In this document: positions 1 through 64,000 of the stretch, one piece after another
Numbering within the stretch: the first letter of the stretch is position 1
Layout of the letters: every line of letters starts with the position of its first letter
Source: an uncultured Spirochaetaceae bacterium
GTDB lineage: Bacteria > Spirochaetota > Spirochaetia > Sphaerochaetales > Sphaerochaetaceae
Assembly: GCA_944389975.1 (NCBI GenBank)
Contig: CALXOH010000008.1
Span: 1-64,000, forward strand
DNA: 64,000 nt
Direction: 5' to 3'
The notes under the pieces: model-generated
Database searches by the model: none
Told to the model about the DNA's origin: nothing
Seen by the model: the letters and a program-made list of their open reading frames with translations, nothing else
Translations under genes and position numbers: made by a program

Positions 1-1181
1 CCTGCAAGAAGCAGCGTTTTCGCACTCTTTACATCACGATCCCCGGTATACCCGCACGCCGGGCATGCAAACACCCTGTCAGAGAGAGTGATGTCTTCAT
101 TCACGTACCCGCAGATACACATCTTCGTCGAAGGGAAGAAGCGGTCAATGACCATGACCTTGGGATTTGCCATCAGCTTCCTTTTCAGCGTACCCAGCGC
201 GGAGTTCTGCACCTCTCTGCCGAAGAGTCCCTTGTACCATCCCTTGATGTTCTCATCCTGCATGACCACAAGATCCCTTCCCGTGACGATATCGTGGTAT
301 ACCTGATTGGCCTTCGCCCGCCTCTTGTTGGCGAGTCCCTCATACTCCCTCCGGATCCGATGCTTCGTGTCATGCCAGCCCCTGGAGCCCTTCTCCTGCC
401 TTGCAAGCTTCTTCTGCAGGCCCTTGAGGCGCTCCGGTTCTCGGACCGTTATGTCGAACTTCTCTCCTTCCGAGGTCGTTATGGTAGTCTTGATACCGAA
501 ATCGATGCCGATATCAGGTTTGTTCCCGGTGTCTTTCTTTCCTTCACTCTTCGGCACATAGCACGTCAGCATCAGGTATATGCCCGACGGCTTCTTCACA
601 AGCTTGGCGTTGGCGTATTCGGCTCCGGCCGGGATCTGATCCATCCCGGACACGCGTATCGGTCTCCTTATGCCCGCGATATGAACCGTATTCTTGTATT
701 TTCCCTTGGCGTTCCCTTCCGGGCCGAAACATATCCAGTGGGTATCCTTGTACTGGTTGAGCTCGATGGAGTCGTATGATGAGCGGAACTTCAGCTTCCC
801 GTTCCTCTTTCCCGTCTTGTTTCTCTTTGCGGCAAGTGCCTTCATATCCTGTTTCATAGAGGAATATACAGCCTGTATGAACTTGGCGGGCATCGTCAGC
901 CGGCGTTCGACTACATTGCCATCCTTGTCCAGCGATGTGATTGACCTCGTGCTGGTATCGAATGAACGGAAAGCATCCGCATCAAGGAAAAGGAGGTGGT
1001 TGCATAGCCATCTGCATTCGACGAAGAAGAGGAAGATCTTACTGCGTTCTGCGTTGCCCAGGCACTTCAGATCGAGCTTGAGCTCGATGACGACAGGGAG
1101 CATGGAAGCATGGCGGAGACGTGTCTCCATGCCCTTTTCCCTGATGGTCCTGTTCTTTGCTCTTCTTGCCTCGTCGTCCAT
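1..1181 (-). CDS. tnpB: IS200/IS605-family TnpB (RNA-guided nuclease), 3' end outside window
   Basis: The minus-strand frame stays open from an ATG at 1181 (in-frame TAA three codons upstream) to the left edge, 393 codons, so the C-terminus is missing. RuvC-like signatures are visible: DIGIDFGIKTT (first acidic residue), VVMQDENIKG (Glu) and, near the edge, GDRDVKSAKTLL (last Asp), with a zinc ribbon between the last two. The ribbon's first cysteine pair reads C-I-C-G rather than the usual C-x-x-C-G; the second pair C-P-A-C-G is normal. TnpB proteins are transposon-encoded nucleases guided by an omegaRNA made from the element's right end, which would lie outside the window. No TnpA is present on the visible side. 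The element sits in the 3' end of a DUF4143 ATPase gene. Family certain; activity unknown. Confidence 0.9.
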   Translation of the reverse strand, partial: MDDEARRAKNRTIREKGMETRLRHASMLPVVIELKLDLKCLGNAERSKIFLFFVECRWLCNHLLFLDADAFRSFDTSTRSITSLDKDGNVVERRLTMPAKFIQAVYSSMKQDMKALAAKRNKTGKRNGKLKFRSSYDSIELNQYKDTHWICFGPEGNAKGKYKNTVHIAGIRRPIRVSGMDQIPAGAEYANAKLVKKPSGIYLMLTCYVPKSEGKKDTGNKPDIGIDFGIKTTITTSEGEKFDITVREPERLKGLQKKLARQEKGSRGWHDTKHRIRREYEGLANKRRAKANQVYHDIVTGRDLVVMQDENIKGWYKGLFGREVQNSALGTLKRKLMANPKVMVIDRFFPSTKMCICGYVNEDITLSDRVFACPACGYTGDRDVKSAKTLLLA

Positions 1182-1229
1182 ACCTAATTATATCATTCAT
1201 ATGGCTTTATACCAAGCGGATGCGGCAAT

Positions 1230-2363
1230 TCATCTCCACACTGTAGAGGATGGAGTCCTCTTGCCGATTCTCAGATAGAACAGCGGATGCTTATGTGCAG
1301 ACAGTTCCATTGCAGCAAACGTTTCATACAAAGATCCAAGATTTATGGATCTTACATCACCTGAAACAGCATTTATGTTTGTTCCGAAGAGAACTGCAGA
1401 AAGAAGCCCTACATCGTTCAAATACAGCTTGATAAGATTCTTTGAAGAAATCTCAAGCAAAGGAAACACGGGATTTGATACAGCATGAACACCCAGCGCC
1501 ACGCCCGATGCGGTAAGATAGTCGAATTCCTCCATATATCTATCAGACCGGGCACTCTTGGGATTGATATTCTTGTAAATCACCCTTTTCTTTTTCTGTT
1601 CCATGAAGGATGGAAGCAGATTATATACCCTCATTATCTGCAGCCGATGCTCACTATCATATTTGGCACAGTCAGAAGCATAGAATCCCCTTATCTCAGA
1701 TTGGAGGGCACGTATTGATGCAATATCCATACCTTCGATATATGAACGTACAACTTCCGGTAGCCCACCTATGACAAGGTACATCCTCAATTGCTTCATT
1801 ATAGCTTCGTGAACATTACCATCCACGCTACTCTTTTCCTCATGGCATTTCCTGAGAAATGAAATTATATCCTCACCCACACCATTTGCCCAAAGAAATT
1901 CCTCAAAATCAAGCGGATAAAGCCTTTCGATCATTATCGATCCCATGGGAATGGAACTTGTTCTTGACAATTCCACGTCAAGAGCAGATCCGGAACCAAT
2001 ATATCGGTATTTTCCTTTCATATTGATGAATTTGAGAAGAGGAAGCAGGTTTGGATATTCTTGTATCTCGTCAAGGAATATCATCGTATTTTCCTTGCCA
2101 GCCATGGTCAAAGGACCCGAAACAAGGCTGATGGCAATATCGAATTTCTCTACGGTATCGACATCAGCGAAAATGCGAGTTCCAAGCCTGTCTTCAAAAA
2201 GGTTGATCTCCACGAAATTCTTAAAATTCCTACCAGCGGTTTCTCTTATGATGAATGATTTTCCCGTTTGCCTTGCCCCATCCAGAAGCATTATCTTTCC
2301 CGGATCATTCATATAATAGTCTTCAAGAACAGTTTCAACCTTTCTTTTCAGTCTGATGCTCAT
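1230..2363 (-). pseudogene. AAA ATPase with DUF4143 domain, 3'-truncated by the TnpB element
   Basis: Walker A GARQTGKS lies about 25 residues in; Walker B is the MIFLDEIQEYP stretch, and the 'GSGSALDVELS' segment matches the family's sensor region. The C-terminal half looks like DUF4143. The reading frame ends HPLFYLR then an unrelated tail of about 12 residues to a stop at 1230. The intact relative at 53098 continues for about 60 residues beyond the equivalent point (its NEVEFLIDNG nuclease-like motif), so the end is missing here. The TnpB element begins immediately after, which explains the truncation. I chose ATG 2363 (MSIRLKRK) because it matches the usual family N-terminus; an upstream ATG at 2414 would place repeat copies inside the coding region. 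The role of these ATPases is not established. The gene is probably non-functional. Confidence 0.8.
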
Positions 2364-2380
2364 GATTTCATGGTATTGCA

Positions 2381-2456
2381 TTTCAAAATATTGAAAAGTG
2401 TTAAATTTATTCATTTTTCAATATTGCAAAGTGTTATTCAAATACAGTTTTCAATA
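2381..2456 (-). repeat. 33-bp-period motif array before the truncated ATPase
   Basis: Read on the gene strand, AACACTTTKCAATATT occurs twice. The AATATTG cores start at 2387 and 2420, exactly 33 bp apart. A third, partial copy (TTTTCAATA, core at 2453) keeps the same spacing. The core CAATATTG is itself a palindrome. The copies span the start region of the ATPase gene. The same 33-bp period, with other motifs, flanks the ATPase at 53098 and the small ORF near 60.8 kb. It may be an operator array; the binding protein is unknown. Confidence 0.65.
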
Positions 2457-2515
2457 AAATATCCCATACATTAGAGTTTTACATCGGTTTGACGTTTACG
2501 AAATCTTCAGCATTC

Positions 2516-2767
2516 TCATTGTGAAATCTTACATTCATTGTATAGATACTCAGGATCGATATCTGTGTCATCCGGCCAGACAACGGAAGAATATAGCGCT
2601 TTTGCCTGCATGAAGAAAGCAATATCTTTTTGTCTCCTATATACAGGGTATTGGAGGTTAGGCTTAAAGTCGTATACTCCTTTTTTTCCATCTGCAAAAG
2701 TAAGTAAAAGAGTATAGTCTTCCCTTGGAATGACTTCAATTACACGCCATCTAGGTACTTTGTCCAT
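2516..2767 (-). CDS. DUF2442 domain protein
   Basis: This 83-residue protein has the DUF2442 pattern: an N-terminal beta hairpin (VIEVIPREDYTLLLTFADGK), a KGVYDFKP segment and the closing WPDDTDIDPEYLY motif. It starts at ATG 2767 with GGGAG six bases upstream. It lies 16 bp downstream of a DUF4160 gene on the same strand; the two families are often found together as small two-gene units and have been suggested to be toxin-antitoxin-like, without a firm mechanism. No membrane segment or signal peptide is seen. A second ORF over the same bases in another frame is treated as a shadow. Confidence 0.8.
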   Translation of the reverse strand: MDKVPRWRVIEVIPREDYTLLLTFADGKKGVYDFKPNLQYPVYRRQKDIAFFMQAKALYSSVVWPDDTDIDPEYLYNECKISQ

Positions 2768-2783
2768 ACAATCTCCCTATTCA

Positions 2784-3044
2784 TTAGCGAAGAGGCTCGA
2801 TATTGAAAAGTTGTTCATGCTCTTCAACAAGACGCCAATTTGCTTCCAATTCATCTTTATGAAGTTCTGCCCATGCAGTAATGAGCCTTAATTGCCTTTT
2901 GGGCATATCTCCTTCAAAGAGATTTCCATCAAGATCGAATAATGCCTCATAATCCTGATAACAAGCATGGAAATGAGGGGGATTATGCTCATTTGTATTA
3001 AACATTCTTATCAATATCCCGTAAAACATCGAAATCGTAGGCAT
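2784..3044 (-). CDS. DUF4160 domain protein
   Basis: An 86-residue protein with the typical DUF4160 features: an N-terminal 'MPTI..FYGI.I' strand, the NEHNPPHFHACY motif (His-rich, with the PPHFH core), and a C-terminal helix beginning RQLRLITAWAELHKDELEANW. The ATG at 3044 has GGAG nine bases upstream. It is followed after 16 bp by the DUF2442 gene and the two probably share an mRNA. The pair's function is unproven; a toxin-antitoxin role is only a suggestion from genomic association. It lies just upstream of the ATPase/TnpB accessory patch, consistent with a small island of mobile or selfish genes. Confidence 0.8.
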   Translation of the reverse strand: MPTISMFYGILIRMFNTNEHNPPHFHACYQDYEALFDLDGNLFEGDMPKRQLRLITAWAELHKDELEANWRLVEEHEQLFNIEPLR

Positions 3045-3142
3045 CTATATCATCTCCACAAACATTGTATTATCATCAATATCAAACAGCAATAAACTTA
3101 ATAAATACTCCACACCAATGTGCTGAAACTATTTGAAACATC

Positions 3143-3952
3143 TCAACTTATCATTACCATGAGCTTTGTAACGTGTTCGCTCTCATCCTTCGTTATGATC
3201 GGGGAAATCGAAAGTTCCTCGTACACATCCCCGAGCGGCTTCAGCCCTTTATCGTGAATGTCTTCAAAGAATGCTTTGTAGAAAGATGTCAAATTATCCA
3301 GGGAACCTTGGAAGTACATCGATGCATACTCCCCTTTCGGAATGTGCTCATCGCTCTTTTGATGAACCTGAACATATACTTCCCTGAAGACTGCACCCAA
3401 TAGCTTCTCAGCCTCATCGAGGCGCAGTACGCTTCCGACGCTTATTATCGATTTGCAGTCGGAGGTTGCCATCAGATCCGAATACGCATCCTGCCAGTCA
3501 TCATCGCCCGGGATATTCCCGTCTTTCACTTTCACACTACGCTTCACTATCGGAAGCTCTTCAACTTTCTCGATGTACATCCTCCCTTTTTCCCTCAAGC
3601 GGGCTTCATTTATGTTGTTCTTGATCTTCCGGACTATCGAAAGCGTCTTCCTGCACTCCGACATCTTCTCCTGGATGCTCTCCTCTTCCTTGGAAAGAAG
3701 TTCCAGGAACGAAGGTGTATCCAATCTCCCCACCACTTCCTTGATCGCATTGATCGAAAGCCCCAGATCGCGCATCGTAAGGATCGAATCAAGTTCGTTG
3801 AGCTTTGCCGCAGTGTAGTACCTGTAACCGTTCTTGTTCCTCACGTCGGGGGAGAAAAGCCCGATCCTGTCGTAGTAAAGGAGAGTGTCCTTCTTTATTG
3901 AGAAAAAGGATGCAAGTTGCTGTGGCGTGTAGTAAATCTGATCGATCTTCAT
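3143..3952 (-). CDS. MerR-family transcriptional regulator with C-terminal effector-binding domain
   Basis: A 269-residue protein. Residues 8-75 form the winged helix-turn-helix typical of MerR proteins (QLASFFSIKKDTLLYYDRIGLF, then NGYRYY and MRDLGLS). A coiled-coil dimerisation helix follows (about 80-125, SKEEESIQEKMSECRKTL), then a GyrI-like ligand-binding domain, as in BmrR-type multidrug sensors. It is divergent from a MATE efflux gene with 55 bp between the start codons, so it very probably controls that pump and itself. The shared spacer holds a MerR-type dyad inside long-spacer promoters in both directions. ATG 3952 has no ribosome site and lies close to the predicted transcription start. 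Confidence 0.88.
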   Translation of the reverse strand: MKIDQIYYTPQQLASFFSIKKDTLLYYDRIGLFSPDVRNKNGYRYYTAAKLNELDSILTMRDLGLSINAIKEVVGRLDTPSFLELLSKEEESIQEKMSECRKTLSIVRKIKNNINEARLREKGRMYIEKVEELPIVKRSVKVKDGNIPGDDDWQDAYSDLMATSDCKSIISVGSVLRLDEAEKLLGAVFREVYVQVHQKSDEHIPKGEYASMYFQGSLDNLTSFYKAFFEDIHDKGLKPLGDVYEELSISPIITKDESEHVTKLMVMIS

Positions 3953-3966
3953 GGATAAATCATAGC

Positions 3967-4000
3967 ACTTGACTATGGAGTACGCTCAATAGTTTTTAAT
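3967..4000. promoter_or_regulatory. Divergent MerR-type operator/promoters
   Basis: A 22-bp dyad (ACTATGGAG-TACG-CTCAATAGT, 3972-3993) sits between merR and the pump gene. On the + strand it is framed by TTGACT (3969-3974) and TTTAAT (3995-4000), a 20-bp spacer. On the - strand TTGAGC and TATGAT are separated by 19 bp. Over-long spacers with a centred dyad are the hallmark of MerR-activated promoters. Predicted transcripts would begin at or within a few bases of each ATG. Confidence 0.7.
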
Positions 4001-4007
4001 AACTTGT

Positions 4008-5330
4008 ATGACAAGCGCACATTCATTTTTTCTAAAGACACCACCTTTGAAGCTCTTCTTCAAAGCGGCAATCCCGGGTACTGTCGGAATGATCGCATCC
4101 AATATATATTTCTCACTTGAGATGCTCCTTGTGGGGCGCTTTCTCGGGCAGACTGCATTTGCAGGGGGAAATCTCGCAATGCCTCTGCTACTCATTGCGT
4201 ACGCAGTCGCCGACATGATCGCAGTAGGCTCTTCGATCGCAATTGCAATCAAGCTCGGGGAAGGAAGGAAAGAGGAAGCGGACAGGTTGTTCACTACTGC
4301 GGTGATCACAGCATCGCTTGCCAGTACGCTTACATCTCTGGCGATAACCCTTTCAGGTCCTTGGCTTTTCTCACTGATGGGAGCGGGAGATGCGCTTACA
4401 AAGGAAGCGATGACGTACCTATGGGTATATACCCTCTTCATCCCGCTTACATCATTGGTATTCGTGTTCGACAACTACCTGAGGATCTCCGGCTGGGTTC
4501 GCTTTTCGATGGTGATGAACATCGTAATGGCATTCATGTGCCTTTCATTCGAGTTTTTGTTCCTTTATGTCCTCAAGCGCGGAATCGGGTACGCGGCGCT
4601 CGGAACGAGCCTTGGAATGTCAATAACGTGCATAATCTCGATGCTTCCATTCATAAAGGGAAGGATGCCGCTGAAGTTCGTTCATCCGGGGAAAGTAACG
4701 GCAACGCTTGGCGAAATAATCAAACAAGGTTTTCCAAGCTTTTTGAACAACACTTCCGGAAGGATCACATCCATACTGATGAATACATTCATCCTCCGAT
4801 TAGGCGGTGAAGTTGCCGTGTCAATATACGGGGTATTCATGAATATAGACTCCATCATCGTTCCCGGAATGTACGGCGTGTTCGATTCGCTCCAGCCCGC
4901 AATCGGGTACAACTGGGGTGCGGAGAGAAAAGACCGGGCGAAGAGGATTGCACTATGCTGTGCGATCGCACTTTGCATAATGTGCCTCTTCTGCACGTTC
5001 CTGATCGTTTCGTTTCCAGAGTCGATATTCTCCATGTTTTTGAAAGTGGATGCAAATTCGCTCTCTTTGGCGGTTCATGCGATAACAATAATGGGACTGA
5101 CGTACATCGTGCGCTGGATAAGCTACTCAGGACAGGCATATGCGTCTGCAATCGGAAGAAACAAGGAAGCGACAGAGATATCGATATATAGTGCACTTCT
5201 ATTTCCAATATTGATGATGCTCGTACTTTTTCCGCTCGGCCTTGAAGGGCTATGGTGGGTCACCCCCTCATCCGCTCTTCTGACAGCGATGGCTGCAACG
5301 CTCATATTCCTCGTGAAGTTAAGAAAGTGA
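4008..5330 (+). CDS. MATE-family efflux transporter
   Basis: A 440-residue inner-membrane protein with about twelve hydrophobic segments. It has the MATE N-terminal pattern (FFKAAIPGTVGMIASNIYFSL, LLVGRFLGQTAFAGGNLA) repeated at the start of the second half near residue 240. MATE pumps expel cationic drugs, dyes or metabolites by Na+ or H+ antiport. The adjacent divergent MerR regulator with a ligand-binding domain suggests drug-inducible expression. ATG 4008 is the only start that preserves the first helix; it has no Shine-Dalgarno and may be translated from a leaderless mRNA. Its last 12 bp overlap the convergent MATE gene tail to tail. Confidence 0.9.
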   Translation: MTSAHSFFLKTPPLKLFFKAAIPGTVGMIASNIYFSLEMLLVGRFLGQTAFAGGNLAMPLLLIAYAVADMIAVGSSIAIAIKLGEGRKEEADRLFTTAVITASLASTLTSLAITLSGPWLFSLMGAGDALTKEAMTYLWVYTLFIPLTSLVFVFDNYLRISGWVRFSMVMNIVMAFMCLSFEFLFLYVLKRGIGYAALGTSLGMSITCIISMLPFIKGRMPLKFVHPGKVTATLGEIIKQGFPSFLNNTSGRITSILMNTFILRLGGEVAVSIYGVFMNIDSIIVPGMYGVFDSLQPAIGYNWGAERKDRAKRIALCCAIALCIMCLFCTFLIVSFPESIFSMFLKVDANSLSLAVHAITIMGLTYIVRWISYSGQAYASAIGRNKEATEISIYSALLFPILMMLVLFPLGLEGLWWVTPSSALLTAMAATLIFLVKLRK

Positions 5331-6689
5331 CTTTTCTCCGGCAGAGAGTTTATCCAGCTTCCTCATGAACGCTTTATAGAAGAAGATGCTTATGAAGAAT
5401 GTGAGCACATCTGCAACGGGCTGGGCAAGTTCAAGCCCGAAAATCCCCAAGAACCTCGGAAGCGCCAATACAAGGGGTATGAAGAAAATACCCTGACGCG
5501 AAAGGGCCAGGAATGTTGCGGCAATCGATTGTCCCGTGCACTGGAGTGCCATGTTCGTCGCTGTAGTAAGACCTGAAAGGAACAAAGCCGAGCACTGGAA
5601 ACGTAGTGCGGCCGTTCCTATCGCAATCACCTCCAAGTCGTCTTTGCGGAATGAGCGAACGATATCCGGGGCAAAGACAAAACAGATGACAGATACGACT
5701 GCCATGAGAATCGTTCCCGCCCTGCTTGTGAACTTCGTTGCTTCCTTCACCCTCTCAAAACGTTTTGCGCCGTAGTTGAATGCAGCGACAGGCTGGAAAC
5801 CCTGACCCAGTCCGATCATGAAGGAAAAGAGGAAGAATCCGATTCGTCCTGCAATCGACATAGCGGCAATCGCGGCATCCCCGTATATCGAGGCAGTGAC
5901 ATTAAGCGCTATCGTGGCAAGGGAGGCAAAGCCCTGGCGGGCGAGAGTGGGAAGACCCGTAAGAACGATATTCCTGTACTTCTTCACGTCAAACGCGATG
6001 TACCTGATTGAAATGACAAGGTTGCTCTTCCTCCTGAGGAACATGGAAAGGAGGATCAGGAATGAGATAAGCTGGGAAAGGGCGGTTGCAATCGCTGCTC
6101 CTGCAGTTCCAAGCCCGAGCGCGAAGATGAATATCGGGTCGAGGATTATATTCAGCACTCCCCCTGTCGTGATTCCAAGCATGCCGTAGAGTGCCTTCCC
6201 CTCCGCCCTGAAATAGTTGTTCATGATAAAAGAGAGGCACATCACAGGGGATGCAAGGAGAATATAGCGCGCATACGACCTTGCGTACGGGAGGATCGTA
6301 TCGGTCGCGCCGAGTGCAACCATCAATTCATCCAAAAAGAGTGAGCCGAAGACGCATAGTATGAGAGACAGGAATAGTCCGAAGAAAAAGCCGGTTGATG
6401 CATACCTGTTCGCCTCATCATCCTCTTTCGCCCCGAGGCGTCTGGATGCAAGGTTCCCCGCTCCCATTCCGATTGTAAATCCGATCGCCTGGATTATCGC
6501 CATTATCGAGAACGTGATCCCGACAGCCCCCGCTGCCGCAGTCCCGATCTGTGATACGAAGAACGTATCCGCCATGTTGTAGATGCTTGAGACGAGCATC
6601 GACACTATAGTCGGACACGCAAGCTTGATTATCAAGGACGGAACGGGAGTGTTCGTCATCTTCAGATAGTGCTCTTCCCTACTCTCCAT
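5319..6689 (-). CDS. MATE-family efflux transporter
   Basis: A 456-residue polytopic membrane protein of the DinF/NorM-like MATE branch (LIIKLACPTIVSMLVSSIYN, ADTFFVSQIG, GVLNIILDPIFIFALGLGTAGAA). It is not closely similar to the neighbour at 4008, so this is not a recent duplication. Start ATG 6689 follows GGGGG; the TTG three bases further up is less likely. Its 3' end overlaps that of the + strand MATE gene by 12 bp with no visible terminator between them. No regulator is adjacent. The substrate is unknown. Confidence 0.9.
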   Translation of the reverse strand: MESREEHYLKMTNTPVPSLIIKLACPTIVSMLVSSIYNMADTFFVSQIGTAAAGAVGITFSIMAIIQAIGFTIGMGAGNLASRRLGAKEDDEANRYASTGFFFGLFLSLILCVFGSLFLDELMVALGATDTILPYARSYARYILLASPVMCLSFIMNNYFRAEGKALYGMLGITTGGVLNIILDPIFIFALGLGTAGAAIATALSQLISFLILLSMFLRRKSNLVISIRYIAFDVKKYRNIVLTGLPTLARQGFASLATIALNVTASIYGDAAIAAMSIAGRIGFFLFSFMIGLGQGFQPVAAFNYGAKRFERVKEATKFTSRAGTILMAVVSVICFVFAPDIVRSFRKDDLEVIAIGTAALRFQCSALFLSGLTTATNMALQCTGQSIAATFLALSRQGIFFIPLVLALPRFLGIFGLELAQPVADVLTFFISIFFYKAFMRKLDKLSAGEKSLS

Positions 6690-6745
6690 CAAGTGCCCCC
6701 TACCTTTCCAGTTGACACCTTTTCCGTCCTTTTGTCCAACGAAAA

Positions 6746-8665
6746 CTACTCGAAGATCGAATCGATCTCCTTCTTGTAGAGTTTGGCAATCTCAAAGCGC
6801 TTCAGTTCCTGCTTCAACGAAAGCTCCTTTCCCACTTCGAACGGTTTTTCAAGGATCGCGAATCGTGATATCCGCTCGAACGTCTTGAAGCCGTTCTTAA
6901 GCGACAGCAGGGAATGAAGCTCTGATGCAATGAGGCTCTTGACTTCGTCCATCTCGGATAGCGCGGATCTATCAAGATACGATATACCGTTCTCTTTGAG
7001 ATATCTTTCGACACTCTTCTTGTCGATGACTATCAAGGCACCGAGGAACTTCTCATCCTGCCCTACCACTACTGCAGTATCTATGTACTCGCTCTCCTTG
7101 AGTTTGTTCTCGATCGGTACGGGTTCGATGTTCTCCCCTCCGGAGAGTACGATCGTATCCTTGCTCCTTCCCACTATCTTGAAGTCCCCGCTACGGGTCA
7201 TTATCGCAAGGTCCCCGGTATTCAGCCATCCCTCGGAATCAATTATCCGACGTGTCAGTTCCTCATTCTTGTAATACCCTTTCATCACCTGAGGTCCGCG
7301 GACGAATAGAACGCCCTTCTCGCCGCTTCCTGCAGCCGATCCATCCTCTTTGACCACCTTTATCTCAGTTCCCTTGAACGGGGTGAGGACATCGCGCATC
7401 TGATGGCGGTAGTGCTGTATTCCTATAACAGGGCTTGTCTCAGTCATCCCGTAGCCATCGATGATCTTCATCCCGATTGCAGAGAAGAAGGACTGGACGT
7501 CCTTCGAGACGCTTCCCCCTCCTGAGATACCTGCGATGAAGTTCCTTCCGAACTTCTTCGTTATCTCGGAGAATACGAAACGACGCGCAAACCAAACAAG
7601 AGGATACAGAAGAGTGAACGGAACTATACCGGACAAGATATCAAAAATCCTGATACGCACCCTGTAGTCTGGAAGTCGGCCCTCGACACGCTCTGATGAA
7701 CGGAACCAAGTTTTCGAGACCAAAAGAAGGAAATTGAAGATCTTTCTCTCTACAGGCTTCTTGTTCTTCAACGCCTGATTCACTCCCTGCTTGACCGTCT
7801 CCCAGATTCTAGGAACCGAGCACATCACATCGGGCTCTGTCATAAGAATGTCTATAAGCATTATCTTCCCGATCGGCTTGGAGTAACATATCGTGTGCTG
7901 GTAATAGATCGAAATGTACTGGACAAGTCGTTCGAAGGCATGCCACACGGGAAGAACCGCAAGCCATCTCATCCCGGGAGGAAGATCCTTTTTGACTTCA
8001 GTGATGCACCCCAACTGATAGAGGATGTTTCCATGGGTTATCATAACGCCCTTGGGCTTGCCGGTAGTGCCGCTTGTGAATATGATCGTTGCAGTGTCAT
8101 CACGATTTATACGTGCAACCCACTTACCGATCTCACATCTTTTATCAGGGAGCATCTTTTCCCCATCTTCAATCAAAGCTGAATGCTTGAGGATCCTGAC
8201 GCCATACTTCTCCTCATAAGTTGAAATTTCCTCTACAGACGGCATCTTCCTCTCATCCATCACGATGATCGTTTCCAATAAAGGTAGTTCACCCTTGAGA
8301 TTCAAAAGACGCAGAAGTATGTCCTTGTTCTCTGCAAATGCAACCTTTGCCTCCGTCTCGCTTATGATGTACGATATCTCGTAATCCATCGCATCACGCC
8401 CGCGCGGGGTATCCGATGCGCCAAGCGTAAGGATTGCAAGGTCAGCCTCGAGCCACTCCGTCCTGTTGTCGGCTATCAAGGCAACGATATCCCCTTTCTT
8501 CACTCCCATCGAATCAAGGGAAAGCGCAAGTGAGAAAACACGTTCTTGCAACTTCTCATACGATATGGGATAAAACTGTCCCTTCTCATCTTTCGTCATC
8601 TGCGCAGCAAACCCAGGCCCCTTTGCAACGCGATCCAAGAACATCTCTGGTATTGACTGGAACAA
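6746..8665 (-). CDS. Long-chain acyl-CoA synthetase (AMP-forming)
   Basis: A 639-residue ANL-superfamily ligase that activates fatty acids to acyl-CoA through an acyl-adenylate. Motifs run in order: ATP-binding P-loop TIIFTSGTTGKPKGVM (about 200), YGMTETSPV, WLNTGDLA with the conserved Asp, and the hinge GRSKDTIVLSGGENIEP. Its length fits the FadD15-like branch found in many spirochaetes and clostridia. The start is TTG 8665, supported by GGAGGG six bases upstream. The upstream region is AT-rich and includes TTGACA (8708-8713, minus orientation), a possible -35 box. It may recycle or import host-derived fatty acids, since such bacteria often do not synthesise their own. Chain-length preference cannot be read. 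Confidence 0.9.
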   Translation of the reverse strand: MFQSIPEMFLDRVAKGPGFAAQMTKDEKGQFYPISYEKLQERVFSLALSLDSMGVKKGDIVALIADNRTEWLEADLAILTLGASDTPRGRDAMDYEISYIISETEAKVAFAENKDILLRLLNLKGELPLLETIIVMDERKMPSVEEISTYEEKYGVRILKHSALIEDGEKMLPDKRCEIGKWVARINRDDTATIIFTSGTTGKPKGVMITHGNILYQLGCITEVKKDLPPGMRWLAVLPVWHAFERLVQYISIYYQHTICYSKPIGKIMLIDILMTEPDVMCSVPRIWETVKQGVNQALKNKKPVERKIFNFLLLVSKTWFRSSERVEGRLPDYRVRIRIFDILSGIVPFTLLYPLVWFARRFVFSEITKKFGRNFIAGISGGGSVSKDVQSFFSAIGMKIIDGYGMTETSPVIGIQHYRHQMRDVLTPFKGTEIKVVKEDGSAAGSGEKGVLFVRGPQVMKGYYKNEELTRRIIDSEGWLNTGDLAIMTRSGDFKIVGRSKDTIVLSGGENIEPVPIENKLKESEYIDTAVVVGQDEKFLGALIVIDKKSVERYLKENGISYLDRSALSEMDEVKSLIASELHSLLSLKNGFKTFERISRFAILEKPFEVGKELSLKQELKRFEIAKLYKKEIDSIFE

Positions 8666-8764
8666 AACACCCCTCCATTCAATTTATTCTTACACTATTC
8701 TGAATTTTGTCAAAATAATACCGAATTAGTCAATCCACAAAGAAATGTTAACCCCTGAAGGGAC

Positions 8765-8798
8765 AAAAAAAACAGCGCACACCGGATAGCGTACGCTG
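8765..8798 (-). terminator. Intrinsic terminator after the GGGtGRT gene
   Basis: On the minus strand CAGCGTACGC and GTGTGCGCTG form a 10-bp stem (including G-U pairs) around a 6-base loop, followed by eight Ts. It lies 24 bp beyond the stop codon of the gene ending at 8822. Confidence 0.88.
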
Positions 8799-8821
8799 TC
8801 TGTAAAGTCCATTCAGACTTG

Positions 8822-9823
8822 TTATTTGTTCATTGCTTCTGCAACTGCAACGGCAACTGCAACGGAAGCGCCGACCATCGGGTTGTTGCCCATTCCGATG
8901 AGGCCCATCATCTCGACGTGTGCCGGAACCGAGGAAGATCCAGCGAACTGGGCGTCAGAGTGCATCCTTCCCATCGTATCCGTCATACCGTAGGAAGCAG
9001 GACCTGCTGCCATGTTGTCCGGATGGAGCGTGCGTCCCGTACCACCGCCGGATGCAACGGAGAAGTACTTCTTGCCTTTCTCCCAGCACTCCTTCTTGTA
9101 AGTTCCTGCAACAGGATGCTGGAACCTGGTCGGGTTGGTGGAGTTACCTGTGATGGATACGTCTACTCCCTCGCGGTGCATTACTGCAACACCTTCGCGT
9201 ACGTCGTCAACGCCATAGCAGAGAACCTGCGCCCTCTCGCCCTTGGAGTATGCAGTCCTGGAGATCTCCTTGAGTTCGCCGGTGAAGTAGTTGAACTCAG
9301 TCTCAACGTGTGTAAAGCCGTTGATTCTGCTGATGATCTTTGCAGCATCCTTTCCAAGTCCGTTCAGGATGACGCGGAGAGGCTCTTTGCGTGCCTTGTT
9401 TGCGTTCCTTGCGATTCCGATTGCGCCCTCAGCGGCAGCGAAAGACTCGTGGCCTGCGAGGAAGCAGAAACACTTGGTCTCGTCGGAAAGAAGCATTGCA
9501 GCGAGGTTTCCATGACCGAGTCCCACCTTCCTGTCTTCCGCAACAGAACCAGGAATGCAGAATGCCTGGAGTCCTTCGCCGATGCTCTTTGCAACATCGT
9601 AAGCTGTCTTGTCGCCCTTCTTGATTGCGATTGCAGCGCCGGTGATATATGCCCAGCAAGCGTTCTCAAAACAAATCGGCTGTACGCCCTTGACGATCGA
9701 GTATACGTCAACGCCCTTCTCGTCACAGAGCTTCTTCGCTTCCTCGATTGAGGAAATACCATAAGAATTCAAAACTTTGTTGATCTTGTCGATCCTGCGT
9801 TCGTAGCCTTCAAACAATGCCAT
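8822..9823 (-). CDS. GGGtGRT family protein
   Basis: A 333-residue protein that carries the family's name motif SVASGGGTGRTLHPDN near residue 265. It has other conserved-looking stretches, CFLAGHESFAAAEGAIGIARN and VDVSITGNSTNPTRFQHPVAGTYKKECWEKGKK, and an Ala/Val-rich C-terminal helix. No signal peptide or membrane span is seen. Members are found mainly in anaerobes, next to a NifU-like Fe-S scaffold, exactly as here (18 bp apart), but no biochemical role is established to my knowledge. ATG 9823 (MALFEG) has GGAGG eight bases upstream; the longer frame to 9841 uses a weaker start. A strong terminator follows, so this is a closed two-gene operon. Confidence 0.88.
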   Translation of the reverse strand: MALFEGYERRIDKINKVLNSYGISSIEEAKKLCDEKGVDVYSIVKGVQPICFENACWAYITGAAIAIKKGDKTAYDVAKSIGEGLQAFCIPGSVAEDRKVGLGHGNLAAMLLSDETKCFCFLAGHESFAAAEGAIGIARNANKARKEPLRVILNGLGKDAAKIISRINGFTHVETEFNYFTGELKEISRTAYSKGERAQVLCYGVDDVREGVAVMHREGVDVSITGNSTNPTRFQHPVAGTYKKECWEKGKKYFSVASGGGTGRTLHPDNMAAGPASYGMTDTMGRMHSDAQFAGSSSVPAHVEMMGLIGMGNNPMVGASVAVAVAVAEAMNK

Positions 9824-9841
9824 TTTGCGTTCCTCCCTCAA

Positions 9842-10534
9842 TCACTCTTTCCTGGGATCAATGAACTTGACCCCTTCGCTGAAGCGACCATAGGTCTTCT
9901 TTGCATCCTCAAGAGCCTTTGCAGGATCAACACCCTTCTTTACAGCATCCATGAAGACACCCATGTTCACATACTCGTAACCGATGATCTCGTTGTTCTC
10001 ATCAAGTGCCTGGCGAAGGATATAACCTTCAGCAAGGTTGAGATACCTTGGTCCCTTGAGCTTTGTGGAATAGCATGTTCCGACCTGCGAGCATGTTCCC
10101 TTTCCGAGGTCCTCGAGTCCAGCGCCGATTACAAGGCCGTCCTCGCTGAACGCGCTCTGGCTACGACCATATACGATCTGGAGGAAAAGCTCCCTCATTG
10201 CCGTGTTGATTGCATCACAGACCAAGTCGGTGTTCACTGCCTCGAGAACAGTCCTTCCTACGATTGCTTCGCTTGCCATTGCCGCCGAGTGCGTCATTCC
10301 CGAACATCCAAGTGTCTCGATGAGAGCCTCTTCGATGATTCCGTTCTTGATGTTGAGCGTGAGCTTGCATGCTCCCTGCTGCGGAGCGCACCAGCCTACG
10401 CCATGAGTAAGACCGGAAATATCCTTGATTTCCTTGGCATAAACCCACTTTCCTTCCTCGGGAATAGGAGCGCAGCCGTGATGGGCACCACATGTGACCT
10501 TGCACATGTTCTCAACTTCTTTTGAGTAGTTCAT
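9842..10534 (-). CDS. NifU-like iron-sulfur cluster assembly scaffold protein
   Basis: A 230-residue protein related to the NifU/IscU N-terminal scaffold domain. The pattern LIETLGCSGMTHSAAMASEAIVGR corresponds to the scaffold's GCGAAIASSS-like segment. Other cysteines lie at the N-terminus (MCKVTCGAHHGCAP), in GWCAPQQGAC and in GTCSQVGTCYSTKLKGP, giving an unusually Cys-rich protein that could bind a cluster. It is the first gene of a pair with the GGGtGRT protein. No cysteine desulfurase or SUF genes are nearby, so it may serve a dedicated client rather than general Fe-S assembly; that is inference. GAGGG lies ten bases before ATG 10534. Confidence 0.85.
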   Translation of the reverse strand: MNYSKEVENMCKVTCGAHHGCAPIPEEGKWVYAKEIKDISGLTHGVGWCAPQQGACKLTLNIKNGIIEEALIETLGCSGMTHSAAMASEAIVGRTVLEAVNTDLVCDAINTAMRELFLQIVYGRSQSAFSEDGLVIGAGLEDLGKGTCSQVGTCYSTKLKGPRYLNLAEGYILRQALDENNEIIGYEYVNMGVFMDAVKKGVDPAKALEDAKKTYGRFSEGVKFIDPRKE

Positions 10535-10558
10535 ACACTTTCTCCCTCACTACGAATT

Positions 10559-10588
10559 TTATAAGACATTCTTATCTTCTTCTTTCAA
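10559..10588 (-). promoter_or_regulatory. Predicted promoter of the Fe-S scaffold/GGGtGRT operon
   Basis: On the minus strand TTGAAA (10588-10583) and TTATAA (10564-10559) are 18 bp apart, about 25 bp before the start codon. It is a good vegetative-sigma match; no operator is recognised. Confidence 0.5.
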
Positions 10589-10655
10589 GAGTGCTTCAAA
10601 CCAATATTATTACATTTAACTGGTTTCGGTATAGTACGAAAAATGCAATATTCCA

Positions 10656-11060
10656 TCAGCCGTTCTGAGCTTTGAACGCGGCAACAGCATCCTCCGCCCT
10701 CTTTCGGAGGCCTTCGCCCGAGACTGCCGGGGAGAAAATGCAAAGTGCGCGCAATACCCCTCTCCCTGTGTTTCTTATCTGATGCATCTCCCCCGGAAGT
10801 GCACATATCATAGAATCGGGTACGAAATCATACCAGACTCCGTTTATCGAGGCTTTGCCGCTTCCGGAAAGGCAATACATCGCTTCAGTTGCATCGTCGT
10901 GCTTATGCTCATCGACCTCGGCACCCTCTTCCCACTCCGTCATGTGGATTGAGAAATCTATAGGCCTTTTCTCGATATCCGTAGTCATTATCGGGGTCAT
11001 CGTCCTGTTGAAAGGGGATGGCACCTTGATTGCATTCTTCTCATCGTACTTGAGATACAT
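10656..11060 (-). CDS. Cupin-domain protein
   Basis: A small 134-residue single-domain cupin. The first metal-binding motif is EVDEHKHDDATEAMYCLSGSG (H-x-H with a following Glu) and the second is ALPGEMHQIRNTGRGVLRAL, with a conserved His. Such proteins bind a divalent metal and act as isomerases, dioxygenases or ligand sensors; nothing here discriminates between these. AGGAGA precedes ATG 11060. The next gene upstream (NTPase) is 36 bp away on the same strand, so the two may be cotranscribed, without an obvious functional link. Confidence 0.8.
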   Translation of the reverse strand: MYLKYDEKNAIKVPSPFNRTMTPIMTTDIEKRPIDFSIHMTEWEEGAEVDEHKHDDATEAMYCLSGSGKASINGVWYDFVPDSMICALPGEMHQIRNTGRGVLRALCIFSPAVSGEGLRKRAEDAVAAFKAQNG

Positions 11061-11096
11061 ATTCTTGTTTCTCCTTTTTTCTTTTCCCCGATTCTA

Positions 11097-11567
11097 CTAC
11101 AAAGTAGAAGATTTTTCGATCGGGAGGAATTGCGATACATCGATCACCTGTGCACTCGTTATTCCAAAGGCTTCGATGACTTTGTCCAGAAATGCCTTTC
11201 TCACCGAAAGCGTCAGCTTCACATCCCTTTTCAAAAGCACTTTCAAGGAAGGGGAAAAGCCCGAGCCCGAAACTTCCATCATCCCGACTTCATCTATGAA
11301 TACGTCGCCCGAACGAATCTTCTCCAACTCCCCGTTCGCCCACTCAAGTGCATCGGGATTGCAATACCACTCCTTGAACTTCTTGTCAAAGACAGGTTCG
11401 GATGAAAGGAAAAGCCTCTCTTCCCCAGTTTCGACGTTCTTCAGGTAATACCCATCACTCCGATGGATGCTCAAAAATCCCCCCGCGCAATCTGAAAGCG
11501 CCATCAAAGTCGAGATGTACGTCGACTTTCCCCCTCCCTTTTCCCCCGTGACTATTACAATATCCAT
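11097..11567 (-). CDS. Small P-loop nucleoside-triphosphatase (THEP1-like)
   Basis: A 156-residue P-loop protein with Walker A GEKGGGKST at residue 8 and Walker B DVFIDEVGMMEVSG near residue 95. The order and spacing match the THEP1/DUF265 nucleoside-triphosphatase family, which hydrolyses NTPs with low specificity and an unclear physiological role. The acidic pair in Walker B and the following Gly-Phe-Ser stretch are intact. It is shorter than usual (about 170-190 residues). ATG 11567 has only a weak ribosome site. A MobB-like role is an alternative. Confidence 0.7.
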   Translation of the reverse strand: MDIVIVTGEKGGGKSTYISTLMALSDCAGGFLSIHRSDGYYLKNVETGEERLFLSSEPVFDKKFKEWYCNPDALEWANGELEKIRSGDVFIDEVGMMEVSGSGFSPSLKVLLKRDVKLTLSVRKAFLDKVIEAFGITSAQVIDVSQFLPIEKSSTL

Positions 11568-11634
11568 ATGAATACCAACTCTACACCCGCTATCTTATTC
11601 TTCTCTGGATGAACGGGAAACCACCATCGCAAAG

Positions 11635-11665
11635 AAAAACCCGGTTGCCGTCAAAAGCAACCGGG
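11635..11665 (-). terminator. Intrinsic terminator of the LacI-controlled operon
   Basis: Minus-strand stem CCCGGTTGC / GCAACCGGG (9 bp, loop TTTTGACG-like) followed by TTTTTC, 12 bp beyond the stop of the aldehyde dehydrogenase gene. Confidence 0.9.
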
Positions 11666-11676
11666 GAGAGGGGAAA

Positions 11677-13107
11677 TCAATCCAGAAGTCCCTTGAAATA
11701 TTCCATTTTCCCGGGGACGTCTCCAAACAATTCCTTGTCTGTCGGAACCGTATAGTTCTTTATTTCCCTGGCTACCCACGTGGTATTGATGTAGTTCTTC
11801 CACGTGATGTTCTCGGAAGTGATGTTTCCACCCCAGGTACCGCATCCAAGATTTATCGTGAACGGCATTCCGTTGTTCCAGTTGCCGGCATTGGATAATC
11901 CGACTGTCATATTCACCGCGACCCTGCTCGTATGAGTCGAAAGAGCGTATTTCAATATATGGTCGTCGTTCTTACTATGGATTCCGCACGAGTGACCTGC
12001 ACCGCTATAGTTTTGTATGCCATTCACCAAGGCAATGGCATCGTCAAACGTATCATATTTGTATGCAGTAACGACAACGGAAAGCTTCTCCCCTGAAAAT
12101 GGATAATCGATCCCGTATCCGGTTTCTTCGACGATTATCCACGTTCTATCGTCGGGAATCGAGAAACCTGCACGCCTTGCCATCTCTGGTGCGGGAAGGC
12201 AGATCGCATCAGGATTAAGCTTCCTCGGCCCCTTCCATAAAAATGCCTGCAGCCTTGCTTTCTCCTCCGCGTTGCATATGTATGCACCGGTTTCAACCGA
12301 CGCTTTCAACATATCGTCATATATATCTTTCTGGATGACCATGGCATTTTCCGTCGAGCATCCGATTGCATAATCATTAAGCTGTGCAGTCATGATCTTT
12401 TCAGCGGCGTCCTTCAAATCCGCTGTTTCATCGATGACGACGACAACATTCCCGGCTCCCACTCCGAATGCAGGGGTACCGGATGAATATGCGGCCTTGA
12501 CCATGGGAGCTCCGCCGGTGGCGACAATGAGGTCCGCTTCTTCCATCAGGGCAGTCGTCTTCTCCATGGAAGGCTCTTCGATGCAGATCACGAGATCCTC
12601 AGGGTAACCCATGTTTTTCAAAAGGTGCCTGATGTCTTCCGCACACTGCCATGTACAATGTTTCGCCCTCGGGTGTGGAGAGAATACAGTAGCGTTTTTC
12701 CCCATTATGGCGTTCATAGCTCCAATGAACACGACTCCCATTGGAACTGTTGTCGGTACAAGGGATGCGACAACCCCTACAGGTTTTGCAATCTTCACGA
12801 GTTGTTTCTCTTCATCCACGTCGACCACGCCTACAGTCCTTGCATTGTTGTGATCCCTGGAAATCCCCCTGGCCCTTGCCTTGGTTCGTGCGATCTTGCT
12901 TTCCAATCTCCCCATCTTCGTCTCTTCGTAATTGATTTCCGCCCATTCCTCCGCTTTGTTTACGGCAAGCCATCCAATTGCCTTCGAAATGGTTCGAACA
13001 TCGTCCTGGGTAAGATCCTTTATCGCATCCATTGCAACCTTTCCCCGTTCCACCAAGCCTTTCACATAGGCACGCGTATCTTCGCTTACTTCTCTTGAAA
13101 CTGCCAT
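11677..13107 (-). CDS. Acylating aldehyde dehydrogenase (CoA-dependent)
   Basis: A 476-residue NAD(P)+-dependent dehydrogenase of the CoA-acylating branch (AdhE N-terminal domain, EutE, MhpF, sulfoacetaldehyde dehydrogenase SauS). It oxidises an aldehyde to an acyl-CoA. Visible are the nucleotide-fold segment VASLVPTTVPMGVVF, the glycine-rich FGVGAGNVVVVIDETAD and the nucleophile in NDYAIGCSTENAMVIQ. The C-terminal GMPFTINLGCGTWGGNITSENI resembles AdhE-type enzymes. ATG 13107 follows GGAGG by eight bases; the longer frame from 13125 overlaps citE and reads the ribosome site as protein. It is the last gene of the transketolase-TRAP-lyase operon, so its aldehyde is probably a product of an upstream step. 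The substrate is unproven. Confidence 0.85.
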   Translation of the reverse strand: MAVSREVSEDTRAYVKGLVERGKVAMDAIKDLTQDDVRTISKAIGWLAVNKAEEWAEINYEETKMGRLESKIARTKARARGISRDHNNARTVGVVDVDEEKQLVKIAKPVGVVASLVPTTVPMGVVFIGAMNAIMGKNATVFSPHPRAKHCTWQCAEDIRHLLKNMGYPEDLVICIEEPSMEKTTALMEEADLIVATGGAPMVKAAYSSGTPAFGVGAGNVVVVIDETADLKDAAEKIMTAQLNDYAIGCSTENAMVIQKDIYDDMLKASVETGAYICNAEEKARLQAFLWKGPRKLNPDAICLPAPEMARRAGFSIPDDRTWIIVEETGYGIDYPFSGEKLSVVVTAYKYDTFDDAIALVNGIQNYSGAGHSCGIHSKNDDHILKYALSTHTSRVAVNMTVGLSNAGNWNNGMPFTINLGCGTWGGNITSENITWKNYINTTWVAREIKNYTVPTDKELFGDVPGKMEYFKGLLD

Positions 13108-13121
13108 TCTTACTCCTCCTT

Positions 13122-13982
13122 TCATAAATTTCCAATGGCTTTGTAACGCTCGAGCAATCCCCTTGCCCGTTCAGCTACAGGGGAATCAACCATCTTGCCT
13201 TTATAGCTGAATGCCCCTTTCCCATCTTTCCTCGCCAGATCGAAAAGTTTCAAAAGTTCTTCAGCTTCCTCCGCATCTTCCTTTCCGGGCGAGAAAACCT
13301 CATTGATCACGTCTATGTGGGATGGATGTATGCAGACTTTGCCTGTAAAGCCAAGGCTTTTTGCCAACCGGGCATCGCGTCTCAACCCATCGATGTCTTT
13401 GACCGACGTGTATGGGGTATCCAAGACATCGACTTTCATGGCTTTTGCTGCAAAGACCAACATTTCCCGTGCATAAAGTATTTCATTGCCGTCTCCGGTA
13501 CGCTTTACTTCCATCTCTCTTGTCAGATCCTCAGCTCCGAGCTGTACTCCATCAATGAACCCGGAGAGCCCCAGAATTTCATATGCATCCACAATGGACG
13601 CCGGAGTCTCTATCAAAGGAATCATCCTTACTCCACCAGGAGAAAGAGCATGCATGAGTGTGGAGAGTGCGGAAACCGAAACCCTGTCCGCCTTTGGAAG
13701 GATTATCGCATCTGGAGAAAGAGGAAGGATTTTTATCATATCCTCCACCCCCCAAGGTGTATCCGGGCTGTTTATCCGGACAATCACTTCTTTTTTCCCA
13801 TAGGCTTTCCCTTTCAGCCGTTCCTCCACATTCTTTCTTGCTTTTTCCTTCTCCTCGGGACTTACTGAATCCTCAAGATCGAAGATCACTGCATCCGCGT
13901 CCACCGCGATCGCCTTGTCAAGCATCTTCTCCGAGCTGGAGGGAACGTACAAGAGCGAACGTCGCAAAAACCTGTCACTCAT
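13122..13982 (-). CDS. HpcH/HpaI aldolase-citrate lyase beta (CitE-like) family lyase
   Basis: A 286-residue TIM-barrel lyase with family motifs RRSLLYVPSSSEKMLDKA at the N-terminus, DADAVIFDLEDSVSPEEKEKAR (metal/CoA region), IPLIETPASIVDAYEI (catalytic Glu), LGAEDLTREM (Asp) and GKVCIHPSHIDVIN. These enzymes cleave or condense beta-hydroxyacyl-CoA or citryl/malyl thioesters. No CitF or CitD is present, so this is not a citrate lyase complex; a malyl-CoA lyase-like role together with the acylating aldehyde dehydrogenase is plausible. ATG 13982 has GGAGG within the dctM stop region, so translation is probably coupled. Family certain, substrate unknown. Confidence 0.85.
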   Translation of the reverse strand: MSDRFLRRSLLYVPSSSEKMLDKAIAVDADAVIFDLEDSVSPEEKEKARKNVEERLKGKAYGKKEVIVRINSPDTPWGVEDMIKILPLSPDAIILPKADRVSVSALSTLMHALSPGGVRMIPLIETPASIVDAYEILGLSGFIDGVQLGAEDLTREMEVKRTGDGNEILYAREMLVFAAKAMKVDVLDTPYTSVKDIDGLRRDARLAKSLGFTGKVCIHPSHIDVINEVFSPGKEDAEEAEELLKLFDLARKDGKGAFSYKGKMVDSPVAERARGLLERYKAIGNL

Positions 13983-13991
13983 GGCAACCTC

Positions 13992-15267
13992 CTAGCCGAA
14001 CACAAGGTTCGGAAGCCATGTAACCGTTGCCGGCACGAATGAAACGATGAAAAGCGAGATGATCAGGGCCATCAGATACGGGAATATCCTCTTGACGATC
14101 GTTGCGAAAGTAAGGGATGTGATCGACTGCAGGATATACAGGCATATGCCTACAGGCGGCGTTATAAGACCGATCATCAGGTTGAGAACCATTATGATTC
14201 CAAAGTGCACGGGATCGACACCGAAGGATGTCATGATCGGCAAAAGCACGGGAACGAGGATTATCAACGCCGCACCTGCCTCCATGAAGCATCCGACGAT
14301 CAGAAGGAAGATGTTGACTACGATCAGGGCCGCCCACTTGGAATGTATGAACGTCTCGAAGAACGTCAGCACCAACTGCGGGATCTGTTCGTTTGCCATG
14401 ATCCATCCGAACACCTGGGCTGCACAAAGTATGGACATCGTTGGAATCGTCGTACGTACAGTCTCGATCAGTACTTCCTTGAACTGCCTTATCGTCATCT
14501 GTTTGTAGATGAACGCGAGTGCAAGGGAATAAAGGATTGCGATCACTGCCGACTCTGTCGGTGTCACGAAACCCGTAAAGGTTCCGAAAAGTATGATAAC
14601 AGGGGGTCAGAAGTGACAGGAACGACCTTCCAAGCGTCTTGAAAAGTACCCTGAAACCTTCCCATTTCTCCCTGGGATATCCATTTCTCAACGCTTCGAT
14701 GGTGACCATTACCGCAAGGCACACAGCCATTATCACCCCGGGAATCGCCCCGCCGAGGAATAGCTGTCCGATCGATACGGATGCTGCCACGCCATATAGC
14801 ACGCAGGGAATCGAAGGAGGGATAATCGGGCCTATTATCGAGCTTGCGCCGGTGATGGCTGCTGCAAACCCCTCGTCATAGCCGGCATCCTTCATGGCCT
14901 TTATCTCTATCTTTCCCAATCCGGCACAGTCTGCTACGGCAGATCCGGACATGCCGGCAAAGATTACCGATGCCAGTATGTTCGCGTGTCCCAGACCACC
15001 CGGGATATGACCTACCGCCTTGTTTGCGAAATTGAATATCCTGTCGGTGACTCCACCATAGTTCATGATGTTGCTTGCAAGTATGAAGAAAGGGATCGCA
15101 AGAAGCACGAACTGGTTCGCACCTGCCACCAGACGTTGTGCGACGAGCATGAACGAAAGTCCTTCCACAAGGAAATATATCCCTGAGCAGAACAACATCG
15201 AGAATGCAACCGATCCATTCAGGAGAAGAACGGCAAGAAATATAATGAAGAAAAGTCCCATGTTCAT
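13992..15267 (-). pseudogene. dctM: TRAP transporter large permease DctM, with a +1 frameshift
   Basis: The N-terminal part (15267 to about 14606; starts MNMGLFFIIFLAVLLL, contains FAGMSGSAVADCAGLGKIEIKAM and SIIGPIIPPSIP) and the C-terminal part (about 14600 to 13992; GFVTPTESAVIAILY, NLMIGLITPPVG) together make a normal length DctM of about 425 residues with 12 membrane segments. They lie in different frames. The break is at a run of five Cs on the coding strand (14602-14606): with four Cs the frame reads TPVIILFGTFTGFVTPTES without interruption. It could be a sequencing error, a phase-variable or real mutation, or +1 slippage on CCC. All other residues look conserved, so decay is recent or absent. 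GGAGG precedes ATG 15267. Confidence 0.8.
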
Positions 15268-15270
15268 TTG

Positions 15271-15750
15271 TCACTCCTCCTTTCCCTTCAAAAGGACCAG
15301 AAAATTGTAGAATAGATGGATCACTATCAATACGGAGGCGATCAGCACCCCGCTGTAGACATATGAAAACGGCAGATGAAGCGCTGTAGAGCGTATCCTG
15401 TCCTGGGCGATCATGAATTTGAACGAGTACGGAATCAGGTACAGGAAGAACGCAAGCGTCATCACGGAAAGAATAATGTCTATCACCCTGTGGACTTTCT
15501 CAGGCATCATGTTGACGAACATTTCAACCCTTACGTGGTCATGCTTGGTGACGCAGTACCCTACCGCGAAGCTTATCATCCATATGAATACGAACCTTGC
15601 AAGCTCTTCCGTCCATACTATCGGGGAATGGAAGAAATAACGCGAGATTATCCCCAGTGATGTGACAACGATGAGTACCATCAGGAGCGACAGAGTGATC
15701 CACTCCTCGATCTTGCATAGGATATCGATTAATTTCTTGTATTTCCTCAT
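15271..15750 (-). CDS. dctQ: TRAP transporter small permease DctQ
   Basis: A 159-residue inner-membrane protein with four hydrophobic helices (about 15-35, 45-67, 88-108 and 125-150) and the DctQ-type pattern SRYFFHSPIVWTEELARFVFIWMISFAVG. It pairs with DctM to form the sodium-coupled translocating unit. It lies 3 bp before dctM and 59 bp after dctP, with a strong hairpin in the dctP-dctQ gap. The intact gene argues that the dctM frameshift is not part of general decay of the operon. Confidence 0.88.
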   Translation of the reverse strand: MRKYKKLIDILCKIEEWITLSLLMVLIVVTSLGIISRYFFHSPIVWTEELARFVFIWMISFAVGYCVTKHDHVRVEMFVNMMPEKVHRVIDIILSVMTLAFFLYLIPYSFKFMIAQDRIRSTALHLPFSYVYSGVLIASVLIVIHLFYNFLVLLKGKEE

Positions 15751-15773
15751 TTACAAAACCTTTCACTTTATCT

Positions 15774-15799
15774 CGGGGTCCGGATGATCTCCGGCCCCG
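15774..15799 (-). other. Intercistronic hairpin downstream of dctP
   Basis: CGGGGCCGGA / TCCGGACCCCG on the minus strand pair into a 10-bp stem with one bulged A and a 5-base loop. No U-run follows, so it is more likely an mRNA-stabilising or partly attenuating structure that favours the receptor gene over dctQM. Confidence 0.6.
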
Positions 15800-15809
15800 G
15801 TCGGAACTC

Positions 15810-16805
15810 TCAGACTTCGACGCTTTCAATCACATCCACAATCCCCGGCATCCAGCGTGGGCTGAACTCGTCTATGACGTTTTGCGCGTTGGCCCTGAAG
15901 GAATCGATATCCGGTGTGACCACCTTCATGCCATAGCCCTGGAGCTCTTCAAGCATGCTTTCTTCGCTGTCGCTGATCGCATTCGATGCTGCGACCACCG
16001 CATTGTCGACTGCAGTCTGCACGATATCTTTGATATCATCAGGAAGTGCCTGCCACTTTGACTCAGGCATTGCAAAACACACGACCGCAGTAACGTGTCC
16101 GGTGAGCACAAGCCTGTTCTGGACTTCGTAGAACTTCATGGCGATGATGTTTGCAAGGGGGTTCTCCTGTCCGTCGACAACACCCTGCTGCAATCCAAGA
16201 TACAACTCTCCGTATGCAAGCGGCGTCGGGCTTGCCCCAAGTGCGCGCCCGGTGGCAATCGAGATCTCGCTGTCGATGACGCGGAGCTTGAATCCGTTTA
16301 AATCCCCAGGCGTCATGACATCGATGTTGTTGCATGTGAGGTGGCGGGTACCGAAATAGTAGGTTCCGAGAACACGGATATTTGTCTCTTCAGCCATCTT
16401 GTTCCACATCTCTTCAGAAGCAGGTCCGTTTGCGAAAGCCAATGCATGCTCGGGACTTCTGAAGATGTATGGCGCATCAAACAGCCCGAGCGTAGGGAAA
16501 TAGATTGCAAGAGCACTCGGCCCGGGAGAGCCAAGGATGTCGTTCATGTCGTTCGCGATCATGTCGACCATCTCCTTCTCGTTTCCAAGCTGTTCTGAAA
16601 AATATGCCGTCGCCTTTATCCTTCCCCCGCCTTTTTCGTTCAACTCATCAACAAGGCCCTGATATGCCGGTCCTACAACGTGCGACGCGGGCTGGTTTGT
16701 CGCGAAATTGATCGTATAGACTTCGCTGTCGGATCCACCGCCTGCGAATGCCACGAATGCACCGAATGACAAAAATGCCAAAACCAATAGAACTTTCCTG
16801 AACAT
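15810..16805 (-). CDS. dctP: TRAP transporter periplasmic solute-binding protein DctP
   Basis: A receptor of about 331 residues with a signal peptide (hydrophobic core VLLVLAFLSFGAFVAFA, cleavage likely before GGGSDSE). The mature part has DctP-family features: INFATNQPASH, FSEQLGNEKEMVDMI and the substrate-clamping segment LRVIDSEISIATGRALGASPTPLAYGELYLGLQQGVVDGQENP, whose Arg anchors a carboxylate in the family. It delivers an organic acid to DctQM. ATG 16805 is preferred: GGAGG lies nine bases upstream, inside the end of the transketolase gene; the GTG at 16811 is poorly placed. The ligand is probably a hydroxy- or sulfo-carboxylate, but cannot be named. Confidence 0.9.
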   Translation of the reverse strand: MFRKVLLVLAFLSFGAFVAFAGGGSDSEVYTINFATNQPASHVVGPAYQGLVDELNEKGGGRIKATAYFSEQLGNEKEMVDMIANDMNDILGSPGPSALAIYFPTLGLFDAPYIFRSPEHALAFANGPASEEMWNKMAEETNIRVLGTYYFGTRHLTCNNIDVMTPGDLNGFKLRVIDSEISIATGRALGASPTPLAYGELYLGLQQGVVDGQENPLANIIAMKFYEVQNRLVLTGHVTAVVCFAMPESKWQALPDDIKDIVQTAVDNAVVAASNAISDSEESMLEELQGYGMKVVTPDIDSFRANAQNVIDEFSPRWMPGIVDVIESVEV

Positions 16806-16807
16806 GA

Positions 16808-17752
16808 TCACTGTCCTCCTTTTTTTCTGATACCCGAACGGATGACCTCCACCATCCCGTCCGAATCGATTCCATATTTATGCATCATGTAGTCAAGTGT
16901 CGCAGTCTCTCCGAAATGATCCTGGAAACCAAGCCTCGTAACCTTTCCCGGAACAGTTTCTGCAGCTACTGCGCACACTGCCATTCCAAGCCCGTTTATC
17001 ACCGAATGGTTTTCGGCCGTCACTATCCACCCCGTTTTTTCCATCGCCATCTGGATTGCAGCCTTGTCAATCGGCTTTATCGTCGGCATATGAAGGTGCA
17101 GTACGCTTATTCCATCCTTCCTCAATCTCTCGACAGCCAATATCCCCTGGTATGTAGTCAAACCGGTCGTTATGAGTGCGACATCACTGCCGGATGAGAG
17201 AATCTCGGCTTTGTTGAAAGTGAAAGTGTAATCCGATGAATGAAATACAGGGAACTTTCCTTTGTTTGCCCTTATGTATACAGGCCCTTCGTGTCCGGCC
17301 GCAAACTCAAGTATTTTTTCATATTCGACAGCATCTCCCGGATCGAATACAAGCATACGTGGAATCGCCCTCATCGCAGCTATGTCGAGCACGGAAATAT
17401 GCGTTCCCCCGTTCTTCTCACTCGTTATTCCCGCATATGTTCCGATCAGTTTCACATTCTCATTGTTGTATCCGACGGAATTCACGACCTGATCAAGCGC
17501 ACGCTGGGACATGAAGCTTGCGAATGTGGATGCAAAAGGTATCTTGCCTACTGCAGCCATGCCGGAAGCAAAACCGACCATGTTCTGCTCAGCCACTCCG
17601 AAATTGTAGTATCGCTCAGGATATTTCTCCTTGAAGGGCACGCTTCCTGACGCCTTTCCCAGATCGGCTTCCAATACAACCAACTCAGGATACTTCTCCG
17701 CAAGCCTCAAGAGAGTCTTTCCATATGTTTCATTCGTATCACGTGTTTCCAT
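16808..17752 (-). CDS. Transketolase, C-terminal subunit
   Basis: A 314-residue protein holding the pyrimidine-binding (PYR) and C-terminal domains of a split transketolase. The motif FGVAEQNMVGFASGMAAVG carries the catalytic Glu that activates thiamine diphosphate; FASTFASFMSQRALDQ and PVYIRANKGKFP follow, then the transketolase C domain (STGVALITTGLTT-like). The partner N-terminal subunit is encoded just upstream with a 2-bp gap. Split transketolases occur in archaea, clostridia and spirochaetes; some act on sugars other than pentose phosphates, such as SqwGH in sulfoquinovose breakdown. Location in a TRAP/lyase operon favours such a dedicated catabolic role. AAGGAG lies seven bases before ATG 17752; the TTG at 17758 is rejected. 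Confidence 0.88.
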   Translation of the reverse strand: METRDTNETYGKTLLRLAEKYPELVVLEADLGKASGSVPFKEKYPERYYNFGVAEQNMVGFASGMAAVGKIPFASTFASFMSQRALDQVVNSVGYNNENVKLIGTYAGITSEKNGGTHISVLDIAAMRAIPRMLVFDPGDAVEYEKILEFAAGHEGPVYIRANKGKFPVFHSSDYTFTFNKAEILSSGSDVALITTGLTTYQGILAVERLRKDGISVLHLHMPTIKPIDKAAIQMAMEKTGWIVTAENHSVINGLGMAVCAVAAETVPGKVTRLGFQDHFGETATLDYMMHKYGIDSDGMVEVIRSGIRKKGGQ

Positions 17753-17754
17753 CT

Positions 17755-18564
17755 TCAAACTCCTTCAAGATCTTTCAATCCTGTCATGTATTGCTCTTCT
17801 GAAAGCTTTCCGCTATGCCACCTGTAATTTCCTTCCATGAAACTGACACCCTTTCCCTTGACGGTATTTGCAATGAGTACGGAAGGTCTGCCGTTCTTCA
17901 GCGCGACCAGTCCGGAGATAGCTTCAAGAACCGCATCAACATCATTTCCATCACATTCACTGACGTTCCAGCCGAAAGCCCTCCATTTATCGGGAAAATC
18001 CCCGAGGTCCATTACATCCTTCGTCTCGCTATCAACCTGGCAATTGTTCTTGTCGACTACGGCGATGAAATTATCGAGGTTGAAGTTCGCTGCAGCCATT
18101 GCAGTTTCCCAAACCTGCCCTTCATCGCATTCCCCGTCACCAAGGATGGCATAAACGGATGCTTTTGAATTCCTGCTTTTCAAGGCCAAAGCCATTCCGC
18201 CGGCTGCAGAAAACCCCTGCCCCAACGGACCGGTGGAGAATTCGACGCCGGGAACCTTGAGCCTGTCTATATGCTTCGGAAGACGCCCTCCGTTCTTATC
18301 AAGTTCCCCCAACCTCTCCTTTTCGAAAAAGCCCAGATCAGCAAGAGCCACATACAATGCGGGGCCGGCATGTCCCTTTGAAAGGATCATCCTGTCCCGA
18401 TCCGGATCAGACAAGGAAGACGGAGAGAAATCCATGACCCCGTACAAGATGGCCGTCAGTATCTCGATTACGGAAAGGCAACCTCCGAAATGTCCTCCTC
18501 CGGATGCATACATCGCCTTGAAAGTATCTTTTCTAAGCTCATTAGACTTTTCCTGCAAATTCAT
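17755..18564 (-). CDS. Transketolase, N-terminal (thiamine diphosphate-binding) subunit
   Basis: A 269-residue subunit with the complete thiamine diphosphate/Mg2+ motif ILGDGECDEGQVWETAMAAANFNLDNFIAVVDKNNCQ (GDG...NN) and the substrate-site histidines GGGHFGGCLS, SKGHAGPALY and STGPLGQGFSAA. It forms the active site with the C-terminal subunit encoded downstream and transfers a two-carbon ketol unit between sugars or aldehydes. It is the first gene of the operon; GGGAGG precedes ATG 18564, and a LacI-type operator (18583-18598) covers the leader. Whether it is the housekeeping enzyme or pathway-specific cannot be proven here; the operon context favours the latter. Confidence 0.9.
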   Translation of the reverse strand: MNLQEKSNELRKDTFKAMYASGGGHFGGCLSVIEILTAILYGVMDFSPSSLSDPDRDRMILSKGHAGPALYVALADLGFFEKERLGELDKNGGRLPKHIDRLKVPGVEFSTGPLGQGFSAAGGMALALKSRNSKASVYAILGDGECDEGQVWETAMAAANFNLDNFIAVVDKNNCQVDSETKDVMDLGDFPDKWRAFGWNVSECDGNDVDAVLEAISGLVALKNGRPSVLIANTVKGKGVSFMEGNYRWHSGKLSEEQYMTGLKDLEGV

Positions 18565-18582
18565 GTTTCCTCCCGAAAATCA

Positions 18583-18598
18583 ACTACAACGTTGTAGT
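18583..18598. promoter_or_regulatory. LacI-family operator O1
   Basis: A perfect 16-bp palindrome, ACTACAACGTTGTAGT, with the central CG step typical of LacI/GalR sites. It lies 19 bp before the transketolase start, downstream of a TTGACA box (18642-18637, minus), where a bound repressor would block the operon. Confidence 0.85.
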
Positions 18599-18658
18599 AG
18601 ATTTTGTAATTTTATGATCCCATGGAATTTTAAAGTTGTCAAATTTTTATTTTTGTAA

Positions 18659-18688
18659 TTGAAATTACTGCGATTTTTAAATTACAAT
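18659..18688 (+). promoter_or_regulatory. Predicted promoter of the lacI-type gene
   Basis: TTGAAA (18659-18664) and TACAAT (18683-18688) are separated by 18 bp. The second operator lies just downstream, giving simple autorepression. Confidence 0.6.
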
Positions 18689-18702
18689 ATTCGTGTAAAA
18701 GT

Positions 18703-18718
18703 ACTAAATCGTTTTAGT
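18703..18718. promoter_or_regulatory. LacI-family operator O2
   Basis: ACTAAATCGTTTTAGT shares the frame ACTAnAnCGTTnTAGT with O1 and the central CG. It sits between the predicted -10 and the start codon of the regulator gene. The centres of O1 and O2 are 120 bp apart, suited to looping between the divergent promoters. Confidence 0.8.
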
Positions 18719-18731
18719 ATTTGAGGTAACA

Positions 18732-19763
18732 ATGGGTAAGATAAAAACGGTAAGGTTACTTGATATCGCCACAAAGGCAGGAGTCTCGGTTTCCGCTGTC
18801 TCAAAGACCATGAACGGCAGTGATGAAATACCAGAAGCAACAAGGGAGAAGATACTTTCAATTGCACGGGAAATGGATTATCATCCCAACTTCTCCGCAC
18901 GTAGCCTGCGCCTTGGACGCTCCCGGATCATAGGCGTGATAATTCCGAATAATGACTTTTCATACAACCATGTTCTTTCCGGCATTTCGAAAGCATTGGA
19001 AGAAACGGACTACACCCCGATTTTCATATCCACCAAAGATGATCCGAAATATGAGAAGTCCGCAATCAAAAAGCTTTTGTCAATTCCCGTGGATGGGATT
19101 TTATCTGTTCCTGTTTCAATGGACAGTTACAAGAATGTATTTGTTCCAGTAGTATTCATGTCGCGCTATCCCTACCGCAACCCCCGTACGGGAGAACCGG
19201 TAAGGACAAATGACAACTATGTCGTGACTGATGATTATGAAGGACAAAGGATCGCGACAACCGAATTGATAAAAGAATGCGGTGGCAATGTTTATATTTT
19301 CCTCGGATCGGAAAATACAAGGACAGTTGCAGGCATAAAGGAACACATACGCCTCTCGGGATACAAGAAGGCGCTGGAAGAGCATGACATACCATTTGAT
19401 GAAGGGCATGTGTACTGGAATACGACATCGCTGGAGAAGGCATGTGAGAATACACAGATGCTGCTCAAGCATGTGGAAAAGTCATTTGGACTAATGGTTG
19501 CAAACGATTATTTTTCGATAGGGGTGATCAGCACGCTGCAGAAGAATGGATACTCAATCCCGGACGATGTTAAAATCATTGGGTTTGACGACTTGGAAAT
19601 GGCTTCCTACATCTCACCTTCTCTTACTACCATACACTGCGCGAGATATCGCCTTGGAAGCTGTGCGACACAGCATCTGGTATCCATCATCCAAAGCAAG
19701 AACACGGGAGAAGCGATCCAAACCATCTTCCAGCCGAAATTCGTCAAACGTTCATCCATGTAG
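18732..19763 (+). CDS. LacI-family transcriptional repressor
   Basis: A 343-residue repressor. The N-terminal DNA-binding domain (RLLDIATKAGVSVSAVSKTMNG, then IPEATREKI and the hinge helix FSARSLRLGRSRIIGVI) is complete, followed by a periplasmic-binding-like sensor domain (GVISTLQKNGYSIPDDVKIIGFDD). It is divergent from the transketolase-TRAP-lyase-dehydrogenase operon, and matching palindromes lie before both genes, so it very probably represses both until an inducer sugar or acid binds. GAGGT precedes ATG 18732. The hinge LRLGRS is a little unusual but retains the Leu-Arg core. The inducer is unknown. Confidence 0.9.
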   Translation: MGKIKTVRLLDIATKAGVSVSAVSKTMNGSDEIPEATREKILSIAREMDYHPNFSARSLRLGRSRIIGVIIPNNDFSYNHVLSGISKALEETDYTPIFISTKDDPKYEKSAIKKLLSIPVDGILSVPVSMDSYKNVFVPVVFMSRYPYRNPRTGEPVRTNDNYVVTDDYEGQRIATTELIKECGGNVYIFLGSENTRTVAGIKEHIRLSGYKKALEEHDIPFDEGHVYWNTTSLEKACENTQMLLKHVEKSFGLMVANDYFSIGVISTLQKNGYSIPDDVKIIGFDDLEMASYISPSLTTIHCARYRLGSCATQHLVSIIQSKNTGEAIQTIFQPKFVKRSSM

Positions 19764-19765
19764 AT

Positions 19766-19789
19766 GGCCGCCGCCGTTAGGCGACGACC
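19766..19789. other. Hairpin between convergent genes
   Basis: On the minus strand GGTCGTCGCC and GGCGGCGGCC pair over 10 bp (two G-U) around TAAC. There is no U-run on either side, so it is a possible end-of-transcript structure for the M24 hydrolase operon rather than a classical terminator. Confidence 0.4.
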
Positions 19790-19819
19790 AAAACAAAGAG
19801 AGGGTTTATGATACAGTTC

Positions 19820-20974
19820 TCACTTGATGGGAACAATGTGTACCTTCATCGGAGTCTTCGCAAGCTGATAAGCTTTTTCCTTTCCGACGGCAATCGGGTA
19901 TTCCAGTCTTAATCCACCTACTCCGGGCTTATAAAGATGAGCTCCAAATGCAAAAGTCATTCCGGGTTGAAATCTTTCCTTGTTATTCAAATTCAAAGAA
20001 GGCGCAGTACGGACGCAAACCCCAAGCCCGTGACCAAATCTTGGAAGACAATATTCATAAAGTCCGTGTTTCTTATAAACATCAATTCCCTTGGCAACAG
20101 CATCGGAAACTACTACTCCGGGCACCATCGAATCAAAAACCGTCTCGACAGCTTCTTCCCAACAATCTATCAGAGCCTGTTGTTCCTCATTTGGTTTTCC
20201 AAGGAACACAGGCACGCTGAAATCGCAAAGATACAAGTCATAACAAGGATGGAAATCAACAATGACAAACTCATTTCCAAATAACTTATGTTCCGAGGCA
20301 ATCTGTGTAACTCCATGAGAAAAAGCAGAACGTTCTCCTGCACCAACTTCCGTTCCCGCCGTTACCGACCATGCCCAGTAGCTTCCCTTATCCCTTATTG
20401 CATGTTCGATTATTCCGGCGACCTGGTTTTCAGTCATACCGGGACGAATCGAGGAAAGAACTGATGAAAAGCCGTAATCGGCTATGCTTGCAGCTCTTTC
20501 CAACCTTTCAAGCTCGGCTTCATCCTTGATGTACAGCAGATCGTCAAGACATTTCGTTCCATTGACTATCTCGAATTCCCTGTGCTTGCTCAGTTCAATG
20601 TATTCCGAGGCTGTCAGCATACCCGGGGCAGGTTGGGCTGTCCCTTTCAACGAAAGGTCTACGGCAAGCTTGCCTCCAGTGATGCCATAAGAGTGAAGAG
20701 CATCAAAGATCTTATCAAAAAGGTCATTGTCGTCATATTCAACAAGTCCATCAAGGTGATTTCCTTCCAGTCTCACGCGAGAGGCATCTCCCGACCAGTA
20801 AAACAAGGTGAATGCAGCGTGCTTTGTTACAAGGACCACTCCACGCCATGGCATGAATACACCACAAAGATAATGCAAGCCGCCTTGCCTTGTTACCAAG
20901 TACGCTTCGAATCCCGCTTTTCCAACTTCTTCAGCCAGCGCTTTCCTTCTTTTTTCGTAATCGATTGCTTTCAT
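19820..20974 (-). CDS. M24-family (creatinase/Xaa-Pro peptidase fold) hydrolase with altered metal site
   Basis: A 384-residue two-domain protein with the 'pita-bread' catalytic half. Recognisable ligand positions are VDFHP and LCDFS (two Asp, 11 residues apart), RFGHGLGV (His) and the final Glu in GGLRLEYP. The fourth position, normally the Glu of 'TIEPG', is Gly here (MTFAFGAH), so a normal two-metal peptidase site is unlikely. It may act metal-independently like creatinase, or on one metal. It ends the acid-sugar locus 1 bp after the glycerate kinase gene, suggesting a role on a substrate of that pathway rather than in peptide turnover. No signal peptide is seen. Confidence 0.8.
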   Translation of the reverse strand: MKAIDYEKRRKALAEEVGKAGFEAYLVTRQGGLHYLCGVFMPWRGVVLVTKHAAFTLFYWSGDASRVRLEGNHLDGLVEYDDNDLFDKIFDALHSYGITGGKLAVDLSLKGTAQPAPGMLTASEYIELSKHREFEIVNGTKCLDDLLYIKDEAELERLERAASIADYGFSSVLSSIRPGMTENQVAGIIEHAIRDKGSYWAWSVTAGTEVGAGERSAFSHGVTQIASEHKLFGNEFVIVDFHPCYDLYLCDFSVPVFLGKPNEEQQALIDCWEEAVETVFDSMVPGVVVSDAVAKGIDVYKKHGLYEYCLPRFGHGLGVCVRTAPSLNLNNKERFQPGMTFAFGAHLYKPGVGGLRLEYPIAVGKEKAYQLAKTPMKVHIVPIK

Positions 20975-20975
20975 T

Positions 20976-22472
20976 TCAAATCTCCCCGTCGTGATCCATG
21001 ACTAGCATGAAAACGAGATCCTGTATGCTTATGTTGTGGATTGCCCAGATTCCATTTCCTGTCTGCCAAAGTGTTTTGGACGAATCGTGCGTGCGGACGG
21101 TGTTGTTATAGTCGACTCCGGAAGCTTTCATTTCAGAAAGCGAATACCCGTCGACCATTCCTCCGGCAAGACAATCGCATCCGACCTCTGTTGCATCCGG
21201 TGAAAAATCTCCCCCCGGACCATCCGTCCCGTCCGTATCGACGGAAACGCTTACTATCCTTTTGCTTCCGGAAATAATCTTGGCCGCACCAAGTGCAAAC
21301 TCCTGGTTTCTTCCGCCTATTCCGTTCTGGCCATCGACTGCAACGACCATTTCCCCCGTAAGGAGCAACAGGCACGGGGCTTTGAATGGCTCCCCTTCGT
21401 TCTCAACATTGATTGCAATACGGGAAATCAACTCACCCGTTGTCAATGCATCCACGAATGTCCTTCTCATCAGGAAATGCGGTTCATAACCAACGGACCT
21501 GGAATAATCCATTACTGCCTTGATGAAGTTGCATGAATCCGGCATCAATCCGAATATCCGGTTGTCATATGATTCGAATTCCTCCGGAGAAAGAACATCG
21601 TGACCGGCAGGCGGATGCTGAAGATAAGATCGGATCGATTCATCCACCTGATCCCATGAATCGCTTTCCTTGAGAACAGCAATCGCCTTTTCCGCAGTGC
21701 TGATGTCAGGAAGGGAATGAAGCCAGAAATTATGGTGTACATGGCCATGGTATCCGCAGGCGTTATACGCATTCGGCTCATTAAGGTCTATCGGGAAAAG
21801 ATGTACGAGCTTTGCTTTGGCAAGATAACGCGTAATCCTTCCGCCTTTCAGCCTGTCCAATTGGTTACGTACGATATTGAGTTTCGGCGTAGTTAATCCT
21901 TTTTCAATCTGCAGGATCCTCGTGACATCGGCAACCGCATTCAAATCAAGTCCGTCCCAAGGATATGTCATCATCGAAGAAGCACCATTTCCAATAACAG
22001 TGAATACCAAATCCCTTTCTGTCAGTTTTGCTTCCCCTATCCTCTCCACAAGACGCTTGGAGGCATCCAGGCACGTCTCATCCGGAACGGGGTGGCTTGC
22101 ATACACGACCTCCACTCTCTTCAGCGAATGCCTGTCATGATGCTTGACGATTATCATTCCTCCCGAGAGATAGTTTCCAAGCTCATCCTCCAATGCCTGC
22201 ACGATACGCTGTATGCCCTTGCCTGCACCAAAGACGAAAATCCTGTCAAGATCGCGGCCAAGCACATATTCATCAATTCCTGTCCGTGGCGATCCTTTTG
22301 GAACGAACTCATCGTTGCCGACTTTAAGGACACCTTCTTCAACCTTTACGACTTTCCTCGTATTCTCGTATGGATCTGCAGCGGCAAGTCCCTTTTCGAG
22401 GATATCTACGGCGATCCTTCGTCCTTCCTTATTACCGTGCGAAACAAGACGTTCTTTATTTATTACTCTCAT
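20976..22472 (-). CDS. Glycerate 2-kinase (DUF4147/MOFRL type)
   Basis: A 498-residue two-domain kinase. The N-terminal DUF4147 domain has FVFGAGKGIQRIVQALED and the SHPVPDETCLDASKRL and VIGNGASSMMTYPWDGL stretches. The C-terminal MOFRL domain has LLLTGEMVV, GIGGRNQEFALGAA and the Asp-rich SVDTDGTDGPGGDF. This class phosphorylates D-glycerate, in characterised members at C2, giving 2-phosphoglycerate. It is somewhat longer than the usual 410-450 residues. It overlaps the upstream enolase-like gene by 4 bp (ATGA), so the pathway may release glycerate. The product would be the natural substrate of enolase, yet the neighbouring enolase-like proteins appear unable to do that reaction. Confidence 0.88.
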   Translation of the reverse strand: MRVINKERLVSHGNKEGRRIAVDILEKGLAAADPYENTRKVVKVEEGVLKVGNDEFVPKGSPRTGIDEYVLGRDLDRIFVFGAGKGIQRIVQALEDELGNYLSGGMIIVKHHDRHSLKRVEVVYASHPVPDETCLDASKRLVERIGEAKLTERDLVFTVIGNGASSMMTYPWDGLDLNAVADVTRILQIEKGLTTPKLNIVRNQLDRLKGGRITRYLAKAKLVHLFPIDLNEPNAYNACGYHGHVHHNFWLHSLPDISTAEKAIAVLKESDSWDQVDESIRSYLQHPPAGHDVLSPEEFESYDNRIFGLMPDSCNFIKAVMDYSRSVGYEPHFLMRRTFVDALTTGELISRIAINVENEGEPFKAPCLLLLTGEMVVAVDGQNGIGGRNQEFALGAAKIISGSKRIVSVSVDTDGTDGPGGDFSPDATEVGCDCLAGGMVDGYSLSEMKASGVDYNNTVRTHDSSKTLWQTGNGIWAIHNISIQDLVFMLVMDHDGEI

Positions 22473-23764
22473 ATGCCACCTTGAGATCCCTGGAGCTGGA
22501 AACGATTTCCCCTAATGCCGCTGGAAGCGAAGAACCTTGCCCTTCTCCCCAATTCGCTTTCAATCTGCAGAAGCCTGTTCCCGGAATAACACATCCCGTA
22601 TTCATGGGCACTTCCCGCATTCAGTCCGACTGCGTAATCACAACTGGCAAGGCCTTCACCCCTTTCACCACAAGGGACAATCCCAAAATTATTTTCTTCA
22701 GCTTCAAGTGCCAAACGGGTTATCTCGGAAAACGTTCCAACCTGACTGGTAACCAATCTAAGGGCATTGCCAGCCTTCATCCTTATTGCCGTCTTCAACC
22801 TATTGATATCCGAAGCAATCAAATCATCACACGTAATCTGTATGTCCGTACGTGCCGTAATCTCTGCAAATCCTTCAAAATCATCATCCATCAAAGGATC
22901 CTCAATGATCACAAAAGGATAATCGGAAGCCATACTCACGATCATTTCAATCTGTTCCTGCCTCGTTCTCTCTCCCCTCTCAAACAACCCGGAATAGACC
23001 ATTTTCTCCCTGTCATAGAAGCAGTTTGCAGCAAGATCCACCTGCAGCCCAACCTTACCTGTATAGCCGGAGATATCGATGGCCTGCTTAAGCAAATCCC
23101 ACAAGAGATAATCATTTTCAATCTTATGCTGGGGAATTGCCATACCCGCAATAGGCTGCATCTTGATCTTAAGCTTTTCAACCATCAGATCGTACCATGC
23201 CATATACACTTCCCAAAGGGCCTTTGAGGCATCAGTGTATGTATTGAAATCATATGCTACGAAACAATATGTCGGCTTATATCCACATTGAACGGGATTT
23301 TCATACCGGTTGGATCCACTTGCCGCCAAAGCGGCAGGAACCGGCAAAGTGAAGGCGCGTACCCCTCCTATATGTTCATAAAGGGGAACACCCGTCGAAT
23401 TGGCTCCTGCAAACAGAACAGCCGTGGAGACTGCAGCAACTGCGTTCGTTCCCATTTTTTCCTTTCCACAAGAAAGAATCACCTCGTCGCACTCAAACTG
23501 GTTTGCCGAATCAAGGCCGACAAGCTTCGGGGCAATGACCTCGTTGATATTCCTTACAGCATTCAGTACCCCTTTACCGCCGAATCTCTTTCCTCCGTCG
23601 TAAAGAGGCTTTCCTTCATGGCTTCCAACGGACAGTCCGGGAGAAATCAACGCTTTTCCGATTTTACCGTTTCCTGTCTCGACAATCACCTCGATTGCAG
23701 CCTGCATCCTGTCGGAATACGCTTCGAATGCCTTGACGGAAATTATTCTGGTATCGTTCCTCAT
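22469..23764 (-). CDS. Divergent enolase-like protein A (catalytic residues replaced)
   Basis: A 431-residue protein of enolase length and fold. The three metal-binding acids are kept (VDLAANCFYD, VIIEDPLMDDDF and ITCDDLIASD, matching D246, E295 and D320 of yeast enolase), and LSVGSHEGKPLYD replaces the SGASTGEHEA loop. The catalytic residues are not: the QEFMI Glu168 position reads TYCFV, GDEGG (Glu211) is absent, Lys345 is Val (RLVTSQVG), the SHRSGE His373 segment reads PCGERGEG, and IKTG (Lys396) reads LNAG. It cannot be a normal phosphopyruvate hydratase. It overlaps its paralogue B by 4 bp (ATGA). Function is unknown; a dehydratase or epimerase on another acid is possible. Confidence 0.8.
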   Translation of the reverse strand: MRNDTRIISVKAFEAYSDRMQAAIEVIVETGNGKIGKALISPGLSVGSHEGKPLYDGGKRFGGKGVLNAVRNINEVIAPKLVGLDSANQFECDEVILSCGKEKMGTNAVAAVSTAVLFAGANSTGVPLYEHIGGVRAFTLPVPAALAASGSNRYENPVQCGYKPTYCFVAYDFNTYTDASKALWEVYMAWYDLMVEKLKIKMQPIAGMAIPQHKIENDYLLWDLLKQAIDISGYTGKVGLQVDLAANCFYDREKMVYSGLFERGERTRQEQIEMIVSMASDYPFVIIEDPLMDDDFEGFAEITARTDIQITCDDLIASDINRLKTAIRMKAGNALRLVTSQVGTFSEITRLALEAEENNFGIVPCGERGEGLASCDYAVGLNAGSAHEYGMCYSGNRLLQIESELGRRARFFASSGIRGNRFQLQGSQGGI

Positions 23765-25074
23765 AGCTTTTCCCCCTGGAATCTTCTTCCTTTCAAACCA
23801 TGTATCCCTGCATAACGGGCAAGGCTTCCCAATTCCCTTTCTATCTCAAGGAACCTGGTTCCGGGAGTCCCCAGTGATGTCTCCCTTATGCTCCCTGCAT
23901 TTATGCCGACGCTGTAGTCACAGATGTCCAGCCCCTCTCCCCTGCTTGAACAAGGCATTACCGAATATCCATTCTCATGCGCAAGCTGTATCATCTCCAG
24001 CGATTCCGTAATAGAACCTATCTGATTGACCTTCAAAAGAACGGTATTGCAAGCACCCTTTTCTATTCCGGTTCTCACTCTTTCAATATTTGTTGTGAAA
24101 AGATCATCCCCTACGATTTGTATTCCTGATTTTTCCGTTATGACGGCGAATCCGTCAAAATCGTCCTCCATCAATGGGTCTTCGATGATTACGAAAGGAT
24201 ATTCCTTCGCCATCCAAAGTATGAACTCTATTTGCTCGTCCCTTGTCCTTGCATCAGAATTGAAAAGCCCTTGATAGACCTTCCTTTCCCTGTCGTAATA
24301 ACAATCCGCAGCAAGATCACCCTGGAGGCCTATCCTGCCTTCATAACCGCACTTTACGATAGTTTCAGTCAGCTCGTTCCAAAGCACCATGTCTGATTCA
24401 ACTATCCCCTTTGGAATACTGAAGAAACCACAGCATGTATAATACGGAGACGGTTCCTGGGAACGCAGTCCATACTCTGCATTCATCCGCTCTTCCCATT
24501 TGGTAAAAACTTCAAAAAGGGCATATGATGCCTCGGAAAAAGTATCAAAACCATATCCTATGAAGGAATAAGTTGGTTTGCTTCCGCTTTTCTTGCCATC
24601 GCTATACCTTATACCACCACTTATACAGCCATAGGAAGCACAGGGCAGCGTCACCGCCCTCTCCCCTCCGATATGCCTGTACAATGGAATGCCAAGGGAT
24701 TCTGCTCCGGCTTTCAACACTGCGGCAGATACTGCGGCAACTGCATTGCCGCCAAGTCTTGATTTGGCATCAGGTCCACCGATATTCAATATGACATCGT
24801 CAACTTCAATCTGGCGGGTGGCATCCATCCCGATTATCGCAGGAGCAATGATATCTGTAATGCCATGTACTGCGTTTCCTACGCCCCTGCCTCGCCATTC
24901 GTTATTCCCATCAAACTTGAATGCCACTTCATGCGAACCTATCGACAGTCCGGATACTACCTGGACGGTACCGGATGCCCCGTTTTCAGTAACGACAGTA
25001 GCCTCAATGGCGGGTTCACCCCGCCCTGAGAATACCTGCCTGGCATATACTGATTTTATCTCCGTACCTTTCAT
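23761..25074 (-). CDS. Divergent enolase-like protein B (catalytic residues partly replaced)
   Basis: A 437-residue paralogue of the neighbouring protein A. The N-terminal SGRGEPAIEATVV keeps the enolase SGRGNPTVEV motif, followed by SIGSHEVAFKFDG. Metal ligands are present (GDLAADCYYD, VIIEDPLMEDDF, IVGDDLFTTN). Unlike A, it keeps the catalytic Lys345 in LLKVNQIGSITES, but Glu168 (PTYSFIG), Glu211, His373 (PCSSRGEG) and Lys396 (INAGS) are replaced. The pair may form a heteromer with split function, or B may be the catalytic partner. It is 11 bp downstream of the TRAP permease gene. Automatic annotation as enolase would be misleading. Confidence 0.8.
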   Translation of the reverse strand: MKGTEIKSVYARQVFSGRGEPAIEATVVTENGASGTVQVVSGLSIGSHEVAFKFDGNNEWRGRGVGNAVHGITDIIAPAIIGMDATRQIEVDDVILNIGGPDAKSRLGGNAVAAVSAAVLKAGAESLGIPLYRHIGGERAVTLPCASYGCISGGIRYSDGKKSGSKPTYSFIGYGFDTFSEASYALFEVFTKWEERMNAEYGLRSQEPSPYYTCCGFFSIPKGIVESDMVLWNELTETIVKCGYEGRIGLQGDLAADCYYDRERKVYQGLFNSDARTRDEQIEFILWMAKEYPFVIIEDPLMEDDFDGFAVITEKSGIQIVGDDLFTTNIERVRTGIEKGACNTVLLKVNQIGSITESLEMIQLAHENGYSVMPCSSRGEGLDICDYSVGINAGSIRETSLGTPGTRFLEIERELGSLARYAGIHGLKGRRFQGEKL

Positions 25075-25085
25075 TTCAAAAACTC

Positions 25086-27044
25086 CTAAGCGACCGCAGG
25101 CGGCATCTTGCGGTTCTTTATCTCCACCAGGATCTGCGGAACAATGATTATCACTACGATTACCAGCCCTACGATATCCGTAAGGGTACCTGAATCGATC
25201 AGGCCGATTGCAGCGATGAAAAGAAGAATGCGCTCGAAAATCCTTTGCTTCCTATAGAAGAATCCTTCAGCGGCAATACCCAGGAGAGTAATTCCGATAC
25301 AGGATGTGATGATTGCCTGAATGAGTTTTGCAACGCTTTCAAAATCGAAAAGCAGAACAGGATTGTAGACGAAGAGGAAAGGAACCATGTAGCTCGCAAT
25401 TCCCAGCATGAACGCCTTGTATCCGGTCTTTATCGGACTTGCTCCAGAGAGGCCAGCTGCAGTATATGCTGCAAGAGCAACAGGTGGAGTAATTGCAGAT
25501 ACGTTTGCAAAATAGAATGCAAAAAGGTGTGCTGCCATCGTAGATACTCCGAAATCCTTGATCGTAGGAACCAAAAGTGTTGCAACGATTATGTATGCAG
25601 GTGTCGTTGGAAGCCCCATTCCAAGGATAAGGGAGGCAACAGCGGTAAGGATCAATGCAAGAAGAAGGCTGTTTCCAGCAACGGCAGCGATCATGGAGCT
25701 AAGCCTTGTTCCAAGTCCTGTATAGTTGACGATTCCGACAACGATGCCGGCGCAGGCACAGGCAAGTGCAACAGTCACACATTCCTTTGCTCCGCTGACA
25801 AGGCAGTTGAGTATCCTTCTCAGTCCAAGCCTGGTTTCCTTCTTGAAAAGTGAAACGATGAAGATAGCGACCAATGCCCTTAATACCGCATATGTTGCTG
25901 AATATCCCATGATGAGGAAGACAACCAGCACTACCAGAGGAATGAACAGGTAAACATCCTTTATCAATGCCCTGAAAGTCAATGACGGGTCCTTGCTCTT
26001 GTCAGGAAGGAGGCCGAGTTTCTTTGCCTCAAAGTGAACCATCACGAAGACAGCAAGATAGTAGAGGATGCCGGGGATCATTGCAGCGACAATGATCTGA
26101 CCGTAAGGAATTCCAGTATATTCAGCCATGACGAATGCAGCTGCACCCATTACAGGCGGCATGATCTGACCACCTGTAGAAGCAACAGCTTCAACAGCTC
26201 CGGCAAAGACGCTGGAATAACCGGTTTTCTTCATCAATGGAATCGTAATCTGTCCGGTTGTGGCAACGTTTGCAATCGTACTTCCGGAGATGGAGCCAAA
26301 AAGACAGGAAGAGATGACTGCGGCCTTTGCCGGTCCTCCCGTTGAATTCTTAGTCAATGTTCGGGCAACCCTGATGAAGTACTCGCCTACTCCTGAATAT
26401 TCCAGGAACGAACCGAATATGACGAAGAGAACGACATATGTTGCAGATGCCCCAAGTGCTATTCCGAAGGGACCCTCCGTCGTCAGGTAAATTGTGTCGA
26501 CGAAAGCAATGAGGGAAAATCCACCATTCCCCAAAAAGCCTGGCAGATACCGTCCGAACAACATGTACACGATCGCAACAATCGCAATGATGGGAAGAGC
26601 AATACCCATTTTCCTGCGCGTGCCTTCCAATATCGCAATGACAAGCATGGCACAGAAGAGGTATTCATACCATTCGAGAGCTTCGATGTAATAGAATCTG
26701 TTGATTATCAGATCTTCGTTGATGAGGATATACAAAACAGGGATGACAGCGCATAAGGAAAGGAAGACATCCCATATCTTCAATGGCGTCTTGAATTTGT
26801 CATTTGATATCCTGGAGGGACAAAGCCAGAACACCAGGAAACCTGCAAATGCAAAGTGTATCGACCTCTGATACAAAGCCAATAGAGAACCTGTTGCTGC
26901 CGTATATATGTGGAAAACCGCAAATGCGAGTGCTACGGCCCAGACAATCCAATCGTTGATGTTGGTCGGGAACTGTTCCCTTTTGTCTATTGCAGGTTTT
27001 GCCTTCACTTCTTCTGTCGAGTTGATGATTTTCTCTTCACTCAT
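25086..27044 (-). CDS. TRAP transporter permease, fused 4TM-12TM (DctQM-like, TAXI type)
   Basis: A 652-residue membrane protein with about sixteen or more hydrophobic helices. The N-terminal DctQ-like part runs to about residue 150; the DctM-like part follows with the family motifs FGSISGSTIANVATTGQITIPLMKK, STGGQIMPPVMGAAAF and LGMGLPTTPAYIIVATLLVPT. Fused permeases of this kind work with TAXI receptors, and the gene directly follows one (73 bp gap containing a strong hairpin). It imports the locus substrate with Na+ or H+. ATG 27044 (MSEEKI) begins a short charged cytoplasmic tail. Confidence 0.9.
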   Translation of the reverse strand: MSEEKIINSTEEVKAKPAIDKREQFPTNINDWIVWAVALAFAVFHIYTAATGSLLALYQRSIHFAFAGFLVFWLCPSRISNDKFKTPLKIWDVFLSLCAVIPVLYILINEDLIINRFYYIEALEWYEYLFCAMLVIAILEGTRRKMGIALPIIAIVAIVYMLFGRYLPGFLGNGGFSLIAFVDTIYLTTEGPFGIALGASATYVVLFVIFGSFLEYSGVGEYFIRVARTLTKNSTGGPAKAAVISSCLFGSISGSTIANVATTGQITIPLMKKTGYSSVFAGAVEAVASTGGQIMPPVMGAAAFVMAEYTGIPYGQIIVAAMIPGILYYLAVFVMVHFEAKKLGLLPDKSKDPSLTFRALIKDVYLFIPLVVLVVFLIMGYSATYAVLRALVAIFIVSLFKKETRLGLRRILNCLVSGAKECVTVALACACAGIVVGIVNYTGLGTRLSSMIAAVAGNSLLLALILTAVASLILGMGLPTTPAYIIVATLLVPTIKDFGVSTMAAHLFAFYFANVSAITPPVALAAYTAAGLSGASPIKTGYKAFMLGIASYMVPFLFVYNPVLLFDFESVAKLIQAIITSCIGITLLGIAAEGFFYRKQRIFERILLFIAAIGLIDSGTLTDIVGLVIVVIIIVPQILVEIKNRKMPPAVA

Positions 27045-27081
27045 ATCTTTGTTACCTTTTTTTTCAAAAGAGGGGTTAAAT

Positions 27082-27105
27082 CATGGGGGAAACAAATCCC
27101 CCATG
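27082..27105 (-). other. Intercistronic hairpin downstream of the TAXI receptor gene
   Basis: CATGGGGGA and TCCCCCATG form a perfect 9-bp stem with a 6-base loop, between the receptor stop (27118) and the permease start (27044). No U-run follows. Probably it protects the receptor mRNA. Confidence 0.6.
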
Positions 27106-27117
27106 AAGTCTTTATGA

Positions 27118-28098
27118 TCACATGGCTCCGATTTCCTTGTAGTACCTTTCAGCACCCGGATGCATCGGAATGCCAAGATCCTGAGCCATCATCTCCGGCG
27201 TGAGATTCGCATATACGACGTGTCCTGCACCAATGGTCGGAAGTTCCTCGACAATGGCCTTCGTCATCTGATATACGAATTCCTCATCCAGCTGCTTGTT
27301 GACGATCATGTGCTGGGCATTACCCATCGTGTAGCAATCGGTATCAACACCCTGGTATGTTCCTGCAGGAATTATCTGGCGAAGATATGCCGGGGAGATT
27401 TCCTGCATTGCGGCAAGTTTATCGTCAGGAATGTCGATCAGACGGATATCGCGACTTGATACGATATCAAGTACAACGGACACAGGCAGTGCCGATGCAA
27501 AGCAGAGACAATCCGTAAGGCCGTCCTTGAACTGTTCCGCCATATCATTCAAGTTGGAGAAAGTAATGCTTCCCAAATCGTCATACGTCATGTCATAGAC
27601 GGAAAGCAAATCGCGGAAAATGACTTCTGCTGTATTACCTTTTGCAAATGTGGTACATCTCTTTCCCTTCAGATCCGCAATGCTGTGGATATCAGAATCC
27701 GCATTTACGATGATATGGGTGTGCTCATCGTACAGGAATCCCATATTCACCACATTGTCCGTAGGTGCCTTGAACGGGGCTTTTGCCGCATAGCCGTCGA
27801 ATGTCGTCGGAAGCTTGGAGATTGCAAGCGTTATCTGTCCGTCGTTTACCCCCTGGACATTGGAAAATGCAGCTCCGGGGGAAACCGTTGTACGGATTCC
27901 CTCGATATGCCTCGGCAGGAACTCTCCTACGACAGTAGTGAAGATGTTCCACGAACCACCTGTAGTTCCTCCGTAGATGATGACTTCAGACGGTTTGGGA
28001 TTGATCTGTGGAGCAGATGAATCGCTACCACCTCCAGCGAAAATGATTGCGCAAGAGACAACCAATATCATGACCACCATTAATAACCTTTTCCCCAT
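27118..28098 (-). CDS. TAXI-family TRAP transporter solute-binding protein
   Basis: A 326-residue periplasmic receptor with a signal peptide (MGKRLLMVVMILVVSCAIIFA, then GGGSDSSA). The Cys at residue 15 is not placed like a lipobox. Family motifs are IYGGTTGGSWNIFTTVV, ISKLPTTFDGYAAK and HIVNADSDIHSIADLKGKR; the C-terminal part holds HMIVNKQLDEEFVYQMTKAI. It is paired with the fused permease downstream. GGAGG precedes ATG 28098. The 135-bp leader holds two inverted repeats and may carry its own promoter, which would split the locus into two transcripts. The ligand is presumably the acid-sugar substrate of the locus. Confidence 0.9.
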   Translation of the reverse strand: MGKRLLMVVMILVVSCAIIFAGGGSDSSAPQINPKPSEVIIYGGTTGGSWNIFTTVVGEFLPRHIEGIRTTVSPGAAFSNVQGVNDGQITLAISKLPTTFDGYAAKAPFKAPTDNVVNMGFLYDEHTHIIVNADSDIHSIADLKGKRCTTFAKGNTAEVIFRDLLSVYDMTYDDLGSITFSNLNDMAEQFKDGLTDCLCFASALPVSVVLDIVSSRDIRLIDIPDDKLAAMQEISPAYLRQIIPAGTYQGVDTDCYTMGNAQHMIVNKQLDEEFVYQMTKAIVEELPTIGAGHVVYANLTPEMMAQDLGIPMHPGAERYYKEIGAM

Positions 28099-28119
28099 AT
28101 TTTCCTCCTTTTTATGGGC

Positions 28120-28189
28120 TCAGTTAACTGAGGTATTGTTTTAGAAAGGGATTACATCCCCCATGATCCCAATGCCAGAATATTGGGAA
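28120..28189 (-). promoter_or_regulatory. Inverted repeats in the TAXI receptor leader
   Basis: CTCAGTTAACTGAG (28120-28133) is a perfect 14-bp palindrome. GGGAT/ATCCC (28150-28162) and TCCCAAT/ATTGGGA (28168-28189) are further inverted repeats. They lie between the FAH-family gene and the receptor gene. They may be an operator plus a weak terminator; none matches a class I recognise. Confidence 0.4.
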
Positions 28190-28233
28190 TAATTCATTAT
28201 TTATTAAGCAATAATAGAATTTAGTTTATTAAT

Positions 28234-29103
28234 TTATTTACCTATGTGATTCCTTAAGCTCCCTATTTTCGGAATTGTCACCGTAACTAGTTGTCCTTCC
28301 TTAAGGAAACGAGGCGGATCAAATTGCAAGGCAGTCCCTGCCGGAGTTCCTGAAAGAATGACATCCCCTGGTTCCAAAGTCATGAAAGAAGAGAAGAACG
28401 CGATTATCTGGGCTACGTTGAAAACCATTTGATTTGTATTCGACTCCTGCCTCACTTCGCCATCGACCATCGTCTTTATTTCAAGATCTTGGGGATCTGG
28501 TATTTCGTCACTGGATACAAAATACGGACCGAGCGCAACGAATCCATCAAAGTTCTTGCCTCTGAAGAGCTGTACGTCAGCCTTTGTCAGATCATTTGCA
28601 GTGAAATCATTAACGCATGTGTATCCAGCAACATAAGAAAGAGCTTCCTCTTCTGAAATATTCTTTCCTCTTTTGCCAATGATTACCCCCAATTCTCCTT
28701 CATAAGTGACGTTTCGTCCCATGATCGATACGCAACCATCCGGGTTATTTATTGCATTTCTGTATTTTCCGAACACCTTGAGACTTGTTGGCAAAGGCAA
28801 ATTACCCCTCGCGCAAAAATCTTTGTAGTTCAATGCAACACCCAGGATCTTCTGCGGGTTTTGCAAAGGAGATGCCAATGCCACATCATCAAGCGAAATC
28901 GAAGAGATGTTGCATTCCCTGGCTTTCTGCGCCAATTCCTTCAAGTTATCAATACCGTTTTCGGACGACAATGCTTCTTCAAGGGAAGAATAGCCGGAAA
29001 AGCCTCCAATTTCTGCAGCCGCGGATTCTACATCATATACCTTGTCGTCGACAAGCAAAGCAAAACGCTTCTTACCATTTTCAACATATGTTGCAGTCTT
29101 CAT
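28234..29103 (-). CDS. Fumarylacetoacetate hydrolase (FAH) family protein
   Basis: A 289-residue protein with the FAH/2-oxo-acid hydrolase fold. Metal ligands are visible in YEGELGVIIGK (two Glu), VNDFTANDL (Asp) and the catalytic region KNFDGFVALGPYFV; the C-terminal GDVILSGTPAG loop is complete. Members hydrolyse 3-oxo or 2,4-dioxo acids, decarboxylate oxaloacetate, or hydrate 2-oxopent-4-enoate. In acid-sugar loci the best precedent is hydrolysis of 2,4-dioxo-3-deoxy acids to pyruvate and a hydroxyacid. ATG 29103 is preferred to GTG 29106; GGAGG lies upstream, overlapping the uxaA stop. Confidence 0.85.
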   Translation of the reverse strand: MKTATYVENGKKRFALLVDDKVYDVESAAAEIGGFSGYSSLEEALSSENGIDNLKELAQKARECNISSISLDDVALASPLQNPQKILGVALNYKDFCARGNLPLPTSLKVFGKYRNAINNPDGCVSIMGRNVTYEGELGVIIGKRGKNISEEEALSYVAGYTCVNDFTANDLTKADVQLFRGKNFDGFVALGPYFVSSDEIPDPQDLEIKTMVDGEVRQESNTNQMVFNVAQIIAFFSSFMTLEPGDVILSGTPAGTALQFDPPRFLKEGQLVTVTIPKIGSLRNHIGK

Positions 29104-29117
29104 CACTCTCCTCCTTT

Positions 29118-30323
29118 TCAGAAAACAGGTCCCAGAAAGTACGGTTCGATCAAATCCTGGTATTTTACAGTCTCTCCACGTGCAAGCTCCCCTGACGCTA
29201 CACTGACGATTTTCTCCAACAATTCCTTTCCTGCCTTCTCCAGACTCTTCTTGCCCAAAAGAACATCTCCGGAAGAGAAATCGATACTCTTCTTTGCCTT
29301 TTCAGCCGTAATGTAATTTCCTGTCACATACATCAGTGGAGCAATTACTGCCGTATTTGTTCCAAGCATCGGGGGATCATTCGGCAAATCCCCTCCACCC
29401 AACTGATAAAGCGTTACAGCACATCCTGCCGCTGCAAGACTGGCAGGAAGAGAAAATGCAGAAGCCCATCCATTCATGAAGAACAATCCATGGGTGGTTG
29501 GCTGCTCGCAATATTCCAATACCCCCTCTATTGGTTTTGATCCCGCTTTCCTGACAGCACCCAAGGATTTCTCTTCCAGCGTCGTAATTCCCGCTGCAAT
29601 ATTTGCAGGGATGGGATTTATCGTCCGGATGTCTTCCCCTGTTGCTTTTGCTGCGTTTTCAACTTCTTCTACCATCTCCAAAAGTCGTTCAGAATCCTTT
29701 TGGTGCACACACCGCTTGCTTACGAACTCCTCTGCTCCTATGAGCTCTGTAGTTTCAGAAAATAGTACGGTTCCTCCTGCTTCAACCAACAAATCTGCCG
29801 CTACTCCGAATGTAGGGTTCCCGCTTATTCCGCTTGTCGCATCGGACCAGCCACACTTCACACCTATCTGAAGCATTGAAAGAGGTAATCTTTTCCTTTT
29901 CTCCATCGAGGCAAGACGAACAAATTCCCTTGCTTCCGATATACCCTTTTCCACCAAGCGATCCTGTCCGCCTTCTGCGTCCATATAGAGGATTATTGAT
30001 GGCTTCCCGGACTCATCGATCCTCCTCTTTAGATTCTCCGCCCTCATTTCCGGATAACCGTTGTCTTTCTTCAACGCCAGAATGATTGATCCAAAGACAT
30101 TGGGATTCTTCGCCAAACCTACATATAAATCAGATAGCCGTTTTCTATCCTTGCCATGTCGGCAAACTTCCCCTGTCGTCATTATTGCCTTTACACCGAC
30201 AACATAATCTTCGATTCTTTTTGCTACAATGTTGCATACCCTGCAAGAAGGTATTATCAAAACGTAATTTCTGACGCCTGCTTTCCCATCAGGGCGAAGA
30301 TATCCTTCAAAATAATTTTTCAT
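29118..30323 (-). CDS. UxaA/GarD-family dehydratase or lyase, large subunit
   Basis: A 401-residue protein of the altronate/galactarate dehydratase C-terminal family: RPDGKAGVRNYVLIIPSCRVCN at the start, the conserved LQIGVKCGWSDATSGISGNPTFG and GGGDLPNDPPMLG near the end. The small SAF-domain subunit is encoded 1 bp upstream. Split enzymes of this family include altronate and galactarate dehydratases and the sulfolactate sulfo-lyase SuyAB; the sequence alone does not tell which. Iron or an Fe-S cofactor is expected from family precedent, and several Cys are present. The context of other acid-sugar dehydratases favours a dehydratase. Confidence 0.85.
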   Translation of the reverse strand: MKNYFEGYLRPDGKAGVRNYVLIIPSCRVCNIVAKRIEDYVVGVKAIMTTGEVCRHGKDRKRLSDLYVGLAKNPNVFGSIILALKKDNGYPEMRAENLKRRIDESGKPSIILYMDAEGGQDRLVEKGISEAREFVRLASMEKRKRLPLSMLQIGVKCGWSDATSGISGNPTFGVAADLLVEAGGTVLFSETTELIGAEEFVSKRCVHQKDSERLLEMVEEVENAAKATGEDIRTINPIPANIAAGITTLEEKSLGAVRKAGSKPIEGVLEYCEQPTTHGLFFMNGWASAFSLPASLAAAGCAVTLYQLGGGDLPNDPPMLGTNTAVIAPLMYVTGNYITAEKAKKSIDFSSGDVLLGKKSLEKAGKELLEKIVSVASGELARGETVKYQDLIEPYFLGPVF

Positions 30324-30324
30324 T

Positions 30325-30591
30325 TCACAAATCTCCCCGACCCCTGAGGCCTTTCATATTGTTTTCCCTGACTAATACACCTCTTTGTATATCTTCCGTT
30401 GCATACCCTATCGGACAACCGTACTTGATTATCTGTTCTCCTTTTCGGATGTCGGAAAGAGCACATTTATGTCCGAATGGTATGTCTGAAAGCAATACGA
30501 TATGATCTTTTCCGCATTTTACGTTCTCCCCTTTGCGTCCATCTTGAAGCACAACGGCAACATTGTCTTTTTCATCCAACCTCATCATCAT
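30325..30591 (-). CDS. UxaA-type small subunit (SAF domain)
   Basis: An 88-residue SAF-domain protein with the characteristic DIPFGHKCALSDIRKGEQIIKYGCPIGYATEDI segment (PxGHKxAl and kYGxxIG). It forms the small subunit of the split UxaA-type enzyme whose large subunit follows 1 bp downstream. ATG 30591 is the first of three consecutive ATGs; it overlaps the upstream dehydrogenase stop by 4 bp and has GGAGG nine bases upstream. The longer frame to 30621 lies within that gene and reads the ribosome site. It resembles SuyA as much as UxaA-N. Confidence 0.85.
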   Translation of the reverse strand: MMMRLDEKDNVAVVLQDGRKGENVKCGKDHIVLLSDIPFGHKCALSDIRKGEQIIKYGCPIGYATEDIQRGVLVRENNMKGLRGRGDL

Positions 30592-31589
30592 TGTCGTTTT
30601 TCCTCCTTTCTTTTTTTCCAAGCCTCCGACTTGTAGACATCAGGATTCGCAACCTTCATCCATTCATTCCCATGCAATACTGCCATTACCCCTTCAATTG
30701 CCTTTACAGCACACCTAGCGGCACTCTCCCTGGTAAGAGCGGCCATATGGGGAGTAGCGATGAAGTTCCCGAGGCTCAATAATGGACTATCAACATCAAA
30801 GGGCTCTTTCTGCATCATATCTTCAGCTGCTGCATATAATTTGCCACTCTGAAGAGCTTCCAATAATGCAACCTCGTCAACCAAATCACCTCTTGCGCAA
30901 TTTATGAGGATTGACCCGTCCTGCATCATTGAAAATGCCTTTGCCGAGAACATTCCCCTTGTCTCTTTTGTAGAGGCAACATGCAAAGTCACTACCTTTG
31001 CGATAGAAAGTAATGTTGCCAGATCGTCAACATGAACATACCCTGAGTTGACCATTTTTTCCTTGTCGACGTAAGGATCATAGACATATACGTCCATTCC
31101 CAGAGACTTTGCAATTTCCGCAACAATTCTTCCAATGTGACCGAAACCCACTACTCCGATGCTTTTCCCATATAATTCAAAAGCCGCGTATTTATTCCTT
31201 ATCCCGTAATTTCCCTTTATCGTTTCATCCCTGCTTTCAAACAGATTTTTTGATATGGAGAACAACAAGGCAAATACATGTTCTGCTACCGAACGTGCAT
31301 TTTCTCCAGGAGTTATCACAACTGGAATTCCGTGGCTTTGGGCGTATCCGACATCGATAGTATCAAAACCTACTCCAGGACGTGCAATTACCTTCAATTT
31401 GCTACACGCTTCCATCATGGAAGCTGTCATCTTACCTATCCGTATGATAAATGCATCTGCATCAAGTAGATACGTAAGCATTTTATCCGGATCTGATTCG
31501 TTGGCTATCACAATTGAAACGTCATCTTGAGACTGGAGTAACCTCATCCCCTCTTCGCAGAGGGAATGGGAAAGAACGATTTTATACAT
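30588..31589 (-). CDS. D-2-hydroxyacid dehydrogenase (SerA/GyaR-like)
   Basis: A 333-residue NAD(P)-dependent dehydrogenase. The nucleotide fold is GVVGFGHIGRIVAEIAKSLGMDVYVYDPY. Catalytic positions are Arg in LINCARGDLVDE, Glu in the MMQKEP segment and His in ATPHMAALT. The N-terminal KVIARPGVGFDTID matches the 3-phosphoglycerate dehydrogenase/hydroxypyruvate reductase group; there is no ACT domain, so it is not full-length SerA. It lies inside the acid-sugar locus and may interconvert a 2-oxo- and 2-hydroxy-acid, for example producing glycerate from hydroxypyruvate for the glycerate kinase; that is inference. It overlaps the following small subunit gene by 4 bp. Confidence 0.85.
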   Translation of the reverse strand: MYKIVLSHSLCEEGMRLLQSQDDVSIVIANESDPDKMLTYLLDADAFIIRIGKMTASMMEACSKLKVIARPGVGFDTIDVGYAQSHGIPVVITPGENARSVAEHVFALLFSISKNLFESRDETIKGNYGIRNKYAAFELYGKSIGVVGFGHIGRIVAEIAKSLGMDVYVYDPYVDKEKMVNSGYVHVDDLATLLSIAKVVTLHVASTKETRGMFSAKAFSMMQDGSILINCARGDLVDEVALLEALQSGKLYAAAEDMMQKEPFDVDSPLLSLGNFIATPHMAALTRESAARCAVKAIEGVMAVLHGNEWMKVANPDVYKSEAWKKRKEEKRQ

Positions 31590-31602
31590 GTCTTCTACCT
31601 TT

Positions 31603-32742
31603 TTATTTGACCCTGTACTTGTTGATTATTTCCTCATTGATCGTGAATCCCAACCCAGGGCCGGAAGGAATCTTCACCACACCGTTTTCCCTTCGAACAG
31701 GCTCGTTTACCAACTTTTCACGGAATGGACTCTCCGTTTGTTCATACTCCATCCACACCGGGGCAGGCTTCCAGGAATGAGGTGCCGGGGGCAAGGCTGC
31801 CATTACGTTCAGAGCCGCGAACAACCCGACGGCAGATCCCCAGACATGCATCATCAACGTAGTACCTGAAACCTCTGCCAAGGCGGAAATCCTCATCACT
31901 TCGGTAATTCCTCCACAACAACACAAATCCGGCTGGATGATATCCATTGCCCTTTTTTCGATTATGTCCTTGAAAGCATAGCGCGTGAAATTGTTTTCAC
32001 CACCGGCAAGAGGTATTGATGTCTTTGTCCTCAGGTCTGCATATCCGTTCAGATCATGCGCTGATATCGGCTCTTCAAACCAGCTGATATCCAACGGTTC
32101 GAACTTTCTAGCCAAGTATTGCGCATCGTATAAACTATACCCATGGTTGGCATCCACCATGATCTCCACATCATTTCCAACAGCATCCCTTACTGCTTTC
32201 ACCCTCTCAAATTCATCTTTACGGTTGAGGGCAATTTTCATTTTGATGCCCTTGAAACCAAGTTCCTTGTATTTTACGGCTTCTTCCACTGCAGGCGTGA
32301 TGAAATCCCCCTCTTCAAAAGTAAAATACAACCCTGTGGCATATGGGGTCACTTCACTCCTGAATGCACCTCCCAAAAGCTTGTAAACAGGAACACCAAA
32401 CTTCTTACCCTTGATATCCCATAAGGCAATATCGATGGCACTGATTGCTGCAACGCCAAAACCTTGGGGAGCATAATCTTCTATCCTTTGGTACATCTTT
32501 TCCCAAATAACATCGGTGTCCATCGGGTCCTGCCCGATTACAAGTGGTGACAGAAGACTATCGACAACAGCCTTCGTACACTCTGCCGGCCCGTATGCTT
32601 CCCCCCATCCGTCAATTCCCTCGTCAGTCTCGACATGAACCAACATTGCATTTTTCGTCTTGTACCACCATCCCCTGGCGGAAGTAAACGGCGTAGTGAC
32701 ATTTGTCCTCAAGATCATTGCAGTAACGGCTGTAACTTTCAT
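31603..32742 (-). CDS. Mandelate racemase/muconate lactonizing-family acid-sugar dehydratase 1
   Basis: A 379-residue enolase-superfamily protein of the mandelate-racemase subgroup. The capping domain is N-terminal; barrel residues are GIKMKIA (K-x-K acid/base), VDANHGYS (Asp ligand), WFEEP (Glu), GGENN (Glu) and MMHVWGS (catalytic His on the seventh strand). A K-x-K plus His machinery is typical of sugar-acid dehydratases and epimerases. ATG 32742 has GGAGG nine bases upstream. It lies 15 bp after the second family member, with which it shares about the same length but not close sequence. It could dehydrate an aldonate or aldarate brought in by the TAXI-TRAP system. Confidence 0.87.
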   Translation of the reverse strand: MKVTAVTAMILRTNVTTPFTSARGWWYKTKNAMLVHVETDEGIDGWGEAYGPAECTKAVVDSLLSPLVIGQDPMDTDVIWEKMYQRIEDYAPQGFGVAAISAIDIALWDIKGKKFGVPVYKLLGGAFRSEVTPYATGLYFTFEEGDFITPAVEEAVKYKELGFKGIKMKIALNRKDEFERVKAVRDAVGNDVEIMVDANHGYSLYDAQYLARKFEPLDISWFEEPISAHDLNGYADLRTKTSIPLAGGENNFTRYAFKDIIEKRAMDIIQPDLCCCGGITEVMRISALAEVSGTTLMMHVWGSAVGLFAALNVMAALPPAPHSWKPAPVWMEYEQTESPFREKLVNEPVRRENGVVKIPSGPGLGFTINEEIINKYRVK

Positions 32743-32757
32743 TTTCAAAAACCTCCA

Positions 32758-33855
32758 TCAGCACACTTTGTATTTCTCTATGAAATCTGCCTTTAATTCA
32801 TTTCCCATTCCCGGGACATCCGGCAACAAAATCTGTCCATCCACCATCTTCAAGGGATATCTGAGCATTTCGTTGTCCCGTTTTATTCCCTCACATTCCA
32901 AATAGATCACATTATCCAGTGCACACATCACATTCACATTGCCCGATCCACCCAGATGGCTGGCAACCTTGAGACCGGAAACTTCAGCTATTGCACCTAT
33001 CTCCATCCATTCGGTAACTCCGCCAGCTCTTCTGTTGTCCGGCTGTACGATATCTACACAACCTTCGCGGATCGCATCGTAGAATTGATACTTTGTGTAG
33101 AAATTCTCCCCTATCGCAATTGGAATGCGTAACTTTTCCCTTAACCTTCTGTGTCCTTCCTTATAAAATGGTTGCAATGGTTCTTCAAACCAATAAACTC
33201 CCAAATCCTGGTATGCATTTCCCCTACGTAGCGCTTCCATCTCATCGAAAGCACAATTTGCATCGACCATTATCCTGAAAGAAGTACCAAGTTCGGATTG
33301 TATTGCCTTTATCCTATTCAAATCATCTTCAAGACTTCCTCTTCCAACCTTGATCTTTACTGCGGAAAACCCCTCTTCTGCAGCATTGACACAACTCTCA
33401 ACAAGACCCTTCAAGCCATCCTGGAAATACCAGCCAACCATGGCATAAGCAGGCACTGACTTGCGGCTGGCCCCAAGGACCATGGCAGTCGGCACTCCGG
33501 CAGCTTTTCCCACAAGATCCCAAAGACATATATCCAAAGCCGAGATTGCCATTGTTGCAACCCCCGTAATCCCGTAGTACTCGATACGGGAATACATTTT
33601 CCTCCGAAGAAAGCGCACAAAATGAGGATCCTCTCCTACGAGGACTGACGAAAGCTCTTCATCGATTATCTTCCTGACTGTCGCCATTCCGGATTCGATC
33701 AATCCGAAATATGTCGTTGCACATCCGATGTTGCCATCATCTGCATATACCTGTGTCAGAAGATATCCACCTACGTCGTAATTGTACTTTGATCCCCCGA
33801 ACTTCTTTTCCACGGGTCTCTTCAAAATCGTAGTACAGATCCTCTCTATCTTCAT
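32758..33855 (-). CDS. Mandelate racemase/muconate lactonizing-family enzyme 2
   Basis: A 365-residue protein of the same superfamily. Visible are AVKIKVGR (K-x-K), MVDANCAFD (Asp), WFEEP (Glu), AIGENF (Glu) and VASHLGGSG (His). All metal and acid/base positions look intact. It is clearly diverged from enzyme 1, so the two probably act on different substrates or epimers. ATG 33855 (MKIERI) follows GGGAG and lies 1 bp beyond the GntR stop codon, so it is the first structural gene after the regulator. The longer frame from 33885 overlaps gntR. A specific substrate cannot be given. Confidence 0.87.
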   Translation of the reverse strand: MKIERICTTILKRPVEKKFGGSKYNYDVGGYLLTQVYADDGNIGCATTYFGLIESGMATVRKIIDEELSSVLVGEDPHFVRFLRRKMYSRIEYYGITGVATMAISALDICLWDLVGKAAGVPTAMVLGASRKSVPAYAMVGWYFQDGLKGLVESCVNAAEEGFSAVKIKVGRGSLEDDLNRIKAIQSELGTSFRIMVDANCAFDEMEALRRGNAYQDLGVYWFEEPLQPFYKEGHRRLREKLRIPIAIGENFYTKYQFYDAIREGCVDIVQPDNRRAGGVTEWMEIGAIAEVSGLKVASHLGGSGNVNVMCALDNVIYLECEGIKRDNEMLRYPLKMVDGQILLPDVPGMGNELKADFIEKYKVC

Positions 33856-33856
33856 A

Positions 33857-34528
33857 TCATTCTCCCAGTCTTTCTCCAAACACATCCTGCAGTCTCACTA
33901 TGTAATGATCCCTGGTTGTTATCGTATGCAACTTGATTAGTTCTTCCGAAAGGTCTGCATCTTTCCTTCGCAATGCCTTTAATATCTTCTCATGCCCATC
34001 CAACGACTCGATGATCTCCTCTTTGCTTGTAAAATACGTCGGATATCTTGATGAGAAATCATAAAGTTCAGCGATCAGCCTTACCTGGATTTTATTTTCA
34101 CATGCTTCATATATTCTGAAATGCCATTTACGGTTATGCTTCCAATATCCCAAATAATCCTCAGTATCTTCATACAGCTTGCTTTCTTTCCATAGGTCTT
34201 CAATGGCAATCAGATCATCAGGTGAAAAGTGCATCACGGCATCACGGATAGCCTTCCCTTCGAGGTTGATGCGTACTGCAAATATATCCATAACTTCTTT
34301 CAATGATATTTGGCTGATATAGAATCCATTATTTGGTTTGGAGGTTAGAACACCTTCTTGTGTTAATGTACGGAAAGCTTCCCGTACTGGAATCTCACTT
34401 ATTCCGTATTGTTCCGCAACAGAGGCTATAAGAAGACGTTCGCCGGGAGAATACTCGCCTTTAAAGATGGAATCCCTGACTTTGTGATATATCATATCAC
34501 TCTTTGTCTTATATTCTTTATTATTCAT
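33857..34528 (-). CDS. GntR-family regulator, FadR/FCD type
   Basis: A 223-residue regulator. The N-terminal winged helix is complete (VRDSIFKGEYSPGERLLIASVAEQYGISEIPVREAFRTLTQEGVL). The C-terminal all-helical FCD domain binds metal and an organic acid (VRINLEGKAIRDAVMH, WHFRIYEACENKI, DGHEKILKALR). It is the first gene of the acid-sugar locus and almost touches the next gene, so it probably controls itself and all following genes in response to a pathway acid. The upstream region is very AT-rich, with several AATATATT palindromes. ATG 34528 is the natural start. Confidence 0.9.
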   Translation of the reverse strand: MNNKEYKTKSDMIYHKVRDSIFKGEYSPGERLLIASVAEQYGISEIPVREAFRTLTQEGVLTSKPNNGFYISQISLKEVMDIFAVRINLEGKAIRDAVMHFSPDDLIAIEDLWKESKLYEDTEDYLGYWKHNRKWHFRIYEACENKIQVRLIAELYDFSSRYPTYFTSKEEIIESLDGHEKILKALRRKDADLSEELIKLHTITTRDHYIVRLQDVFGERLGE

Positions 34529-34540
34529 TTCAACCTCATA

Positions 34541-34707
34541 AATATATTTTCTAGTGGCGTATTCCGCATTGTCAAATAAAATATATTAAAATTAGATTCT
34601 GCTTATTATATCTTACTATATATAGAATTAATTTAAATAAACAACTAAGTTTGATCTAATATACAACCAATATTATGGAATATATTTCTCTTCTAAAATA
34701 TATTTTA
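34541..34707 (-). promoter_or_regulatory. AT-rich gntR upstream region with four AATATATT palindromes
   Basis: AAATATATTTT (34540-34550), AAAATATATTAAA (34578-34590), GAATATATTTC (34678-34688) and AAAATATATTTTA (34695-34707) share the palindrome AATATATT within 170 bp before gntR. They may be regulator sites, but base composition alone could produce some of them. The rest of the 34529-35125 gap shows two GGTATAC copies 26 bp apart (near 34774 and 34800) and no convincing gene. Confidence 0.35.
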
Positions 34708-35125
34708 CCCCACCGTACTCACGATATTCATTATTTTGAAATCAGTAATTCATGAGGAAGACCTGAAATCTTTGGTATACGCATGGTAGTCATGAGATCG
34801 GTATACTATCCTGTACTTTCTTGGCTTAACGACATGTAGAAAACCCCTGCATCAAAACCTCAGATTAGTTAATCGGAAACTTAATCCAATGGTGGCGGAA
34901 ATGGAATGGGTTCTCTTTAACAATTCGATTACTTCGCGTTTTGCCATCGTTTGGAAAATTGCTTTCTGGAAGCCTTTTCATTGAAGGGCGGTTCAACAGA
35001 AAAAAGATTGCATCTTCCATACTTGAGCAAGACCCCGGCGAAAAATGGAAATGCAATAATTTCCTTTGCCCAATACCTTGGGAACACATTGATCTCAACC
35101 TCTCCAATTGGCTACACTCCTTTCG

Positions 35126-36496
35126 ATGTCAAGAAACCTCGACTTGGGAAAAGACAATATATGGAAGCTCGTACTTGGACTGGCAATCCCCACAGCCCTT
35201 GCCCAAGCTGTCACCGTGCTATACGCGATCGTCGACAGGATGTTCATCGGTCACATGCCGCTTTATGGGGACATGGCACTCGCAGGCGTAGGTGTGGCAA
35301 GCCCGATTACGACGTTCATATCATCATTTGCAACGCTTATCGGGATGGGGGCATCCCCGATAATGGCCATGAAGGAGGGGCACGGGGAGAGGAAAGAGGC
35401 GGAGAGGATAATCACGACAGGGTTCTACCTCCTACTTGCCGTATCTGCAATCCTTCTTCCTTTGTTCTTCTTTCTTCGCAATCCGATTCTCCTTGCATTC
35501 GGTGCCTCGAGCGAGACGCTGCCTTATGCATCAGAGTATTTTGCATTTTACGTACTCGGCACCCCGTTTTCGCTTCTTGCAACGGGACTCAACAGCTTTC
35601 TGATAAACCAAGGGTATTCGAAAAGAGGAATGATATCAGTACTTTCCGGAGCGCTATTGAACATAGCACTCGATCCGGTGTTCATATTCACCCTCGGCAT
35701 GGGCGTCAAAGGAGCTGCGATCGCAACAGTCCTTTCCCAGATACTCTCCTCATTGATAGTCATATCATTCCTACGAAGCAGGAACACATCGGTAAGGCTT
35801 CACATGTCGGGTTTTTCAAAGCGCCTCATACTCCCGATACTCAAATACGGGGTTTCTTCCTTCATAATAATCTCGACGGACAGCATCCTCTTGATAATCC
35901 TCAATTCCGTATTGCAAAGATACGGGGGAGAGGAGACGGGTGATCTCTTGATAACTGCCGCGACTATAGTACAGAGCTACCACATACTGGTCACATATCC
36001 GATGGGTGGCATGACCGCAGGGTGCCAGGGGCTTGCAAGCTACAACTTCGGAGCAGGACTCACCAAGAGGGTTGGGAAAACGATAAACAACCTCCAGATC
36101 TTCATAACAGCCTACTCCGTAGCGATGTTCTTCTTCACCCTTTCCGGCTCGCATCTATTTGCGTCCCTTTTCACAAGCGATGAGGAGATGATAGCGCTTT
36201 CTTCCCGTTACATGTTCGTATTCGAATGCATGGTCATCCCGCTTTCATTCCAATACGTGAACGTAGACATGATGACAGCACTCGGGGAGATAAGGATCGC
36301 ATTACCCTTGTCACTGACGAGGAAGATCTCATTCTTGATTGCGACTGTAACGCTTCCCGTGTTCCTACCCGCATCATCGGCATTCCTTGCAGAGGGCATC
36401 TCCGACCTCCTTTCCGGCTTGATCGGTACTCTGATCATGAGGAAAAACCTTCCAGGGATCCTTCAAAGAAGAGCAAAAGGGGACCTGCGGATCTGA
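35126..36496 (+). CDS. MATE-family efflux transporter
   Basis: A 456-residue polytopic protein, the third MATE transporter of the window. Motifs are GLAIPTALAQAVTVLYAIVDRMFIG, GVGVASPITTFISSFATLIGMG and ALLNIALDPVFIFTLGMGVKGAA. The second half repeats the pattern. I prefer ATG 35126 (MSRNLDLGKDN) to the TTG at 35108, although neither has a clear ribosome site. It stops directly against the convergent HAD gene with no bases between. No regulator is adjacent; gntR is 600 bp away and divergent. The substrate is unknown. Confidence 0.88.
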   Translation: MSRNLDLGKDNIWKLVLGLAIPTALAQAVTVLYAIVDRMFIGHMPLYGDMALAGVGVASPITTFISSFATLIGMGASPIMAMKEGHGERKEAERIITTGFYLLLAVSAILLPLFFFLRNPILLAFGASSETLPYASEYFAFYVLGTPFSLLATGLNSFLINQGYSKRGMISVLSGALLNIALDPVFIFTLGMGVKGAAIATVLSQILSSLIVISFLRSRNTSVRLHMSGFSKRLILPILKYGVSSFIIISTDSILLIILNSVLQRYGGEETGDLLITAATIVQSYHILVTYPMGGMTAGCQGLASYNFGAGLTKRVGKTINNLQIFITAYSVAMFFFTLSGSHLFASLFTSDEEMIALSSRYMFVFECMVIPLSFQYVNVDMMTALGEIRIALPLSLTRKISFLIATVTLPVFLPASSAFLAEGISDLLSGLIGTLIMRKNLPGILQRRAKGDLRI

Positions 36497-37162
36497 TCAG
36501 AAGAGCGAGAATATCTTTTCGCGTAGCTCCGAAACGCTGTCAGATAGGTTTTCGATCCCGAACTTCTCCAGCGCCCTACGTTCCCTGAAGCCGTAGGTGA
36601 CTATCAAGGATTTCGATGAGTAGTTGTTTGCAGCGATGTAATCGACCTCGCTATCCCCGACGAAAAGCGCCTCCCCCTCTTTTATCCCGAACGGTTTGAG
36701 AGTATCTGAAAGAAGTTCGTAGTCGGGTTTCAGCTTTCCTCCCTTTCTCTTTCCCCGTACGAAGAGAAACGGATGGGATGGAAAGAAATGCGGGATTATC
36801 ATCTTCGCCAGATCGTCATCCTTGTTCGATAAAACCCCGTAAGGAACGCCGCTTTTGTCCAAAAGCGACAAAAGCATCGGAATGCCGTCGTACGGCTTTG
36901 TCTTTTCAATCGGATGCTTGTGGTAATAGTTCTCCATAATGGAGAACATCAGGTTCTGATCGTTTTCATCCACGCTTTTCACAGCTTTCTTTGCGATTGC
37001 ACGGGCCAACGCCATCTTCAGTCCGTTTCCGACGAACGACTTCACTTCGTCTTCAGTGCATGGTGGTATGTCATAGCACTTGAGTGCATAGTTCATGCTG
37101 TTCGCTATGTCCCCTATCGTATCAAGGAGGGTTCCATCCAGATCGAATACTACTGCTTTCAT
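36497..37162 (-). CDS. HAD-family phosphatase (phosphoglycolate phosphatase-like)
   Basis: A 221-residue HAD hydrolase of the Gph/PhnX class. Motif I is VVFDLDGTLLDT (nucleophile Asp and acid Asp), motif II GVLSNKDDDL, motif III the Lys of GGKLKPDY, and motif IV LFVGDSEVDYIAA. The helical cap between residues 20 and 80 fits subfamily IA. It removes phosphate from small molecules such as phosphoglycolate. ATG 37162 starts right at motif I; the upstream ATG 37171 adds three residues and is possible. It is divergent from the following methyltransferase gene and convergent with the MATE gene. Confidence 0.85.
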   Translation of the reverse strand: MKAVVFDLDGTLLDTIGDIANSMNYALKCYDIPPCTEDEVKSFVGNGLKMALARAIAKKAVKSVDENDQNLMFSIMENYYHKHPIEKTKPYDGIPMLLSLLDKSGVPYGVLSNKDDDLAKMIIPHFFPSHPFLFVRGKRKGGKLKPDYELLSDTLKPFGIKEGEALFVGDSEVDYIAANNYSSKSLIVTYGFRERRALEKFGIENLSDSVSELREKIFSLF

Positions 37163-37254
37163 ACATGCCAAAGATACATGGCACGAACCTTTTGGACAAT
37201 ACGTGCCCTCTTTGGGAATGGAGTCTTCCCGATATTTCCGATAAAATAAACCAC

Positions 37255-38478
37255 GTGTACAGGATCACGATAAACAAAGGCAAGGAAAAGCAGCTCGAAC
37301 GCCACCACCCTTGGGTGTTCACCGGAGCGATCGGGAAAGTGGAAGGGGATGAGAAGAGTGCCTCATGGGCATTGGTATCCAGATACGACGGAGCTTTTCT
37401 CGCAAAGGGTTGGTATGACGAGAAAAGCCACATAATACTCCACCTCCTTTCATGGGACTACAAGGAAAACCTTGACGAGAAGTGGATAGAGCGCAAAGTC
37501 AGGGAGAGCATCGAACGGCGAAGGGATTTCTTCCTCCCGTCATCTCCGGCCAATGCGTTCAGAGTCATACACGGGGAGGCTGATTTCCTTCCCGGGATCG
37601 TTGCAGACATATATGCACGCACTGTACGCGTAGTAATCTCATCCCGTTTCGGAAACACTTTCGCCGAAGTGATCGCAAAAACGCTCTGCGATGCGCTCCA
37701 CCCCGATTACATCGCTCTATATGCAGACCCGAACTACGCAAAAAGCGAAGGAATAAAGGAGAAGGAAAGGATATTCGTCGGAGGAAAGGAAGTTTTTGAT
37801 TTCGTGGAGAAGAACGTGACGATCAAGGAAAACGGCATCTGGTACGAGATTGAAGGGGGGAAGGGGCAGAAATCCGGCTTCTACCTCGATCAAAGGGACA
37901 ACAGGTGCGTAGTCGAGGAATTCTCATACAAGGCAAAGGCTCTTGATGTCTGTTCATTCACGGGCTCCTTTACAATGCACATGCTCAAAGGAGGCGCTTC
38001 AAGTGTAAAAGCGATAGACTCATCGGAGAGTGCGCTGAGGCATTTGATCTACCAGGTGCATCTGAACGAGAACAAGGGAACGCTCCCCCCGGGATCAAGG
38101 GAGAAAGTCGAAATACTCCCAGGTGATGCATTCGACCTTCTGAGGAAGGAAAACGACAACAGCTACGACATGGTGGTACTCGATCCGCCGAAGCTGGCGA
38201 AGACCAAAGGGCAGCTTCAGAACGCAATCAAAGCATACAAGGACATAAACTTGAATGCGATGAGGAAAGTCAGGAAAGGCGGGATACTCGTCACCTTCAG
38301 CTGCTCAGGTTCGCTTTCGAGGGAGGACTTCAAGATGATACTCTCCTGGTGTGCAAAAGACCTTGGGTATGAAGTCCAGATATTAAAGACGCTATCGCAG
38401 GGGGAGGACCACCCGGTAAGGCTCTCCTTCCCCGAATCCGAATACCTCAAAGGGTTTGTATTGAGGATCCTCAAATGA
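37255..38478 (+). CDS. SAM-dependent rRNA methyltransferase, RlmI/YccW-like (PUA domain)
   Basis: An approximately 407-residue protein. The N-terminal PUA domain (ITINKGKEKQLERHHPWVFTGAI) binds RNA; an EEHD-like linker follows, and the Rossmann methyltransferase domain shows ALDVCSFTGSFTMHMLKGG (SAM motif I) and VVLDPPKLAKTKGQL (DPP(K/R)-type motif IV). A catalytic Cys lies in TFSCSGSLSRE. RlmI methylates 23S rRNA C1962 at C5; this homologue probably modifies rRNA too. I chose GTG 37255 because alignment with the family starts there. The in-frame ATG at 37165 would add 30 unrelated residues. Its stop overlaps the next methyltransferase by 4 bp. Confidence 0.85.
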   Translation: MYRITINKGKEKQLERHHPWVFTGAIGKVEGDEKSASWALVSRYDGAFLAKGWYDEKSHIILHLLSWDYKENLDEKWIERKVRESIERRRDFFLPSSPANAFRVIHGEADFLPGIVADIYARTVRVVISSRFGNTFAEVIAKTLCDALHPDYIALYADPNYAKSEGIKEKERIFVGGKEVFDFVEKNVTIKENGIWYEIEGGKGQKSGFYLDQRDNRCVVEEFSYKAKALDVCSFTGSFTMHMLKGGASSVKAIDSSESALRHLIYQVHLNENKGTLPPGSREKVEILPGDAFDLLRKENDNSYDMVVLDPPKLAKTKGQLQNAIKAYKDINLNAMRKVRKGGILVTFSCSGSLSREDFKMILSWCAKDLGYEVQILKTLSQGEDHPVRLSFPESEYLKGFVLRILK

Positions 38479-39653
38479 GATACAGCTACCAGAAAGCAAA
38501 GCCATGCCGCTTGGAATCGATATGCGGGGGATGCTCGTACTCCTCCCTTCCTTACGAAATCGAACTGGAAAAGAAGATGGGACGGGAGATCGCGCTCTTC
38601 TCCCGTTATGCATACGTCTACCCTATAATCCCTTCAAAGAGGGAGAACTACAGGGACAAGGTGCAGGCTGTGATCGGGAAGGACAGGAAAGGGAATGTGA
38701 TATCCGGGCTCTACGCGAAAGGCTCGCACCATCTTGTGAACGTAAAAGCGTGCCAGCTTGAATTCGAGGGGGCATCGAAAATACTCTCCACAGTCAGGAA
38801 GTTCACAAAAAGCCTTGGGATAGAGCCTTATGACGAGGATATGAAAAACGGCCTGATAAGGCACGTGCTCTTACGTAGAGGGCACGAGAGCGGGGAGATA
38901 CTGGTGGCTCTTGTCTTTGGAAACGACAACGTTGGAAAAGCAAAGGAACTTGCAAATGCGCTGAAGAGGGAGCATGAAGAGATAACGACGATAGTATACC
39001 AGGTCAACGGGGAAGAGACGTCGATGGTGCTTTCCCGAATGCCATTCAAGACGCTCTACGGGAAAGGCTATATAAACGACACTCTGATGGGGCTTTCCTT
39101 CACAATACACCCCGCTTCATTCTATCAGATAAACAATGCACAGACCGGGATGCTCTACAAAGTTGCACTCAAGATGGCGGGGCTGACAGGAAGGGAACGG
39201 GTGATCGATGCGTACTCCGGAACCGGCACGATCGCACTTGCTGCGTCAAGAATGGCACGGGAAGTGGTTGCAGTCGAGATAAACAAGGACGCGGTTGAGA
39301 GCGGAAAGGAGAGCGCGAGGGAAAACGGAATAGACAACGTCGAGTTCGTCCTTGACGATGCGTCAGAGTATTTGAAGGGCCTTTCAAAGAGGAAAGAGGA
39401 GTTCGACGTGGTATTCCTCGACCCACCGAGAAGGGGTTCTGACGAAAGGTTCCTTTCATCGCTTATCAAACTGAAGCCGAGGACGATAATATACATCAGT
39501 TGCAATCCCGAGACGCTTGAAAGGGACATGAGGTATATTCTCAGATTCGGACCGTATGAAGTATTGGGGGTCCAGCCGGTGGACATGTTCCCGTGCACGG
39601 ACCAGATCGAGTCCGTCGCGCTGTTCGAGAGGAAAAGAGAGGAAGTTTCATGA
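38475..39653 (+). CDS. 23S rRNA (uracil-C5)-methyltransferase, RlmD/TrmA family
   Basis: A 392-residue enzyme. The N-terminal cluster CRLESICGGCSYSSLPYE, with a C-x5-C-x2-C pattern and a Cys further on (VKACQLEFEG), fits a [4Fe-4S] site as in RlmD/RlmCD; the usual N-terminal TRAM domain is missing. The methyltransferase part has FYQINNAQTGML, VIDAYSGTGTIALAASRM and VVFLDPPRRGSD, and the catalytic Cys is in IIYISCNPETLERD. It forms m5U in 23S rRNA (1939/747-type sites). It is coupled to the upstream RlmI-like gene by ATGA and to the following gene in the same way. Confidence 0.88.
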   Translation: MRYSYQKAKPCRLESICGGCSYSSLPYEIELEKKMGREIALFSRYAYVYPIIPSKRENYRDKVQAVIGKDRKGNVISGLYAKGSHHLVNVKACQLEFEGASKILSTVRKFTKSLGIEPYDEDMKNGLIRHVLLRRGHESGEILVALVFGNDNVGKAKELANALKREHEEITTIVYQVNGEETSMVLSRMPFKTLYGKGYINDTLMGLSFTIHPASFYQINNAQTGMLYKVALKMAGLTGRERVIDAYSGTGTIALAASRMAREVVAVEINKDAVESGKESARENGIDNVEFVLDDASEYLKGLSKRKEEFDVVFLDPPRRGSDERFLSSLIKLKPRTIIYISCNPETLERDMRYILRFGPYEVLGVQPVDMFPCTDQIESVALFERKREEVS

Positions 39654-42082
39654 CATTTGAGTTCGATGATGCATTTGATGAATTTGAAGACGACATACAA
39701 GCGGTGGTCGACCACATAAGGTTATTGAACAACGACAACAAGATCGACGAAGTCATAAGCTACATACTCTCCCTTCCCGACAGCGTAAGGAACAACAACG
39801 TAGTACTCGGATGCCTGAGCTCATCGTACCTCATCAAAGGGGAGTATGAGAAAGCGGAGAAGGCGTTGCTCCAGATCGATATGAACGATCCTGACTTCAA
39901 CAAGGGAGGGATCTATTCCTACACGCTTGCCTCAATAAAGGCAGGAGAGGGAAAATACGCTGAAGCGCTCAGGGAAGGAAAGCGCGCTCTGATGCAGAAC
40001 CCGGCCAGCGAAGGGCTTATAGAACGCATTTTCTCTTTGATCGCCGACATCTCCGAAAAGCTCGTCGAGGCCGGGAAAAAAGGCCTCCCCTTCCATAAGA
40101 AGTACGCATACGAGAACATCGACTACATCAGGGAGGATCTCTACGACTACTTCGGCTTGGATAAGTCTGACAGAAGGCACCATTTCATATCCGTCCACGG
40201 AATCGATGACGTGGAGTTGCATTTCGTGGAGAACGAAAGCAGGTACGGAGTGAACTACATGTTCACCGTCGGTCTTTCGAAATATGCGGTGGATACGAGT
40301 ACATTCATCCGGAAAGCGGGGTTCGAGAGGGTCGAACTGATGCTTGAAATCCCTTCGGAATGGAATTCCAAGACGAAAAACAGGAAAGCGTCAGCCCTCT
40401 TCAAGGACATGAAAACGCTCATCGAGGTATTCGTGCATCTGGTCGCAAAGCGCAGGATGCTCTTCTGGTCATCATACTTTTCAGACATCGGGATGTTCAC
40501 GAACCCGGATCTTTTCCAAGGGGCATGCGCGGTATTCCCTGTCGAGATGTTCGAGTGCACGACTCTCGAAGGGGATGACGTTAACCTCTACCAGCTCTAT
40601 GCGCTCAGAAAGGAGGATGTGGATTTCATCAAGGATCACTCCATACAGACGTTCATCGCGGAAGTGAACAAGCTTGAAGACCTCGTTATAGACGGAAGGG
40701 ACCACTACTTCGACATCTCCTCAAACATTGCCCCACCCGAGCGTCCGCAAGTGCTCGAATGGAACGAGATCGACAACGTCAAAGTACACTTGAATCTCCT
40801 TGAAAGGGAAAATCTTCCGCCGGAGAGCACATACACGCACATGGCGATATACCTCAGGTGGATGGACGAGCATGACCTCGTAGCCGAAGGATTCAAGGAA
40901 GTGATGACGAAATACGGGGACGACTACGTCAGGTACATGAAGGAGGAGCAGAACGGGGTACTCCCATACTGGATATTCACAAAGCGCGGTGCGGATTTCT
41001 CCGAATACTTCTATGAGTTCTACAAGATCGGATACACATACCCGTACCTACTGGTATGTTACACGGAGGAGTACTTCGGAAAGGACAAGGAGGACAAGAC
41101 GTACCTCGACATCCCGTACAGCGAGGATTACTACGCCTGGATGAGCGAAAAGATCGACGTCGCATGGAAAAAGTTCAAGGAGTTTGAGGAGCGCGTCGAG
41201 GGCTTCAAGCCCATCGACATCCCGGAACGCAACAAGGATGCATACATAAACGAGGAGATCCTCCTCAATGACGGGAATATAACATTCGCATACAAGGAAA
41301 AGCCGGTTGATGCAGCAGACTCGGGATGGAGGTTCAACAACGAAGACAAGGAACTGGACAAGGCGCATGCAGTATCGATAAGGATTTCAGATGCGATGGA
41401 GATGAACAGGGACCTCGACAGGATACTCAACGCGAAGGAAGGAAAAGCATTCTTTGCCAGAAAGCGCAAGTTCTCTCCGTTCTCATGGCCCGGGAAGAGT
41501 ACTGAACCCGAGTTCGGTTTCCCCACAGATGAAGTTGAAGTCGACGACGTGCATAGGATGATGCTCTCCGATGAAAGCCTTGTATTCTTCCAGAAGAGAT
41601 CGTCGCTTGTACTTGACGGCACGCTCGGCAGAAAGCCATACGACGAACTCGCGGTATCCAAGATGATCGCGAAAGCGAAGAAGGAAGCGCTTTACGACGG
41701 CTTTGACTGGGACGAGGATATAGTCGGCGAAATCGAAGGGGAGGAGGACCACACGATGCAAGCAGAGATATTCCCCCCTCTCTTGATGGCAAAAACCGAG
41801 GGTAACACCACGATCCTTGATTACGTATCGCCGGTGAAGGATGAAAACGGGTATTCCAAGCTGTACAACACTTCCACATACCTTTCGAGGAAGTTCGGAC
41901 TGGTGGGAAAGATCGCGTTATACGACAGGTTGATATTCGTAGAGACGCGCCGGCTTACCGAACCTGAAGCGCTTGAAGCTGCGACTGTGATATACGCTTA
42001 CGCACCGGAAAAGAGGAAGGATACGATCGGAGAGATTGCATCGAGGCTTTTAAAGTGCCACGTGGCATCAATTATCGTCTAA
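39650..42082 (+). CDS. Large multi-domain protein: TPR, SUFU-like, DUF7832-like and DUF2185-like domains
   Basis: An 810-residue soluble, acidic protein. Residues 5-140 look like TPR repeats (SSYLIKGEYEKAEKALLQI, GEGKYAEALREGKRALMQNP). About 160-340 resembles the suppressor-of-fused domain (FTVGLSKYAVD, RVELMLEIPSEW, LYALRKEDVDFI). About 385-430 matches the 'THMAIYLRWMDEHDLV' domain, and about 535-600 a DUF2185-like segment (ADSGWRFNNEDKELDK). SUFU-like and DUF2185 (Imm33-like) domains are known from computational surveys as immunity proteins against polymorphic toxins, often fused as polyimmunity proteins. No toxin gene is near. ATG 39650 overlaps the rlmD stop; the longer frame is rejected. 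Domain calls are from motif resemblance only. Confidence 0.6.
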   Translation: MTFEFDDAFDEFEDDIQAVVDHIRLLNNDNKIDEVISYILSLPDSVRNNNVVLGCLSSSYLIKGEYEKAEKALLQIDMNDPDFNKGGIYSYTLASIKAGEGKYAEALREGKRALMQNPASEGLIERIFSLIADISEKLVEAGKKGLPFHKKYAYENIDYIREDLYDYFGLDKSDRRHHFISVHGIDDVELHFVENESRYGVNYMFTVGLSKYAVDTSTFIRKAGFERVELMLEIPSEWNSKTKNRKASALFKDMKTLIEVFVHLVAKRRMLFWSSYFSDIGMFTNPDLFQGACAVFPVEMFECTTLEGDDVNLYQLYALRKEDVDFIKDHSIQTFIAEVNKLEDLVIDGRDHYFDISSNIAPPERPQVLEWNEIDNVKVHLNLLERENLPPESTYTHMAIYLRWMDEHDLVAEGFKEVMTKYGDDYVRYMKEEQNGVLPYWIFTKRGADFSEYFYEFYKIGYTYPYLLVCYTEEYFGKDKEDKTYLDIPYSEDYYAWMSEKIDVAWKKFKEFEERVEGFKPIDIPERNKDAYINEEILLNDGNITFAYKEKPVDAADSGWRFNNEDKELDKAHAVSIRISDAMEMNRDLDRILNAKEGKAFFARKRKFSPFSWPGKSTEPEFGFPTDEVEVDDVHRMMLSDESLVFFQKRSSLVLDGTLGRKPYDELAVSKMIAKAKKEALYDGFDWDEDIVGEIEGEEDHTMQAEIFPPLLMAKTEGNTTILDYVSPVKDENGYSKLYNTSTYLSRKFGLVGKIALYDRLIFVETRRLTEPEALEAATVIYAYAPEKRKDTIGEIASRLLKCHVASIIV

Positions 42083-43093
42083 CTCCATCTTCTTCCTCTT
42101 TCTTGCCAGATATTTGCGTTCATCAGGAGTCTTGGGATCCTTCCTGTCGCTTCTGCTGTTTGCCTTGAGTATCGCCTTGTTCCTCCTGTCTGAAATAAGA
42201 TAGGAGCCGACAAGGGCAACCAGTATGCACATGGCGGTCAGGAACACCCATGCGTACGGGCTGTCGGATCCGGGGATGATGACGTTCATGCCGAAAAAGC
42301 CGGTGATGAACGTCGGGAACATCAGGGAAAGGGAGATCATCGTCAAACGCTTCATTATGACGTTCATGTTGTTGCCTATTACGGAAGCGAACGCATCCAT
42401 CGTACCGGTGAGGATGTCCGAATAGGTATTGGCCATCTGGATCGCCTGCCTGTTGTCCGTTATCGCATCCTCCAGGAACTCCTGCTCGTCTTCGCTGTTT
42501 ATCTTGAAGTACGGAGTCTTCTGAAGCTTCTCCAACAACATCTCGTTGTCATTGAGGCTCGTAGTGTAATAGACAAGCGTCTTCTGGATCTGCAAGAGTT
42601 GGATAAGTTCGTAGTTCATGATGGACTTGTGAAGCTGCTCTTCAACGATGTCCTTCTGCCTGTTCATGTATTTGAGCATCCTGATGTACACAAGCGCAGC
42701 GCGCCCGAGGATCGAAATAACGAGGCCTTCCTTGGTGTCAACTGGGCATGAGCGTACCCTCCGCTTTGCAAGTTCATCCACGACGACGTTGTCTTCCTTG
42801 CATATTGTTATGATCTTGTCGGGATATAATATTATGCCCAATGGAATGCATGTGCGTACCAGCGGATCCTCTTCATCGTCGTCATCCGAAGGCAGGCGGC
42901 ATATTATGACAGTATAGTTGTCTTCCTTCTCGATCCTCGCCTGCTCGTCCGAGTCCATTATATCGGCGATTATCTCTGATTCGATCATGTATTCATCGGT
43001 AAGGATCGCGATATCGTCCTGATTGATATCCCTCGCATCGATCCAAGTGTAGTTCTGGTTCCCGGTCAAATCGTTTCTTTTTACAATCATCAT
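42068..43093 (-). CDS. corA: CorA-family divalent cation (Mg2+) transporter
   Basis: A 341-residue channel protein. A cytoplasmic N-terminal domain is followed by a long stalk helix and two C-terminal membrane helices; the signature GMN is in FITGFFGMNVIIPG at the end of the first helix. The C-terminal tail is strongly basic (RRNKAILKANSRSDRKDPKTP). CorA-type pentamers import Mg2+, some also Co2+ or Zn2+. The leader contains a 23-codon ORF and a strong hairpin just before the start, suggesting cation-dependent control. The ATG doublet 43093/43090 follows GAAGGA. The 3' end overlaps the + strand neighbour by 15 bp. Confidence 0.88.
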   Translation of the reverse strand: MMIVKRNDLTGNQNYTWIDARDINQDDIAILTDEYMIESEIIADIMDSDEQARIEKEDNYTVIICRLPSDDDDEEDPLVRTCIPLGIILYPDKIITICKEDNVVVDELAKRRVRSCPVDTKEGLVISILGRAALVYIRMLKYMNRQKDIVEEQLHKSIMNYELIQLLQIQKTLVYYTTSLNDNEMLLEKLQKTPYFKINSEDEQEFLEDAITDNRQAIQMANTYSDILTGTMDAFASVIGNNMNVIMKRLTMISLSLMFPTFITGFFGMNVIIPGSDSPYAWVFLTAMCILVALVGSYLISDRRNKAILKANSRSDRKDPKTPDERKYLARKRKKMELDDN

Positions 43094-43104
43094 CCACGTC
43101 CTTC

Positions 43105-43145
43105 CCGTCAGGAAGGCGTGAGTGTCAGAAAGGCCTTCCGGACGG
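43105..43145 (-). promoter_or_regulatory. Leader hairpin before corA
   Basis: CCGTCCGGAAGGC (43145-43133) and GCCTTCCTGACGG (43117-43105) pair over 12 bp with one internal mismatch. The 5' arm lies inside the last codons of the leader ORF and the 3' arm ends just before the corA ribosome site. Ribosome position on the leader would therefore decide whether it folds. A smaller hairpin (AAGGCC/GGCCTT, about 43219-43236) precedes the leader ORF. Confidence 0.65.
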
Positions 43146-43196
43146 CATCATCTCAGAGTGTTCGGTTTCAGGTAAAGGTTTACTGCCGTCGTCCAT
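43125..43196 (-). CDS. Short leader peptide upstream of corA (23 codons)
   Basis: ATG 43196 is preceded by a near-perfect AAAGGAG six bases upstream; the ORF encodes MDDGSKPLPETEHSEMMPSG followed by RPF and stops at 43125, 32 bp before corA. An acidic start followed by proline-rich residues recalls MgtL, whose acidic/proline N-terminus makes ribosomes fall off at low Mg2+. Its last codons overlap the 5' arm of the leader hairpin. A TTGACA box (43295-43290, minus) with GATTGT 17 bp on could be the promoter. Its role as a cation sensor is inference; the strength of its ribosome site is direct evidence for translation. Confidence 0.6.
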   Translation of the reverse strand: MDDGSKPLPETEHSEMMPSGRPF

Positions 43197-43314
43197 AGAA
43201 AACTCCTTTCCAAGGTATAAGGCCCCACGAGGCCTTAATGATGGTAACACACAACAGAACGGGAAAACAATCGCCCTATGAACAATCCGTGTCAATGTTG
43301 CGTTAAGAGATGAA

Positions 43315-43342
43315 GAAAAAACCATCTCAAAATCGAGATGGT
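43315..43342 (-). terminator. Intrinsic terminator after the threonine ammonia-lyase gene
   Basis: Minus-strand stem ACCATCTC / GAGATGGT (8 bp, 6-base loop) followed by TTTTTTC, 10 bp past the stop at 43352. Confidence 0.88.
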
Positions 43343-43351
43343 CGATTGGAT

Positions 43352-44548
43352 TCACTCGCTCACAAGTTGATAGCCCGCGCTTGCAAGCTTCTCCTTTATC
43401 TTCCCGATGTGTTCGAAATCCCTTGTCTCCATCGACAGGCGGAGAGTGCAATTGGTGAGGTTCTTCTCGTGCCCCGTCTTGTCATGGAACACGCCTACTA
43501 CGTTCGCACCCGATGATGCGACTATCGAAGAGACATCCATCAGCTGTCCGGGCTTGTCCACGAGTTCGACTGTGATGTCGGCAAGCCGCCCTTCCTTGAT
43601 AAGCGCACGATTGATGACGCGCGAGAGGATCGTCACATCGATGTTTCCTCCGGAGACAAGGCACACAGTCTTTCCTTTCAACGGAACTTTCCTTGAGAGG
43701 GCTGCTGCAACTGCAACGGCCCCCGCGCCTTCCGATACAAGCTTCTGCTTCTCCATCAGATCAAGAATCGCGACTGCCGTCTCGTCATCGGAAACGGTGA
43801 ACATGTCGTCAACGTACTTCTGGCATAGATCGAAGGTAAGATCCCCCGGACACTTGACTGCAATTCCATCCGAGATCGTGGATACGGAGGAAAGCTCTTC
43901 GATCTTCCTGTCTTTCAGCGAATTGACCATCGAAGGGGCCCCTTGGGATTGCACGCCGTATACCTTCACTTCGGGCTTGAGCATCTTCACTGTAAAGGCA
44001 ACGCCCGAGATCAGTCCGCCACCCCCGACGGGAACTACTATCGAGCCGACATCCGGAAGCTGCTGGAGGATCTCAAGGCCTATGGTACCTTGACCGGCAA
44101 TGACTTCAGGGCTGTTGAACGGATGGATCATGGTACGTCCCGTCTCCTCCATTATCTCCAACGCCCTTTTATAAGCGTCATCATACACCCCTTTCACCAA
44201 CTCCACCTTCGCACCGTAGCTTCTCGTAGCCTCTACCTTGGATATCGGAGCGCCTTCGGGAATGCATATTATGGCATCAATACCTTGCCGGGATGCAGCG
44301 AGCGCAACACCTTGGGCATGGTTGCCCGCAGAACATGCGATTACCCCCTTTTTCTTCTGTTCGGGAGTAAGCTTTGCAATCCTGTAGTATGCGCCGCGTA
44401 CTTTAAAAGATCCCGTGGTCTGCAGGTTTTCAGTCTTCAAATACACTTCGTCAGATGGGAACATACGCGGTGCGCGTATGAGATCCGTAACCCTTGCAAC
44501 CTCCTTCAGTGCGAAGGATGCTTGATAAACCGTATCTAGAGTGAGCAT
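43352..44548 (-). CDS. ilvA: Threonine ammonia-lyase (threonine dehydratase) with ACT domain
   Basis: A 398-residue PLP enzyme converting threonine to 2-oxobutyrate and ammonia. The PLP Lys is in TGSFKVRGAYYRI, the phosphate loop is VPVGGGGLISG, and ACSAGNHAQGVALA is typical. A C-terminal ACT domain follows from about residue 320 (ITVELVDKPGQLMDVSSIVASSGANVVGVF), as in the shorter IlvA/TdcB-type regulated enzymes. It may serve isoleucine synthesis or threonine breakdown. ATG 44548 (MLTLDTV) fits the family start better than the GTG at 44581. It is a single gene bounded by terminators on both sides. Confidence 0.9.
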   Translation of the reverse strand: MLTLDTVYQASFALKEVARVTDLIRAPRMFPSDEVYLKTENLQTTGSFKVRGAYYRIAKLTPEQKKKGVIACSAGNHAQGVALAASRQGIDAIICIPEGAPISKVEATRSYGAKVELVKGVYDDAYKRALEIMEETGRTMIHPFNSPEVIAGQGTIGLEILQQLPDVGSIVVPVGGGGLISGVAFTVKMLKPEVKVYGVQSQGAPSMVNSLKDRKIEELSSVSTISDGIAVKCPGDLTFDLCQKYVDDMFTVSDDETAVAILDLMEKQKLVSEGAGAVAVAAALSRKVPLKGKTVCLVSGGNIDVTILSRVINRALIKEGRLADITVELVDKPGQLMDVSSIVASSGANVVGVFHDKTGHEKNLTNCTLRLSMETRDFEHIGKIKEKLASAGYQLVSE

Positions 44549-44594
44549 GTGGTCATGATACTCTTTCGTCTCGATCGTCACAATTGGAGAACTT

Positions 44595-44629
44595 GAAAAA
44601 ACCCACCCGGCGGGGCATGCCGGATGGGT
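44595..44629 (-). terminator. Intrinsic terminator of the sigma-54 controlled operon
   Basis: Minus-strand stem ACCCATCCGGC / GCCGGGTGGGT (11 positions, one mismatch) around a 7-base loop, followed by TTTTTT, 20 bp after the amidohydrolase stop at 44649. Confidence 0.9.
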
Positions 44630-44648
44630 AAGGAAAAATGAAAAATGG

Positions 44649-45797
44649 TTATACGAACCTTTTTCCGTTGTGCATTACGAAAACCGGGTCGGAAAGTGCC
44701 GAAGCATCCTCGACCGGGTCTCCGGAAACGCCGATAATATCAGCGACGTACCCGCTCTCCAAGGAACCTACGTGGTTGCCGTAAAGTTCCCCTGGATAGA
44801 CTGTGACGCCCTTGAGGGATTCGAGGTTGTCCATTCCAAGCTGCCGCATGTACATCACCTCACGCCATAGCATCGCATGGTATGCATCGCTTCCGATTAT
44901 GAACTTCGGGTGGGCTTGAACGAGTTTCGACATCCTTCTGAAGGACTCTTCCCTTGTTGCACGCACCTTCACGTTCTGCGCCTCGGGGCACATCGGTTCC
45001 CGCCCCGGATCCAGCATTATGCCGGATGTGAATGAAACGATCTTGTCGTGCTTGATTATCAGGTCGATGTCCTCGTCCGTAACCCAATAGCAATGCTCGA
45101 TCGTATCGATCCCCTCTTCCGCGACATACCTCAGGCCCGTGCCTCCGATGCAGTGCGCTGTAGTCAGTATCCCCTGGCTCTTCGCTTCATCGGTGACGGC
45201 ACGCACCTCTTCCCTTGTCATGTACCAAGGGGTCATCGCGCCGCCGGTGGGCGGGGTTCCCGGGGTGATGAATATCTTCAGCCAGTTGACTTTGCGATAG
45301 ATGTTCTCCCTCGCCTGTCTTCTGAATTCCTCGGCTCCGGAGAAACTCATTCCGACATACCCGTGCCCGTGGATACCTTTCATGCCTATTCCCGACACGC
45401 TCATCCAAGGAAAATCGGGTGCTCCGAAATCCCTCATCTCCACGTCGATGTAGTACTTGTCGCCAAGGCACCTCAGACCTGTGATTCCCGCCTTGATATC
45501 ATCCTTGACGTTTCTCACTGCCCTTATCGTCTGCCTTGCCTCCGGGTCGTTCATCTTCATCAGATGCCCTTCGGTCCTTGCGTCCATCGCAAGGTGTGCG
45601 TGGCTGTCGATCATGCCGGGCATGAGCGTCAGATCCTTCAGGTCGATATGCTCGCCTGATGAGATGTAACTTCCACCCTTCCGGCTATCTGACGGAACGA
45701 TATCGACAATCTTGCCACCATCGACTACAATCGCGGGGTTTGGAAAGTACTCCAGATTCTTGCCTGTCAGTGCTCCTTTTGCAGTCAATACGATCAT
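44649..45797 (-). CDS. Metal-dependent amidohydrolase
   Basis: A 382-residue amidohydrolase-superfamily enzyme with a composite beta-sandwich and TIM barrel. Ligands are GMIDSHAHLAMD (H-x-H), the candidate carboxylated Lys in VNWLKIFITPG, His in TTAHCIGG, His in TIEHCYW and Asp in IGSDAYH. It is closest in pattern to the imidazolonepropionase/prolidase-like group. It probably hydrolyses an amide, lactam or lactone. As last gene of the TctCBA operon, coupled to tctA by ATGA, it probably acts on the imported compound or a derivative. Substrate unknown. Confidence 0.85.
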   Translation of the reverse strand: MIVLTAKGALTGKNLEYFPNPAIVVDGGKIVDIVPSDSRKGGSYISSGEHIDLKDLTLMPGMIDSHAHLAMDARTEGHLMKMNDPEARQTIRAVRNVKDDIKAGITGLRCLGDKYYIDVEMRDFGAPDFPWMSVSGIGMKGIHGHGYVGMSFSGAEEFRRQARENIYRKVNWLKIFITPGTPPTGGAMTPWYMTREEVRAVTDEAKSQGILTTAHCIGGTGLRYVAEEGIDTIEHCYWVTDEDIDLIIKHDKIVSFTSGIMLDPGREPMCPEAQNVKVRATREESFRRMSKLVQAHPKFIIGSDAYHAMLWREVMYMRQLGMDNLESLKGVTVYPGELYGNHVGSLESGYVADIIGVSGDPVEDASALSDPVFVMHNGKRFV

Positions 45798-47281
45798 TGT
45801 TCAGCCTCCGCTCTCTTCTTGACTCTCTTGATGAACACAGGCCACAGGAACGAGATCAGGATCAGGAATACGAACACGTCGACTATCGGGCGTGTGAAGA
45901 TCATGAAATAGTTGTTGCGGAACATCGTACCTGTCTGCATGATTGCTTCCTCGAGCATTGGTCCCAAAAGAAGACCGAGGGCGATCGGGGAAAGCGGGAA
46001 GTCATACTTGTCGAGGAAGTATCCGAAGATACCCGCAATGTACATTACGATGACGTCCGTGATGTTCTGGCTGATTGCAAAAGCACCGACCGTGCAAAGG
46101 CCCATGATGAGTGTTGCCAGAATCTGCTTTGGAATCTTGAGGATCTTTCCTGCAAAGCGGCAGAAGATCCAGCCGACGAAGAAGAGAAGCACGTTGATGA
46201 TCGCAAAACCGATCAAGAGCGTATATGTCGTCTCCGCGTGGACTGTAAAGAGCTGCGGACCCGGCCTGAGGCCATGGATGATCATTGCGCCCAGAAAGAT
46301 CGCTGCCGGTGCAGATCCAGGAATGCTCAATGTAAGAAGAGGAATGAGCGAGCCGCCGGTAACGCCGTTGTTCGCCGCCTCGCTTGCGATGATGCCTTCG
46401 ATCGAGCCGTTGCCGAACTCTTCCTTGTGCTTGCTCACCTTTCTTGCCTCGTTGTAGGAAAGGAACGCCGCGATATCCGGTCCGGCTGCCGGGATTACGC
46501 CGATTATGATTCCTATGATCGTCGAACGGATGTAGTTCCCGATGTGGCCGGTGAAGTCCTTGAGGTCGACGCGCATATTCGCGATCTTGGAAACTTCATC
46601 CTTGTCATCGAGGTTCTTGATCATCTTGAAGACTTCAGGAATCGAGAATAGTCCGATGAGTACCGAAACGACCTCGAAACCTCCCAAAAGTTCGTGTTGA
46701 CCGAACGTGAAGCGCGGGAAGCCGAGTACGGGATCCTGTCCGACAGATGCGATTACAAGCGTGATACAGCCGACGAAAAGTCCCTTGAGCATGTTTCCTT
46801 CGCTGAGCATACACACGACTGAAAGGCCGAAGATTGCGATCATCATCGTCTCCGGCGGTCCGACACGAAGTGCGATCAAAGCGAGAAGAGGCGAGAAGAA
46901 GAGAAGGGAGACGGAAGACCAGAAACCGCCGAATGCGGAAGCAAACGTAACGATTCCAAGTGCGTGTCCGCCCTCGCCTTTCCTTACGAGCGCGCGTCCC
47001 TCAAATGCCGTGGGCACCGATGCGCTCGTTCCCGGTATTCCTATCAATACCGCGGGGATCGATCCTCCGTATACTCCTCCGCAATATATACCAGAGAGGA
47101 AGAGGAGTGCCGCTCCCGGTTCCATCACGTACGAGAATGGAACGAATACCGCAACACCCATCGTGGCGGAAAATCCGGGGAGTGCGCCGAATATTATACC
47201 GATTACAAGGCCTGCAACCATGTACAGCAGGTTCATCACAGTACATGCGCCTTGGATTCCAAGAAGAATGTTTTCCAACAT
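45794..47281 (-). CDS. tctA: Tripartite tricarboxylate transporter, large permease TctA
   Basis: A 495-residue membrane protein with about twelve helices and family motifs PGFSATMGVAVFVPFSYVMEP, GSIPAVLIGIPGTSASVPTAFEG (first conserved GxxGx20-like loop) and GVIPAAGPDIAAFLSYNEARK, followed by EAANNGVTGGSLIPLLTLSIPGSAPAA. It forms the translocation pathway with TctB and receives ligand from the TctC-type receptor; transport is proton or sodium driven. It lies between tctB and the amidohydrolase, overlapping the latter by 4 bp. Confidence 0.92.
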   Translation of the reverse strand: MLENILLGIQGACTVMNLLYMVAGLVIGIIFGALPGFSATMGVAVFVPFSYVMEPGAALLFLSGIYCGGVYGGSIPAVLIGIPGTSASVPTAFEGRALVRKGEGGHALGIVTFASAFGGFWSSVSLLFFSPLLALIALRVGPPETMMIAIFGLSVVCMLSEGNMLKGLFVGCITLVIASVGQDPVLGFPRFTFGQHELLGGFEVVSVLIGLFSIPEVFKMIKNLDDKDEVSKIANMRVDLKDFTGHIGNYIRSTIIGIIIGVIPAAGPDIAAFLSYNEARKVSKHKEEFGNGSIEGIIASEAANNGVTGGSLIPLLTLSIPGSAPAAIFLGAMIIHGLRPGPQLFTVHAETTYTLLIGFAIINVLLFFVGWIFCRFAGKILKIPKQILATLIMGLCTVGAFAISQNITDVIVMYIAGIFGYFLDKYDFPLSPIALGLLLGPMLEEAIMQTGTMFRNNYFMIFTRPIVDVFVFLILISFLWPVFIKRVKKRAEAEQ

Positions 47282-47296
47282 CTTTACAACCTCCTT

Positions 47297-47725
47297 TTAG
47301 AACCATGAACCGCGCGGAAGGATGACCGAGAGGCCATAGGTGAATACGAAATACATGAATGCAGTCAGTATTGCAGGGAAAAGCCAGAATACCGGCTTCT
47401 TGTAGTTGAAGTGCAATATGAATTCAGCTGCATAGAGATAGATCAGAGTGGACGGAACGTATCCGAGCCTTGACATCAGCATCAAATACAAGAAGGTTGC
47501 CGCAGCAAATATTATGATGAGTACTGATGAATGGTCGAACTCCTGCTGATCTTTCTCCTTTCCCTTGAACATTATCAAAACCGACAGGATCAAACTGGCG
47601 ATGATGAAGATCAAAGGATATGTCCTGGATTCGACGGGAATAGATGGGACTTGTGACAGGAATGCCAGCAAAGCGACATCCATTATGAGCAAAAACCCCT
47701 TTTGCCCAGATAATTTCTTTGTCAT
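47297..47725 (-). CDS. tctB: Tripartite tricarboxylate transporter, small permease TctB
   Basis: A 142-residue membrane protein with four predicted helices (about 10-30, 34-52, 72-100, 108-135), the usual TctB shape. ATG 47725 (MTKKLSGQKG) is supported by AGGAGA about six bases upstream; the longer frame reaches back through the intercistronic hairpin and is rejected. It lies 67 bp after the receptor gene and 15 bp before tctA. TctB sequences are poorly conserved, so the call rests on size, topology and position. Confidence 0.85.
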   Translation of the reverse strand: MTKKLSGQKGFLLIMDVALLAFLSQVPSIPVESRTYPLIFIIASLILSVLIMFKGKEKDQQEFDHSSVLIIIFAAATFLYLMLMSRLGYVPSTLIYLYAAEFILHFNYKKPVFWLFPAILTAFMYFVFTYGLSVILPRGSWF

Positions 47726-47758
47726 TTCATTTCTCCTTTTGATTACGGTAAAAAGGTA

Positions 47759-47786
47759 CTTGCCCTCTGAAGCCTCAGAGAGCAAG
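47759..47786 (-). other. Intercistronic hairpin/attenuator between tctC and tctB
   Basis: CTTGCTCTCTGA and TCAGAGGGCAAG pair over 12 bp (one G-U) around GGCT, then TACCTTTTT follows. It is a good candidate for a partial terminator that leaves more receptor than permease mRNA. Confidence 0.7.
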
Positions 47787-47792
47787 GATTAC

Positions 47793-48767
47793 TCAATTGC
47801 CACTATTCATTGCATCGATCATGGCGCTGTATTCCTCATGATTCGTCCAATAGAAATCCTTGAACTCCTCATACGGCATATAGCTTACGTTCATGCCTGA
47901 AGCCTCAGCCTCGGCAAGGTAATCGGAATTTGCCGACGCTCTTCCGATTGCATCGCTTACAGTCTTGATGACATCTTCAGGAAGGCCCGCGGGTCCGTTG
48001 ATCGATCTCCACATCTCGTGCACTACGTCGATGCCACATTCCTTCAACGTCGGAACATCCGGGAATAGAGGTGACCTTTCCTCGCTGGAGATTGCGATTG
48101 GAATGATGTTTCCAGCTTCGATCTGGGCAACAGCTTCGGATACGAACGGAACACCTACGTCACAGTTTCCACCTGCGACTGCAGTCACTGCAGCGGTTCC
48201 TGTCTGGAATACCATCCTCAGGAATTCAGTTCCGGTGGCATCCTCGAACTTCTGGCGGAGAAAGTCATGGCTTGACCAAGCTCCACCGATTCCGAACGTC
48301 ACATTACCTGGATTTGCCTTGAGTTTCTCAAGAAGCTGATCCATGCTCTCGATTCCGCTGTCCTTTCCAACTACGATGATGTGCGGATCGGATGCGTACA
48401 TTGCAATCGGGGTGAACGAATCTGCGTTGTAGACGACGCCTTGGAACAGTTTGTTGTCGTTCGAGTTCGTAGATGCAAAGTAACCAAGGGTGTATCCATC
48501 GGGATCCGCTTCTGAAAGCGAAGTAAGCCCGATAGTCAGGGATCCTCCCGTGATGTTCTGAACGACGATGTTCTGTCCGAGTTCTCCCTCAAGGTACTTG
48601 CAAAGAAGCCTTGTCGAGATGTCCGCGCCACCTCCTGCAGCGTTCGGAACGATCATAGTCAGCATCTTTGACGGATACGCACCATCTGAACTCTCCGAGC
48701 TTCCGCCGGCCATGACTGGTGTCAAAGCTGTGATGAAAACCATCAGCAGAATAAGAAACCTTCTCAT
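47793..48767 (-). CDS. tctC: Tripartite tricarboxylate transporter solute-binding protein (TctC/Bug family)
   Basis: A 324-residue periplasmic receptor with a signal peptide (FLILLMVFITALTPVMA, then GGSSESSDG). Bug-family marks are MLTMIVPNAAGGGADISTRLLCKYLEGELGQNIVVQN (split around the P-loop-like AAGGGAD), VTFGIGGAWSSHD and IAISSEERSPLFPDVPTLKECG. These receptors bind small carboxylates through backbone contacts with two glycine-rich loops. GGAGGG precedes ATG 48767. It is the second gene of the operon, after the SAF-domain dehydrogenase, and before a strong hairpin. Confidence 0.9.
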   Translation of the reverse strand: MRRFLILLMVFITALTPVMAGGSSESSDGAYPSKMLTMIVPNAAGGGADISTRLLCKYLEGELGQNIVVQNITGGSLTIGLTSLSEADPDGYTLGYFASTNSNDNKLFQGVVYNADSFTPIAMYASDPHIIVVGKDSGIESMDQLLEKLKANPGNVTFGIGGAWSSHDFLRQKFEDATGTEFLRMVFQTGTAAVTAVAGGNCDVGVPFVSEAVAQIEAGNIIPIAISSEERSPLFPDVPTLKECGIDVVHEMWRSINGPAGLPEDVIKTVSDAIGRASANSDYLAEAEASGMNVSYMPYEEFKDFYWTNHEEYSAMIDAMNSGN

Positions 48768-48798
48768 TTTCCCTCCTATTGTTTTTCTTTTGTTTGTT

Positions 48799-50196
48799 TT
48801 ATTTCATCTCTTCCTGGAGAGCCCTGAGCTTCCAGAGAGTAGAATCCACCGGTTCCTCGACCATCGAATAGGTGATCACCTCCCCCTTCTTTACATCGCA
48901 TTTGAGTTTCCGTCCGTTAAGCATGTGGGCAGGTATTGCACTCGAAGGGGCCTTCCTCGTGGCCTTCACCATAAGGGTGTGAAGCCTCTCGTCATGGTCA
49001 TTGCCCATGACATCCCCTTTCTTCAAGTCGACGGCAGCCTCCTGTACGATGTCGTAATCCTGACTGTATCTTTCACTTCCCGTGATCATTCCCGAAAGTC
49101 CGGCAGCCATCAGAGTCGTTCCGGCCTCCACACCGCAAAGGTGGTACGGCTTGTACACCAAAGCGACCGTCCCCTCCGGATTGGAGATGCAACCTTTCGT
49201 GTTGAGGATCATCTGGGAATAAGGGTTTTCGGCATGCACGACGACAAACACTCCTCCGCCGAGCCCAGCCTCGTTCACCTCATGTATGTTCGTAACGACT
49301 TCGATCACACCGCGCGATGAGAGTATCCCCCCCTCGTCTTTTACGCATAGCGCACTCGGAATTTCGGATGTCTTCAGAATCGCATCGTGCAAAGCGGGTA
49401 CATCGGGCTTCAAGCCGGTCGAGTTCGCAGCTATCACCATCTCGCATAGGTCAAAGCCTCCCCTCTCATCGAGTGAGGACAGAATCTTCTTTCTCAAAGA
49501 AAGCGTCTTCTCCACGTCATTTCCAAGCTCTTCCATCAGTGCGCATTCATCATCGGAAAGCTTTACTTCCTTGGTCTCCTTGATCGTTATGCCTCCATCC
49601 GAGTAGAGGATCACCTTCTTGTTCTTCCTGTCATAGATGAACTCCGCGTCCCTGCTCTTTCCGGCGGCAACGACCTCCAGTCCTATCAATCGTGCCCACT
49701 CGACAAGCTGCATCAGGGCACCGTGCTGATCACCGTCCACGGGGGTGCATACCACACCCTTCCGGTCGGCAAGATACCTCAGGTACGGGCCGACGACTGA
49801 ATCAGTCTCCTTGCTTACCATCACGATGTTCTTTCCGCTTTCGATCGCTTTGAGGGCATGGCGCGCGCCCGCTTCCGGATTTCCCGTGCCTTCCACGATC
49901 GTATCAATGTCGAGGGAGAACAAGATGTCAGGATCGGTCAAAGCGACCTTCCTGCCCTCGCTTATCGCATCTTTTGCTTCCTGGACTGAATTTGCGTATA
50001 CCAACGCATCTGATCCGAATCCCGACTTTTCCGCCGCATTCCTGATTGCATCGATGTTCTTGTCGGCAATCGCGACGATGTCGAGCTCGGGGGTAACCAA
50101 AGACTGTGCGATGACGGCAATACCAAAGTGCCCCGTACCGATCAATGCAGCAGTCGTTTTCTTCTTCTCCACCATTTTGAAAATTTCCCTGAACAT
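48799..50196 (-). CDS. NAD(P)-dependent homoserine dehydrogenase-like oxidoreductase with C-terminal SAF domain
   Basis: A 465-residue two-part protein. The N-terminal Rossmann domain has ALIGTGHFGIAVIAQ and DIVAIADKNI, then DTIVEGTGNPEAGARHAL, as in homoserine dehydrogenase-like enzymes. A C-terminal SAF domain (about 370-450, SAIPAHMLNGRKLKCDVKKGEVITYSMV) resembles those of sialic acid synthases and UxaA. Such fusions occur in carbohydrate-acid loci, but a defined reaction is not known to me. ATG 50196 has GAGGT seven bases upstream and fits the predicted sigma-54 start point about 23 bp before it. It leads the transporter operon and probably oxidises the imported compound. Confidence 0.8.
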   Translation of the reverse strand: MFREIFKMVEKKKTTAALIGTGHFGIAVIAQSLVTPELDIVAIADKNIDAIRNAAEKSGFGSDALVYANSVQEAKDAISEGRKVALTDPDILFSLDIDTIVEGTGNPEAGARHALKAIESGKNIVMVSKETDSVVGPYLRYLADRKGVVCTPVDGDQHGALMQLVEWARLIGLEVVAAGKSRDAEFIYDRKNKKVILYSDGGITIKETKEVKLSDDECALMEELGNDVEKTLSLRKKILSSLDERGGFDLCEMVIAANSTGLKPDVPALHDAILKTSEIPSALCVKDEGGILSSRGVIEVVTNIHEVNEAGLGGGVFVVVHAENPYSQMILNTKGCISNPEGTVALVYKPYHLCGVEAGTTLMAAGLSGMITGSERYSQDYDIVQEAAVDLKKGDVMGNDHDERLHTLMVKATRKAPSSAIPAHMLNGRKLKCDVKKGEVITYSMVEEPVDSTLWKLRALQEEMK

Positions 50197-50228
50197 TTCA
50201 TACCTCACATTTGAGTTCACTTTATAAA

Positions 50229-50244
50229 AGCAAAAGAAATGCCA
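50229..50244 (-). promoter_or_regulatory. Sigma-54 (-24/-12) promoter
   Basis: The minus strand reads TGGCAT-TTCTT-TTGCT, an almost ideal match to TGGCAC-N5-TTGCW with the required GG and GC dinucleotides spaced 10 bp. Transcription would begin near 50218 and run into the dehydrogenase-tctCBA-amidohydrolase operon. Confidence 0.88.
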
Positions 50245-50335
50245 AGAATTTGAAGTGGAATTTTTTAAATAATCATTTGTTGTTTTTCAAAGAAATTATC
50301 AAGACGATATTAAAATAGTGTGCTTCTTTGGTTAC

Positions 50336-50369
50336 ATTGCAATTGCAATACTTTGCGTTGCAGCTGCAA
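50336..50369 (-). promoter_or_regulatory. Two phased palindromic activator sites for the sigma-54 promoter
   Basis: TTGCAATTGCAA (50337-50348) and TTGCAGCTGCAA (50358-50369) are perfect 12-bp palindromes of the form TTGCARYTGCAA. Their centres are 21 bp apart (two helical turns) and lie about 105-125 bp upstream of the -24/-12 element. That is the standard layout for a sigma-54 enhancer bound by the activator encoded next door. Confidence 0.82.
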
Positions 50370-50371
50370 TT

Positions 50372-52222
50372 TCACTGGATATTGTACTTCTTCATCTTCC
50401 GCCATAGCGTCGATATATCCATGCCCAGCTCCTCCGCACTCTCTTTCCTTCGTCCGCCGTTTCTGGCAAGTACCCTTGAAATCCTCTCAGCTTCGTCATC
50501 CGGAGTGTTTTCTTCAAACGAAGGAAGCACCGAGAGGCAGTCTTCGAGCGTTGCAACCTGGTTGTTCGACATGAAGGAAAGCCGCTTTGAAAAGTTCTCA
50601 AGCTCCCTTACGTTGCCTTCCCATCTGAGGCTTTTGATGTACTCTTCAGCATCCTCGGAGAGCATTCCTGCCTTTCCCCCTGTCTTTGACAGGAATTCGC
50701 TTACCAGGAGAGGAATGTCGTCAACCCTGTCCCTGAGGGGAGGTATCACGATGTTGAACACCGAGATCCTGTAGAGCAAATCCGACCTGAACGTGCCTTT
50801 CCTCACCTCTTCCTTCAAATTCCTGTTCGTTGCCGCGACCACGCGGAAATCGATATCCTTTACCGAGTCATCCCCCAGGCGCATTATCTGCTTCTCCTGC
50901 AGTACCCTGAGAAGCCTTGCCTGCAGGAAAGATGGAAGCTCACCTATCTCATCCAGGAAGATCGTTCCTCCGTGAGCCATCTCGAAAAGCCCCATCTTCC
51001 CCCCTTTCCTTGCCCCGGTGAAAGCACCATCTGCATACCCGAAAAGTTCAGATTCCAAAAGATTCGGAGGGAGTGCTGCGAGGTTTACAGCGACAAACGG
51101 ACCGGATGATCGCGCGCTTTTGGTGTGTATGCTTTGGGCGAAAAGCTCCTTTCCGGTTCCCGTCTCCCCCTCGATCAATATGTTCTCATCGCTTTCCGCG
51201 TAGCGTTCTGCAAGCTTGATCGCATTCTTCATCCTCATGCTTTTCGTGACGATCGATGAGAAATCGTGCTTTGCGACGAATCCTCCCTTGTTGAGCTTTT
51301 TCTTTATACGCCCTTCGATCTCCCTGAGTTTTTCGGCAATCTGGAATGAAACAAGAACCTCGTTCACCTTCCCATGATTGTCCTTGATTGAGAGAACCTT
51401 CATGCTCAGTATCCTTCCCTTATCCACGGAAACAACGCTCTTTTCATCCATACGTCCGGAGAGGACCGAAGAGATGTCGATGTCCGGATAGAAGGAAGTA
51501 AACCTGTTGCCGATGATATCCTCGTCGATATAACGTCTTGCATAGTCGTTCATCGATTTGCAGATGCCATCTCTGTCGAGCGTTATCACACCCTCCTCAA
51601 CCGTTTTCAGAACAGCCCCGAGCCTGTCGCTTTTCGCCTTCTCCTCCCTGTATATTCCTACAGTCCTTACCGCTTCATCCACTGTCCGGGATACCGATTC
51701 CTTTCCGCTTTCAAGAAGGATGGCTGGAAGTGAAAGCTCTTCTGCGACTTCCATTGATGCCTTACCTCCGATCACGACTTCGCAAAGCCCCATATCCCGG
51801 GCATCCCTGACCCTTTCATATAGACGTTCAGAACTTACTATCGTATACGTAGTCAATTCAACATCGGGAAAGATATCCGTAATGTCTTCAGAGCGGAAGG
51901 TCATCGATCCTGTACCGACGAAGAGGATCTTTTTCTTTCCGTATCTTGAGACAGCCTTCTTCACAGCGGAAAGAACGTCATACCCCGATATCTTCAATTC
52001 GATGTTCAAAAGGTTGCTCCTCTTTCTCTTCATCATCTCATACATCAGGCCTCGGGAGATGTATGCGTCATAGTCGGGAGAGAGAGGATAATCGGGCAAG
52101 CTGCCGGTGGAAGTAAGGATGATGTCATACAGAATCTCATCATCGCCTTTCATCGATGAGAAAACTTCTTCGATAACTGATCTTAATTCCGGATATGGAA
52201 GAAGGAATGCGATTTTAATCAT
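50372..52222 (-). CDS. Sigma-54-dependent activator, PrpR-type
   Basis: A 616-residue regulator. The N-terminal PrpR_N sensor domain (about 1-180) is followed by a PAS-like segment (about 205-310), the AAA+ domain with Walker A EGETGTGKELFAQSIH, the sigma-54 contact loop DGAFTGARKGGKMG, Walker B GGTIFLDEIGELP and the Arg finger region LLYRISVFNI, then a Fis-type helix-turn-helix at the end (RKESAEELGMDISTLWRKMK). PrpR-type sensors respond to small organic acids. Two palindromes immediately beyond its stop and a -24/-12 promoter show the target is the transporter operon. ATG 52222 (MIKIAFLL) fits the family; the upstream extension is unlikely. Confidence 0.92.
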   Translation of the reverse strand: MIKIAFLLPYPELRSVIEEVFSSMKGDDEILYDIILTSTGSLPDYPLSPDYDAYISRGLMYEMMKRKRSNLLNIELKISGYDVLSAVKKAVSRYGKKKILFVGTGSMTFRSEDITDIFPDVELTTYTIVSSERLYERVRDARDMGLCEVVIGGKASMEVAEELSLPAILLESGKESVSRTVDEAVRTVGIYREEKAKSDRLGAVLKTVEEGVITLDRDGICKSMNDYARRYIDEDIIGNRFTSFYPDIDISSVLSGRMDEKSVVSVDKGRILSMKVLSIKDNHGKVNEVLVSFQIAEKLREIEGRIKKKLNKGGFVAKHDFSSIVTKSMRMKNAIKLAERYAESDENILIEGETGTGKELFAQSIHTKSARSSGPFVAVNLAALPPNLLESELFGYADGAFTGARKGGKMGLFEMAHGGTIFLDEIGELPSFLQARLLRVLQEKQIMRLGDDSVKDIDFRVVAATNRNLKEEVRKGTFRSDLLYRISVFNIVIPPLRDRVDDIPLLVSEFLSKTGGKAGMLSEDAEEYIKSLRWEGNVRELENFSKRLSFMSNNQVATLEDCLSVLPSFEENTPDDEAERISRVLARNGGRRKESAEELGMDISTLWRKMKKYNIQ

Positions 52223-52357
52223 GCTAGGTATTATAGAGGAAATTCCCAAAATAATAATGTTGTCTTTTCAACCCGGCCCACCTATGAAAAAAAACTGAAA
52301 ATCCTTATGGACTTTTGACTCTTTGGAGGCGCATACTTTTTCCCAAGGAGAGATTAC

Positions 52358-52921
52358 ATGAAAAAGATCATCATTGCACTCTTTGTTTTCGCTTTGGCAA
52401 TTACTCCTGTCTTCGCATCGGATCCTGACGTAAGCCTCATGGGAGGGATCGGAGGAAGCATCGGGTCACAAGGCAATGCAATGCCGACTACGGGAGCACA
52501 GAATGAGTTCGGCATCACGATTTCAAAGTCAACCCAGGTAAGACTCAACCTCACAGCAGAGTCAGACGTCTTCTTTGACAAAAACAACGGACTATACGTG
52601 AATGCAGGTTTCTATCTTGCAGGAAGCCAGGTTTCCGGAAAGCTTGGAGCAGGTTATGCACTGCGCTGTCCGATCTCGAATTCCTCCGTTGATTTCATCT
52701 TCACAGTCGGCCCATACCTCTCGTTTGCAAGAATCTGCAGCTTCGGAGCTTATCTTGCAACCGATTTCCAGTGGAACTTCCACCAGTCATGGTTCCTTCG
52801 CTTCGGAATGGGCATGACCATGGACATCTTCCAGTTCGGCGGGAACATCAACGGTGTATCCACAGAACAATTCTATGTGGACTTCGCAATCCCGCACCTT
52901 GCAGTCGGATACGAGTTCTGA
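52358..52921 (+). CDS. Small secreted beta-barrel-like outer membrane protein
   Basis: A 187-residue protein with a clear signal peptide (MKKIIIALFVFALAITPVFA, cleavage before SDPD). The mature part is built of alternating strands with many Gly and aromatic residues (GLYVNAGFYLAGSQVSGKLGAGYAL-type segments) and ends HLAVGYEF, with the terminal aromatic that outer-membrane barrels use for insertion. About eight strands are likely. No specific family is recognised. AAGGAG lies eight bases before the ATG and a strong terminator follows, so it is a single, well-expressed gene. Presence of such a protein supports a diderm host. Confidence 0.75.
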   Translation: MKKIIIALFVFALAITPVFASDPDVSLMGGIGGSIGSQGNAMPTTGAQNEFGITISKSTQVRLNLTAESDVFFDKNNGLYVNAGFYLAGSQVSGKLGAGYALRCPISNSSVDFIFTVGPYLSFARICSFGAYLATDFQWNFHQSWFLRFGMGMTMDIFQFGGNINGVSTEQFYVDFAIPHLAVGYEF

Positions 52922-52933
52922 TAGTTCCATTCT

Positions 52934-52965
52934 ATGGCCGCACGAATCAGTGTGGCCATATTTTT
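52934..52965 (+). terminator. Intrinsic terminator after the outer membrane protein gene
   Basis: ATGGCCGCAC / GTGTGGCCAT form a 10-bp stem (one G-U) with loop GAATCA, followed by ATTTTTG. Confidence 0.9.
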
Positions 52966-52974
52966 GTCTCTATT

Positions 52975-53055
52975 CCCCTAGAAAAATGCTGTATATAGCG
53001 GATTATTCCCCTAGAAAAATGCTGTATCTAACTGATTATTCCCCTAGATTTTTAC
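52975..53055 (+). repeat. Upstream 33-bp-period array of the DUF4143 ATPase (3 units)
   Basis: CCCCTAG begins at 52975, 53008 and 53041, exactly 33 bp apart. The first two units share CCCCTAGAAAAATGCTGTAT; the third reads CCCCTAGATTTTTACGC. The 13-mer CCTAGATTTTTAC of the third unit (53043-53055) recurs inverted at the gene's end. The array occupies the whole promoter region. Confidence 0.85.
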
Positions 53056-53097
53056 GCTGCTTTAATACTAATATTCTATATACAAAGGAAATAGAGA

Positions 53098-54426
53098 ATG
53101 AAACGATTTCTGATGGATGAACTTATCAAATGGAAAAACAACAGACAAAGGAAACCTTTGATACTGCAAGGAGGCAGGCAAGTAGGCAAAACTTGGCTTT
53201 TGAAAGAGTTTGCCAGAAATGAATACAAGAATTCTTGTTACCTTCTATTCGATCAAAACAAGCAACTTGCCAAGATATTCAGCAACCCGTCAGACGTGTC
53301 ATTCATCATCAGATCATTGGCTGCAATATATGGGAACATAGGTAAGCCCGATGAAACGTTGTTTATCTTCGATGAGATACAAGCCTGCCCGGAAGCGATG
53401 ACTAGCTTGAAATACTTTCACGAACTTGCACCCGAATACAACATAGTGGCAGCTGGTTCGCTGTTAGGGATATCGGAACATAGCGATTATGCATTCCCTG
53501 TCGGGAAAGTAGACTTCTTCACGCTATACCCTCTCACCTTCATGGAATTCCTTCTCGCAATGGGAAAGGATGGCATTGCAAAAGCAATATCGGAAGAGGA
53601 TCACGAATTACTTGAAGTATTCAGACAAGAAATGGATTTACTTCTGAACCAATACATCTATGTGGGAGGAATGCCGGAAGTCGTCCAAGCATTTGCAGAT
53701 AGCAAAGGATTGGATTACAAAACTGCAAGAAAGATACAAGACAGCATTCTGAAATCATATGACTTGGATTTCTCGAAACATATCAAGAGCGAAATTGACA
53801 GGAAACGGACGGAAGCCGTATGGAATGCAATCCCGAGGCAGCTTGCAAAAGAGAACAAGAAATTCATATTCTCCGCCATCAAGGGAAGTCGTAGAGCTTC
53901 CGACTACGAAAATGCATTGCAATGGCTGAAAAACGCAGGATTGATATATCAAATACCTTTGCTCAGAACTCAAAAGATTCCAACTTCCGTGTATGAAGAA
54001 AAGTCGATCTTCAAGATCTATATGATAGATATCGGACTGCTTGGTGCAAAAGCAGGATTGAATCACAATGCAATAATTTCCGGATCCACGCTGTTCGTGG
54101 AATTCAAAGGGGCTTTGGCAGAACAATACACTTGTCAGGAACTTGTAGCGGAGGGAGAATTTGGAATTCATTATTATGCAAATGAGAACAGCTCGAACGA
54201 AGTGGAGTTCTTGATCGACAACGGCCTTGAGATTATCCCAGTGGAAATCAAATCAGGGATAAACGTAAAAGCCAAGAGTCTCAAAGCCTATATGGAAAAA
54301 TTCCATCCGAAGCTTTCGTTCCGTGTATCCCGGAAAGGATACGAAGAACAAGACAACCTCATCAATTTGCCCTTAGCTGAAATATCAAATATTGGCAACA
54401 TCGTGAAAAGAAAGGTAAAAATCTAG
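53098..54426 (+). CDS. AAA ATPase with DUF4143 domain, intact
   Basis: A 442-residue protein. Walker A is QGGRQVGKTWLLKEF (about residue 25), Walker B TLFIFDEIQACPEAM, sensor region VAAGSLLGISEH. The DUF4143 part (about 200-440) ends with a PD-(D/E)xK-like pattern: FGIHYYANENSSNEVEFLIDNGLEIIPVEIKSG. This large family is common in anaerobes, often near mobile elements, and has no settled function. AAAGGA precedes ATG 53098. Short motifs repeated with a 33-bp period lie on both sides, in opposite orientation, one copy including the stop codon. The gene is a full-length relative of the truncated one at 1230, though not a close copy. Confidence 0.88.
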   Translation: MKRFLMDELIKWKNNRQRKPLILQGGRQVGKTWLLKEFARNEYKNSCYLLFDQNKQLAKIFSNPSDVSFIIRSLAAIYGNIGKPDETLFIFDEIQACPEAMTSLKYFHELAPEYNIVAAGSLLGISEHSDYAFPVGKVDFFTLYPLTFMEFLLAMGKDGIAKAISEEDHELLEVFRQEMDLLLNQYIYVGGMPEVVQAFADSKGLDYKTARKIQDSILKSYDLDFSKHIKSEIDRKRTEAVWNAIPRQLAKENKKFIFSAIKGSRRASDYENALQWLKNAGLIYQIPLLRTQKIPTSVYEEKSIFKIYMIDIGLLGAKAGLNHNAIISGSTLFVEFKGALAEQYTCQELVAEGEFGIHYYANENSSNEVEFLIDNGLEIIPVEIKSGINVKAKSLKAYMEKFHPKLSFRVSRKGYEEQDNLINLPLAEISNIGNIVKRKVKI

Positions 54427-54477
54427 GATTGTGCCATTTTAAAGCATTTAAAAATCTAGGATTGTGTTATTTTAATA
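54415..54477 (-). repeat. Downstream inverted 33-bp-period array of the DUF4143 ATPase (2 units)
   Basis: AAAAATCTAGGATTGTG occurs at 54417 and 54450, 33 bp apart, followed in each unit by a similar ATTTTAA stretch. Reverse-complemented, the first copy gives CCTAGATTTTTAC, a 13-bp match to upstream unit three. The ATPase TAG stop lies inside the first copy. Confidence 0.85.
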
Positions 54478-54506
54478 GTGAAATAAACCGGAATGACCTA
54501 TTTCCT

Positions 54507-55553
54507 TTAAGCACGCCAAACAAAGCTTTCAAATGGATACTCGCCCTTCAACGACTCAAATACCCTCTTTACTTCATCCTCATCGGGTAGATATATATCG
54601 CATTCTGAGAGGGAGAAGATCCTCGCTATGTTTCTTCCGTAGAGATCTTTCAGCCGTTCTTCGGAGGCGCCGTTTTTTCTCAGCACGTGCAACAGCAAAA
54701 GCATTCCGGACAGCCCTGGTATCCCGCTTGCCCCTTTTTCCTTGTCAGAGAGCGTATGGGGTGCATGATCGCTTTCAACATCATCGATCACCCCGTCAAG
54801 AAGGGATGAGAAGATGTATGCCCTGTCGCTTTCATCCCTCAGCGGAGGGTTCATCTTGAGGTATCTCGAACGCTCTTTTGCATCTGCAACGTTATATAGC
54901 GAGTGATGAGGAGTTGCCCCCATCGAAATAGAAAGGCCTTTATCCTTTGCGCTCTTCACGAGTTCTACAGCACCTTTTGTGGAGATGTGGGCTATGTGCA
55001 AGTGCCCTCCAAATCCGACTTCATCGACGAGAGTGATGATGTCACGTACGCTCTCGATCTCACTCCCGCCCGGGCGGGCAAGGGAGTGCGTGGAGAAATC
55101 ATTTATATCAAATCGAGAACTGTCGTTGAGGCTCTCTTTCTCCGCGTGGACTACGAGAACGCCTTTATAGCCGCATTCTGAAAGGATCCTTATTACGCGT
55201 CTCTGATCATCGATAGTGGTTATCCCCATGTTCCCGGTGCTGTTTGAGAGAAAGAGTTTCAATCCGATTATGCGAGGGAAAAGCTTATTTTGAAGCTTTA
55301 CCATCGCTTCAATCTGGTTCTCATCCGATGTAAGCCCTGCGTAGACAGAATACCTGATGCCATATGCCTTACCTATACCCTCCCCCTCTTCAAGACGCTT
55401 GAGTATGCACTCTTCGCTTGTAAGTGGAGGATTTGTGTTCGGCATGTCAAACACCCAGGAAAACCCGGCCCTTTTGTAAAGTGAAAGGCCGTGCCCGATC
55501 GTCTCTTTATCTTTCTGGTTCCAGTCTCTCAAATGGACATGGGGATCTATCAT
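54507..55553 (-). CDS. pyrC: Dihydroorotase
   Basis: A 348-residue amidohydrolase that closes carbamoyl aspartate to dihydroorotate, third step of pyrimidine synthesis. Motifs are MIDPHVHLRDW (H-x-H), VVHAEKESLN, HIAHISTKGAVEL and the signature ESDHAPHTLSDKEKGASG. It is shorter than the usual 420 residues and begins directly at the metal motif, without the N-terminal half of the composite beta-sandwich domain. ATG 55553 overlaps the pyrDK stop codon (TGATG), so translation is coupled; the longer frame upstream lies inside pyrDK. It is the last gene of the operon. Confidence 0.9.
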   Translation of the reverse strand: MIDPHVHLRDWNQKDKETIGHGLSLYKRAGFSWVFDMPNTNPPLTSEECILKRLEEGEGIGKAYGIRYSVYAGLTSDENQIEAMVKLQNKLFPRIIGLKLFLSNSTGNMGITTIDDQRRVIRILSECGYKGVLVVHAEKESLNDSSRFDINDFSTHSLARPGGSEIESVRDIITLVDEVGFGGHLHIAHISTKGAVELVKSAKDKGLSISMGATPHHSLYNVADAKERSRYLKMNPPLRDESDRAYIFSSLLDGVIDDVESDHAPHTLSDKEKGASGIPGLSGMLLLLHVLRKNGASEERLKDLYGRNIARIFSLSECDIYLPDEDEVKRVFESLKGEYPFESFVWRA

Positions 55554-57241
55554 CAGAAGTCCACCTTGTTCTTTGCTATGTACTCCCACGTAAGGAACGT
55601 GCCTTGCCTGCACGGAAGGTGTGATCCGACTACGCACTCCCCGCACATTCCTATTCCGCACATCGTCATCGTCTCGACAGAGATATTGATCTCTTCAGCT
55701 TTAGCTCCCAATGAAAGGAGTTTCTCAGCACCCTTCTTCATCATCACTGTCGGGCCTACGATATAGTACGCATTATCCGGGGAGATATCGGACGGGCTGA
55801 TCGTGTCGAGAACCCTTCCCGGCTTCCCGTCATCCAGTACGACCTCGTATTTGCCGTACTTTTCAAGTTCATCCTGCATCAAGCCTTTCCCGGAGGAGCC
55901 CAGCTCCTGCATTCCGATCCTGAATTCCATCTCCGTGCCGTTCTTCTTCAGTTCCTCTGCAAGAAGATTCAATACTACAGTTCCCGTTCCCCCTGCGATC
56001 AAGAGTGCTTTCTTTGCTTTCTTCACGGATAGAGGAGACCCGGAGAGCCCTCTGATGTATATCTCATCTCCCTGCTTGATGTTCTTCACACCTTCTGTAA
56101 AAGGTCCCTTGACCCTGATTATGAATGACAAGGGATCGTTCTTTGCAACCGAGAACGGCCTTTCGCCGAGCCCCGGGATGAAAAGAAACACGAACTCACC
56201 CGCTTTGCACGTGCCTTTCCCGTCGAGCGTAAGTACAACGATGTCATCAGAGTACATGATTTTCCCTTTGACGGTGTGCTTCTCATACTCGAGGTTCTTG
56301 TGGGACAAAGTGAAATACTTTCCAACGTCCCCGCCGTTTTTGAGTGCCGTGAAGTAAGCATCCCAATTCTCCGGGGCGATCCTTGAGAGCGCCGATCCGA
56401 TTCCTACGCTGTCTGCGCCCAGATCGATCATCTTCCTCACATCTTCCGCCCGGCTCATTCCTCCCATCGAGAGGATTATCGGCTCGTCTCCGATCCTTTC
56501 CCTTATATCCCTGATCGCATCAAACGCTATATCCTTGACCCACTCGCCGGATGCCCCGCCCTTTCCTCCGAGGGCATTGTGGAGTATCTCATGGCCATCA
56601 AGGTAGTACTCCCTTGGGCCGACAGTGTTGATAGCTGCAACGCCATCAGCGCCACTTGAGATTGCAACCTCTGCCATCCTTGCAATCGAAGGAACGTTCG
56701 GAGAGAGTTTCACGATCAAAAGGCTTTTTCTTTCAGGATATGCTTTGTTTATGCTCTCAACATACTCCCTGATCAGATTCTCATCGCTTCCGATCGATGC
56801 CCCGAACCCTTTTGCAGCGTGAGGGCATGAGAAGTTCAACTCGAGCATGTCTGCAATGGGATCGAACTTCTTGACAAGTGTAATGAAGTCATCGACATTC
56901 GACGCAGCAAGCGATATGTTGAGGATCTTTGAAAAACCTTCGTTTCTAAGCTTCCCAAGGTACTTGAACGCATAATCCATCCCAGGGTTTCTCAGTCCGA
57001 CCGAGTTGCCGTAATCCCCCTCTTCCGGGCTTACGACCACGGGTGGCGTGTTTCCCGTGGTAGGCACCACCTGGAATGATTTTGTAGTGATTATGTCGAC
57101 GTCCTTTACAGATCTGTCAAAGAGCCTTACAAGCTCCTCTTTGGTCGTAGCGACACCGGACACGGTGGAAAGGATCACGTTCTTTCTGAGGTGGTTTCCC
57201 TTCAGAATGCGATATGCCTTGTTATTCTCTCTATCAACCAT
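55553..57241 (-). CDS. pyrDK: Dihydroorotate dehydrogenase fused to its PyrK-type electron-transfer subunit
   Basis: A 562-residue fusion. Residues 1-320 are a class 1 dihydroorotate dehydrogenase (MLELNFSCPH with the catalytic Cys, VKLSPNV, AINTVGPR, ILSMGGMSRAEDVRKMIDLGADSVGIG). Residues 325-562 are PyrK-like: FAD-binding GERPFSVAKND (R-x-Y/F-S type), NAD-binding ALLIAGGTGTVVLNLLAEEL and the [2Fe-2S] cysteines in MTMCGIGMCGECVV...LPC. In Gram-positive class 1B enzymes these are two genes, pyrD and pyrK. Electrons pass from dihydroorotate via FMN, Fe-S and FAD to NAD+. It overlaps pyrF by 8 bp. Confidence 0.9.
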   Translation of the reverse strand: MVDRENNKAYRILKGNHLRKNVILSTVSGVATTKEELVRLFDRSVKDVDIITTKSFQVVPTTGNTPPVVVSPEEGDYGNSVGLRNPGMDYAFKYLGKLRNEGFSKILNISLAASNVDDFITLVKKFDPIADMLELNFSCPHAAKGFGASIGSDENLIREYVESINKAYPERKSLLIVKLSPNVPSIARMAEVAISSGADGVAAINTVGPREYYLDGHEILHNALGGKGGASGEWVKDIAFDAIRDIRERIGDEPIILSMGGMSRAEDVRKMIDLGADSVGIGSALSRIAPENWDAYFTALKNGGDVGKYFTLSHKNLEYEKHTVKGKIMYSDDIVVLTLDGKGTCKAGEFVFLFIPGLGERPFSVAKNDPLSFIIRVKGPFTEGVKNIKQGDEIYIRGLSGSPLSVKKAKKALLIAGGTGTVVLNLLAEELKKNGTEMEFRIGMQELGSSGKGLMQDELEKYGKYEVVLDDGKPGRVLDTISPSDISPDNAYYIVGPTVMMKKGAEKLLSLGAKAEEINISVETMTMCGIGMCGECVVGSHLPCRQGTFLTWEYIAKNKVDF

Positions 57242-58112
57242 CGATAGTACACTCCGAGATCAATTTCGAGATGTTGTCCAAAGAAAGATCAAGCCAGTTC
57301 TCCGGAGCTTCCTTTGCTTTCTTTTTCCAAGGATGCGTGAGACCTGATGAGGAGTTAATGCGGCATAGGCGCGCATCGTAGCCTGCCTTTTTCAAGGAAG
57401 AGAGCACATCGGGTGCGCTTCCGCCCTGGCTTCCGACCCCGGGAACGAGGATAGGTACATCGTTTCCGGCAAAGTACGAGACTATATCCTCAAGCTCCTT
57501 CATGTGCGTGGCCCCTACTACTGCGCCCACCGATCCCGAGCCTTCGTTCCATCCGACTATCTTCTCGGCGACAGCCATGTATACAGGCTTCCCGTTTTCA
57601 AGAACCTGGTTCTGCAAGTCGGCTCCTCCCGGGTTGCTTGTGCGGCAAAGGACGTAGAACCCCTTTCCTTCCTTCTTGAACGGATTTATCGAATCCGCAC
57701 CCATGTACGGGCTTACGGTCACGCTGTCAGCCTTCCAGGAAGAGAACGCTTCATCGGCATAGTTCTGGCTGCTTCTTGCGATATCACCACGCTTTGAGTC
57801 GAGTATGATCAAACTCGAAGGGAAGAGCATCCTTATCATCACTATGATCTCGGAAAGTGCCTTCGATCCGCCGTAATCGCCTTCGAAAGGGACGTCAAGC
57901 GACGAGTAGTACCCGATGTTCGGTTTGAACGCAGAAGGGATAAGCCCCTTTTCGGCCATTTTTGAAAAGAGTGTTGAGAAGAATTTCACTATCCTCTCGC
58001 TCTTGCCAAGCTCGGGGAACGGCAAGCACTCAAGGTCAGGATCCAGTCCCATGCATACGATGTTTCCAGTCTCTTCAAACGAACTTAGAAGCCTTGTGTG
58101 GTAATTGATCAT
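57234..58112 (-). CDS. pyrF: Orotidine-5'-phosphate decarboxylase, type 2
   Basis: A 292-residue decarboxylase making UMP. The longer (type 2) form is shown by the catalytic SLIILDSKRGDIARSSQNYA (D-x-K-x-x-D), VTVSPYMGADSI and ILVPGVGSQGG. ATG 58112 (MINYHTRLL) has AGGAGG five bases upstream and overlaps the pyrE stop by 4 bp (ATGA); the extra upstream residues in the same frame belong to pyrE coding sequence. The C-terminus overlaps pyrDK by 8 bp. Confidence 0.92.
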   Translation of the reverse strand: MINYHTRLLSSFEETGNIVCMGLDPDLECLPFPELGKSERIVKFFSTLFSKMAEKGLIPSAFKPNIGYYSSLDVPFEGDYGGSKALSEIIVMIRMLFPSSLIILDSKRGDIARSSQNYADEAFSSWKADSVTVSPYMGADSINPFKKEGKGFYVLCRTSNPGGADLQNQVLENGKPVYMAVAEKIVGWNEGSGSVGAVVGATHMKELEDIVSYFAGNDVPILVPGVGSQGGSAPDVLSSLKKAGYDARLCRINSSSGLTHPWKKKAKEAPENWLDLSLDNISKLISECTIDG

Positions 58113-58813
58113 TTCTCCTCCTTTGGAAAGCCGTGTCTCTCTCCCCATCCGAACGGGTCATCCCTCCACTCTTTGAGCGCATCCCCGTCAGCTTCGGTAA
58201 TGTAGCCTACTTCCTTCGCAACTTCGATCATCAGGTCGTAGGAAAGGATGGTATGGTACATCGCGCTTGGTTCAAGGTGAGTGAACGCATCAAGTGCTGC
58301 GGAAAGGCCGTAAGAGAATATTCCAAGGCACGTGTCGCATAGTCCGTCCTGCCTCCTGATCGCTTCCAACGCCTTAACGGAGGATGAACCTGTGCTGATC
58401 AGATCTTCGATCAAGAGGATGCGTGCCCCGTGGTATGAGCCGTCGCTCCCAAGCCCTTCGATCTGATGGCCAAGTCCGTGGTCCTTGCTTGATGAACGAA
58501 CGTAGGAAAGAGGCTTGTTGAGCCTGTCGGCAAGGCTCGTTGCATGCGGAATACCGGCAGTAGCCGTTCCAGCAATCCCGTCACACTGAAGCGAAAGCGA
58601 TTCGATCATATCGGAGAACGCATCGCAGATAAGCGCCCTGTAAGACGCTTTTGCAAGAAACTGCCTGTTGTCGTTGTAGATCGGCATGTAGTAGCCGCTT
58701 GCCCATCTGAAAGGTTCAGACGGGCTGAGCCTGATTGCTCCGAGTTCAAAGGCACCTTTTGCAAGCTGCCTTCCGTAATAGTCTGTGATTTCCCTCAACG
58801 TCTTCACTTTCAA
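58109..58813 (-). CDS. pyrE: Orotate phosphoribosyltransferase
   Basis: A 234-residue type I phosphoribosyltransferase converting orotate to OMP. The PRPP motif is ARILLIEDLISTGSSSVKALEAI, and the mobile-loop region is KDHGLGHQIEGLG; the N-terminal FRWASGYYMPIYNDNR matches the family start. The start is TTG 58813, with GGAG a few bases upstream; a GTG at 58807 is an alternative. It lies 13 bp after pyrBI, in front of pyrF, and all five genes are so tightly packed that a single mRNA is near certain. Confidence 0.9.
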   Translation of the reverse strand: MKVKTLREITDYYGRQLAKGAFELGAIRLSPSEPFRWASGYYMPIYNDNRQFLAKASYRALICDAFSDMIESLSLQCDGIAGTATAGIPHATSLADRLNKPLSYVRSSSKDHGLGHQIEGLGSDGSYHGARILLIEDLISTGSSSVKALEAIRRQDGLCDTCLGIFSYGLSAALDAFTHLEPSAMYHTILSYDLMIEVAKEVGYITEADGDALKEWRDDPFGWGERHGFPKEEK

Positions 58814-58826
58814 AACCTCTCCTTCT

Positions 58827-60419
58827 TCAGTTCTTCTTCCAGATTTCCTTGAACGTATGAACCCTGCCGCAATATGCGCACTCGAACTTCCCGTCGTGCG
58901 TCCTATGGAAAGTAGCGGGTACTCCCTCGCCGTTCACCGGATGCGATATGCACGCTTCGTTCGAGCAGCACAGGTCTGAGAAATTGTAGATGCGCGGTGG
59001 TGTATGCGTCCTGTACTTCTTCTCCACCCTGCCGTCCTTGATCAGATTCAGCGTGCAATAAGGAGCAAGGGCTGCAAGCCTCTTCAGATCCTTTCTGGAA
59101 AACTCGTACGAACCCGGACGGAAAATTATTCCCTTGAACTTGTCGTCCGAGCCCTTGCTTACCCACTCTCCTCCCTTTCCATCGTCGAGGCCCAGGACCG
59201 AAGAGATGAGCCTCATGTGATTCCTTATCGCCTTTGGCTCATCCCCTTTGCATATGTGGTCTATTACGATCCCATCGCGTATCGGTCGGACACCTTCCGA
59301 ATAGTTTTTGTTCTTTCCGTCCTTCTCCTTTCTTTCCTTTACTTCGATTATATACTCTTCGCTCTCGAAATCGGGATCCTTTTTCCTCTCACCTACGTAA
59401 TCATCCCCGATTTTTCCTCCGATGAGGGAAAGAAGCACGATCCTGCAATACATTCCGTTTATAGCCTGGCGCTCCCATGCGTTGAAACTCGTCTTATCGA
59501 GGAATGTCGGGATAGTCGGATGTTCCTTGTGCCTGGGAAGCGGATGATAGAACTTCGACCTCGGATCGATTAAAGGCATGAACTCCTTTCTGAATGTGAT
59601 CGCTTCGCGGAGGATCGCCTCTTTTTGCAATATCCTCTCGCCCATCCTCTCCAGCTGAGGGCGTGTAAAATACCACATGAGCGCAACATCCCCGCTCTTG
59701 ATATACTCCTCGATCGAGGGGAAGATACGGACTTCAAATCCGTTCTCCTTCATCTTGTCGATGTAACTATCGGGCATCATCAACTCTTCGGGAGCAACCA
59801 GGTCGACCTTGACCGAATCGAATATCTTCAATCCATCCGCCTTCGAATGCACTGTGCGCCCGTGATAGAGATCACCGACGAGTGCAAGGTGGATGTGAGA
59901 GAAATCCATCCCGTTGTCTTCAAGGAACGAGAACTCATCCAAGAGCTCCTGGGTCGGATGCTCGTGCTTTCCATCACCTGCGTTGATGAATGCGGGACGG
60001 TACGCCAGTCCGTTCCTTTTTGCGTATTCCCCGGTCTCCTCGGTAAGCCACTTGGTCAGCCCTTCGACCCTGCTTCTGACGATGAATATGGTGTTGTGGT
60101 ATCCGGAGAGCATGTTGAATGTGTCTGCATAGCTCTCACCTTTGTTTATGCTTGATGAGGAAGTGAGAAGTTCCGAGACCTTCGCGTGGTGGAATTTCGC
60201 TGCGTTTCTGAAAGATTCCTTCGTTCTGGTGCTGTCCTCAAGGAATACTTCGTAGATTCCGAAATCTGGATCGTTGATCCTGAACTCATCCATCTTCTTC
60301 TCATCATTTGCCAATATGGCATCCTTAAGTTCCTTTGTCTTCCTGAAGAAATACCTTCGCTCTTCGATCGAAAAATCCTCAATGACGTTGAGGCTTCGTG
60401 ACTTGAAAACTTCAGACAT
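58827..60419 (-). CDS. pyrBI: Aspartate carbamoyltransferase, catalytic and regulatory subunits fused
   Basis: A 530-residue fusion. Residues 1-360 are the catalytic PyrB part (EDSTRTKESFRNAA for carbamoyl phosphate, HPTQELLDEFSF, PLPRHKEHP). Residues 370-530 are the regulatory PyrI part: nucleotide-binding N domain (VIDHICKGDEP, LGLDDGKGGEW) and the zinc domain with CSNEAC and CAYC cysteines. In E. coli these are separate chains of a 12-subunit enzyme inhibited by CTP; single-chain forms are known from Treponema and Thermotoga. ATG 60419 (MSEVFK) has GGAGG five bases upstream, directly after the attenuator U-run; it overlaps the leader ORF stop. Confidence 0.92.
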   Translation of the reverse strand: MSEVFKSRSLNVIEDFSIEERRYFFRKTKELKDAILANDEKKMDEFRINDPDFGIYEVFLEDSTRTKESFRNAAKFHHAKVSELLTSSSSINKGESYADTFNMLSGYHNTIFIVRSRVEGLTKWLTEETGEYAKRNGLAYRPAFINAGDGKHEHPTQELLDEFSFLEDNGMDFSHIHLALVGDLYHGRTVHSKADGLKIFDSVKVDLVAPEELMMPDSYIDKMKENGFEVRIFPSIEEYIKSGDVALMWYFTRPQLERMGERILQKEAILREAITFRKEFMPLIDPRSKFYHPLPRHKEHPTIPTFLDKTSFNAWERQAINGMYCRIVLLSLIGGKIGDDYVGERKKDPDFESEEYIIEVKERKEKDGKNKNYSEGVRPIRDGIVIDHICKGDEPKAIRNHMRLISSVLGLDDGKGGEWVSKGSDDKFKGIIFRPGSYEFSRKDLKRLAALAPYCTLNLIKDGRVEKKYRTHTPPRIYNFSDLCCSNEACISHPVNGEGVPATFHRTHDGKFECAYCGRVHTFKEIWKKN

Positions 60420-60552
60420 CAGCTCCTCCAAAAAAAATCGGTCCCATGGGAGAATGGAAACCGATGAAATCTGAATTCATATGTCGGAAAACATGAATGC
60501 CCAAGCACTTGCATATCAATAGAGGATGCAAAACCTTGAAGCCTTTTTCCAT
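60412..60552 (-). CDS. pyrL: PyrL-like leader peptide of the pyrimidine operon (46 residues)
   Basis: ATG 60552 follows AAGGCGGAGAA and opens a 46-codon frame (starts MEKGFKVLHPLL, ends PIFFGGADV) that runs through the attenuator hairpin and its U-run and stops with a TGA eight bases inside pyrBI. In E. coli pyrBI a 44-codon leader ORF crosses the attenuator in the same way: at low UTP the polymerase pauses, the ribosome catches up and prevents terminator folding. The layout here is the same although the sequence is not. Another frame is also open from 60521, so translation should be shown experimentally. Confidence 0.65.
   Translation of the reverse strand: MEKGFKVLHPLLICKCLGIHVFRHMNSDFIGFHSPMGPIFFGGADV
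60430..60465 (-). terminator. Intrinsic attenuator in the pyr leader
   Basis: Minus strand: ATCGGTTTCCAT and ATGGGACCGAT form a 10-11-bp stem with one bulged T and loop TCTCCC, followed by eight Ts. The pyrBI ribosome site GGAGG begins right after the T-run. A strong terminator placed before the first structural gene implies transcription attenuation. Confidence 0.85.
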
Positions 60553-60570
60553 TTCTCCGCCTTAGATTTG

Positions 60571-60600
60571 AGAATACCAGTTAAGAGTGTGATTTGTCCA
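60571..60600 (-). promoter_or_regulatory. Candidate promoter of the pyr operon
   Basis: TGGACA (60600-60595) and TATTCT (60576-60571) are 18 bp apart on the minus strand; the start point would fall about 12 bp before the leader ATG. The -10 match is only moderate. Confidence 0.45.
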
Positions 60601-60702
60601 TAGAAAGAAAGACAAGCAAAGGTCAGCAAACAATTACTCACCCGCTACATTTGCCGTTCTTCTCCAGCCATTCCACATTGCCATGCCCTCCATTTCCATG
60701 AG

Positions 60703-60786
60703 TCAGAAATCCCTTCTTTGGAATTCTTTTCCTGTGACAAGCTCCCTATCAGAAAGGATTTTCCATTTCATTTCATCCAAATTCAT
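60703..60786 (-). pseudogene. Small ORF, possible remnant of a gene with a 33-bp-period promoter array
   Basis: ATG 60786 follows GAGG by eight bases and opens 27 codons (MNLDEMKWKILSDRELVTGK, ending RRDF) before TGA 60703; an upstream ATG at 60810 is in frame. Directly after the stop another frame reads THGNGGHGNVEWLEKNGKCS to a stop near 60640. The two parts could be one frameshifted small gene. I do not recognise a family. Its promoter region carries two 25-bp dyads 33 bp apart. Otherwise 60601-60700 shows nothing I can support. Confidence 0.35.
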
Positions 60787-60800
60787 CCCGATACCTCTAT

Positions 60801-60858
60801 ATTTGATCATTTAAAATTATCAAATAAGTGAGTATTTGATTATGCGGCATTATCAAAT
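60801..60858. repeat. Two 25-bp dyads with 33-bp period
   Basis: ATTTGAT and ATCAAAT arms form dyads at 60801-60825 and 60834-60858, whose centres are 33 bp apart; both end in TTATCAAAT. The second overlaps the stop of the HAD gene. They lie at the start of the small ORF above, the same arrangement as at the DUF4143 ATPase genes. Confidence 0.65.
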
Positions 60859-61500
60859 GTTGTCGATAATCGATATAAGATCTTGTGGAACATGAGCGCA
60901 CGGCTCGGGAGGGCCCGAGGGGAATCCGAATCCCCAGCTGACTGCGACAAAGCGTGCCTCAGCCGAATATGCACCTTTCTCATCGCTCTCGCTGTCTCCT
61001 ACGAGGACCGTCTCCGAAGGTAATACTCCAAGTTCCCTTATAGAGCACTCGAGTATCTCCTTCTTTCCCATCGATATCCCTTGGTCACTTCCGTGCACGA
61101 GGTCGAAAAGCGATGCAAACGGCAAAGATGAGATCAAAGAACGCGCAGCCCTCTCATCCTTCAGAGTCGATACAGTCAGCATGTACCCTTTATCCTTCAA
61201 AGCATGAAGGGTCTCCTCAAGCCCTGGATAGAAGGAGTACATGAATATGCCTTCTTCCTTGTATATCTTCCTGTATAAGTCTACAGCGTCGTTCCTTTTC
61301 TCTCCCTCAAGGCCGTAGACGATCCTGAAGCCCTCTTTGAGCGGTGGCCCGACGAATCGGAATTTCTCTTCCTTCGTAAGTTCTCTGGAAAAGCCCATGA
61401 TCGAAGCGGTCTTCTCCATCGTATGCCAGATTCCTTTGCTCGTGTCGAGCAAAGTTCCGTCAAGGTCAAACGAGACAAGTCTGATGCCCGATCTTCCCAT
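60853..61500 (-). CDS. HAD-family phosphatase
   Basis: A 215-residue HAD IA-type hydrolase. Motif I is LVSFDLDGTLLDT, motif II LTVSTLKDERAA, motif III the Lys of GISMGKKE, and motif IV VLVGDSESDEKGAY. It is phosphoglycolate-phosphatase-like and different from the HAD protein at 36497. Its ATG (61500) lies 35 bp inside the end of the inositol-monophosphatase gene, with GAGGG six bases upstream, so translation is likely coupled. With that neighbour it may form a small phosphatase unit. Substrate unknown. Confidence 0.85.
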   Translation of the reverse strand: MGRSGIRLVSFDLDGTLLDTSKGIWHTMEKTASIMGFSRELTKEEKFRFVGPPLKEGFRIVYGLEGEKRNDAVDLYRKIYKEEGIFMYSFYPGLEETLHALKDKGYMLTVSTLKDERAARSLISSLPFASLFDLVHGSDQGISMGKKEILECSIRELGVLPSETVLVGDSESDEKGAYSAEARFVAVSWGFGFPSGPPEPCAHVPQDLISIIDNI

Positions 61501-62239
61501 ATATGCCCTCTACGCTCTCTTTCGAGCCCGCTATTATCGATTTCACGTGGTGCCCGTCCATCCGGATGTCGACGACTCCACCTGCTTCCCTTACCAAAAG
61601 AACACCTGCTGCGACATCGTACTCTTCAAGCATCGTCTCATAGTATGCGGCAACGCGCCCCGAAGCGACGTACGAAAGTGAGATTGCAGCGCTTCCAAGG
61701 CTGCGCTGATCTGAAAAGAGCGAATAAAGGGAATACATCTTCTCGAAATACGACGATAAAAGTTCAGGATGCCTATGCGGAGGAACCATGATCGCTATGC
61801 TTTTTCTCAGAGCGAGCCCGCTTCTTACACGGATCCTCTCTCCGTTGAGGTACGCGCCCTTCCCCTTCTCCGCCCAGAAGTACTCCCCTTGCCTTGGCAC
61901 TGCAACGATGCCGAACTCGGTCTCGCCGTTCTCCTGGTATGCGATACTAACCGTATAGCACGGGAATGAGTTCATGAAATCCACAGTTCCGTCTATCGGA
62001 TCGATTATCCACCTATTTGGGGATCCTGAGATCTCCCCGCTCTCCTCTCCGAGGATCGAGTCCTGTGGGAAATGTTCGCGGATCGTAGAGATTATCAACT
62101 CCTCGGTGGCCTTGTCCGCCTCGGTCACGTAGTCGTTCTCCGCCTTTTCCTTCACACTTCTTGCCATCGCTTCGTGCGAAAGAAGGAATTCAGATGCCTT
62201 GCGCGCGGCATCCATCGCGACTTCAAAACGGCTTTTCAC
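61466..62239 (-). CDS. Inositol monophosphatase family protein
   Basis: A 257-residue Mg2+-dependent phosphatase of the IMPase/SuhB/CysQ superfamily. Metal sites are ILGEESGE (Glu), WIIDPIDGTVDFMNSFP (Asp-x-x-Asp with the GT) and the later Asp in EYDVAAGVLLVREAGG. It could act on inositol phosphate, 3'-phosphoadenosine phosphate or fructose bisphosphate. The start is GTG 62239, supported by GGAGGGG, and overlaps the upstream stop by 4 bp (GTGA). It forms a tight set with the following HAD phosphatase. Confidence 0.88.
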   Translation of the reverse strand: MKSRFEVAMDAARKASEFLLSHEAMARSVKEKAENDYVTEADKATEELIISTIREHFPQDSILGEESGEISGSPNRWIIDPIDGTVDFMNSFPCYTVSIAYQENGETEFGIVAVPRQGEYFWAEKGKGAYLNGERIRVRSGLALRKSIAIMVPPHRHPELLSSYFEKMYSLYSLFSDQRSLGSAAISLSYVASGRVAAYYETMLEEYDVAAGVLLVREAGGVVDIRMDGHHVKSIIAGSKESVEGIYGKIGHQTCLV

Positions 62240-64000
62240 CTTCCCCTCCGAATGAGTTCCTCTCCGATCACGGTTACTATCTTCCAGTCGGTTGATGAGA
62301 AACTTTCCTTGTCAAAGTGCTTCAAGTATGCGTACTCGAGTGAGAAACCGCCATCGAAATGGAGCACGAGAACGTTCCATTCCCCCTTCCCCTTTGAGTA
62401 CATCACCGCACCGGCGTTGTTCATCAGCTCCCTTAGCCTCAGTTCATCGTAGATCTTGTTCTTTGAAAGTATCACGGAAAGATCGTAGTCGAACATGCTG
62501 AACATCTTGTCCTTGCCATCGGTCTTCTGCTTCTCAAAGCGTTCCCTGACCACCCTCTCGAAGTACTCGATCACAGGGCGTTCCTCTTTCTCAAGGAATG
62601 TCTTGAAAACGCCCTTCTCATCCCCGAGTTTCTCTACTATCGCCTTTATGAACGGGGAATATTTGGGGCTCGCGACATCTATCGTCCCCCCTTTGGCTTC
62701 CTTCTCATCGGAAAGGGAGAACACGGTCTTTTCACCTGTAGCTTTATCCCTGATCACATCGGATGCAGAGAGTACGAAGACTTTTCCACCCTTCTCATCG
62801 TACTCGGCCTTCTCTTCCTTCCTCTCCTCCTCTTTCTCCCCTTCAGCAAATTCAAGGACTATCCCCTCGGGAGGAGTTTCAACAGTTTCAACTTTCCCTT
62901 CTTCTTTCTCTTCTTGAATAACGGGAGGCTCTTCCTCTTTTACTTCCCCTTCGGTTTCCGCATCCTCTTCTTCAGCTTCCGCAGGCTCTTCCACGACCTC
63001 GTCTTCCTCTACGAACTCAAGTTCCGATACATCGTGCCCTTCCTCTTCCAAGCTGAAAGTCTCGCCGCCCCCGTCTATTATCAAAGGGGTAGATGCGTTC
63101 TCATCGCTTTCCCTGACGCTCTGGTCGTACTCTTCGCTCTCATCCTCATCAACATCTTCACCTTCAGCGACCTCTTCCTCGTCAACCTCTTCGTAAAGGC
63201 CCTCCTCCGCCTTCTCAAACGGAGTGTCTTCCTTTATCTCGCTTTCACTTACAAGCCCTTTGGTTCCTTCGTCAAAGTCATCGTCATCGAAAAGGTAGAG
63301 CTGACCCTCGTCATCTCCATCGAGGTCCTCTTTCTCTTCCTCATCCGCGGGCAGTATCTCATCCTCGTCGAACGCTTCCTCGATCATGTGATCCTCGTCT
63401 TCCGCCTTATCCTCTTCCTTTGTAAGGCTTTCGATCACAGAACGGTTCTCTTCGTATTTCTTCCTGTTTTCCTCTATTTCTTCATCCGGAAGTGAGAAAC
63501 GGGACGGAAGTTCCTCTTCTTCAACCTCCTCCTTCTCCTCTTTCTCTTCCTGGAAGTCATCGTCGCTTTCCAGTACGAGCTTCACTTCCTCGGACGGGAT
63601 TGAATCATCCTCTTCCGATTTCTCCTCATCCTCGTCCAACAAATCATCGTAGATCGGGTTTTCATCCATCTTTATCTTTCCGAAGATCGTCGAGAGGAAT
63701 GTTCGCCTCTTTTCCGAGTCATCCCTGATCAGCAGGAGTTCGTATAGGCTTATGTAGAATCGCCCGTCGCCGAGTTCCTTCATCTTCTCATCCGACTCGG
63801 TATCGATCACCAGAAGCTTGTGTCCCAGCTTCGGAGTGGATGAAAGCTCCTCTCTTCTTCTTTCAAGGCGGAGGTGGAAAAGCTCAGGATTTACAAGCGG
63901 ATTGATCTCTTCAAGGCTTGAAAGTAGTACTACGTCGATCTTGTTGCCGTCGAATACATATACCCCGTAGTCATCGTCTTTGAAAAAGAACGACAATATC
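62236..64000 (-). CDS. Very acidic protein of unknown function, 5' end outside window
   Basis: At least 587 residues; the frame is open to the right edge, and the TTG at 63996 is probably internal. Residues 1-110 look folded (YGVYVFDGNKIDVVLLSSLEEI, RFYISLYELLLI). Residues 120-380 are extremely rich in Glu and Asp with little hydrophobic content, so likely disordered. A folded C-terminal part (about 400-586) includes SPFIKAIVEKLGDEKGVFKTF and VLVLHFDGGFSLEYAYLK. I do not recognise a family. It is coupled to the IMPase gene by a 4-bp overlap. The acidic middle may be a flexible linker or bind cations or basic proteins. Confidence 0.7.
   Translation of the reverse strand, partial: ILSFFFKDDDYGVYVFDGNKIDVVLLSSLEEINPLVNPELFHLRLERRREELSSTPKLGHKLLVIDTESDEKMKELGDGRFYISLYELLLIRDDSEKRRTFLSTIFGKIKMDENPIYDDLLDEDEEKSEEDDSIPSEEVKLVLESDDDFQEEKEEKEEVEEEELPSRFSLPDEEIEENRKKYEENRSVIESLTKEEDKAEDEDHMIEEAFDEDEILPADEEEKEDLDGDDEGQLYLFDDDDFDEGTKGLVSESEIKEDTPFEKAEEGLYEEVDEEEVAEGEDVDEDESEEYDQSVRESDENASTPLIIDGGGETFSLEEEGHDVSELEFVEEDEVVEEPAEAEEEDAETEGEVKEEEPPVIQEEKEEGKVETVETPPEGIVLEFAEGEKEEERKEEKAEYDEKGGKVFVLSASDVIRDKATGEKTVFSLSDEKEAKGGTIDVASPKYSPFIKAIVEKLGDEKGVFKTFLEKEERPVIEYFERVVRERFEKQKTDGKDKMFSMFDYDLSVILSKNKIYDELRLRELMNNAGAVMYSKGKGEWNVLVLHFDGGFSLEYAYLKHFDKESFSSTDWKIVTVIGEELIRRGR

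Follow-up and report, generated by a model that had tools for sequence, protein, structure and literature searches.

An array of direct repeats with a period of 32-33 bp is located upstream of the gene for an ATPase-nuclease of the PDC-S01 family. The array, its period, its position and its linkage to the gene recur across phyla, the cores of its units being conserved and the spacers divergent, and paralogues of one genome possess private motifs. This array is likely to be a promoter operator of the ATPase-nuclease, and we predict that it is bound by the ATPase itself.

The ATPase-nuclease gene and its upstream array

The gene is located at positions 53098..54426 (+ strand) of the window, i.e. 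the whole 64,000-nucleotide stretch of DNA that was analysed. It encodes a protein of 442 aa comprising an AAA_14 ATPase domain (residues 18-152), a winged-helix-like region and a DUF4143 PD-(D/E)XK part (residues 224-387). The first-pass annotation had named it a DUF4143 ATPase gene, which was confirmed by Pfam scores far over the cut-offs (AAA_14, 90.1 bits for a cut-off of 27; DUF4143, 100.7 bits for 28.1). Seven PDC-S01 models of PADLOC were matched, the best one with 533.8 bits over residues 1-432 (E 7e-161), which places the gene in the same protein family as this DUF4143/COG1373-type ATPase. Judged by these profiles, the product is an AAA_14/DUF4143 ATPase-nuclease, the phage-defence candidate PDC-S01 of PADLOC.

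The AlphaFold2 model of the protein was obtained with a pLDDT of 94 and a pTM of 0.92. No match was found by a PDB sequence search with the window protein; matches were given by a fold search. For residues 1-320, the nearest folds were the archaeal ATPases SSO1545 (2FNA, Z 15.8) and PABY2304 (2QEN, Z 16.9), aligned over 268-270 residues, followed by CED-4/NLR proteins (CED-4 and RPP1 at Z 14) and Orc1/Cdc6. The match with 2FNA and 2QEN ends before the C-terminal PD-(D/E)XK part. The CED-4 and RPP1 matches may reflect an NTPase and winged-helix fold in common with STAND/NLR-like ATPases. Among 82 homologues, the Walker A and Walker B motifs are conserved, as are the PD-(D/E)XK residues: E342 and K385 are invariant, E383 is found in 81 of the 82 and D370 in 77. 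In the other five (the window protein, its 72% ortholog L078 and three further homologues), residue 370 is E, replacing the catalytic D.

The upstream array consists of three units on the + strand, all beginning with TATTCCCCTAGA, at 52971, 53004 and 53037 (spacing 33 + 33). Unit 1 (52971..53003) is composed of TATTCCCCTAGAAAAATGCTG and a spacer, unit 2 (53004..53036) is 91% identical to unit 1 over 33 bp, and unit 3 (53037..53056; TATTCCCCTAGATTTTTACG) is the closest of the three to the promoter. The alignment of the units reproduced the 33-bp period of the CCCCTAG motifs that had been noticed at 52975, 53008 and 53041, and the measured spacing upheld its reading as three helical turns. In unit 3, a T5 tract replaces the A5 tract, and the same change occurs in units of L078. 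This array is the top-scoring one of the window in Tandem Repeats Finder (score 135, period 33, 52971-53048). Upstream of 48 other window genes, an equal score at lag 32/33 was never obtained, and dinucleotide shuffles matched it in at most 0.1% of cases. The upstream array is not explained by chance.

The array is followed by an A+T-rich stretch (53057..53097, + strand) which, as read from the sequence, presumably contains the -10 region and an AAAGGA ribosome-binding site; a consensus scan of its + strand revealed no strong sigma-70 match. No terminal inverted repeats were found, and the initial view that the structure is neither the terminal repeat of an IS nor an ordinary promoter still stands.

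In G013, where the neighbours are orthologous, the porin-like gene adjoins pyrC without an ATPase gene between them, so that the stretch from the array to ~54478 was either inserted in the window or lost in G013. Its left boundary is the intrinsic terminator of the preceding porin-like gene (52358-52921), which a scan placed at 52933..52960 (+ strand; an 11-pair stem, then TTTTTGTC). The DNA shared by the window and L078 begins inside the array and stops at the end of the gene, nothing beyond being common. An RNA leader or riboswitch was considered and dropped, because no Rfam family was matched in the leader and the RNA fold of the window array was not better than that of shuffles (z +1.0).

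Distribution of the arrays among homologues

The 300 bp upstream of the gene were tested in homologues from 48 same-genus genomes, in 80 loci of a GTDB-wide scan seeded by an alignment of eight closer sequences, and in seven plasmid or phage records. A region was counted as positive when its ungapped self-alignment score reached at least 13 at lag 32-34. The comparison of homologues with other places, proposed when the array was first noticed, bore out the periodicity: 130 of the 174 upstream regions were positive, against 0/159 control regions at ~-1000 to -700 and 0/160 at +700 to +1000. At the same lags, 3/176 regions within the gene were positive, as were 4/172 immediately 3' of it and 0.1% of dinucleotide shuffles. 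By lag, 33 was found in 90 genes, 32 in 50, 34 in 2 and 64-66 together in 66, any other lag being limited to at most 3. About one quarter of the homologues had no array at the score threshold.

Positives belonged to records of at least 11 phyla (Bacillota, Bacteroidota, Pseudomonadota, Spirochaetota, Cyanobacteriota (Melainabacteria), Elusimicrobiota, Actinomycetota, Chlorobiota, Chloroflexota, Verrucomicrobiota and Chlamydiota), the names being those of the records, many of which are MAG contigs, so that single assignments may be wrong. They also included plasmids and a faecal phage contig. Lag 32/33 was detected on complete plasmids of Acinetobacter towneri, Vibrio coralliilyticus, Criblamydia sequanensis, Collinsella aerofaciens and Segatella hominis, and a Parabacteroides distasonis plasmid, which encodes WP_005868811.1 and has its array at locus L308, was positive at lag 66. 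No conserved neighbour or partner gene emerged, the biggest neighbour cluster covering 5 of the 80 loci; at these loci, the ATPase is the sole constant gene near the array.

Anatomy of the arrays and clade-specific period

Among 124 arrays, 48 contain two units, 65 three, nine four and two six. The six near-identical units of a Succinivibrio dextrinosolvens locus (L223) form, with the other six-unit array, the largest arrays seen. Each unit has a core of ~18 bp. When fitted by EM with one register per gene, the cores had in common the half AAAA(A)RTGT, in most cases in one orientation towards the gene, and adjoining it was a second, gene-specific half-site. Between related genes (60-97% protein identity), the cores were 62% identical and the spacers 43%, as measured on units other than those that set the register.

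The arrays sit just upstream of the promoter or overlap it, with the last core at ~-80 to -20 bp relative to the start codon, depending on the gene. By eye, several genes are apparently leaderless, the -10 box directly preceding the ATG, and at L197 the last unit apparently includes the -35 box (TTGTAA, 17 bp, TATACT; read from the sequence). The distance between the -10 box and the last unit displayed small peaks at 13, 25, 36-38 and 46 nt, which is suggestive of phasing. A palindromic operator as a general feature was discarded, since dyads were on average at the level of shuffles; single loci (L310, L313 and L224) have a palindromic look.

In the clade of L059 (~405 aa; loci L275-L288), arrays of 22-23 bp were present in 11/11 members at >=42% identity that had a readable upstream region, with cores such as GGAAAATTTAAAAT and up to five units (L277). 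The period thus amounts to two turns in the L059 clade, compared with three (32-33 bp) in the window's clade. No arrays were shown at more distant DUF4143 proteins. Repeats were seen at L065 and L300 (31-32 bp) and at L069 (74 bp), and further DUF4143 subfamilies may carry arrays of other periods. The distinction between 32 and 33 bp was tried as a subclade marker and abandoned: it changes 25 times on the tree, so that the period flips easily between these two values.

The array as a proposed operator

We consider autoregulation by the ATPase itself to be likely, in line with the multimeric protein, possibly the ATPase, that the first-pass annotation had suggested. Two to four asymmetric sites of ~18 bp would share one helical face at intervals of three turns (two in the sister clade), overlapping the -35 region or preceding it, and an oligomeric AAA/winged-helix ATPase would bind these copies cooperatively. 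The most likely outcome would be repression of its own gene, by which the nuclease-bearing ATPase would be kept scarce until needed. As paralogues are numerous (the host genome has 22 DUF4143 matches), a private half-site would insulate each one from the others, and gene and array would travel together as a self-contained cassette. Binding by the ATPase, cooperativity, repression in preference to activation and a role in defence are what we infer.

The ATPase appears as the best candidate for the binding protein: it is the only constant gene nearby, the motifs of paralogues differ, and motif similarity tracks protein similarity. The Mantel rho was 0.25 (null sd 0.034, null maximum 0.11), a signal confounded by phylogeny, to which common descent contributes. 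Its partial peak was found at residues 116-140, which is not clearly the winged helix. Furthermore, the ATPase fold includes a winged-helix part and has DNA-binding Orc1/Cdc6 proteins among its further matches. The distance of the array from the start codon is not constant (last unit at ~-80 to -20), so that repression is not the sole reading; arrays without a gene, described below, count against an operator, as do the general lack of palindromic sites and the quarter of homologues in which no array reached the threshold.

Alternative explanations

In a tentative alternative, the array would be the functional element of the defence and would hold the ATPase as an inert, helically ordered multimer; invader DNA or proteins would displace this multimer, and the nuclease would be freed and the gene derepressed. 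If this were true, the private site would set the trigger of each paralogue, and the many copies per genome would constitute a repertoire.

It is doubtful that the array marks the end of a mobile unit or serves as its landing site; the ATPase-nuclease would then insert or excise its own gene through recognition of arrays, and arrays lacking the gene would be empty sites or scars. The orthologous gap that is empty in G013 and the rampant transfer between phyla speak for it, as do the arrays on both sides of the gene in the window and at L067. In the window, the downstream array occupies 54416..54475 (+ strand) and overlaps the stop codon (54424-54426); its two units of TAAAAATCTAGGATTGTG, at 54416 and 54449, reproduce the 33-bp spacing initially noted. 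Also present is the 13-mer in opposite orientation (53043-53055 and 54415-54427, spanning the stop codon), which extends to 21 nt at 86% identity. This inversion is explained by the palindromic CTAG together with an A5/T5 tract that can flip within the gene's own motif, as seen in unit 3 versus units 1 and 2 and in L078. The downstream motif, AAAAATCTAGGATTGTG, recurs without inversion in the upstream arrays at L157, L162 and L166, which makes a remnant of a second family member more likely. The downstream array of the window is thus probably left over from another member of the family.

The bracketing of the gene by inverted arrays, put forward in the first-pass annotation, does not hold as a rule, since a downstream array was present in just 4/172 homologues. 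At L067, the sole other case checked closely, it has the same orientation as the upstream array and is not inverted. Among the loci scanned, L067 was also the only one with its own motif beyond the upstream array. There (G000:C50), a second copy of 49 bp of its own array follows the gene, 98% identical and likewise oriented (2848-2896, L004 numbering). An insertion sequence with terminal inverted repeats does not fit this direct copy and the scarcity of downstream arrays. The absence of target duplications and terminal inverted repeats, and the near-restriction of own-motif copies to L067, likewise argue against a mobile unit. Loading on both sides of the gene, looping and arrays as the ends of a mobile unit were therefore not borne out, the upstream-only array being the rule.

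Arrays without a gene, another point in favour of mobility, were searched with two motif patterns across 48 genomes. Arrays of TTGCTTTTTCGTG were found in 9 genomes and those of TCTAGGATTGTG in 8; in 3/9 and 5/8, respectively, one was not upstream of a family gene, the downstream array of the window being included in these counts. Solo arrays, bearing a family motif without an adjacent family gene, occur at L168 (1467-1546), L174 (1501-1546), L175 (456-501), L184, L187, L188 and L190. Their cores are near-perfect and their flanking genes unrelated; the one at L184 adjoins an apparent tRNA gene. At L190, a C-terminal gene remnant lies within 150 bp after the array (E 1e-6), so that at least this array is the relic of a deleted gene, which counts against a mobile unit. 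No such remnant was found next to the solo arrays at L168, L174, L175, L184, L187 and L188.

It is also unlikely that another regulator, such as a host, phage or nucleoid protein, binds the arrays and the ATPase does not. Such a protein could account for the AAAA(A)RTGT half common to most arrays across phyla, and binding by the ATPase is itself a prediction. However, paralogues of one genome have private motifs. In the host genome, 5/5 members of the window gene's clade possess their own upstream 33-bp array, each with a different motif (TTGCTTTTTCGTG for L004/L067, ATTCGTGCCTAAAATTTGCA for L002/L062 and a AATTATTT-rich unit for L003/L072, among others), and a single host regulator cannot read all five. 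Moreover, genes transferred to Acinetobacter, Vibrio, Criblamydia, Collinsella and Bacteroidota have retained the array, and no conserved neighbour gene is available to encode the regulator.

In iteron-regulated initiators and in archaeal Orc1/Cdc6 with ORB, a winged-helix protein recognizes direct repeats, often of ~22 bp, beside its own gene. The PDC-S01 arrays are alike in outline, with repeats of 22-33 bp by the gene, a protein combining AAA and winged helix, and Orc1/Cdc6 among its fold matches. Loading of the ATPase at its own gene in order to open or replicate DNA, in the manner of Orc1/Cdc6 or a plasmid initiator, is nevertheless very improbable. Unlike those systems, PDC-S01 has a nuclease domain, private motifs and up to dozens of copies dispersed over the chromosome, and neither an unwinding element nor replication partners were seen: conserved neighbours are lacking and the recurrent neighbours at 80 loci include no replication genes.

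Finally, chance or a functionless recent tandem duplication of promoter DNA, to which slippage and the near-identical units of L223 might point, deserves practically no credence, being contradicted by the empty control regions and by a period of 32-33 held over at least 11 phyla while the spacers, not the cores, diverge.

Relation to known systems

Autoregulators with helically phased operators likewise have repeated sites at whole-turn spacing on their own promoter. The proposed PDC-S01 operator differs from the general case in that the regulated protein is an ATPase-nuclease and the operators vary among paralogues of the same genome.

PDC-S01 has been described as a single gene in which an ATPase is fused to PD-(D/E)XK, with ~29,500 bacterial and 10,000 archaeal copies, ranking fourth among the commonest prokaryotic 'defence' systems; experimental validation is pending for most such candidates (PMC12988326), and a published demonstration of antiviral activity was not found for this family. 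No other single locus is as frequent in rumen genomes (PMC13356809). No cis array is mentioned in the published passages surveyed, and the window gene has one. A description of the arrays was not found in the searchable literature, which covers few subscription papers. Thus, the protein family is known, and the predicted phased private operators appear to be new.

The private phased array that precedes the gene in about three of four homologues examined provides a first concrete handle on the mechanism of PDC-S01. Each array is the predicted DNA ligand of its PDC-S01 copy, by which autoregulation becomes directly testable, and the differing half-sites constitute a natural data set for a recognition code. 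In addition, the array can serve as a marker by which copies are found, whether intact or decayed. A more general question is how dozens of paralogous ATPase-nucleases per cell separate their control circuits.

A second family member in the window

The window contains a second DUF4143/AAA_14 gene (~1230..2363, - strand), whose C-terminus is truncated. Directly upstream of it, an array of ~2-3 units (2387..2456, - strand) was detected by Tandem Repeats Finder as the second tandem repeat with a 33-bp period in the window. A TnpB-like reading frame (800-1230, - strand) adjoins the truncated C-terminus and may have inserted into the gene. Upstream of this ATPase gene, two small genes (2530-2900, - strand) resemble a DUF4160/DUF2442 toxin-antitoxin-type pair.
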